Shown: one piece after another, positions 1 through 34,515 of the stretch | Layout of the letters: each line of letters begins with the position of its first letter | Position numbering within the stretch: the stretch's first letter is position 1 | Assembly: GCA_026394715.1 (NCBI GenBank) | Contig: JAPKXR010000079.1 | Coordinates: 1 to 34,515, forward strand | Source: Methanomicrobiales archaeon | Lineage (GTDB): Archaea; Halobacteriota; Methanomicrobia; Methanomicrobiales; Methanospirillaceae | DNA length: 34,515 nucleotides | Reading direction: 5' to 3' | The notes under the pieces: model-generated | Seen by the model: the letters and a program-made list of their open reading frames with translations, nothing else | What the model was told of the DNA's origin: nothing | The model's database searches: none | Translations under genes and position numbers: made by a program

Positions 1-126
1 GTCTCAGGAGCAACGACTGCCATTCAGAACGGGGACAAGAACGCCCTGAAGACGTGGCTCGATGAGTTAAGGGCATCGCATACGGGTGAAATCCGTGGGC
101 AAAGAGTAGGGAACAGCCCCTCTTAA
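1..126 (+). CDS. C-terminal end of an unidentified protein (partial)
   Basis: An open frame runs in from the left edge and ends in TAA at 124-126, giving 41 residues. The tail is hydrophilic, with a short amphipathic stretch (ALKTWLDELRASH) and a Gly/Arg/Ser-rich end. There is no recognisable domain, membrane segment or motif. The start lies outside the window, so product and full length cannot be judged. About 90 nt of AT-richer DNA follow before the next possible gene. The frame could be a chance end, but it is open from base 1. Confidence 0.45.
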   Translation, partial: VSGATTAIQNGDKNALKTWLDELRASHTGEIRGQRVGNSPS

Positions 127-214
127 GAACGAACACCTCCCTTTTAGGAAGGAATAACCAAAACATTAAATTTTTTCCCTTTTTTGGGGATGAAACTAAC
201 AGGTGATATAACCA

Positions 215-406
215 ATGATCCAAAAGCCATTCAATACCGGAAACAGAACCATAATCCCGAAAAATTGCGGGCCGGATATTGCATTTGAGAATAAGCCGGA
301 TACAGAAGAACTGCGCGAGACTCCGATGAAACTGCGCCCGGTCATTACCAACATCTGCATATCATTACTGGTAATGGCGATCTTCGCGGTCTGTTTCCGC
401 CTTTAA
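215..406 (+). CDS. small hypothetical membrane-anchored protein
   Basis: Encodes 63 residues from ATG 215. A GGTGA-like ribosome binding site lies about 10 nt upstream. The first 40 residues are polar. Residues about 43-61 (ITNICISLLVMAIFAVCF) form one hydrophobic segment at the extreme C terminus, consistent with a tail-anchored or single-pass membrane peptide. No family is recognised. Nothing overlaps it on the other strand that looks real. Support rests only on the ribosome binding site, ATG start and coherent membrane segment, so it may not be expressed. Confidence 0.4.
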   Translation: MIQKPFNTGNRTIIPKNCGPDIAFENKPDTEELRETPMKLRPVITNICISLLVMAIFAVCFRL

Positions 407-610
407 ATAGAAATAAATCCGGGCTCCTGCGGACCCGACCACACCCTTTACAATCAATACGATTTTCCCTTAATTCCTGGGAAACGCCTGAAAGGCCGGT
501 AACTGGGGGTATAAGAGGTGGGGGGTTTTTGGTCCCGGTAACGGAACCGGGCAGGATGGCAGTTGTCATTTTCGATATATCTATAGTCAGGCAGGACAGG
601 ATTATATTCA

Positions 611-1168
611 ATGAAGACGGGAAAAAAGCGAGGACTCTCCATTACTACACTACTCGTTGCTCTTTTTATACTGGGATGCTTACCCGCGTGTATCCAGCCG
701 ACGAATTCAAATTCCGGGCAAGTGATGTCCTATACACCTCAGGCCACGCCAGGTCCTCGTGTGATAGTGCCTGCTGTTACGGAACCCACTACAGGGACCA
801 CATTAACGGCGCAAATCGAAGGAGTCGCAATACGAGCCGATGGCCAGGCCATTGCAAATGAGTCTACTGGTGCAAAATATGTGGCTGGATCATCAGTTCA
901 GAAATATCCCGGGGACTCCAGTTACGAAAAAGACCGTGGCTTTGTCATTGTAAAAGTGAATGATAACGTGACCTATACGGTGGGGCAGATTTATTTTGAC
1001 CCCGAAGTGAGGGTCTGGTTTAAAGTGAACGAAGAATTACTGGTCACCCGGGTGGTCCATGCCGTGGAACGGGATTACCCAGTTCTTAAGGGTACTGTTG
1101 ACTGGAATAATTTCCCCACGAAACATGGCGTGGTCGACCAGTATGGTACAACGAAGCTCGAGTGGTAG
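611..1168 (+). CDS. secreted lipoprotein-like hypothetical protein
   Basis: Encodes 185 residues. The N terminus has a basic start (KTGKKRG), a hydrophobic core at residues 10-23 and a lipobox-like LPAC with Cys27, so export and lipid anchoring on the outer face of the membrane are likely. A Thr/Pro/Ser-rich linker covers about residues 28-66. A compact domain rich in beta-type residues follows (about 67-185) with many Val, Tyr and Trp and no catalytic motif that I can name. No neighbour gives a functional clue. Flanking gaps of about 200 and 490 nt suggest a single-gene unit. Reality of the gene is fairly secure from the signal peptide and domain-like composition; function is unknown. Confidence 0.65.
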   Translation: MKTGKKRGLSITTLLVALFILGCLPACIQPTNSNSGQVMSYTPQATPGPRVIVPAVTEPTTGTTLTAQIEGVAIRADGQAIANESTGAKYVAGSSVQKYPGDSSYEKDRGFVIVKVNDNVTYTVGQIYFDPEVRVWFKVNEELLVTRVVHAVERDYPVLKGTVDWNNFPTKHGVVDQYGTTKLEW

Positions 1169-1662
1169 TAGAGAGTATATTACTCTGGGTCTGCTTGTAA
1201 CCCGGTCAATTCCCAGTCCGCATAATACGTCCCTGGTCTCCGGTATTATCCATGCGTATATCCGTACCTGCCTCCTGGTCCACTCGGTACTTCATTACGA
1301 AAAGTTCTATTCATGTCCAATGGCCTGCTTTTATGAGGCATCATTATTATCACCCCTGAGTCTCCAGGCCATTCGCCACCCTGCGGTATTTTTCTGAGTA
1401 CTGTCCCCAGCTGTGAGAGAGATGATTCTTTTGTGCGGGCTTGTACCCCGCATGACCCGCGCCACACGGATAATTAACCCGCTCACGTACTGTTTCGTTT
1501 CTTCAAGGTTAGGTCCAACCGGCCGACTTTTCTAAAAATATTCTCTCCCCTTTTGTTCCCGGGTAACAAAGGGATAACTGGTATGAAGGCCACGGTTGTC
1601 ACTGCTGTCAGATCACAAATGACTTTAATACATGAGGTTGTTAACACCTACTACGTAGGACC
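1169..1662. other. intergenic, no supported gene
   Basis: About 490 nt without a credible coding region. Short frames on both strands lack ribosome binding sites and recognisable protein features. The right end carries the promoter region of the TPR gene, described separately. Confidence 0.6.
1623..1659 (+). promoter_or_regulatory. probable promoter with near-palindromic element before the TPR gene
   Basis: An AT-rich TATA-like stretch (CTTTAATAC, 1623-1631) lies 32-40 nt before the ATG at 1663. Between it and the start are a near-palindrome centred on GTTAAC (1635-1649) and the sequence CTACTACGTAGG, which includes the palindrome CTACGTAG. Sites between TATA and start are typical places for archaeal repressors. 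Operator function is inference only. Confidence 0.3.
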
Positions 1663-2244
1663 ATGAAGACCAAACGGGCAGTGGAACTTAAAAACGAAGG
1701 AAACAAGCATTTTGAACAGGGTAATTATGATAAGGCCCTGCAATGCTATGGCGAAGCAGTCGAATTGATGCCCGGTTACCGCGACGCCTGGAATAATATT
1801 TATCTCACCCTTCTCAGGCAGGGCAGGATAGGCGAAGCAACAAAATGCAAAGAAATCCTTGATAAACTCGCACTTGACCCGAAAGCCCAGCCGAAGTCGA
1901 TGGGTTTCAAACATTTTTCCCTTGTTCAGAAAATTTTCATAGTGATTATTACAATCTTGCTTGTTATCGTGGTTGTTTTAGTAACAGAGGCCATTATGGG
2001 TGTAAGTTCCGGAAAAACCGGGCCGGGTCCTGTAGAAAATACTCTTACTTCCCTGGTTGCATCAAGCCCGGTAAGCTTCACGATACCCGGAAATAATTCA
2101 TCAGGTACCGCCATACCCAGTTCTAATGATCTGATCTCGGGTTCGTTTGATAACGTTCAGAAATCACTGGGGGCTATCGTTCCGATTGGTCTGGATATTC
2201 CGATCAACAATGCATCAGGCTCCAATACAACAATCCATTCCTGA
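1663..2244 (+). CDS. TPR-repeat protein with a membrane anchor
   Basis: Encodes 193 residues. Residues about 5-70 make two tetratricopeptide repeats: the pattern ELKNEGNKHFEQGNYDKAL and the following helix pair match the TPR consensus (G8, Y/F11, A20, P32-type positions). Residues about 88-111 are one strongly hydrophobic helix. The remaining 80 residues are Ser/Thr/Pro/Gly-rich and low complexity, as in archaeal surface or linker regions. The likely topology is a TPR domain in the cytoplasm and a flexible tail outside. TPRs mediate protein-protein contacts; the partner is not evident from neighbours. Oligo-T runs directly after the stop codon suggest it is transcribed alone. Confidence 0.7.
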   Translation: MKTKRAVELKNEGNKHFEQGNYDKALQCYGEAVELMPGYRDAWNNIYLTLLRQGRIGEATKCKEILDKLALDPKAQPKSMGFKHFSLVQKIFIVIITILLVIVVVLVTEAIMGVSSGKTGPGPVENTLTSLVASSPVSFTIPGNNSSGTAIPSSNDLISGSFDNVQKSLGAIVPIGLDIPINNASGSNTTIHS

Positions 2245-2252
2245 TAACTTCG

Positions 2253-2274
2253 TTTTTTTGTAAGACTGTTTTTT
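2253..2274 (+). terminator. oligo-T transcription terminator after the TPR gene
   Basis: T7 (2253-2259) and T6 (2269-2274) runs lie 9-30 nt after the stop codon at 2242-2244. Archaeal RNA polymerase terminates at such T tracts without needing a hairpin. Confidence 0.5.
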
Positions 2275-2717
2275 CCCGGCCACCAAATTTTTCTGACACC
2301 TGATTCATATGATGGTATGGGCGGCAATCGTGTACAGTTGTCCCGTATCCATGACCACATATGGAGGACCCATTCGTTACTTCACAATTTTCCGGCATAT
2401 GATTTTGCGTGAAACCAGGAACTTTGTACTACCACACTTGGGTACCTGGGCAATATCGTAGTCGTCATACACCACCACCATTGCTCCCGGCATTGTAAAA
2501 GAAGGTTGTAAATTGAACCGAATGGTAAGGAACAGTAACTACCCGACCTTCCGAAACCTATAGTAAAGACCTTACCCTTACCAGGGGAGCCTGTCAACGC
2601 GTTTTTTTTCCTGACCTGATTCGTGTATTTTGGTCACGATACACGACCGCTACCCCGGATGAATCCGCATCAGGCTTTCCTTTGAGCAGTAATCCAAAAG
2701 GATTTTTTCACCGGATC
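2275..2717. other. intergenic, no supported gene
   Basis: About 440 nt between the TPR gene and rubredoxin. Only short frames without start signals or protein-like features are present. A small hairpin, AATCC-AAAA-GGATT followed by a T run, occurs near 2692-2707 and could act as a terminator on the plus strand. Confidence 0.5.
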
Positions 2718-2882
2718 TTATTCATCGGGAAAAAATTTTTCTTTTAGTGCACGGCAGACCGGGCACTGCCAGGTGGCAGGCAGATCGGAGAACTCCGTAC
2801 CGGGACTGATATTTTCGTCGGGGTCGCCTTTTGCAGGGTCATATATCTTCCCACAAACCAAACATTTGTACCGTTTATACAT
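2718..2882 (-). CDS. rubredoxin
   Basis: A 54-residue protein starting at the ATG whose first base is 2882. It holds the two rubredoxin knuckles: CLVCG at residues 7-11 and CPVCR at 40-44, so Cys7, Cys10, Cys40 and Cys43 bind one Fe. The intervening segment ([19 protein letters not shown] then [10 protein letters not shown]) is the classic rubredoxin core, and the length is normal for the family (about 52-55). It is a small cytoplasmic electron carrier. In anaerobes it commonly serves oxidative-stress enzymes such as rubrerythrin or flavodiiron proteins, but none is encoded nearby. An AT-rich stretch about 25-35 nt upstream could be its promoter. It is isolated between long gaps, so it is probably monocistronic. 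Confidence 0.93.
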
Positions 2883-3453
2883 GGAGTACTCATCTGCAAT
2901 TTTTTCTAATTAATGCCGTCGGAACGAGATCCGGTACGCTGCCCTTTGCATTAACCCCACGGTATGTGAAAGGTTTTTACCCGAGAAAAGCCCGGGGTGA
3001 GGAAGAGGGTATTGTTGGTTTATATTTTCATCTGGTGACTCCGTTCGTGCGGGTTGAATGCCAAGGATAGAGGATTCCACCTATTCGGCACTGTACACTA
3101 AAATTAGGGGTAATTATTGCAGGCCGGATTTAGTCTTCGAATATTTAAGCGATTACCCACGAAGCCGATGTACGTATGGGCTTTTCTTCCTTATGGTCCC
3201 ATTGCAAACAAGATCCGGAAGCATTCCGCCTCCATCCTTTTTAGTTACCGGAAATTCACGGGATTTAATTTTTAAAAAAGAAAATTTGTAACCATCGATA
3301 AATATCTATTCGGAATGATTTTGGCCCCTGGAAACGAGGTTCATCGTTGCAATTGATTTTTGGGGACTATTTCCCATTTTTTTAATCAGCGCGGACTCCG
3401 GTACCCCAAAGAGACCCTTCATGGGGGAGTAAAAATTGGGGTGTGGGAATTCT
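2883..3453. other. intergenic, no supported gene
   Basis: About 570 nt. Two overlapping plus-strand frames (about 79 and 77 codons, 2831-3070 and 3058-3291) have no good ribosome binding site and no protein-like features, and the first overlaps rubredoxin. AT-rich DNA next to 2883-2920 probably contains the rubredoxin promoter. Confidence 0.5.
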
Positions 3454-6400
3454 TCAGACCCTGAACTTGGACATCTCTCTCGAGATACTATCGACGATAC
3501 TGTTCACGTTACCCACGACCTTGGTAATCTGGTCAATGGATGCTGATGCTTCCTCTGCAGCGGCAGCGGCATCCATTGCACCTTTTGCAGTCCCATGAAC
3601 CATCTGCTGTACTTCACTGACGCTTGCCGTCACTTCTTCCACGGTAGCTGCCTGCTCTTCACTGGCACTGGCTACTTCCACGATGTTCTTGCTGATGTCC
3701 TCGATTGAACGGACTATATCTTTGAACGAACGGAGTGTCTGGCTGAGTGCTTCGCTTCCGGCTTTCACTTCACGGTTGGAGGATGCCACTGCTTCACCGG
3801 CAGCTATGGACTTCTTCTGGAGTGTCCCGATCATATCCGCAATATTCTCCGCAGACGCACGTGATTCCTGGGCGAGTGATTTGACTTCAGTGGCGACCAC
3901 GGCAAAGCCCCTGCCTGCTTCTCCTGCACGGGCAGCTTCAATTGCCGCATTGAGGGCAAGGAGGTTGGTCTGGTTCGCAAGGTCACTGATCAGGCCGACG
4001 ATCTTGCCAATCTTGTCCATCTCTGCCTTGATATCGACAATAATTTTGTCGACCTCGTTTGAAGAGGTGGTAATGCTCTGCATGCCCCGCTCTGCCTGTT
4101 CGGCAAGGCCGGTACCTTTCACGCTCAGCGTGTTTGCGTCCTCTGTCAGTTGCGATACCTTTTCAGCCTTCTGGGCAACTTCGGTCACCGTCTGGTTGAG
4201 GTCTTCCATGGCCCGCAATACCTGGCCTATCCCCTCAGTCCCTCGTTCTGCATTTTCGCTGACCCCCTGAGCATTCTTTGCGATATGTTCCGCACCGGAC
4301 GATACCTCTTCGATACTGGCATTTGCCTCCTCTGCACTTGATGCAAGTTCCATGACCTGCTGGTTGATCATGGTCACTGCTTTGGAGACTTCGATTCCTG
4401 TGTTATTGAGTGCTTCTTTGAACCTGATGAAGTCGCCTTCCACGTGAAGGTTTTCATCAACCCGGGCTGAAAAATTGCATTTTGCAAATTCGTTGGCCAT
4501 GCGCATTGCTTCATTAACAGGGCTGACCACCGAGTCGAGTGTCGAGTTGAAACCATCGACGATCTTTTTGTAATCTCCCATGTGTTTCGTCGCATCCGCC
4601 CGCGTTTTGAGTTTCCCTTCAACGGCTGCCTTTGCAAGCATATTGGCATCAACAACGAGACCGTTGATCGCGTCGATGCAGGCATTTAAGGTATTTTTGA
4701 TCTCGTTGAAGTCCCCGTTGTACTTATCGGTGATCTTCTGTGGGATCTCCCCCTTACTTATCCGGTCAACATACTCGGCAGCTACATTCAGTGGACCGAT
4801 AACAGCGTCGAGGGTTTCGTTGATCCCCTTCATAAGGTTCTTGTATTCCCCCTGGTGCTTGGTAAGATCAGCCCTTGTGTCAAGTTTCCCTTCAACGGCT
4901 GCCTTTGTAAGCATATTGGCGTCAGCCATCATCCGGTCAACGGTCTCAAGGCAGTTGATAATCGCGGGGAGGATGTGGTCCTGCTCGCTTCTCTTGCCTA
5001 TCCGTTTGAGTTCTGGCAGGCCCTTTGTATCACCCATGGCAATATCGTTGATCTGTTTTGTAACCGTACGGAGTCTCTCCCGCACCGTGTTTGTGGATTC
5101 AGCCATACTGGAAAAGATACCTAGATATTTTCCCTCAACACTCTTACTGTGATCGTTCATTGCCATATGATGCAGGACCGTATCGCATTCAACAAGACCC
5201 TGAAGTCCGTCAATACAGGCATTCAGGTTATTTTTTATCTCATTAAAGTCTCCGTTGTACTTATCGGTAATCTTCTGTGGGATCTCCCCCTTGCTGATCC
5301 TGTCAACATATTCGGCAGTCACGTTAAGGGGATGTACAAATGCATCGATTAAATCATTGACCCCGCCAACCAGTTTCCCCCAGCCGCCGGGGAACTTCTG
5401 GGCGTTGCCCCGTGTATCAAGTTTACCGGCCTTGGTTGCGTGGATTAATACCTCTGTCTCAAGAAGCAGCCCGTTCATGACATCGATGCAGCCGTTTAAA
5501 TTATTCTTGATCTCGTTGAAGTCCCCCTTGTAGGTGTCGGTGATCTTCGCCGGGATCTCCCCTTTGCTGATCCTGTCAACATATTCAGCGGTCACGTTGA
5601 GCGGATGTACAAATGCATCGATTAAATCATTAACCCCGCCAACCAGTTTCCCCCAGCCGCCGGGGAATTTCTGGACGTTCCCCCGTGTGTCAAGTTTCCC
5701 GTCTTTTGTTGCCTGGACTAATCCCTCGGTCTCAGAAAGCAGCCCGTTCATGACATCGATGCAGCCGTTTAAATTATTCTTAATCTCGTTGAAGTCGCCG
5801 TTGTACTTGTCAGTGATCTTCGCCGGGATCTCTCCCTTGCTGATCCGGTCAACATACTCAGCAGCGACATTGAGGGGACCAATAACCGCATCAAGGGTAG
5901 CATTTACGCCTTCGATGATTTTCCTGAAATCCCCAAGATGCCTGGTCGCATCAGCCCGTGTATCGAGTTTTCCATCCACCGCTGCCTTTGCCAGCACGTT
6001 GGCATCGGTGATCATGCGGGTAAGAGCGCCCTGGACATCAGCCAGGTTATTATTGATCCCGGCAAAATTTGTGTGGGCTTCGCTTGTATTTTCAGTTGGT
6101 GCAGCAATATTAAGGTCAAATGCGAGATTTCCTGTCGCAAGCATCCCAAGGTTCGATGAGAGGGTAGCAAGATATATATCGGTGAAATCTGCCAGCTCCG
6201 ATTTAGCCAGGTCCTGCTTACGTTTCTCAGTGTTGTCCTGGTACGTCGCCATCATGCTGACGATCTCTCCCTCTTTATCGAGGAGCGGGATGGAATGCTG
6301 CTCGAGATACTTTACCCCGGTTGGAAACTCAACAACTACATCCCCGGTAACACCTTTTTTTGTCTCGATGGCTTCCTTGATCCCATGGCCGCTCTTTTCC

Positions 6401-6969
6401 AGGACCTTGAACTCTTTCATGCTCATCTTCTGGAGACGTTCCTCGGACCACCCGCAAAGTGTAAGAAAAGACTCATTTGCAAGTTTGATCTCCAGGTTCG
6501 TTGAAAAGATGATCAACGGCATGGGGTTCTGCATGATCATGGTAAAAGCGAGCTGCTTCTGTTTCTTTGCCTCGTCGATAGCCTTTCTCCGCTTCACATA
6601 CTCTTCAATTTCACGGTTAATAGCTGGTACCAGGCGGGTATAGTTGCCTTTGGTTATGAAATCATGAGCGCCGGCTTTCATGACCGAAATTGCAGTCTCC
6701 TCCCCCATTACACCGGATATTACAATGAACGGGGTCCAGATTTTCGTCTCCTTCATGAGTTTTAATGCAGGTAATGCGCCGAAGTTTGGGATTGAATAAT
6801 CACAAAGGATGACGTCCCATGTCTCACGTCCCAGCGCAGCTCGCATCTGCGGTTCAGTATCCACCCGTTCATGCCGGACTTTCAGTCCTGCATGGGTCAG
6901 TGCATGCACGAGCAGTTCTGCATCATCTGGCGAATCTTCAACAATCAGAATATTAATTTCCGTATTCAT
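3454..6969 (-). CDS. soluble receiver-PAS-polyHAMP methyl-accepting chemotaxis transducer
   Basis: Encodes 1171 residues with no membrane segment. Order of domains: a response-regulator receiver (about 5-125) with acidic pocket E11/D12, phosphoacceptor D57 in the motif LCDYS, S85 and K107; a PAS domain (about 138-250); a long array of HAMP-like units (about 260-860) in which the blocks KLDTR and [13 protein letters not shown] recur; and an MCP signalling domain (about 865-1171) whose hairpin tip around residues 998-1033 carries the highly conserved [11 protein letters not shown] motif. The tip contacts CheA and CheW, so phosphorylation of the receiver or ligand binding at PAS may be passed through the HAMP stack to a CheA kinase. 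No che genes lie nearby. Start: ATG with GGTGAG about 5 nt upstream. Length is well above ordinary MCPs (about 500-800) because of the repeated units. Confidence 0.92.
4615..5970 (-). repeat. in-frame 273-bp tandem repeats encoding HAMP-like units
   Basis: The Lys codon of the KLDTR (or KLKTR) block recurs at residues 334, 425, 516, 695 and 786, giving spacings of 91, 91, 179 and 91 residues. DNA units are 5698-5970, 5425-5697, 5152-5424 and 4615-4887. The 179-residue step fits one further, strongly diverged unit. Units 5425-5697 and 5152-5424 are close to 90 percent identical in the parts I compared by eye, pointing to recent duplication or gene conversion. Confidence 0.85.
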
Positions 6970-7995
6970 TTTCTCACCGTTCCTTGTTGGTCGTCACCCG
7001 ACCGTGGGCATTTATCCATTTTACTTCTATTCCCTCCATACGTAATAAGGCATCAGCCCGGTTTTAGTGAGAACTCATCAGCCGGACATCGGAGTATGAA
7101 TAGTACTGTGGTAATCTTTCCACCCTTATTAGTCCAATAACAATTCACCACCCATTGCATACAGGAACAGGTTTCACTGATCACCGTCACCGTACCGTTG
7201 GCGGGGAATTTCCTACCGCCTGGTTCCGGGGAGAAGTGTAAGCGTGGATTTTCCTCTTTTGTTCATCAACGCCGGATCCTTTTATCCTATGTGAAATACC
7301 ACGCTTTTTTTTGACCGTGTACCTCGGGTGGTGTTCCTCGTCCTGCCCTGTATCGGAACCTGGTAAAGGCGGATTATGGGGTCGTTCCGGAACAATGAAT
7401 CATTATTTTCTCCGCCAGGTTCCCGGGTGACACGAAAATACATACATGAACGCCAAAGCGTTCACACCCGAAAACACGAACATGCTATTCTAAATCCGGT
7501 AGAACCGGGGGTCTAAGTTTGTGCACTATTCAGGAAACGACTATGGATGGTATGGTAGCAAAAGCCCTCATACACTATCGTTATTGTTTTGTCAGGTTAC
7601 GGAAAAAAGCCCACAATAAAGGTGCGCGTCTGTATTACATTCCAGCGGGGGGATTAATTTCATGATGTCTGGCAGGCGTTTGACTGGTTGTAGTCAATTG
7701 CCGTGACAGTCTATGATGTTCGGTTTGTGATATAAGGCACAGCCTATTCCGTGCAAACGGAGTGCAAGTACGGATACGAGCAGGTGAAACAATTTTTTTT
7801 ATTCCAATATGGTGGGGTTGCAGTGCGTATGACTCTTAATCCAGGGCCTGTTTTTTTCGGAACGGCGTAAAAAGTTGACAACTAGGAATGCAACCGATGA
7901 AGGCAGAATGCAGGTCTCTCCGGGGATTTCTTGAACGCCCCAGGTGAGGGGTACAACAAACCCGGATTGTTCTTTGGAAAAATTCCCGGCCTGCC
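6970..7995. other. long intergenic region, no supported gene
   Basis: About 1 kb without a credible gene. It contains the leader and promoter of the transducer gene at its left end (a GGTCG-TCACC-CGACC hairpin near 6990-7004 and a TATA-like ATAAAT near 7010-7018 on the minus strand). Two perfect small hairpins lie close together: TGAACGC-CAAA-GCGTTCA (7447-7464) and CCGGT-AGA-ACCGG (7496-7508). A 39-codon frame from ATG 7543 has no supporting evidence. Confidence 0.5.
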
Positions 7996-9630
7996 TCACG
8001 AATTAATGGTGTAAACAATCTTCCCGTCCCTGAAAATGGAGATCAGACCTCCACTCTGCGATACCACGACCCCTACTGATTTGGTGACCTGGGTGATGCC
8101 GGCGACTGACGAATGCCGTGAACCCAGTCCCCCGGGAAGGTCCACGTTGCTCAGGTCAACGGTGATGCACCTTCCTGCCGCCTCGACTACACCGCTACCA
8201 GAAACGAGGAACGCCCCGTCAAGCTGGGCGAATTCCTTGATATTCCCCCGGATCCCTGAATCCGTAATCTGTCGTTTGGCTTCATGGTGACCGTGGAATG
8301 GGTTTAAGACAAATTGTTTGGAATTAGTCAGAACGTTCTCCGTGTCGCCGACAACAAATGATGTCCCGATCGCCTGACCCTCCCGTCCTTCACGGGCAAT
8401 TTCCACGGCAACCCGTATGACCGGATCAAGTACGTCAGGCGACACGTCGGTCCCGGAACAGATCATTATCAGTTCTTCCGGTGACGGCAGGGCTCCCTGC
8501 TTGGGGCCCGCCCTCGGTGAAAAAGACTTCGGGATATCCTGCGGGTTTGACATTTTCATCCTCCGCAGGGTAATCCGTTGCACCAAAACCACAAGAGCTA
8601 CGACGATGATGGTCGTGACGATGATGATAAGGTACACCGGCGTTTCATTCGGCGGGGGGCCTGATGTAGCCTGCCCGGGGATGGTGGGACGCTCCTCCTT
8701 CAGATCCAGCGTAATTCTTTTGGTGGTGGATTGCCCGTCCGACTGGTTTCCCGTGATGGCAATGGTGAAAATCCCAAGACTGTCGTACTGGTGAGTTACC
8801 GGAAGATCGGTAGATTTCGTGCTGTTTCCGTCATTCCAGTCGACACTCACCGACTCGATAGTGACACCTGGTGATCCGGGATTGAGATTCCCATTCAGCG
8901 TGACATTCATCCTGTCGGTCACCGGTTCAAGGAGGGTCAGGGCCGGTGGCAGTACCTTCATGCCTGGTCCACCCGGTCCCCCGGGTATCGAGCTGTTCGG
9001 CTGTACGGGGGGTGAGTAAGGAATAACCGGTTTCATTACAGAAATGTTCAAACTCTTTGTGGTATTCTGCCCGTCGGACTGCAGGGCAGTGATAGACACG
9101 GTATAATTGCCAGGACTGCTGTACCCATGCGAATACGGGAACCCGTGGTATTCTGGCGGGCGACTGTCCCCCCAGTCCCAACGGGTGCTCACCAGGGTCA
9201 CGTTCATTGAGCCGGTTGTAACAGTCCCATAAATGGTACAGGTCAGATTCTCTATAACCGGCGTGCCGAGTATAAGGAGGGGTGGCAGGGAGGTGGCACG
9301 GGTCTTATTCTCACGGACAAGGGCGGTCGTGGGGCCCGGTTTTGTCGCCTGGCTGGTAACCCCGGTTGCTATGCTGGTCGTGACCGTGGTGCGTGGACTG
9401 TTATTAACCGGTGTATCCGAGAAGGTCCCCCGCTGAGTTGTTTGAACCGAAGGATCCGGTGTGGTCGCCTGGCTGATATTTCCTGGCAACAGGCTGGAAG
9501 TGACCGCGGGGCCCGGGGTAGTAGTAACCAATGTCTCCGCAATGACTACGCCCGGCAGTACGACGAGGATAATGCATATAATTGTTGTGATTAGCCGAAA
9601 TACGGAAAGTTTACATCGTTCATGGAGCAA
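7996..9630 (-). CDS. membrane PKD-domain protein with cytoplasmic diadenylate cyclase (DAC) domain
   Basis: Encodes 544 residues. Order: signal peptide or anchor (10-31), Thr/Pro-rich stalk (33-115), two PKD beta-sandwich domains (about 117-198 with WDWGD; about 230-310 with VDWNDG), a transmembrane helix (332-351), and a C-terminal domain (about 385-544) that I assign to the DisA_N/DAC family. Support for the last is IGTSFVVGD, then DGA (471-473) and RHS within GSRHSSVAGIT (503-513), followed by VVVSQSGGLISIF. These correspond to the DGA and RHR catalytic/ATP-binding motifs of cyclic di-AMP synthases and resemble archaeal DacZ. Predicted role: make c-di-AMP from two ATP, controlled by an extracellular PKD module. 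The start is TTG, the only start-like codon before the signal peptide, so it is uncertain. It lies downstream of the polyphosphate enzyme on the same strand. Confidence 0.8.
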   Translation of the reverse strand: MLHERCKLSVFRLITTIICIILVVLPGVVIAETLVTTTPGPAVTSSLLPGNISQATTPDPSVQTTQRGTFSDTPVNNSPRTTVTTSIATGVTSQATKPGPTTALVRENKTRATSLPPLLILGTPVIENLTCTIYGTVTTGSMNVTLVSTRWDWGDSRPPEYHGFPYSHGYSSPGNYTVSITALQSDGQNTTKSLNISVMKPVIPYSPPVQPNSSIPGGPGGPGMKVLPPALTLLEPVTDRMNVTLNGNLNPGSPGVTIESVSVDWNDGNSTKSTDLPVTHQYDSLGIFTIAITGNQSDGQSTTKRITLDLKEERPTIPGQATSGPPPNETPVYLIIIVTTIIVVALVVLVQRITLRRMKMSNPQDIPKSFSPRAGPKQGALPSPEELIMICSGTDVSPDVLDPVIRVAVEIAREGREGQAIGTSFVVGDTENVLTNSKQFVLNPFHGHHEAKRQITDSGIRGNIKEFAQLDGAFLVSGSGVVEAAGRCITVDLSNVDLPGGLGSRHSSVAGITQVTKSVGVVVSQSGGLISIFRDGKIVYTINS

Positions 9631-9807
9631 ATGGAAAACCCGGGGTATCGTTCTGTTCTGTAGGATTATCTGATTAATCGTTCTTAAAATTACGGATGAA
9701 ACCCCCCTGGATCCCGGACGGGATTAGGAGAATTTTTGATGAGTCGCAGGATGAAGAAAACATCAACCGTTACGAGGATATTTTTTCCCAAGGATATCCG
9801 GGAAAAT

Positions 9808-11298
9808 TTAAAAAAGAGATTGCCCATAGTCCACGAGAGTCTTCATCGTCTTAATCCTGGCATACCATTTATCATCAGACGGAATTACGGTCCAGGGGGC
9901 ATGGTCCGTGTTGGTATATGAAATCATATCATCGATGGCCCGGGTATAAAGGTCCCATTTCTCACGGTTCCGCCAGTCTTCTTCGGTAATTTTCCAGATC
10001 TTTAATGGGTCAGCAACACGCTGCTGGAACCGTTTCAACTGCTCCTCTTTATTGATCTCCAGCCAGAACTTAATGATACCTCCACCATTTTCTGTAAATT
10101 CCTCTTCCATCTCATTGATCTCTGTATATGCCCGTTTCCATTCAGTCTCTGTGCAGAACCCTTCCACCCGTTCAACAAGGACACGCCCGTACCAGCTCCG
10201 GTCAAAAATGGTAATGTGACCTGCCTTCGGGTACTTCTGGTAAAATCTCCAGAGGTAGTGGTGTTTTTTCTCGGTGTCGGATGGTGGACCCACCGGGGCA
10301 ACATTGAACCCAAGGGGATGCATAAACCGGGAAATCCGCAGGATACTACCCCCCTTCCCTGCAGCATCCCGTCCCTCGTAAACAATAATCAATGGAATTT
10401 TACGCTTGTGCAGGATAGAATGGAACTCGATCATCTCGAATTGGAGGTGTTCAAGTGATTCCTGGCATTCCTCTTTAATGCAGGTTTCAGGAGGCGATGA
10501 CTCCAGTCTGATCATCCTCGTCTTTGGGAGGTGAACGTCTTTATTGCTGACCTTTTCTTTTTTATTCGTGCTTTTCTTATCAATTGTTTTTTTATCGATC
10601 CTGTTTTCCAGCGCCTTTACAAGGATGGAATTAACGTTCAATAGGGCCAACCCGAGGTCTGTGGCCGGGATGATATGCCATGGAGCGCAATCGGTATCAG
10701 TTTTCTCAATCAGGTCATCGATTGCCGGCAGGTTATCATCGTACTGGTGATGGATTCTCCAGACCCGCGGGGTGACCTGCCACGCGGTGAGCGGGTTTCG
10801 CTCCTGATGTTCCAGGCGCCGCTTCTGTTCCTCCTTACTGATGTGCAGGAAAATTTTTACAATCACCGTCCCGCTATCAATGAGTTGCTGCTCAAAATTA
10901 TTGATCCATGTCCTCTTCTCTTTGAAGGATTTCTTCCAGACCGCCCGCATCATCTCTTCTGCAATCGCCCGGCTGTACCAGCTCCGTGCAAAAATTGCAA
11001 TACGTCCGTTTTCAGGAGTTTTACACCAGTACCTCCACATGAACGGGTGGGCGGCCTCTTCCAATGTCGGGCCCTTGATTGCATGGAGATCATATCCCCG
11101 CGGGTCAAATGAACGGATGATCTCTCTCGTTATTTCAGTGATCCCTGATTCGTTCCAGCCTTCGATAACGATCATGACCGGGATTTTCCGGTTCTGAATT
11201 GTGCGCTGGAGGACTCCGAGCATCTCCTGAAGTGGCGGCAGCTCCTTTTCCAGCGTTTTATCATCTATGGTTTCAGTCAGATCACATCGTTCCAGCAT
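9808..11298 (-). CDS. pap: polyphosphate:AMP phosphotransferase (two-domain PPK2)
   Basis: Encodes 496 residues with two fused PPK2 domains, as in class II PPK2 enzymes, which use polyphosphate to turn AMP into ADP. The second domain (about 280-496) has a normal P-loop EGRDAAGKG (308-316) and Walker-B-like FDRSWYGR (365-372). The first (about 20-230) has a decayed P-loop EGWNESG (46-52) and FARSWYSR (103-110), where Asp is replaced by Ala, so it is probably structural. A Lys-rich linker (about 235-255) joins the two. I chose the ATG at 11298 because the reading frame before it (GTG at 11352, 18 extra residues) lacks a ribosome binding site and protein-like sequence. A 177-nt gap separates it from the downstream cyclase gene. 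Cytoplasmic. Confidence 0.9.
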   Translation of the reverse strand: MLERCDLTETIDDKTLEKELPPLQEMLGVLQRTIQNRKIPVMIVIEGWNESGITEITREIIRSFDPRGYDLHAIKGPTLEEAAHPFMWRYWCKTPENGRIAIFARSWYSRAIAEEMMRAVWKKSFKEKRTWINNFEQQLIDSGTVIVKIFLHISKEEQKRRLEHQERNPLTAWQVTPRVWRIHHQYDDNLPAIDDLIEKTDTDCAPWHIIPATDLGLALLNVNSILVKALENRIDKKTIDKKSTNKKEKVSNKDVHLPKTRMIRLESSPPETCIKEECQESLEHLQFEMIEFHSILHKRKIPLIIVYEGRDAAGKGGSILRISRFMHPLGFNVAPVGPPSDTEKKHHYLWRFYQKYPKAGHITIFDRSWYGRVLVERVEGFCTETEWKRAYTEINEMEEEFTENGGGIIKFWLEINKEEQLKRFQQRVADPLKIWKITEEDWRNREKWDLYTRAIDDMISYTNTDHAPWTVIPSDDKWYARIKTMKTLVDYGQSLF

Positions 11299-11959
11299 GG
11301 GGACCTGCCCGGGCCTGACCTGAGTTACGGGTAATAACCTGGGCCCGCCCACCTTATTGCGGTTGTTTAACCGTATGAGGCAATAAATCCATGGATCAAA
11401 CGGTACTCCAAGGCTCTGGGCAACCGTCCTCGCGTTCCCACCGGCCCCCTATAATACGTCCGACTTATTCGGACCTTTCAGACCGTATGCTTATCCCGAC
11501 GGACACGCCCTATATTTCGAATGGTTTTTTTCGTATACCTTTCATTCTACGCCTATAGGCACCTATCCTGCCGGACGCGTTGGACCTGCATTTCCCGCTG
11601 TTGTGCCCTGATTCTGCTCATCGGGCCTAGAGCGTGTATACCGGAACCCACTGGCTGAGATACGTAATAGGAGGCAAATAGCATCGGCAAATCCTGTTTG
11701 ATCATCCTGATACCGATGTATCTGGACATAACGTTCCAGTATGATTGGATGATTGGAACGTCAGGGGGGGGGTCTTCGTGAAAGGACAGGTCTGGGTTAG
11801 GTACAGATCGTGCATTACTTTGGCATGACCAGGGATTCAGGTCAGCATGAGGACTTCCATTTCAATTGCCAAATAATCAATTGCCGTCTTTGATAATTCC
11901 GGACGCGGAGATCACGTAAGGAACTTATGGTACCGGAAAAATATTTGGGGAATACCACA
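11299..11959. other. intergenic, no supported gene
   Basis: About 660 nt upstream of pap and downstream of the 271-residue membrane protein gene. It holds a small hairpin GTCCGA-CTTAT-TCGGAC (11458-11474), the inverted repeat at 11731-11761 and a run of nine G at 11764-11772. No frame is protein-like. Confidence 0.55.
11731..11761. repeat. inverted repeat, 8-bp perfect arms
   Basis: ACGTTCCA (11731-11738) and TGGAACGT (11754-11761) are exact reverse complements separated by 15 nt. The spacer contains a short direct repeat, GATTGGAT-GATTGGA. This could be a dimeric regulator site or a weak RNA hairpin; no gene start is adjacent. Confidence 0.45.
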
Positions 11960-12775
11960 TCAGACTGTGTTATTCACGGGTTGAATTGTTTCGATTTTTA
12001 ATTTTTCCATTTCTGCATCCTGCGAATCAAAGTAGGACTCAAGGTACACGAGTGTCTCCATGTCGACATCGGCATAGGTATGTGCCCCAAACTCGAACGG
12101 GTTGTCCATATCCCTGATAAGAAATAACAGGCCAATGAGCATTGTCACGATGACCGCGAAAATGATTACTCCTTCAAGGTAGGGATCTATTTTGATAAAT
12201 AAAAGGAGAAGGATCACACCTCCTGTGGCGACCTCCGCGAGTGCATACGCCGCAGGGATGAAATCAGTCCTGATAATTACATCTATCCTGTTTGCCATTT
12301 TATCGATTGCACCAAGTTCATTTCTCAGTTTTGCAATCAGTGGAGGGGCGACATTCGCATAGGACAGGACCCGTATATCATTATTAATTTTATTCATTTC
12401 ATGATTGAGTTCCGGAAGGTTCCAGGCATTCTCCATAAAACATTTGTAAATCTTCCGGTGGAGGTCCCGGACATGAGCCCTGAATACTCCTGCCGGGGCT
12501 TCGTCTGCCAACGGGAGGACCCGGCTGTCATTATATAATGCTTTAAGGGCTGCGGCAAGTTCTCCCCCAACTTTTTCACTCTCTTTGAAGTCTGTAAAAG
12601 TACCTGCGAAAATAATTGCAATGGTAAAAATTGCGCCGCTAATGAAAGCACCTACAACGGTATTGATCGGTACACCATCGAACCCGTAGAAATCAATTAT
12701 TGTCCTTGGTATCAGGAGTATGATCATCAGGACTACGGCCTTGGTCATAATACCCCATTTCTTTTTAAATCCCAT
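11960..12775 (-). CDS. four-helix membrane protein of unknown function (paralogue A)
   Basis: Encodes 271 residues. Hydrophobic helices lie at about 11-30, 38-59, 172-195 and 201-220, with a soluble helical segment of about 110 residues between the pairs. The conserved blocks GAIFTIAIIFAGT (47-59), FIPAAYA (172-178) and LIRDMDNPFE (219-228) are shared with the divergent gene at 14159-14944, so the two are clear paralogues. The end pattern (helix pair, then Asp-Asn-Pro-Phe) recalls DUF4239/bestrophin-like membrane proteins, which is a suggestion only. No ribosome binding site precedes the ATG. A TATA-like stretch 15-30 nt upstream would fit a leaderless or short-leader mRNA. Function, possibly ion conductance, is unknown. 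Confidence 0.8.
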   Translation of the reverse strand: MGFKKKWGIMTKAVVLMIILLIPRTIIDFYGFDGVPINTVVGAFISGAIFTIAIIFAGTFTDFKESEKVGGELAAALKALYNDSRVLPLADEAPAGVFRAHVRDLHRKIYKCFMENAWNLPELNHEMNKINNDIRVLSYANVAPPLIAKLRNELGAIDKMANRIDVIIRTDFIPAAYALAEVATGGVILLLLFIKIDPYLEGVIIFAVIVTMLIGLLFLIRDMDNPFEFGAHTYADVDMETLVYLESYFDSQDAEMEKLKIETIQPVNNTV

Positions 12776-13621
12776 ACTAGTAATTGAACGTTATTCATTT
12801 TAGGGCGTTTCGGTTCCGGCATGTCTCCCCCCCCCCTGGTGGTCCGACAATGACGTTAGGACCCGATTTTTCCAAAAGGTCCAAAATTCTGTTGGTACGG
12901 TGCAAAATTCTATCCTGCCTATCTGTACCCCGAAAGTTTCCAGTAAAATATTTTGGGTGTTTTTCGATAGCGGTAATGGCATCTTATCAGCAATAAAACA
13001 AGTGAGAAATGCAAAACTGATTAATTCTGCCATACTAACGGGCTATTACAGCGAGAAAGGCCTCCTGACGTGTTGACTCTCCGTAGCCTGGAAATCCCGG
13101 GGCTCAATATTTTTTAGCCTCTCCAATTTATCTGTTTCTCGTTTCCTATAGTAACCCGGATTCCATTATTTTTAGTTTTTTTGCAGTTTTCAATACATGA
13201 ACAACTGGAAAATTGAAATTCCCATCGGAAACCATTTATGTTCACAATTGTAGTTTCTTGGTTTAAACATGAAATACACGGTATTTCAGGCCTTGCTGTT
13301 GAGGGGATAGCGTTTTAACACCCGGGTCAAATTATTGCCCTCAATTCAGGGATATAAACTTTGAAAAAAGCAGGTTTGGAGAACTTTCTGAAATAGTCAC
13401 GGAATTTGAGGTAAAAAACCGGGCAAACCACCCATGTGAATTCTGCTCACATTTCTTCCGTATAGAAATCAGAAAGATTCGCCTGCACAAATTATCAGGG
13501 CAAACCAGATCAGACGGATATTTCCTCATACACTCAATAAACAGCCCGGTAACAAAGGAAAAGCTATCCCGTAAACGATGCATAGTACCCTGTTTCCAGC
13601 ACAGGGAGAGGCACAAGACTG
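12776..13621. other. AT-rich intergenic region with a C10 tract
   Basis: About 850 nt with low GC compared with the genes. It carries the promoter of paralogue A at its left end and a run of ten C at 12827-12836. A plus-strand frame open from about 13299 to 13630 has no ATG, GTG or TTG start and no recognisable family, so it is not called. The DNA leads directly into the ATPase remnant and may be further decayed sequence. Confidence 0.5.
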
Positions 13622-14070
13622 CCATTTCTTGATATCGAATCATTTGATAGTCTCTCCCGTGAGGAAGCCGCAGAAAAACTATTGACCGGGGCATATAATA
13701 AACTCCCTGAGTCAGGGAAACGGAGTATTTTCTGTATCATCATTGAAGTGGTCCACGAGCCGATGTTTATCCTGCTGGTTGCCTGCGGCCTGATATATTT
13801 TGTAATCGGTGATATTTCCGAGAGCATGATGATGATGATGATGAGTTTTAGCTCGCCATCATTAGTATTACCGTCTACCTGGAGTTGAAGCCTGAGCGGG
13901 CACTGGAAGCCTTCGAAATCACTCAAGTCCCCGCGCGCTGGTGATCCGGGATGGTGAACAGGTCCGGATTCCAGGTCGTGAAGTGGTAGCCGGTGCAATC
14001 AGCATCGTCTGGTTTGAATGGTCAAGTGCTGGAATGCGGGGAACGGCTGAACGGAGGGGGACCTCCGTAA
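13622..14070 (+). pseudogene. remnant of a P-type cation-transporting ATPase (N-terminal part, frameshifted)
   Basis: Pieces of one P-type ATPase follow each other in different frames. From 13622, the N-terminal cation-ATPase region (SFDSLSREEAAEKL, then NKLPESGKRS) and the first transmembrane helices (HEPMFILLVACGLIYFV) run to about 13845. In a second frame at about 13846-13935 comes the M2/actuator linker (ITVYLELKPERALEAF). In a third frame at 13935-14010 comes the start of the actuator domain (LVIRDGEQVRIPGREVV). A fourth shift brings VLECGERLN at 14026-14052. No phosphorylation motif (DKTGT) or nucleotide domain follows. The remnant thus covers only about the first 150 codons, with at least three frameshifts and no start codon. 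An (ATG)6 run at 13826-13843 sits at the first break. Confidence 0.82.
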
Positions 14071-14158
14071 TGAGGGATGACTATTTCACAAACCCGGGTT
14101 CCGGCAGGACGGTGCGGTTGCGGGACCGGATAAACATCATTCATAATTGGGAGATACA

Positions 14159-14944
14159 GTGATTATTATGGGATCATTTATGACGAAATGGGGGCTTATT
14201 CTCAAGGCATCCGGAATCACTATCAGCCTGCTTGCCGTAAGGCTGGTTATTGATTACCTATCATTTGACATACTCTCTGTGACGAGCCTGATAACGGCAT
14301 TTATCGGTGGCGCCATTTTTACCATTGCGATTATTTTTGCCGGGACGTTGACCGATTACAAGGAAAGCGAGAAGATACCAGGTGATATTGTGACATCTGT
14401 CAGGACGCTGTACAGTGACTTCACCCTCGTACGCGTGAAGGATATGACGGTTGTTGACGGTATGCAGGGAAATGTCGCTGCCCTGATGCGGTGTATCAAT
14501 AATAACTTTCGTGATAATGCATGGGATATGGAAGCAATGGACGTGGCTATTGATGCGATCACCACAGATATTTCAACACTGGTAGACGGAGGAGTCCCAC
14601 CGAATTTTATCATCAAATTAAAAAGTGAAGTCACCGCCATTGACCGCCTCTCGCACCGGGTGAAAACCATTGCCGAAACATCGTTCATACCGGCGGCCTA
14701 CGCTATTGCAGAACTGGCCGCAGCTGGTGTAATCCTGTTATTGTTTTTTGTAAAACTTGATCCATTTTACGAGGGGATTTTCCTGTTTACGGTACTCTCG
14801 ATGCTGCTCATCGCACTCCTGCTCCTGATAAGAGATATGGACAACCCGTTCGAGGTCGGAAAGAAGACCTATGCGGATATTGATATGTTCCTGCTATGGG
14901 ACCTTGAATTGAAACTCAATGAAAAGACGAACTATAAGAAATAA
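14159..14944 (+). CDS. four-helix membrane protein of unknown function (paralogue B)
   Basis: Encodes 261 residues from GTG 14159. A GGGAG site (14149-14153) is 5 nt upstream, which favours this start over ATG 14168, the position that aligns with the paralogue. The layout matches paralogue A: two N-terminal helices, a soluble helical segment, two C-terminal helices and the block RDMDNPFE. The blocks GAIFTIAIIFAGT and SFIPAAYA are nearly identical between the two. The paralogues face away from each other with the ATPase remnant between them, so they probably arose by duplication and were then separated. Membrane location is clear; substrate or role is not. Confidence 0.8.
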   Translation: MIIMGSFMTKWGLILKASGITISLLAVRLVIDYLSFDILSVTSLITAFIGGAIFTIAIIFAGTLTDYKESEKIPGDIVTSVRTLYSDFTLVRVKDMTVVDGMQGNVAALMRCINNNFRDNAWDMEAMDVAIDAITTDISTLVDGGVPPNFIIKLKSEVTAIDRLSHRVKTIAETSFIPAAYAIAELAAAGVILLLFFVKLDPFYEGIFLFTVLSMLLIALLLLIRDMDNPFEVGKKTYADIDMFLLWDLELKLNEKTNYKK

Positions 14945-15016
14945 TCCTTTTACAGGTCAACGGTAGCGGTTTTGCAGTTAAGCATCCAGATCTTCATTCT
15001 GCTGTTTGAGAGGCCG

Positions 15017-15082
15017 GCTAACTCGAATAGACAACAACGAAAACCCGGGCCCCACCCCGGGGCCTTATCCGGCCCGGTTAGC
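15017..15082 (+). other. GC-rich RNA structure candidate downstream of paralogue B
   Basis: GCTAAC (15017-15022) can pair with GTTAGC (15077-15082), enclosing a GC-rich core. Within it GGCCCC (15048-15053) pairs with GGGGCC (15059-15064) over a 5-nt loop. The alternative CCGGGCC (15045-15051) with GGCCCGG (15071-15077) excludes that pairing. A run of seven A follows shortly after. It may be a 3' end structure, an attenuator-like switch or an unannotated small RNA; none is demonstrated. Confidence 0.35.
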
Positions 15083-15185
15083 AGGATCGGATCGTAACGG
15101 TGATTAAAAAAAGGCGGGGAAAATTATTACAGCCTGGAAAACACGAATTTTAAAAATATTTCCTTCGGGTTCCCGATATTTAAAA

Positions 15186-15200
15186 ATCGAAAACTATATC
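15186..15200 (+). promoter_or_regulatory. probable promoter (BRE/TATA) of the mmp14 gene
   Basis: CGAAAACTATATCC contains a BRE-like purine stretch and TATA-like ACTATAT about 30-37 nt before ATG 15229. This distance fits a very short or absent 5' leader, and no ribosome binding site is seen before the ATG. Confidence 0.45.
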
Positions 15201-15228
15201 CTCATTCATTCGAAAATAACCATTTCAT

Positions 15229-16728
15229 ATGTGTGCACGTTTTCTCGAATCATTTTTCAAGCCAAAACCTCATATTGTCGAGAGTCCCCCGCCTCCGGTG
15301 ATCGCACACGGTGCCGGAATGCAGGTGCCGGAATTTAAACAAAAACCCTATTTCATCGTTGCCTCGGTGGAGATGGGAAATACAACGACAAAATGCATCC
15401 TCACCGGCGTAAACCTTGATACGGGGATGTCGTATGTTATCAATAAAACCGTAAAGATGAGCAGGGATGTGCGTAAACCAGGACCAGGAGAAGAAATATT
15501 CGGGGAGACGCTTGACGGGACTCAACTTACACGGGAATCAGTTACCGAGCTTGTCCGGGAAACTCTCATCGAGAGTCACCGGAAAGTACATCTTGATATT
15601 CATCATGACCTGGATTTTGTTGTCCGGAGTACCGGGGTTGTCGCTGCGATGGACTCTCCCGACCAGGTCGGTGTATTTGTAATCGCACTCGCAAACGGTT
15701 GTCTTTCAGCCGGCGTCCCGCCCAGGAAGATGACGCCTCCCATGTCGAAGGCAAACCAGGCAGAAAAACTGCAAGCGTATAGCTTTGCGGATAAAGTCGT
15801 CTTCGTAGGGGCCGTTGCAGGGGTGGTCCCGCCGGTAGGCAGCACGGGCGTTGAGATGGTAGCGAACGAGATGGAGGGGGAACTTGCCATGGCCGGTATC
15901 AAGGAGGGTGCGAAATGGACTCCCGTTGATTTCAGAAACCCCTGTATTTCCATCGATTTTGGGACCACGCTTGACGGCCGGATCACCAGTGACGTATCGC
16001 CCGACGACCCGAACCCCTTTGCAAAAACAATCGGAAACTTCTGCGGTCTTGCGGGTGCAATCCCTGATGCGATCATCCGTGGGACCGGGCTTGTTGACGG
16101 GCGGACCGGTACCGCGCTTGACGTCTTCGGTGACCAAAGCATCCTTGGAGGTTTTTCACTCCGTTCTAAACGGAATGAAGTAGAGGATTTCGTAGAACGC
16201 TGTCATAAAATAATTGATATCCGGATTGTACCCCCTGAACGAAGGAGGTTCGGACGAGTGCCGGTTTACGCGGATATTGCAAAGGCGTCAGGTGTTGCAA
16301 TGATTGGATGCGACGCTGGCGAGGAAGCGAGCGGGCTGGATGAGCTGAAAAAGATCGGGGCTGAAATCCACGAGAATTATAACCTGGGCTTCCTGAATGT
16401 GGTCATCGACCAGGTATGTGCGAAGATGGCACTCCGATTGATCGATGTTGCCATTGATGAACACCTGGTCTTCCCGAACAGTTCGATCGGGTTCACTGGC
16501 AGGGCAGCGATATCCGGGAGAAAACCTGAGTACATTCTTGAAGGGATTACCGAGCGGAAGCTGTTTGATGACCCGAATGATCACCTCGTATTTGTGGATG
16601 ATGGTCTTGCGCGGGGTGCCGCACTCATGGGACGGTGCATGAACTCGCTCGGCAAACCGAAGCAGCCGATCGGTGGAGTACGTGGCGGGCCGTGTATTAT
16701 GAACAGACGTATTAAGGCAGGAAAATAA
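15229..16728 (+). CDS. methanogenesis marker protein 14
   Basis: Encodes 499 residues. The sequence from about residue 40 (YFIVASVEMGNTTTKC) and the later block SIDFGTTLDG are the paired nucleotide-binding-like motifs of an ASKHA-fold protein related to reductive activators of corrinoid proteins. The overall sequence matches methanogenesis marker 14, a family confined to methanogens and relatives. Its exact reaction is not established; a role in activating a methanogenesis component is an inference from the fold. Length is usual for the family (about 490). The first 30 residues include a Pro-rich stretch that may be dispensable, and an internal ATG occurs at residue 31. A 25-nt gap to the next gene with its own ribosome binding site suggests a two-gene operon. 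Confidence 0.88.
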   Translation: MCARFLESFFKPKPHIVESPPPPVIAHGAGMQVPEFKQKPYFIVASVEMGNTTTKCILTGVNLDTGMSYVINKTVKMSRDVRKPGPGEEIFGETLDGTQLTRESVTELVRETLIESHRKVHLDIHHDLDFVVRSTGVVAAMDSPDQVGVFVIALANGCLSAGVPPRKMTPPMSKANQAEKLQAYSFADKVVFVGAVAGVVPPVGSTGVEMVANEMEGELAMAGIKEGAKWTPVDFRNPCISIDFGTTLDGRITSDVSPDDPNPFAKTIGNFCGLAGAIPDAIIRGTGLVDGRTGTALDVFGDQSILGGFSLRSKRNEVEDFVERCHKIIDIRIVPPERRRFGRVPVYADIAKASGVAMIGCDAGEEASGLDELKKIGAEIHENYNLGFLNVVIDQVCAKMALRLIDVAIDEHLVFPNSSIGFTGRAAISGRKPEYILEGITERKLFDDPNDHLVFVDDGLARGAALMGRCMNSLGKPKQPIGGVRGGPCIMNRRIKAGK

Positions 16729-16753
16729 ACTGAGTCTGGAGTGAGGGATTACC

Positions 16754-17056
16754 ATGCAGGATGAATCATCGGGTGTACCCGTTCAAGGGGCAGGAAAAGA
16801 GATCACAGGCGAAAAAGGACCGGAAATAGAACAACTTTTTGACCTGATCATACCTCCCGGTACCCCACAGAGTGTAATTTCTGATGTCACCAGGAGATTT
16901 GATATTGAGATCGTTGAGAGAAAGGAACGGCTGCATTTTGCCAATATGGATGGGGATGAGCGGATACTCCTTGCATTCAGGGGAAAAATCGAAGTAATGA
17001 AAGAGCTTGAGCCTTATTTTTTTGCTAAAGTGAAAGAATTTATCGACAGGGTTTAA
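16754..17056 (+). CDS. small conserved methanogen protein, partner gene of mmp14
   Basis: Encodes 100 residues. GGAGTGAGGG lies 6-16 nt before ATG 16754, a strong ribosome binding site. The first 25 residues are polar and low in structure. Residues about 27-98 form an alpha/beta domain with the blocks LIIPPGTP and RRFDIEIVERKERLHFAN and no metal or catalytic signature. I think it belongs to a DUF2102-type family seen in methanogens, but this is from memory. Its position directly after mmp14 and before an oligo-T terminator suggests joint expression and a related function. Confidence 0.7.
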   Translation: MQDESSGVPVQGAGKEITGEKGPEIEQLFDLIIPPGTPQSVISDVTRRFDIEIVERKERLHFANMDGDERILLAFRGKIEVMKELEPYFFAKVKEFIDRV

Positions 17057-17067
17057 TCTCGGTTCTG

Positions 17068-17074
17068 TTTTTTT
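17068..17074 (+). terminator. oligo-T terminator of the mmp14 unit
   Basis: A T7 run begins 12 nt after the stop codon at 17054-17056. No strong hairpin precedes it; T tracts alone can terminate archaeal transcription. Confidence 0.5.
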
Positions 17075-17242
17075 CCGATATATGGGGTACCTGGAAATGT
17101 ATTTTTCACGCCCCGTGTGTAGATCCCTTTCGAATAACCCCGCATGAGTTTTGGATCCAAGACTACTATTCCGGCTCCAGGGATAGGTCACCCCTCCTTT
17201 TCCGGGCAGAAACTGATCTTGAAGTGATAGGCCGTTTGTGGA

Positions 17243-17686
17243 TCACTCGGATTGATATTGAACAATACACCAGAGGTGTCGCATTAAACATAACCGTCCT
17301 CCTGATGGGGAATTCCGGATTTTGATATGCCAAAAGGAATCCGTGCTTCTTTTTTTAGCATCTAAATTTACACTTATTGGCCTTATTGTGGAATAAAAAC
17401 CATTCGTGTGGCAGCCACAAATAGATTTTACTAAATTTCCGGTATAAAACCAGACGCAATGGATCGCGTAAAGGGTGAGATGTAACCCAAGCTGCCTATA
17501 AGGTTCGGCCCAACGTCCGATGGTAAAACCATCCGGTATCGGGATCTCCTTGTCATATGTTAATGCCATAAAAAATATGCCATGATGGTTTTCACGGATC
17601 ATGAGATGAGACCGATGGTCTGATGTCGATTTCAACATAGCCAAAAAAACAAGGATTTCTGGTGCCTTTTCCGGAACATTTTTCAA
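17243..17686 (-). CDS. doubtful 147-codon frame downstream of the CAP-domain gene
   Basis: The frame begins with TTG overlapping the stop codon of the CAP-domain gene (TTGA), an arrangement that could allow translational coupling. It encodes 147 residues, unusually rich in His, Cys and Trp, with no recognised domain or membrane segment. The second half looks random. It is listed because nothing else occupies 17075-17682 and the overlap is suggestive, but it may be a chance frame. The remainder of the interval shows no other gene. Confidence 0.22.
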   Translation of the reverse strand: MKNVPEKAPEILVFLAMLKSTSDHRSHLMIRENHHGIFFMALTYDKEIPIPDGFTIGRWAEPYRQLGLHLTLYAIHCVWFYTGNLVKSICGCHTNGFYSTIRPISVNLDAKKRSTDSFWHIKIRNSPSGGRLCLMRHLWCIVQYQSE

Positions 17687-18246
17687 AAAAATTCCTGTGC
17701 CGCGTAGTAGGTGGCAGTCGGCTGATCATATGCGACGCCAACCCCGATGAGGGTGAGCTGCTGTTCATTTGAATCCAGCAAATTTGCACGGTGTCCAGGA
17801 CTGTTCATCCATGCATCCACAATGAACCTGGCCACTTCGTCCGACGTTCCCGGGTAATTACTGAGCTTTGCGATGTTTTCACCGACACCCACCCTGACAT
17901 ATGTCCCTAAATCCTTTTTAACCTGGTACCCATGCCGTATGGCCCGGTCTGTGGGTGTTTCACCATCAAAGTTGATATGGTCAAAAAGGCCCGTCGTTGC
18001 CATATCGATACAGTGCTCCCGGCCGATTACCGATAATTGTTCGTCCCATATTAAGGCAGGTTTTCCCGCATTTACCCGCTCAATATTTGTATAATAGAAA
18101 ATCCGCTTCTCGATCTGTTCCGTTTTGTCATCAACAATAATCGTTGATGAAATTGTTGAGCCAGTGGCAGGTGTGCGTGGGATTAACGTTGGCAGCGGTA
18201 TTATAACGGGTATATGGGGTTTAAATGTCGGTAATGGCTGTAGCAA
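17683..18246 (-). CDS. CAP (SCP/PR-1-like) domain protein, C-terminal part of a frameshifted gene
   Basis: This frame holds a Pro-rich linker followed by a CAP domain (about residues 45-187): RIFYYTNIERVNAG, then IGREHCIDMATTGLFDH, GENIA and AWMNSPGHRANLL, which are the signature blocks of cysteine-rich secretory/PR-1 proteins, with the two conserved His and the Glu of the CAP cavity. Such proteins are secreted, but this frame has no signal peptide and would need a TTG start. The frame is open upstream to 18312, and the signal peptide lies in another frame at 18276-18530. One extra T in the run at 18304-18308 (A5 on the plus strand) would join both into one protein of about 280 residues. It is therefore either a recent frameshift mutation or a base-call error. 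Confidence 0.75.
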   Translation of the reverse strand: MLQPLPTFKPHIPVIIPLPTLIPRTPATGSTISSTIIVDDKTEQIEKRIFYYTNIERVNAGKPALIWDEQLSVIGREHCIDMATTGLFDHINFDGETPTDRAIRHGYQVKKDLGTYVRVGVGENIAKLSNYPGTSDEVARFIVDAWMNSPGHRANLLDSNEQQLTLIGVGVAYDQPTATYYAAQEFF

Positions 18247-18275
18247 CGAAGGTTTTGATTGTGAAACAGGGAATA

Positions 18276-18530
18276 TTATGGGATTATGGACCCATTTTGC
18301 TGGAAAAATACGTTATTGGCAGGTCGTGGGGTAACATTCGGGAAATACTTTAAGCCTGCGGCTGCCTCCACGAAAATTACCGGGTGAGAGCTCACATCTT
18401 TAACGGGTCCTTGTGCACCTGAAGTTCCCGGGACCTGCCACGTAACGGCTGATGCCACAATCACAAGTGTTCCCGCAATAAGGAGGACGATAATGACCGC
18501 CATCATGGCTCTGGTGTTGTATATTGCCAT
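18276..18530 (-). CDS. N-terminal signal-anchor part of the frameshifted CAP-domain gene
   Basis: Encodes 84 residues from ATG 18530. Residues about 8-28 form a signal peptide or membrane anchor (MMAVIIVLLIAGTLVIVASA), followed by a Gly/Pro-rich extracellular stretch that stops at 18276. The frame that continues the Pro-rich linker into the CAP domain is displaced by one base at the homopolymer near 18304-18308. I therefore regard this as the first exon-like piece of one broken gene spanning 17683-18530, not an independent protein. The 240-nt space to the divergent mat gene holds both promoters. Confidence 0.6.
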   Translation of the reverse strand: MAIYNTRAMMAVIIVLLIAGTLVIVASAVTWQVPGTSGAQGPVKDVSSHPVIFVEAAAGLKYFPNVTPRPANNVFFQQNGSIIP

Positions 18531-18769
18531 TTAATGTGGTGGAATATATTAGAACAATCTGATATACTCTTTCCGGTGAAAAGGCTGCTTCACGCATTTC
18601 CGTGAAGTCCCGTAACCTTTGAATATCGAAAGGATAAACCCAGTTACCGTATACGCGTTGCCGGCCAGCATAATTATTGGGTTTCTGGTGCCGGTTCTCC
18701 TCAAAGGAAACGGTTAAATGAATTCCGATCCTTTTTATTATGATCGATATCTGAATCACGAGGGATTCA

Positions 18770-19972
18770 ATGAAGCGGAATATTAAAATCGAAGGTCTAC
18801 GTCAAATCCCTCTCGAACAGCAGGAAATTGAACTGGTCGAGAGAAAGTGCATTGGTCACCCGGACAGTATTGCGGATGGCATTGCCGAATCCATCAGCCG
18901 AGCCCTAAGCAGGGCTTACTTAGATGAATGCGGGGCTATTCTGCACCACAATACTGACCAGGGGGAGGTCGTCGCGGGCGAGTCTAAACCTTGTTTTGGA
19001 GGGGGCAAAGTCCTCAAACCCATCTATATCTTACTTGATGGGCGAGCCACGAAACATTTTGAGGGCATTAACATCGCGACCGATTCCATCGCCGTGGAAG
19101 CCGCCCGGAATTACCTCCGGGAGAACCTTACCAACTTAAACCTTGAACGTGACGTGATTGTCGACTGCAAACTCGGTACTGGTTCAACTGATCTCCGCGA
19201 TGTCTTCCGGCCATGCGACAACAAAGTGCCCCGTGCGAACGACACCTCGTTCGGCGTGGGCCATGCGCCATTCTCCGAGACAGAAACAATCGTCATGGAG
19301 TCAAGCGATTACATCGATACCATCTTACGACCTGAATTCCCCGCAATCGGGCAGGATATAAAAATTATGGGGCTCCGTGACGGTAATGACATCACGCTCA
19401 CCGTTGCCTGCGCCATTGTCGACCGTTATTGTTCCGACATGAAGGAATATATCGGGTATAAAGAGGTCCTGAAGGAGCGGCTCGAGAATCTCGCAAAGAA
19501 GCATACCGGAAGGAAGGTCAGCGTGCATATCAACACGGCTGACGATATCGACAATGAATCAATATTCCTCACCGTTACCGGAACTTCGGCTGAGATGGGC
19601 GATGATGGTTCAGTAGGCCGGGGTAACCGCTGTAACGGGCTTATCACACCAAACCGCCCAATGAGCATGGAGGCAACGAGCGGCAAGAACCCGATCAACC
19701 ATATCGGGAAGATCTATAACATTCTTTCGACCCAGCTTGCACGCGACTGTGTCGCGAAGGTGGACGGGATTGAAGAGATTTATGTCCGGCTGCTCTCGCA
19801 GATAGGAATGCCGATTGATCTCCCGCTGGTGGCGAGTGTCCAGGTATTGCCAAAGCAGGGGTATGAACTGCATGCGATTACCCGCGATATTGATGCAATT
19901 GTAAATGACGGTCTTGCGAATGTCACCTGTGTTACCGGGAAAGTCATCAGCGGGGAGATCAGGACTTTCTGA
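18770..19972 (+). CDS. mat: S-adenosylmethionine synthetase, archaeal type
   Basis: Encodes 400 residues, the normal size for the archaeal enzyme, which makes AdoMet from methionine and ATP. Recognised blocks include ERKCIGHPDSIADGIAESI (24-42), HHNTDQGEV (59-67) and GGGK (77-80), as well as the conserved GRGNRCNGLI region in the C-terminal half. GAGGG lies 6 nt before the ATG, confirming the start. The archaeal family is very different in sequence from bacterial MetK. It is followed after 14 nt by hisG, so AdoMet and histidine synthesis are probably co-transcribed; both consume ATP and lead to purine or homocysteine by-products, but the regulatory meaning is unclear. Confidence 0.96.
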   Translation: MKRNIKIEGLRQIPLEQQEIELVERKCIGHPDSIADGIAESISRALSRAYLDECGAILHHNTDQGEVVAGESKPCFGGGKVLKPIYILLDGRATKHFEGINIATDSIAVEAARNYLRENLTNLNLERDVIVDCKLGTGSTDLRDVFRPCDNKVPRANDTSFGVGHAPFSETETIVMESSDYIDTILRPEFPAIGQDIKIMGLRDGNDITLTVACAIVDRYCSDMKEYIGYKEVLKERLENLAKKHTGRKVSVHINTADDIDNESIFLTVTGTSAEMGDDGSVGRGNRCNGLITPNRPMSMEATSGKNPINHIGKIYNILSTQLARDCVAKVDGIEEIYVRLLSQIGMPIDLPLVASVQVLPKQGYELHAITRDIDAIVNDGLANVTCVTGKVISGEIRTF

Positions 19973-19986
19973 TCGAATACCAAAAG

Positions 19987-20898
19987 ATGATTCATACCAC
20001 AACAGGTGAAGGGAGGTCTTCAGGAGATGACCTCCCCTATGTAGTTCGGCTGGCAATTCCCAATAAAGGCCGGATATCCACCCCAATTCTTGAACTTATG
20101 GAAAAGTCAGGCCTTCATCTTCTTGATGCGGGTGAAAGGCGCCTGATTTCACGGACTCCTGACCCCCATATCGAGGTGCTGTTCGCCAGGCCGATTGATA
20201 TCCCTGAATATGTCGCGACAGGTGCTGCCGATATGGGGATTACCGGGCATGACATGGTGGCTGAACGCGGTGTCAGCGTTGATGAACTCCTCGACCTCCA
20301 GTTTGGCCGTGCGACGCTGGTCCTTGCCGTGGAGGAAGGTTCGCCTGCACGGTCCGTCAATGATCTCGTGGGTGCAAAGGTTGCGACCGAATTTCCGGGC
20401 ATTGCACAAGCTTATTTTGCCCAGCATGACATCCCGGTGCAGATTGTCCAGGTTGGCGGGGCCTGCGAGGTGACACCGTACCTCGGCATCGCGGACGCAA
20501 TAATCGACCTGTCAAGTTCAGGGGACACGCTCCGGTCGAACCGCCTGCGCGTGATCTCGGAAGTAATGAAGACGAGCACGGTAGTTATTGCGAACCGTGA
20601 TGCACGGGCCCTGAAATCTGAGAAGGTAGAAGAGATCGTACTGGCCCTTGAAAGCGTGATCCGTGCCCGTGGACAGTGCTACCTGATGATGAATGTCCGC
20701 CGTGTGTGTCTTTCGGACGTAAAACGTGTCCTCCCCGGGCTGTCAGGGCCGACCGTAATGGAAGTTGCTGCCAGCGAGGACCTTGTTGCCGTGCACGCGG
20801 TGGTAAGCGAGGACCGGGTCTACCGCTTGATTAACCTGCTGAAACGTGCAGGGGCTCGGGACATCCTGGTGATGTCGATTGAACGGATGATCCGCTGA
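19987..20898 (+). CDS. hisG: ATP phosphoribosyltransferase (long form)
   Basis: Encodes 303 residues. It catalyses the first step of histidine synthesis, joining ATP and PRPP. The catalytic part shows LAIPNKGR (22-29), the [10 protein letters not shown] block and the PRPP-binding loop [12 protein letters not shown] (174-185). The C-terminal part (about 220-303) is the ACT-like regulatory domain of the long HisG form, so feedback inhibition by histidine is expected and no HisZ is needed. About 18 residues precede the usual family start; no later start codon is available, so ATG 19987 is kept. A GGAGG-like sequence lies within this extension without a start codon after it. Confidence 0.95.
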
Positions 20899-20903
20899 GT
20901 AAA

Positions 20904-21614
20904 ATGAAAATATTTCCCGCAGTTGATATCCTTGACGGGCGGTGTGTCCAGCTGGTCCAGGGCAGGAGAGAGACCGCCACGTCTTTTGGTGAGCCCTGGA
21001 CCTGTGCAAAGAGGTGGCTCTCCGAAGGAGCTGATTCGCTCCATGTGGTCAACCTTGACGGTGCTTTTGGTAACGCCGGCCTGAATGTAGACCTCATCCG
21101 GGAGCTCGTCCGTGAGACCGGGGTCACCATCCAGCTTGGCGGGGGTATCAGGTCGGTAGCGGACGCGAGGGGCTGGCTGGAAGCCGGCGTGGAGCGGGTC
21201 ATCCTTGGCACGGTGGCAATAAAATCTCCTGGGTTTATCCGGGCTCTTGCAGACGAATTTGGCAATGCACGGGTAATGGCCGGTGTGGACGCCCGGGGTG
21301 GAGAGATTGCCATAGATGGTTGGCAGACGACTGCGGGTAACTACCTGGACTGGGCAGTACGTTTTGAGTCCCTTGGTGCGGGGTACCTCCTGTACACAAA
21401 TGTGGATGTCGAAGGGCTCCAGGAGGGCGTGAATTTCACCCCTGTGAAAGCACTTCTTGAACGGGTAAGGACTCCTGTTATCGTTGCCGGTGGGGTATCG
21501 GGCGTAGATGATATTAATGGTCTCGCTCAAATGGGTGTATATGGTGCGGTACTGGGATCGTCACTCTACAGCGGTAGAGTCCGGCTCCGCGATGCACTGG
21601 AGGCAGCACGATGA
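20904..21614 (+). CDS. hisA: phosphoribosylformimino-5-aminoimidazole carboxamide ribotide isomerase
   Basis: Encodes 236 residues, the usual length. It is a TIM-barrel enzyme of histidine synthesis that isomerises ProFAR to PRFAR. Catalytic acid/base residues D8 (FPAVDILDG) and D129 (GVDARGG) are present, with phosphate-binding blocks QLGGGIR (77-83) and VAGGVS. It starts 5 nt after the hisG stop codon and overlaps hisB by 4 nt (ATGA), so translation is coupled along the operon. Confidence 0.96.
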
Positions 21615-22192
21615 GGAGGACTGAACAGAAAAGAACTACGAACGAGACAGATGTCTGCGTGGTTTTTGACCCGGACGGGACACACGACTGTTCCGTTGAT
21701 ACTGGTATACCTTTTTTTGACCATATGCTGGCTGCACTTGGCAGGCATGGAAGGATTGGACTAACAGTAACAGCGAAGGGTGACCTTGAGGTTGACACCC
21801 ATCATACGATCGAGGATATCGGCATCGTCCTTGGAGAGACCATACGGTTATCAACCGGTGATGGTCGCGGGATACGGCGGTTCGCCCATGCGATGGTGCC
21901 GATGGATGAGTCCCGCGCAACAGTTGTACTCGATTGCGGGGGAAGGGGCTACCTGCTTTTTGAGGGGAAGTTCACAGGAAAGACCATCGGTGGGATAGAT
22001 ACCGACATATTCGAACATTTTTTTTACAGCTTGTGTACCCGGGCAGGGATTACCGCACATATCCTGTTTATGGGCCGGAATGACCACCATAAATGCGAAG
22101 CGGTGTTCAAGGCATTTGGGATCGCGCTTGGCGAAGCCCTCTCATATCGTGGCAATGATGACCAGGTACCAAGTACAAAAGGAACATTCTGA
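21611..22192 (+). CDS. hisB: imidazoleglycerol-phosphate dehydratase
   Basis: Encodes 193 residues, a monofunctional HisB of typical length. The Mn-binding motifs are HHTIED (64-69) and DHHKCEA near the C terminus, together with [11 protein letters not shown] (30-40). It converts imidazole glycerol phosphate to imidazole acetol phosphate. It overlaps hisA by 4 nt and is followed by a terminator, so the local his operon is hisG-hisA-hisB only; the remaining his genes must lie elsewhere. Confidence 0.96.
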
Positions 22193-22274
22193 AATAAACG
22201 GAAAGGACTGGGCAGCAAAACTTACCGTGCCGATAACCGAAATAATACGATTGCCACCTCGATCTGATGTATTA

Positions 22275-22296
22275 CCGGAAGAACCGGATTTTTTTT
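22275..22296 (+). terminator. terminator of the mat-his operon
   Basis: CCGG-AAGAA-CCGG forms a short stem and is followed by T8 (22289-22296), about 80-100 nt after the hisB stop codon and just before the convergent histone gene. Confidence 0.55.
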
Positions 22297-22316
22297 AGTT
22301 AGAGAAAGGGGGAATA

Positions 22317-22523
22317 TTATGCTGACTTTGCAGCCAGCTCTACATCCTCTTCCTTGATCGTCTTGCGTCCCGCGTGGAGCGCGAGCCTGTTTGCCTCTTT
22401 GGTCAGGTGTGAAATGTATGCCTCTGACTTGGCAACAAGTGCAGCAGCTGCGTCGCTACCCACTCTCTCTGCTCCATTTTTCTTTGCAATCCTTACAACT
22501 GCAGCAATAGGTAAATCTGCCAT
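22317..22523 (-). CDS. archaeal histone
   Basis: Encodes 68 residues, exactly the HMf size, forming one histone fold. Typical blocks are MADLPIAAVVRIAKKNGAERV at the start of helix 1, AYISHLTKEANRLALHAGRKTI across helix 2 and EDVELA in helix 3. The Arg and Thr of loops that insert into the DNA minor groove (R12 and the RKT group) are present. It dimerises and wraps DNA, compacting the chromosome and influencing transcription. GAGGT lies about 8 nt before the ATG. It has its own promoter and is convergent with hisB. Confidence 0.96.
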   Translation of the reverse strand: MADLPIAAVVRIAKKNGAERVGSDAAAALVAKSEAYISHLTKEANRLALHAGRKTIKEEDVELAAKSA

Positions 22524-22552
22524 TGTATTACCTCAGACAAAAGTGTATTACC

Positions 22553-22566
22553 AAATATTTAAACGT
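22553..22566 (-). promoter_or_regulatory. TATA box of the histone gene
   Basis: On the minus strand the sequence GTTTAAATATTT is a good archaeal TATA box. It lies about 30-40 nt before the ATG, predicting a short leader that still includes the GAGGT ribosome binding site at 22531-22535. Confidence 0.6.
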
Positions 22567-22712
22567 TTCGAGATTCTTGCCCAATTTTTAGCAGATTATG
22601 CTATCCGGGGCATCCTTGCACGAAATATACCAATCGGCCGCATCAATAGAATATCCTGAAAAAAATGTCCGGATATTGGATTTATCTTAAAATCAAAGTC
22701 ATACCGGAGTTT

Positions 22713-23462
22713 TTAAGATTTGGAGAGTTTATCTGCAAGCAATATCGCATTGCGGTAATCTGGAGATGCGCGCGAAGTATCCACAAAAATTCTATTGATA
22801 TTTACCACGGGTGCACCATGACCATGACCCGCACCAAGGAAGGTGAGTGTCCGGAATATCAGGTTCCCGGTAATCCCATCCGGGGCGATAATAACTCCGG
22901 CATCCGAAATTGCAGCTTCAATAAGGATTTCGTAATGGGTTTCCCCGGTAAGCCTGGCAACCAGCTCAGCTTCAGCCATGCTCCGGTCGACCCTCCGGTT
23001 CCGTCCTACGTCACCGAGCCGTCCCCCGGAGAGGATAGCCACCCGCGAAGGGAGGCCGAATTTCCCCGCAATCTCACGGCCTTTCTTTACTAATGCCACT
23101 TTTTCCGCAACTGACCAGCCTTCATCCACCCCTACCGGGGCAAGCAGGAATTTCTTCCCGCCTGCCGTTTCGAGCAGAGCAATACGTTCAAGGTGATCGA
23201 CGCCGGCAACCAGTTTCAGTGCTGTGAGTGTCGCATTTGCCGGAAGAGTCCCCCGGATTGCCGCCCTGATAGTCCCCTGCATGAGGTCATTCACCAGGTC
23301 CTGTTCCGGAGACGGTGAGGTTTGGATAGTAAGGGTCACACTCCCGGGATCGATGAGTCCGGGTTTACAATAAATGATGACCTGGTCCCCAATCCCCGAA
23401 TTCAGTACACTGGAAATGACTTTTTCTGTATCCTCTTCTATCCCGATACCGATCTTGCTCAT
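22713..23462 (-). CDS. mtxX: methanogenesis marker protein 4 (MtxX family)
   Basis: Encodes 249 residues. The sequence matches the MtxX/marker 4 family, which is distantly related to phosphotransacetylases and found in methanogens. Helpful blocks are RGTLPANATL, VGVDEGW, ILSGGRLGDVGR and IAPDGITGNL. The related fold suggests an acyl- or methyl-transfer role, but the reaction is not known to me. It begins 6 nt after the stop codon of the upstream mmp2 gene, so the two are co-transcribed. Cytoplasmic, with no membrane segment. Confidence 0.88.
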   Translation of the reverse strand: MSKIGIGIEEDTEKVISSVLNSGIGDQVIIYCKPGLIDPGSVTLTIQTSPSPEQDLVNDLMQGTIRAAIRGTLPANATLTALKLVAGVDHLERIALLETAGGKKFLLAPVGVDEGWSVAEKVALVKKGREIAGKFGLPSRVAILSGGRLGDVGRNRRVDRSMAEAELVARLTGETHYEILIEAAISDAGVIIAPDGITGNLIFRTLTFLGAGHGHGAPVVNINRIFVDTSRASPDYRNAILLADKLSKS

Positions 23463-23468
23463 ACTACG

Positions 23469-24434
23469 TCACCCAGGTCCGGTAAAGAGCCGCATGATGC
23501 CGTTTTTTGAAAAATCAAAGACCAGCGATTCCTGGTCTTCGTAGGTAATTTTTAGGTCCCTGCTGGAATCTACCGTCCCGATTACGTTCGCAGCCATCCC
23601 GACGGCAGAAAACCGGGAACATACTTCGCTTGCATTTTTTTCGTTTACGGTCAGGATGAAACCCATACCCGGGTACATCCGTATCCATTGTTCGAAGGAG
23701 ATATTGTTCTCCTCCAGGTCAGGATGCGGTATCTTTGCGAGGTCAATGGTCGCACCCTTGTTGCTCACTTCGAGGAGCATGCCGAGGGTACCGATTACAC
23801 CTGGGTTGCTGATATCTTTCCCTGCTGTCACGAGGTGCTCCTGTCCGAGCTGTTCAAGAAGCTGGACCTGTGTCCGCACGTAGGACGCAGATTTCATCGT
23901 CACCGAGTCCCAGTTAAGGAAGCAGGAAGGGTGTACCCTGCCACTCAAATCGATAGCCGCTACAACAAGGTCCCCGTCCTGTGCCGTGTGGGAGTAGATA
24001 ACCGAATCAACGCCTGCCACTCCGATAATGGCCACATCGATCACACTATACGGGGTATCAGGGTGGAGGTGCCCCCCGACAATCGGCACACCGAACTGGG
24101 ACGATGCATCATGCATCCCGTCAATCACCTGTTTCCGGATAGAATTGTCGGAGATTGAAAACACATCGACCATGGCAATAGGTTTCCCACCCATCGCAGC
24201 GATATCATGTATATTAACGAGAACAGAGCAGTAGCCTGCCCAGTAAGGGTCGGCCTCCATTAACTTGCTCCAGATTCCGTCTGCTGCGAGGAGAAGTGCT
24301 TCATTCCCATGTCGGATAACTGCTGCGTCCTCGCCAAACGAGGCCATTATGTCAGGGGTGTCAATACGGATCGCCTTTACCATCTCGCCGATGGCATGCT
24401 TCCGTTTCACTCCTTCATAGTCCCTGACGAGCAT
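23469..24434 (-). CDS. methanogenesis marker protein 2 (AIR synthase-like)
   Basis: Encodes 321 residues of the PurM/SelD-like ATP-binding superfamily. The glycine-rich and acidic blocks FGEDAAVI, ADGIWSKL, NIHDIAAMGG and GGHLHPDTPY correspond to the nucleotide and metal sites of AIR synthase relatives, while the overall sequence fits marker 2 of methanogens. The substrate is unknown. I chose ATG 24434 because the alternative ATG at 24485 would place the AT-rich promoter-like stretch (about 24492-24503) only 10 nt upstream, and the extra 17 residues are not family-like. No clear ribosome binding site is seen at either. It shares an upstream region with divergent rfcL. Confidence 0.88.
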   Translation of the reverse strand: MLVRDYEGVKRKHAIGEMVKAIRIDTPDIMASFGEDAAVIRHGNEALLLAADGIWSKLMEADPYWAGYCSVLVNIHDIAAMGGKPIAMVDVFSISDNSIRKQVIDGMHDASSQFGVPIVGGHLHPDTPYSVIDVAIIGVAGVDSVIYSHTAQDGDLVVAAIDLSGRVHPSCFLNWDSVTMKSASYVRTQVQLLEQLGQEHLVTAGKDISNPGVIGTLGMLLEVSNKGATIDLAKIPHPDLEENNISFEQWIRMYPGMGFILTVNEKNASEVCSRFSAVGMAANVIGTVDSSRDLKITYEDQESLVFDFSKNGIMRLFTGPG

Positions 24435-24554
24435 TGCGATTTTTTCTGTGGAGCAATAAAATACCACGGTACCACCATTCAACATGAAAATTTAGTTATA
24501 TTATTTTAGGTGTCATCAGACATAATTTATTTGATATACCGCCCTAGTTTCTCT

Positions 24555-25988
24555 ATGGACTGGACAGAAAAATACCGGCCTTCTCATCTTGCTGATATTG
24601 TAGGGAACGGTACTGCTGTCCACCAGATGCTGGACTGGGCACGTGGATGGAAACGTGGCACAAAACCGCTCATCCTCTATGGAAAACCTGGTATTGGAAA
24701 GACCTCCGCGGCCTATGCCCTGGCGAACGATATGCAGTGGGAGGCGATGGAACTCAACGCGAGTGACACGCGGACAAAAGCCATCATAGAACGCGTTGCA
24801 GGGGCAGGCAGTACATCGGGTAGCTTGACAGGGGCTGCGAGGAGGCTGGTTGTCCTTGATGAGGCGGACAACCTGCAGGGCACCGCGGATAAAGGCGGGG
24901 CGAAAGCAATCCTTGATATCATTCGGGACGCACGCCAGCCCATTATCCTGATTGCAAATGACCTGTACGGTCTGGCTTCAGATCTTCGTGCTGCTTGTGA
25001 CCCTGTCCAGTTTAAGGCCCTTCCCGCGCGGTCACTTATCCCTCACTTGAAATACATCTGTTCTGTTGAGAAGGTGCAGTGCAATGACCAGGCCTTAAAG
25101 GATATTGCTGATAATTCCGCGGGAGACATGAGGGCTGCGGTGACGACGCTGTATGCCGCATCCATCGGGAAACAACGGATCGAGGAGCCGGATATCCGGA
25201 CCTCAATGAAAGATGGTCGTGCGAGCATATTCCAGCTCATACCGGCGGTATTTGGCAGGTGTGCGGGTGCAGAACTGGTCCGGATGTCATACGAGGTCGA
25301 TGATAAGCCCGATGCCATCGAGCAGTGGATTGAGGCGAACCTGGCCTCTCTCAAGGGCCCGGAAGCGACAGCACAAGCCTACCGTTACCTCTCGCGGGCA
25401 GACGAATATATCGGGAATACGAATCGCCGTCAATATTTCATGCTCTGGCGTTATGCCACGGTAACCATGCTGCTCGGTACCAATGTCGCATCAGGGGGCC
25501 ATGGGATCCATGAACGGATATCTTCGCCCCGCCGCTGGCAGAGGATGGCATCTTCGAAGCGTCAGAAAGGCATACGCACGGCCCTGCTCGGTAAGCTGGG
25601 TGGTCTGATACACATGCCCCAGCAAACTGTCAGGGATGGTTACCTGAACCTGCTGTCCATCCTTGCTGAAAAGGACCCGCTTTTTTTTGCAAGAGAACTG
25701 GACCTTGATGCAGACCAACTGGGCCTTCTTATCCATGACCGGGCGAAGGCAATAACTATCGCGAAAGCGCTGGCCGTTGAAAGAAGGGAAGAGGACAAGA
25801 GGGAGAAGATAAAGGCGCAGAAAAAAACGGCACCCGAACAGAAAATAAAGCCGGCGCCTGCAGTTACACCCGCTCGAGTGAAGGCCGGAGTCCTGGAAAC
25901 GGTTCTTCCCGATGAGCCGGGGTCCCCACCGCCTCCACAACAGGAGAAACAACAGAAGGCCGGGGGCCGGCAGTCAACCCTTTTCTGA
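24555..25988 (+). CDS. rfcL: replication factor C large subunit
   Basis: Encodes 477 residues. RFC loads the PCNA sliding clamp at primer ends. The AAA+ domain has the N-terminal signature MDWTEKYRP (1-9), Walker A GKPGIGKTS (43-51), Walker B LVVLDEAD (98-105) and sensor regions. A collar domain follows, and the C terminus is a charged Lys/Glu/Pro-rich linker ending in QSTLF, a PCNA-interacting PIP-box. I chose ATG 24555 because the family starts with MDWTEKYRP; an upstream GTG would add 15 unrelated residues. The 3' end overlaps the convergent UPF0146 gene by 15 nt. Small subunit rfcS is not in the window. Confidence 0.96.
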   Translation: MDWTEKYRPSHLADIVGNGTAVHQMLDWARGWKRGTKPLILYGKPGIGKTSAAYALANDMQWEAMELNASDTRTKAIIERVAGAGSTSGSLTGAARRLVVLDEADNLQGTADKGGAKAILDIIRDARQPIILIANDLYGLASDLRAACDPVQFKALPARSLIPHLKYICSVEKVQCNDQALKDIADNSAGDMRAAVTTLYAASIGKQRIEEPDIRTSMKDGRASIFQLIPAVFGRCAGAELVRMSYEVDDKPDAIEQWIEANLASLKGPEATAQAYRYLSRADEYIGNTNRRQYFMLWRYATVTMLLGTNVASGGHGIHERISSPRRWQRMASSKRQKGIRTALLGKLGGLIHMPQQTVRDGYLNLLSILAEKDPLFFARELDLDADQLGLLIHDRAKAITIAKALAVERREEDKREKIKAQKKTAPEQKIKPAPAVTPARVKAGVLETVLPDEPGSPPPPQQEKQQKAGGRQSTLF

Positions 25989-26393
25989 ACCGTTACCCCG
26001 CTTGTGATAACGGTGCAGGAGTACCCCGCAGTCGATACGGTCCCCACCATCACCGTAACACTCGAAGCCGAGATGGTACACGAGGAGGTCACACCTGAGG
26101 CCCCGCGCGAGTTCTTTCATCGGCGGTACCATCTCTTCAGCCGGCCGGACTGAGTAGAGGACATCTGCTCCGCGATATTCCCTGGTATCGGGAGAAAATA
26201 TATCGTCACGGATGTAACAGACCCCGGCAGGGGGTACCTGGGGTTTTATGTCAGTGCAACGGCACGTGATTCCCGTCGATACGATGTATTCCGCCGCGGT
26301 GAAATTATGCCCCACGCCAATCTCTACCGGGCTTCTGTAATGCTCCGCAATATACCTGCCGATGCAATGCTCAATACGTTTATACCCGTCCAT
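25974..26393 (-). CDS. UPF0146 family protein
   Basis: Encodes 139 residues. The blocks VEIGVGHNFTAAEYI, CTDIKP, YIRDDIFSPD and ADVLYSVRPAEEM match the archaeal UPF0146 family. These resemble a reduced Rossmann methyltransferase-like core (Gly-rich loop, then acidic residue), but no activity is established. It is divergent from archaemetzincin with only 17 nt between the start codons. Its TATA-like element (AAAAAATAT on the minus strand, 26420-26429) lies inside the archaemetzincin coding region about 30 nt from its own ATG, predicting a leaderless mRNA. Confidence 0.82.
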   Translation of the reverse strand: MDGYKRIEHCIGRYIAEHYRSPVEIGVGHNFTAAEYIVSTGITCRCTDIKPQVPPAGVCYIRDDIFSPDTREYRGADVLYSVRPAEEMVPPMKELARGLRCDLLVYHLGFECYGDGGDRIDCGVLLHRYHKRGNGSEKG

Positions 26394-26416
26394 TCCAGTA
26401 TAGTATTGGAATGGAC
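26388..26416. promoter_or_regulatory. perfect inverted repeat containing both start codons of divergent genes
   Basis: GTCCATTCCA (26388-26397) and TGGAATGGAC (26407-26416) are exact reverse complements with a 9-nt spacer. Each arm contains an ATG: the UPF0146 start on the minus strand and the archaemetzincin start on the plus strand. TATA-like elements lie about 30 nt from each start (26379-26385 and 26420-26429). The repeat covers both predicted transcription starts, so a bound dimer could silence both genes. Confidence 0.6.
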
Positions 26417-26992
26417 GTCCATATTTTTTGGGATCACCGTGCGCCGGAAGGCATGGCAGGACCAGCAGGACGGTCTGTAGCAGCGATCATAGGCACGAGG
26501 GTGAACGTCTGTGAGAGCCCGTTCGTCCTTAGCGGTTATAGCGGGCAGAGGAGGCAAGTCGATGCAGGGGTAGCGCTCGACAGCCTCGGTACCTTCATGC
26601 ACCGCCAGGAGATAGTGGGGCCGGTACTCCTTGTGGTCGGGCAGGACCTCTTTGCAACAGGCCTGGACTTCGTATTCGGGCTCGCCCGGCCTCACACACG
26701 GGCCTCGGTCATCTCCGGCGTCCGCCTCAGCAATGAATATTACAGTCGCCCTACGAACGATGAAGACCTCATTGAACGCCTGGCAAAAGAAGGTTCTCAC
26801 GAGTTAGGGCACATTTTTGGGCTTTCCCATTGCAGCAACCATGAATGTATCATGTTCAACCCCCATACCCTCGATGAACTGGATGGGAAAAAGAAGGAGT
26901 TCTGCCCGGTGTGTTCCGTTGCGTTAGAGCTGGGAAAAGCTGAAATTCTCTTTGGAAGAAGACCCGTCATCCTTCGTCCGGATCGTGGATAA
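26411..26992 (+). CDS. amzA: archaemetzincin (zinc metalloprotease)
   Basis: Encodes 193 residues. The active site HELGHIFGLSHC (130-141) supplies zinc ligands H130, H134 and H140 and the general base E131. The family-specific second site uses C141, C146, C165 and C168 (CSNHEC, then CPVC), with Met148 as the metzincin Met-turn. The lack of a signal peptide places it in the cytoplasm. Its natural substrates are not established. It is divergent from UPF0146 and appears leaderless: TATA-like TTTATAC is 26-32 nt before ATG 26411 and no ribosome binding site is visible. Confidence 0.96.
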   Translation: MDVHIFWDHRAPEGMAGPAGRSVAAIIGTRVNVCESPFVLSGYSGQRRQVDAGVALDSLGTFMHRQEIVGPVLLVVGQDLFATGLDFVFGLARPHTRASVISGVRLSNEYYSRPTNDEDLIERLAKEGSHELGHIFGLSHCSNHECIMFNPHTLDELDGKKKEFCPVCSVALELGKAEILFGRRPVILRPDRG

Positions 26993-27335
26993 CAAATTTT
27001 TCCGACTGATTTTCGACGGACCCCATTGATTCCAGAAGTAATTGAAACGTCAAGTGGTGTCCCGGTGTAAAAACCACCTTAAATTTTCAGATGAAATTGC
27101 TGCCTGGCATATCCATGGGGTTGTGACTGACGTTCTCCGGTCAAAAGAATGCAGTCACTAAAAAATCCACCATTAAAATCAATGGTCCAAAGGTGTCAGT
27201 CATAAGACTGATTTATTAGATCCTGACCAAAAATAAAAGGTGCACGTAAAAATCCTCGTATGGGAGGAGCGGGATAAAATAGCGTTTTTAGAACAATTCC
27301 TGAATAATGTAAGTGAACAGTAACAAAAAAAGAGT
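26993..27335. other. intergenic between convergent genes
   Basis: About 340 nt between amzA and rpl12. It contains a short TTTTT run just after amzA, a perfect hairpin TCAGTC-ATAA-GACTGA near 27198-27213, and the rpl12 terminator. No coding frame is supported. Confidence 0.55.
27325..27331 (-). terminator. oligo-T terminator of the ribosomal stalk operon
   Basis: On the minus strand, a T7 run begins 4 nt after the rpl12 stop codon. It marks the probable end of the gene string that starts at dtdA. Confidence 0.55.
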
Positions 27336-27641
27336 TCAGCCGAACAGGGCACCAAGCCCTGCCATGCCGCTCTCTTCCTCTTCTTTCTTATCTTCCTTGA
27401 CTTCTTCTGCTGCTGCGGGTGCTGCACCGGCTGCTGCGGGTGCTGCTGCAACGGCTACCTGTGCAACGGCAGCCTTGCTGATTGCATCATCGATGTCAAC
27501 ACCATCGAGTGCTGCAACGAGTGCCTTTACACGGGATTCGTCCACGGCGATACCTGAGGCAGTAAGGACTGCCTTTACGCTGTCTTCCTTTACCGGCTTT
27601 CCAGCCTTGTGCAGGAGAAGTGCTGCATAGATATATTCCAT
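27336..27641 (-). CDS. rpl12: ribosomal protein L12 (archaeal P1 type)
   Basis: Encodes 101 residues. The N-terminal dimerisation domain ([17 protein letters not shown]) binds L10. An Ala-rich hinge follows (about 60-80), then an acidic stretch ([12 protein letters not shown]) and the conserved end GLGALFG, which contacts elongation factors. Length is usual for archaeal P1. It lies 18 nt after rpl10 and ends the operon. Confidence 0.97.
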
Positions 27642-27659
27642 CTCAATTCACCTTTAGAA

Positions 27660-28514
27660 TTATTTTCCCTCTGTTCTACCTTTGAGGGCAACGGTTTCTC
27701 TAAACGCTTTACCAATAATCGCATCAATGATATCTTTCTCGTAGATGCTTGCCTCGATTCCAAGAGTACGTGCTTCACGGGCTGCCTTTGTGATGATCGG
27801 CACAATCGTTTCTTTCGTCGGGATGCTTGCGTTCAACGAGAGGTTGAATGCCTGCCGTCCTGCGAGGGCGATCTGTGCGAGGATCTTGTCTTCATCAATG
27901 GCCAGCACTGAAGGCTCGTACATTTCTCCTTCAAAGAATGCCACCTGGAGGAGCAGGCCGATGTCCATCGGCTTGATATCGAGTTTTGCAAGGACCTCAG
28001 CCTGTTTACGGGTGACAGCCTGGCCTTTCTTAACGATAGTCTTGGTCTCGCGGATCCGGACCTTACCTGACTCAATCGCTGCGGGAATGCCTGCCTGCTG
28101 GAGATCACCCACAATGGGGCCTGGTTTGAAGCTCGTCGGACCTTTCTCAACGATAATGTCCTCGGGTGCAATCTCACCGGGTTTTGCCGCCATCTTGGTT
28201 TTGGTCTTCTCAAGTGTCTTGAAGAGCTTGAACGGGTTCTCGTTCGTGAAGATCAATGCAGAATGACCGGAAATATACTTAGAGACCGCGGACTTTTCGC
28301 CCCCGATTTCCAGAAATGCATGCTTGATAAGTGTATTCCTGGTCATCTTGATCGTCGCGGTACCACGGAGGTTCCGGCGGATCTGCTGGACCTGCGTTGC
28401 AGGAATGCCATACATATCCACCAGCCCAATCAAGGAAAATTCCCCTGAATGTTTCTTGATATCCTCGACTTCTTTCCTCTTCCATGCCGGGAGGTGGTGC
28501 GTATATAATGCCAT
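27660..28514 (-). CDS. rpl10: ribosomal protein L10 (archaeal P0 type), without acidic tail
   Basis: Encodes 284 residues. It forms the base of the ribosomal stalk, binding 23S rRNA through the N-terminal domain (HHLPAWKRKEVEDI, then TRNTLIKHA) and L12 dimers through C-terminal helices. It ends in GKAFRETVALKGRTEGK and lacks the Ala-rich hinge and acidic GLGALFG-type tail that many archaeal P0 proteins share with L12 (usual length about 335-350). The stop codon is clean and rpl12 follows after 18 nt, so this is not an obvious frameshift. Its ATG is 2 nt after the rpl1 stop. Confidence 0.96.
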   Translation of the reverse strand: MALYTHHLPAWKRKEVEDIKKHSGEFSLIGLVDMYGIPATQVQQIRRNLRGTATIKMTRNTLIKHAFLEIGGEKSAVSKYISGHSALIFTNENPFKLFKTLEKTKTKMAAKPGEIAPEDIIVEKGPTSFKPGPIVGDLQQAGIPAAIESGKVRIRETKTIVKKGQAVTRKQAEVLAKLDIKPMDIGLLLQVAFFEGEMYEPSVLAIDEDKILAQIALAGRQAFNLSLNASIPTKETIVPIITKAAREARTLGIEASIYEKDIIDAIIGKAFRETVALKGRTEGK

Positions 28515-28516
28515 TT

Positions 28517-29161
28517 CTATACCACCCTCACTGCCGGACCCATGGTCGTCTTCACGTATACCGATCTGATGTTCATCATTCCCGCGTCAAGAACCGACTC
28601 GACTCTTTTCATGACAGCGTCGATATTTTCGGCGACCTGTTCATCGGTCATCTTGGTCGTGCCGACCTTGACGGAGAGGACTTTCTTGTCCTTAGTCCTG
28701 ATCTTCACGGAATTCCGGAGTCGTTCCACGATCGGCTTGATGTCCATACCCATTGTAATCGGAGTGGGCATCCTTCCCCGCGGACCCAGCCGCGGACCTA
28801 AGAAACGCCCGACCAGAGGCATGACTGCCGTCTCAGCAAGGAAAAACCGGTACTGTCCGGCAATTTTCCTTGCTTCACGTGGCTCTCCACCAAGCCGCTC
28901 AATCTCTTCAGGGCCGATAATCAGGTCCACGCCTGCTTCTTTTGCCTGCGTGGTGATGTCACCCTTCCCAAGTACCACAACACCAACTGGTTTGCCGATG
29001 CCGTGGGGGAGAAGGATTGTCTCATCAATACGATTTTTCGGCTGCGCCATATCGATATTCTTGAGATTGATGGTAATATCTACACTCTCAGAGAACTTAC
29101 GTTCAGGCGCTTTCTCTTTTGCCGCTTTCACGGCCTCAATAATTTTGGCCCTTTCTACCAT
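28517..29161 (-). CDS. rpl1: ribosomal protein L1
   Basis: Encodes 214 residues, close to the archaeal norm. It binds 23S rRNA at the L1 stalk and in methanogens can bind its own mRNA to repress the L1-L10-L12 operon (known in Methanococcus). Recognisable blocks are KPVGVVVLGKGD, GRFLGPRLGPRGRMPTP and VKVGTTKMTDEQ. I chose ATG 29161, which has a strong GGAGG 6 nt upstream; the frame extends 16 codons further to 29209 without such a signal. A 70-nt gap to rpl11 leaves room for the ribosome binding site. Confidence 0.97.
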   Translation of the reverse strand: MVERAKIIEAVKAAKEKAPERKFSESVDITINLKNIDMAQPKNRIDETILLPHGIGKPVGVVVLGKGDITTQAKEAGVDLIIGPEEIERLGGEPREARKIAGQYRFFLAETAVMPLVGRFLGPRLGPRGRMPTPITMGMDIKPIVERLRNSVKIRTKDKKVLSVKVGTTKMTDEQVAENIDAVMKRVESVLDAGMMNIRSVYVKTTMGPAVRVV

Positions 29162-29231
29162 CTGATTCCTCCATAGTCCACGACCGTGCGCGGAAAAGTA
29201 TTCCGCCACGATCTCCTATGGTTTCGCAAAT

Positions 29232-29708
29232 CTATTCAGCGAGAACCTTGTCATAGGCGCCGGAATCAATCGCTGCAAAGACCTCTTTCGGTCTTTTGCC
29301 ATCCACGTTGACTCCCATGCTGACGCATGTACCGACAACTTCCTTGACCGCATTCTTGATGTCATAGGAGAGCATGTCGTCATGCTTCATCTTGGCGATT
29401 CTGACAGCGGCCTCGAGCGACAAATTCCCAACGATAATTGTGTTGGGTTCGGCAGAACCCTTCTCGATATTGGCCTCTTTCTTAATGAGTGCCGTCGTCG
29501 GTGGAATACCCACCGTGACTGTGAAGTTTTTCTTTTCGTCTACCTGGATCGTTACAGGCACCTGCATTCCGTTGAATGAAGCTGTCTTCTTGTTGATCTC
29601 TTCGACTACTGCCTTCACATTTATACCGAGGGGTCCCAGTGCCGGTCCAATTGGTGGACCTGCAGTTGCCTTGCCGCCGGGTACCAATACCTCGACCACT
29701 TCTGCCAT
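29232..29708 (-). CDS. rpl11: ribosomal protein L11
   Basis: Encodes 158 residues. The N-terminal block [23 protein letters not shown] is diagnostic; the C-terminal domain binds the GTPase-associated rRNA. Length matches archaeal L11 (about 155-165). It begins after a 104-nt gap from spt5 that contains a T6 run and a TATA-like element, so rpl11 probably has its own promoter and may also receive read-through transcription from upstream. Confidence 0.97.
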
Positions 29709-29772
29709 AGTAGTATCACCATGCCGTCCCGTAAGGGTACGAACCTGGGTGTAGTAACGTTGCCCTGAACTG

Positions 29773-29799
29773 ACTTAAACGTGTGGGAAGACCAAAAAA
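29773..29799 (-). promoter_or_regulatory. possible terminator and internal promoter between spt5 and rpl11
   Basis: On the minus strand, T6 (29799-29794) lies 13 nt after the spt5 stop. GTTTAAGT (29780-29773), a TATA-like element, is about 65 nt before the rpl11 ATG. This would separate a dtdA-ftsZ-secE-spt5 transcript from an L11-L1-L10-L12 transcript. Confidence 0.35.
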
Positions 29800-29812
29800 G
29801 TTGATGCCGTGG

Positions 29813-30292
29813 TCAGCGGTCTTCGCCTTTATCAATCACGCGGACATTATCGCCCCGGATCGTGATGGGGATCGGCAGCACACTTTCGTAGAGCTCGACG
29901 GTAATTTCTTCTTTACCGGTGTCGATCCGCTTTACGACGGCTTTTTCGCCCTTGAACGGCCCGGCTATCATCTCGACGATTGTCCCTTCTGATATGCCGC
30001 TCACGACAGGTTTTGGTACCAGGAAGTGCGCGACCTCGGCGAGCGTGGTCTCACCATGAAGAACGACGCGCGCGTGTGGTACTTTCTCGACCAGTTGTTC
30101 GATCCGATTCATCTGTTCGGATGTCTCGACCAGGACATAGCCCTTCAGTTCCTGAGGTACGATGATAGCGAGTACCTTTACGTCCGAGTCGCCGTTGTCG
30201 ATTACCTTCTTTATATTGTCAGCAACCGTCCTTTCCTGCTTCGAGGTCGTCTTAATGGCAAAAATACGGTTGGTCTGTTCAGGCATATTCAT
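29813..30292 (-). CDS. spt5: transcription elongation factor Spt5 (NusG family)
   Basis: Encodes 159 residues with an NGN domain (about 8-90; IFAIKTTSKQERTVADNI, then ELKGYVLVE) and a KOW domain (about 100-155; GTIVEMIAGPFKGEKAVV). Spt5 clamps RNA polymerase and with Spt4 promotes elongation. The ATG at 30292 shares one base with the secE stop codon (TGATG), which supports translational coupling; ATG 30286 is an alternative. Gene order secE-spt5-rpl11 is conserved widely in archaea and bacteria. Confidence 0.95.
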   Translation of the reverse strand: MNMPEQTNRIFAIKTTSKQERTVADNIKKVIDNGDSDVKVLAIIVPQELKGYVLVETSEQMNRIEQLVEKVPHARVVLHGETTLAEVAHFLVPKPVVSGISEGTIVEMIAGPFKGEKAVVKRIDTGKEEITVELYESVLPIPITIRGDNVRVIDKGEDR

Positions 30293-30489
30293 CACTTGGG
30301 GACGATGAGAAATAGTTCGTAAATGATGAATCCGATAAGACCTACGAGTGCGACACCTGCTGCAGCGACGAGCGCGATTTTCTGGAACTCTTCCCGGGTT
30401 GGCGTCCGGGCGAGTTTCAGAACACGGAGGTACTTACGCAGCAGTTCCTCGTGGAAATCAATTTTAATATTAGGTTTTGGTAATTCCAT
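30292..30489 (-). CDS. secE: protein translocase SecE/Sec61 gamma
   Basis: Encodes 65 residues. An amphipathic helix (about 10-30; EELLRKYLRVLKLARTPT) is followed by the conserved TREEFQKIA and one transmembrane helix (about 38-61). This is the tail-anchored gamma subunit that clamps SecY in the translocon. It starts 6 nt after ftsZ and overlaps spt5 by one base. Confidence 0.95.
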   Translation of the reverse strand: MELPKPNIKIDFHEELLRKYLRVLKLARTPTREEFQKIALVAAAGVALVGLIGFIIYELFLIVPK

Positions 30490-30495
30490 AGTTGA

Positions 30496-31587
30496 TCACT
30501 TCAGGAAGTCTATCTCAAATTGCTTCTGAACTTTTGGGTTAGGTTTTTCATTCCTTCCATATATTTGTGGTGACCGTACTCCTGTCACCACAAGGAGGGT
30601 GCGCATCTTGTTCTGCATATCCGGATCGACCTGTGCGCCCCAGATAATCCTTGCATTCGGGTCTATGCGGTTATAAACTTCCTGCACGGCACCCTCTGCT
30701 TCGGCCATGGTCATGTCCGGACCACCGATGACATTGACGAGCGCGGCGTTTGCCCCTGATATATCAACGTCCAGCAATGGTGAACGTATTGCCTTTTTTA
30801 CCGAGTCTGCAGCCTTATCTTCACTGTCACTTTCACCCATGCCGATCATGGCCACCCCCCCGCGCTCCATGACCGTGCGCACATCTGCAAAATCAAGGTT
30901 TACGAGTCCCGGCATTGTGATCAGCTCGGTGATCCCCTTTACCGCCCTCATCAGGACTTCATCGGCGATCTTGAATGCCGCATAAAGCGGGAGTTTCGGG
31001 ACTACCTCAAGCAGGCGGTCGTTTGGTACGACAATAACGGTATCCGCCACATCACGAAGCCGTTCGAGCCCCGCCTCGGCATTTTCCATCCTGATTGCAC
31101 CTTCTGCCGTGAAGGGAAGAGTTACAACGGCGATCGTGAGGGCGCCTTCTTCACGTGCGGCCTTTGCAACAATTGGTGCACAACCGGTACCGGTGCCGCC
31201 ACCGAGGCCCACCGTGAGAAAGACCATGTCACACCCGGCGACGGCACTTTTGATCTCCTGCTCATTTTCAAGAGCCGCCTCTTCTCCGATCTGCGGGATT
31301 GAGCCTGCTCCGAGCCCGCGTGTCCGTTGTCGGCCAATCAGGATCCGGTGGTCTGCTTTCGTTCTCGAAAGGTGCTGTGCATCGGTATTAATTGCATACA
31401 GACGAGCACCGTGGATCCCTTCATCCATCATGCGGCTGATCGTATTTGAGCCGCCTCCACCGCACCCGATAACTGCTATCTCTGTACGTAACCCTTCCAG
31501 AATCTGGTCAAGTTCTGAATCGTTCTTTGAGACATCAAGTGTGTCATCCCTCACTTTAGTCAGTGCCTCTTCTACGATAGACCTCAT
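30496..31587 (-). CDS. ftsZ: cell division protein FtsZ
   Basis: Encodes 363 residues. The GTPase has the tubulin signature GGGTGTG (129-135), the glycine loop GCGGGGSNT (41-49) and the catalytic T7 loop NLDFAD (230-235). An N-terminal extension of about 35 residues precedes the core, and the C-terminal tail ([10 protein letters not shown]) resembles the conserved end of archaeal FtsZ1. It polymerises into the division ring at midcell. It overlaps dtdA by 4 nt (ATGA), so it is translated with the deacylase, and secE follows after 6 nt. Confidence 0.96.
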
Positions 31588-32909
31588 ACATACCTCTCTA
31601 ACCCAGGGATGTGGATATCTTTCCTGCCTGATACCTGGACCATTTCGGGTGTAATTACCCTGTCCCCGATACGCACTGCCTCCCCCTTCATAAGCAGGCC
31701 AAACAAAGGACCGATTTGAACACCGAGTTCGCGCGCCTTATCGGGGTCCAGTTTCTTCTTAATGATTATCAGGTGATCGCCCTCAATCTCAGTCGCTTCG
31801 TTAATAATGATCATTGATACGCATAAGGTTATTAAATCATGTAGTTTTGTTTCCTTCTGGTCCTCTCCCGTAATGAATACCGGGAGGACGGGAGAGTTTT
31901 TTGTTGCGAGATGGGCGACATGAATTTTTTTGAGCCCTGAAAGGAACTCCTGTCCCCCTGCAGTAAGGGCCGCCGAGAGGAGGCCGGGACTGATCCTGAT
32001 GCTGACCGGGTCCAAAACCGGTTGCACCGAATGAAGATGGACTATTGCATCAGGGTCCAATGATGCTGCTATCGACCTGATACGGAGGTAATGGTCCCAC
32101 GGCAGTGTCCCGATACCTGTCAGGTCATGCTCTGCGAGCTGGATGAGGCCGATCTCACGGACCAGTCCCTCTATATGGGCTAGGACTTGCCTTTCAAGGG
32201 CTTTTCTGTCTATATAGGCTGCTACGGCCTGGCTTTTTTCAGCCATCTGTCTTACCATTTCCTTCGTCAGCCCGCCGATTTCCCGCGTGTGGGCGATGTG
32301 ACCGAACGCCCCCTGAGTGGAAAGGGCAATTTCAGTCTGTCGCCGTGCATAATGTGTTCCACCAAAACCGATAAGGGGAATTACCGGTCCGGGGTCCGCG
32401 AGGAGCACGCTCTCCGCCACGGCTAAGCCAGCCTTCTGATCAACCCATTCCGTTTCTGTGCTCCCGATCTCGACAAAAAATGACGGGTGACTTATCTCAG
32501 TAGGGCCGTGGTGCGTCACCTCGTAACCTGCAGTGTAACCAGGGGGTGCACGTTCTTTTAAGTTCCGTAGCACGGCCTGCATCCAGGCCGGGGCTGCCGG
32601 TGCAAGGGAACCCGGTTTTCCTCCAAGTTCTGCATTCCCAATGTTTCCCGTTGCATGAACCGTGAGCACGGGGACGGGGTGAATTGAAGCATGGCGGGAA
32701 AGGAAAATTACCAGATCTGCTTCAATATCGCGGTCGATCCCGTCCTCGAAAATCAGGCGGCCCGACACCTCGATATGAGAGTACTCATGGTGCCGTGGTG
32801 CGGTACCGTCTGATTCTCCCGGGAACCCGCTGGCCAAAAGTTCATGGATACGACATTGGATGTTCGTTCCGGCCGGGTCCATTCGTGAACTGACCACGGT
32901 GATCTTCAT
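31584..32909 (-). CDS. dtdA: D-aminoacyl-tRNA deacylase, archaeal (DTD2) type
   Basis: Encodes 441 residues. It hydrolyses D-aminoacyl-tRNAs, protecting translation. Family motifs are HATGN (85-89), [18 protein letters not shown] (133-150) with TETEW, and GFGGTHYA (181-188). The catalytic core is about 1-270. A further domain of about 165 residues (275-441), ending in a strongly basic/hydrophobic [14 protein letters not shown], is extra relative to shorter DTD2 proteins. ATG 32909 is chosen because AAGGAGG lies about 9 nt upstream; the frame extends 11 codons further without support. It starts the operon that continues with ftsZ and is divergent from the small gene at 33006. Confidence 0.94.
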
Positions 32910-32963
32910 GATCTGGTGTTCCTCCTTCAACATGATTAACAATTAGCAAATCAAGTTGACAAT

Positions 32964-32992
32964 AATAGTAAACACTATGCAATAGTAACTAT
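32964..32992. promoter_or_regulatory. four alternating ATAGT/ACTAT half-sites in a divergent promoter
   Basis: ATAGT (32965-32969), ACTAT (32974-32978), ATAGT (32982-32986) and ACTAT (32988-32992) alternate within 28 bp. ATAGT and ACTAT are reverse complements, so the array is a pair or overlapping set of palindromes. It sits 14-41 nt before the ATG of the small gene at 33006, over its expected TATA region, and 55-83 nt before dtdA. Confidence 0.5.
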
Positions 32993-33005
32993 AGCATTGT
33001 TCGTT

Positions 33006-33182
33006 ATGGCAGAAGATATAATCAGTTCAGCATTTGAAAAAGAAGGTATCGATAGCGAAATCACGTGCCCGATGGCATTTTCCATTGCAGAAAAATACAG
33101 GATTAACAAGAGTGAGATCGCAGCGCATTGCAACACGCACGGTGTAAAGATCAGGGGTTGCCAACTGGGCTGCTTCAAATGA
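33006..33182 (+). CDS. small Cys-containing HTH-like protein coupled to moeA
   Basis: Encodes 58 residues from ATG 33006, overlapping moeA by 4 nt (ATGA), so the two are translated together. The middle (about 20-48; FSIAEKYRINKSEIAAHCNTHG) resembles a helix-turn-helix. Four Cys occur (C21, C42, C52, C56), three of them towards the C terminus in HCN...GCQLGCFK, which could bind a metal. I do not recognise the family with certainty. Its place at the head of the cofactor operon, next to a four-half-site element, makes an autoregulating metal- or cofactor-responsive regulator plausible, but this is inference. Confidence 0.65.
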   Translation: MAEDIISSAFEKEGIDSEITCPMAFSIAEKYRINKSEIAAHCNTHGVKIRGCQLGCFK

Positions 33183-34387
33183 GTGTCTTTCTCGAAACTG
33201 TCCTCGTTGAAGAGGCAATCAACAGGATCCAAGCCCTTGCCCCAAAACCAGGGTCAGAACTGCTTCCACTGGAATCCATATCGGGGAGAGTCCTTTCGGA
33301 AGATATTATGGCGGATATTGATATTCCGGGGTTTGACCGGTCAGTCGTCGACGGGTACGCGGCGAGGTCTTCGGACACCACGGGGGCAGGAGAATCCGTC
33401 CCTGCAATGCTCCGACTGACCGGCAGGATAAACATGGGTGAGAAGGCGGCCGGTCAATCTGGCGCTGCTGGTTCGTGTGTCTATGTCCCGACCGGCGGAG
33501 AAGTTCCCACCGGGTTCGACGCCGTCGCAATGATCGAGTACTGCGAACTGATCGGGGACACCGTGCTCGTAAAACGACCGCTTGCAAATGGTGAGAATAT
33601 TATCCTGTGCGGAGAGGACTTCCATGCCGGAGAAATTGTGTTGAAATCCGGGTGCCGTCTCGGTCCACGGGAGACAGGAGTCCTCGCAGCGGTCGGATGC
33701 GACAAGGTGCCGGTCTACCGTATCCCGAGGATCGCCATTTTGTCCACCGGAAACGAGATTGTCCCGGTGACCGAAGTCCCAACAGGGAGCAGGGTCCGGG
33801 ACGTCAACAGTTATCTCTGCAGTTCATACGTGAAAGGACTTGGGTGCGAACCCATACTCTACGGGATTGTTCCGGATGAACGGGTAGCATTCCAGGAAGC
33901 GCTTGATGCTGCTCTTGCACGATGTGACGCAGTCCTGATATCGGGCGGCAGTTCAAAAGATGAACGGGATATGACGGCATCAGTAATACAGGAACGGGGG
34001 GCAGTCCTCGTCCATGGGATTGCGATTGCTCCCGGAAAGCCGACTATTATCGGGCAGGCTGGCGGAATCCCGGTAATCGGCCTTCCGGGGCACCCCGCTT
34101 CGGCCTTGATAGTCCTCAAAGTAGTGGTCCGGCACCTCCTGGAGAAGATGACTGGAGACCTGTCGCCTGGTCCTGCACTGGTGAAATCCGTAGCCCTTGA
34201 AAATATTCCCTCAATGAAAGGACGCGAGGAATATGTCCGTGTTCTGGTGACGGACCATGGGGTGACCCCCCTGTTTGGCAAGTCCGGCCTTCTTAATACC
34301 CTTGTCAGGAGTAATGGACTGGTGAGGGTTCCCGCGGGCAGCGAAGGGGTTGAAGAAGGAGATGCGGTGGAGGTTATCCAATGGTAA
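33179..34387 (+). CDS. moeA: molybdopterin molybdenumtransferase
   Basis: Encodes 402 residues. It inserts molybdate (or tungstate) into adenylylated molybdopterin. Motifs in order: GFDRSVVDGYA (51-61), GEDFHAGE, LSTGNEI (188-194), GSRVRDVNSY, ISGGSS (254-259), APGKPTI (284-290) and GLPGHPAS (301-308), as in the MoeA/gephyrin family. I chose ATG 33179 because the upstream frame to 33128 overlaps the small gene and is not family-like. Methanogens need this cofactor for formylmethanofuran and formate dehydrogenases; none is in the window. The next moeA-like gene starts 7 nt before this one ends. Confidence 0.95.
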   Translation: MSVFLETVLVEEAINRIQALAPKPGSELLPLESISGRVLSEDIMADIDIPGFDRSVVDGYAARSSDTTGAGESVPAMLRLTGRINMGEKAAGQSGAAGSCVYVPTGGEVPTGFDAVAMIEYCELIGDTVLVKRPLANGENIILCGEDFHAGEIVLKSGCRLGPRETGVLAAVGCDKVPVYRIPRIAILSTGNEIVPVTEVPTGSRVRDVNSYLCSSYVKGLGCEPILYGIVPDERVAFQEALDAALARCDAVLISGGSSKDERDMTASVIQERGAVLVHGIAIAPGKPTIIGQAGGIPVIGLPGHPASALIVLKVVVRHLLEKMTGDLSPGPALVKSVALENIPSMKGREEYVRVLVTDHGVTPLFGKSGLLNTLVRSNGLVRVPAGSEGVEEGDAVEVIQW

Positions 34388-34515
34388 CACGCTACCTGAA
34401 ACTTATTACGCTCGAAGAAGCCAGAACGCTGATACGGACGTCTTTTCCCCATACGATCTCGCATACCCGTATTCCTATCGAGGAGTCAGTCGGTAGGATA
34501 ACGGCAAAACCAATA
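34381..34515 (+). CDS. second MoeA-family protein, N-terminal fragment
   Basis: The first 45 residues from ATG 34381 run off the window edge. The sequence LKLITLEEARTLI and RIPIEESVGRITAKPI matches the N terminus of MoeA-family proteins, which start with such a helix and ESVGR motif. It overlaps the preceding moeA by 7 nt. Tandem MoeA homologues are common in archaea and may handle Mo and W, or carry an added substrate-binding domain in the second copy; the missing part would decide. Confidence 0.85.
   Translation, partial: MVTRYLKLITLEEARTLIRTSFPHTISHTRIPIEESVGRITAKPI

Follow-up and report, generated by a model that had tools for sequence, protein, structure and literature searches.

A predicted membrane-anchored diadenylate cyclase with extracellular PKD domains in a Methanomicrobiales archaeon

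Our analysis concerns a 34,515-nucleotide stretch of DNA from a Methanomicrobiales archaeon (hereafter the window), which is contig C141 of a 3.25 Mb assembly of 402 contigs that is 98% complete. The gene under study, pkd-dac, occupies positions 7996-9630 and is read from the minus strand, a detail that the original prediction for this locus had not given; plus-strand coding in the frame of the same coordinates was rejected because stops occur throughout. Within the open frame (7996-9723) the TTG at 9630 is the sole ATG, GTG or TTG codon ahead of the signal peptide, and no clear Shine-Dalgarno sequence precedes it. The same whole architecture was found in 27 distinct sequences; the open reading frame is therefore not a product of chance, and the gene with its PKD-TM-DAC (diadenylate cyclase) layout is confirmed as real. 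The features of the gene and its upstream neighbour are as follows.

7996..9630, minus strand: pkd-dac gene, 544 codons, start TTG at 9630, stop 7996-7998
9538..9630, minus strand: signal peptide, residues 1-31; h-region ITTIICIILVVL, predicted cleavage between VIA and ET, hydropathy helix 13-31; aligns with the equivalent element of homologues
9295..9537, minus strand: extracellular stalk rich in Thr, Pro and Ser, residues 32-112; mean pairwise identity 24%, AF2 pLDDT mostly <50
9031..9294, minus strand: PKD domain 1, residues 113-200; Pfam PKD_4/PKD, AF2 pLDDT ~96
8695..8949, minus strand: PKD domain 2, residues 228-312; Pfam and AF2, mean pairwise identity 59%
8581..8637, minus strand: single transmembrane helix, residues 332-350; hydropathy 3.28, AF2 helix 330-358, with basic QRITLRRMK directly after it
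8455..8574, minus strand: juxtamembrane linker, residues 353-392; disordered in part according to AF2, with pLDDT <50 at 360-376
7999..8454, minus strand: DAC domain, residues 393-544; PF02457, AF2, Foldseek and a profile match to solved CdaA
8212..8220, minus strand: DGA motif with the catalytic Asp, residues 471-473; invariant in alignments A1-A3
8110..8118, minus strand: R-H-S at the position of the RHR motif, residues 505-507; the first two invariant, the third variable
9808..11352, minus strand: two-domain polyphosphate kinase 2 (PPK2), upstream of pkd-dac; Pfam 459 bits

Hydropathy analysis of the 544-residue protein demonstrated two hydrophobic helices (residues 13-31 and 332-350), and two PKD copies passed the Pfam cut-off with a PKD fold (PF18911/PF00801, 49.8 and 33.9 bits). 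Both PKD domains and the DAC domain were modelled at pLDDT ~95 in the full-chain AF2 prediction, and a Foldseek search found the PKD model to resemble the PKD domain of Vibrio Epp (6aem, TMt 0.88). Hydropathy and Pfam agree with the order originally proposed, namely a signal peptide, a Thr/Pro stalk, two PKD domains, a membrane helix and a C-terminal cyclase. All 13 N-X-S/T sequons of the protein are confined to residues 51-328, leaving the predicted cytoplasmic part free of them; over 27 sequences, the ectodomain region carries 2.27 sequons per 100 aa and the DAC 0.22. Together with the signal peptide and the positive-inside placement of the basic QRITLRRMK segment, this distribution supports a topology with the PKD domains outside and the DAC inside, in line with the cytoplasmic end that had been predicted for the cyclase. 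The PKD ectodomain is presumably glycosylated.

Assignment of the C-terminal domain to the DAC fold is firm. Residues 412-537 score 60.5 bits against Pfam PF02457, whose gathering score is 27, and AF2 modelling of the DAC alone yielded a pLDDT of 93.7. When that model was searched against the PDB with Foldseek, the top 50 matches were all DACs of the DisA/CdaA/CdaM type, and a profile built from 39 DACs retrieved solved CdaA structures at an E value of 6e-11. The DGA and RHS motifs lie at residues 471-473 and 505-507 as originally reported, and LDGA (470-473), R505 and H506 are invariant across 47 DACs.

The third residue of the RHR motif had prompted the earlier remark that activity needs testing. 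Our comparison indicates that RHS is the family norm: every PKD-DAC has Ser or Ala at this position, the PAS-DACs have N, S, A, R or V, and the stand-alone DacZ proteins R, L or M. The case for a degenerate or altered cyclase, one that owing to RHS in place of RHR would bind nucleotide and form either no c-di-AMP or another product, could be made from M. tuberculosis DisA (DacA), in which replacement of the whole RHR by AAA abolished activity (PMC3328451), the third Arg being the one missing here. We consider such a protein very improbable, as R and H are retained, the domain is under strong purifying selection, and the third position varies in DacZ as well. In addition, four single-contig relatives (G007, G014, G028 and G035) carry one DAC each, with RHNS. 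RHS was therefore rejected as a mark of inactivity. Since the DAC gene is essential in H. volcanii (PMC6741144) and RHNS belongs to the sole DAC of four genomes, cyclase activity is, as far as such comparisons can indicate, probably compatible with a third residue other than Arg.

A survey for the same architecture, combining alignment A1 with a scan of named genomes, collected the 27 distinct SP-PKD2-TM-DAC sequences from records named Methanoregula, Methanolinea, Methanospirillaceae and other Methanomicrobiales. The scan searched with a pair of short DAC patterns and retained the 80 best matches, so that distant cases may escape it; among those 80, none with this architecture lay outside Methanomicrobiales. 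A FastTree phylogeny of 144 DAC domains placed the 27 PKD-DACs in one clade (support 0.895) and DacZ in a separate one (support 1.0), with weak support for the deep branches among fused DACs. One PKD-DAC (L071:9098-10933, minus strand) has a DAC end that diverges from all relatives after VGVVQKVLSS, probably through a frameshift or assembly error. Pairwise dN/dS was 0.06-0.18 for the DAC, about 0.08-0.29 for PKD domain 2 and mostly 0.3-1.0 for the stalk, dS being near saturation in several pairs; judged by these ratios, the protein is under purifying selection. PKD domain 2 is better conserved than PKD domain 1. The linker is poorly conserved (30% identity) and comes in two lengths, 37-46 aa in some homologues and 108-131 aa in the others, the longer form carrying an inserted segment. 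A MIT domain was considered as the identity of the long linker in PKD relatives and rejected as not significant (E about 0.07 and worse).

These features lead us to favour, with some confidence, a single-pass membrane-anchored cyclase with PKD domains outside the cell, cytoplasmic c-di-AMP synthesis and control by self-association. Two N-glycosylated PKD domains would be brought to the cell exterior by the signal peptide and stalk, a single helix would span the membrane, and the cytoplasmic DAC, predicted to join two ATP into c-di-AMP, would be held by a basic, flexible linker. In DisA and CdaA it is established that two DAC domains, each with one ATP, must meet face to face. Since the DAC domains have to meet in this way, control by self-association appears the most likely form of regulation: contacts of the PKD domains with each other or with PKD-rich surface proteins would shift the frequency of cytoplasmic dimerisation. 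The c-di-AMP formed would then likely act on K+ or osmotic targets such as RCK_C (TrkA_C) proteins. We infer enzymatic activity, regulation by the ectodomain and targets alike.

The linker bears directly on how, and whether, the two halves of the protein communicate. Its variable length and partly predicted disorder make rigid transmission of strain unlikely and favour either control by association or no control. The original prediction had proposed that c-di-AMP is controlled directly from outside the cell, perhaps through strain in the wall or a surface polymer; in such a scheme, tension in the S-layer or the polymer would act on the PKD tandem and open or close the cyclase dimer directly. 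PKD domains of polycystin can extend under force, and the domain layout alone would suit such a strain gauge. A partly disordered linker of 37-131 aa is nevertheless a poor rigid force transmitter, and no attachment motif or partner was identified; we give this proposal only the slimmest chance. Absence of control is the more serious alternative. The PKD domains and stalk might simply anchor the cyclase to the envelope, its basal rate being set by ATP, metal and expression, and PKD-to-DAC coupling may indeed be weak or absent given so unconserved and partly disordered a linker. PKD domains are, moreover, common in the window genome (75 PKD_4 matches) and present in an archaeal S-layer protein (1l0q). 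The constraint on PKD domain 2, in both identity and dN/dS, nevertheless seems above what a passive spacer would need, and the other DACs of the same genome bear REC/PAS input domains. An unregulated anchored cyclase is rated as unlikely, though well worth keeping in view, and control by self-association remains our preferred reading.

The neighbourhood of pkd-dac was inspected for functional clues. The PPK2 gene adjoins PKD-DAC in 3 genomes and lies about 2-6 kb away in 4 more, with varying distance and orientation. A conserved operon was rejected as a clue to function, as PPK2 alone recurs (7 loci, in closer relatives) and other neighbours appear at no more than 3-4 loci; no operon link of pkd-dac to a K+ or wall pathway was found. 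The next gene downstream (window 3454-6969, minus strand) encodes a 1171-aa signalling protein with a REC-PAS-HAMP array-MCP layout. Two weak bestrophin-like proteins, both below the Pfam cut-off, are encoded close together on opposite strands (window 11960-12775, minus, and 14147-14944, plus). Elsewhere in the window genome there are 8 TrkA_C matches, whose proteins are possible c-di-AMP targets, and 4 DHHA1 matches.

The window genome contains three DACs, namely the PKD-TM-DAC, a REC-PAS-PAS-DAC (L046) and a PAS-PAS-DAC (L047). A search for a second, stand-alone DacZ found none in this 98%-complete assembly. Within the window's family, stand-alone DacZ was absent from 29 of the 34 DAC-bearing genomes, several of those being incomplete, and in a 295-genome sample of the phylum, genomes outside the family mostly carried one short DAC each.

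Further DAC fusions were encountered in the same comparisons. A TrkH potassium transporter with a C-terminal DAC in one open frame occurs in three Methanomicrobiales genomes or records (L098:7693-9756, L104:5458-7596 and L140:1277-3478, all on the plus strand); this fusion, perhaps more striking than PKD-DAC, physically ties K+ transport to c-di-AMP synthesis. Proteins with a signal peptide-TPR-TM-DAC layout were also observed (L082, L088, L068, L045, L054, L065 and L074), for example in M. hungatei (G026). A Candidatus Methanoperedens MAG encodes a 560-aa protein (L157:4795-6477, plus strand) with a weak MIT-like N-terminus, an AAA ATPase that is Vps4-like by layout, and a DAC. Short DACs with a MIT-like N-terminal domain (L136:5743-6492, plus strand, with L137, L138, L139 and L143) come mostly from Methanoperedens-type archaea; the MIT-like match of L136 has an E value of 1.8e-05 and is below the Pfam cut-off. 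Bacterial PTS EIIA-DacZ_P-DAC fusions (L182, L187 and L192) were found in Planctomycetes and Spirochaetes.

The range of inputs joined to DAC in Methanomicrobiales (PKD or TPR with a TM helix, REC/PAS, and TrkH) suggests a broader, tentative interpretation, to which we lend rather less credence than to the mechanism above: DAC may serve in this order as the output module of a receptor family, much like bacterial GGDEF, with the stand-alone enzyme seemingly lost in most genomes of the window's family and the window protein setting c-di-AMP as a genuine surface receptor. No GGDEF domain was found in the window genome. Our literature search found no archaeal c-di-AMP synthase whose signal is known. 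A lineage in which all DACs bear recognisable inputs would open archaeal c-di-AMP control to tests through domain swaps and ligand screens, and should the PKD part regulate the enzyme, the protein would be a surface receptor that produces a dinucleotide messenger directly.

The window protein was compared with known diadenylate cyclases. Its DAC belongs to one superfamily with that of DacZ/CdaZ (H. volcanii, M. jannaschii), whose model NF041371 matches window protein residues 396-543; the match covers only model positions 122-266, and at 110.3 bits versus 430 the protein fails the full-length model, which includes a PK_C-like N-domain. The stand-alone DacZ proteins of Methanomicrobiales, by contrast, are ~270 aa long, have no TM helix and carry GGRH[RLM]A. 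With CdaA/DacA of Firmicutes the window protein shares a membrane-anchored DAC and its fold. In CdaA, which acts together with CdaR/GlmM, N-terminal TM helices stand directly before the DAC and an extracellular domain is absent, whereas the window protein has a single TM helix after an ectodomain and scores 24.4 bits versus 188.8 on TIGR00159. DisA shares the DAC fold and DGA but has RHR and an N-terminal DAC, the window DAC being C-terminal; a Pfam search found no HhH part of the DisA type in the window protein. The other fused DACs of Methanomicrobiales (REC-PAS-PAS-DAC and TPR-TM-DAC) group with the PKD-DACs apart from DacZ, with weak deep support, and differ in having PAS/REC or TPR inputs rather than PKD.

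According to the account relayed in PMC6741144, Corrigan and Gruendling in 2013 defined five classes of archaeal DACs (DacV to DacZ), with B8GHP5 of M. palustris representing DacV, an M. hungatei protein DacW and an M. boonei protein DacX. The view that archaeal enzymes are soluble and short holds for DacZ; it does not hold overall, as by the same account DacV, DacW and DacX carry other attached domains (PMC6741144). Because these three classes were named from Methanomicrobiales in 2013, fused archaeal cyclases are, on that account, already known from sequence and the novelty of PKD-TM-DAC is limited; a literature search found no published biochemistry on any PKD-TM-DAC. The representatives of DacX (M. 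boonei) and DacW (M. hungatei) are probably among the PAS/REC or TPR fused DACs. Methanosphaerula palustris (G006), the source of DacV, carries two DACs, one SP-PKD2-TM-DAC (L056) and one DacZ, and as the relayed scheme stands the DacV class therefore probably corresponds to the PKD-TM-DAC architecture. This DacV candidate has the SP-PKD2-TM-DAC layout of the window protein, is 35% identical to it overall and is similar along the whole DAC, but its linker of ~120 aa contains an inserted segment, versus 42 aa in the window protein.
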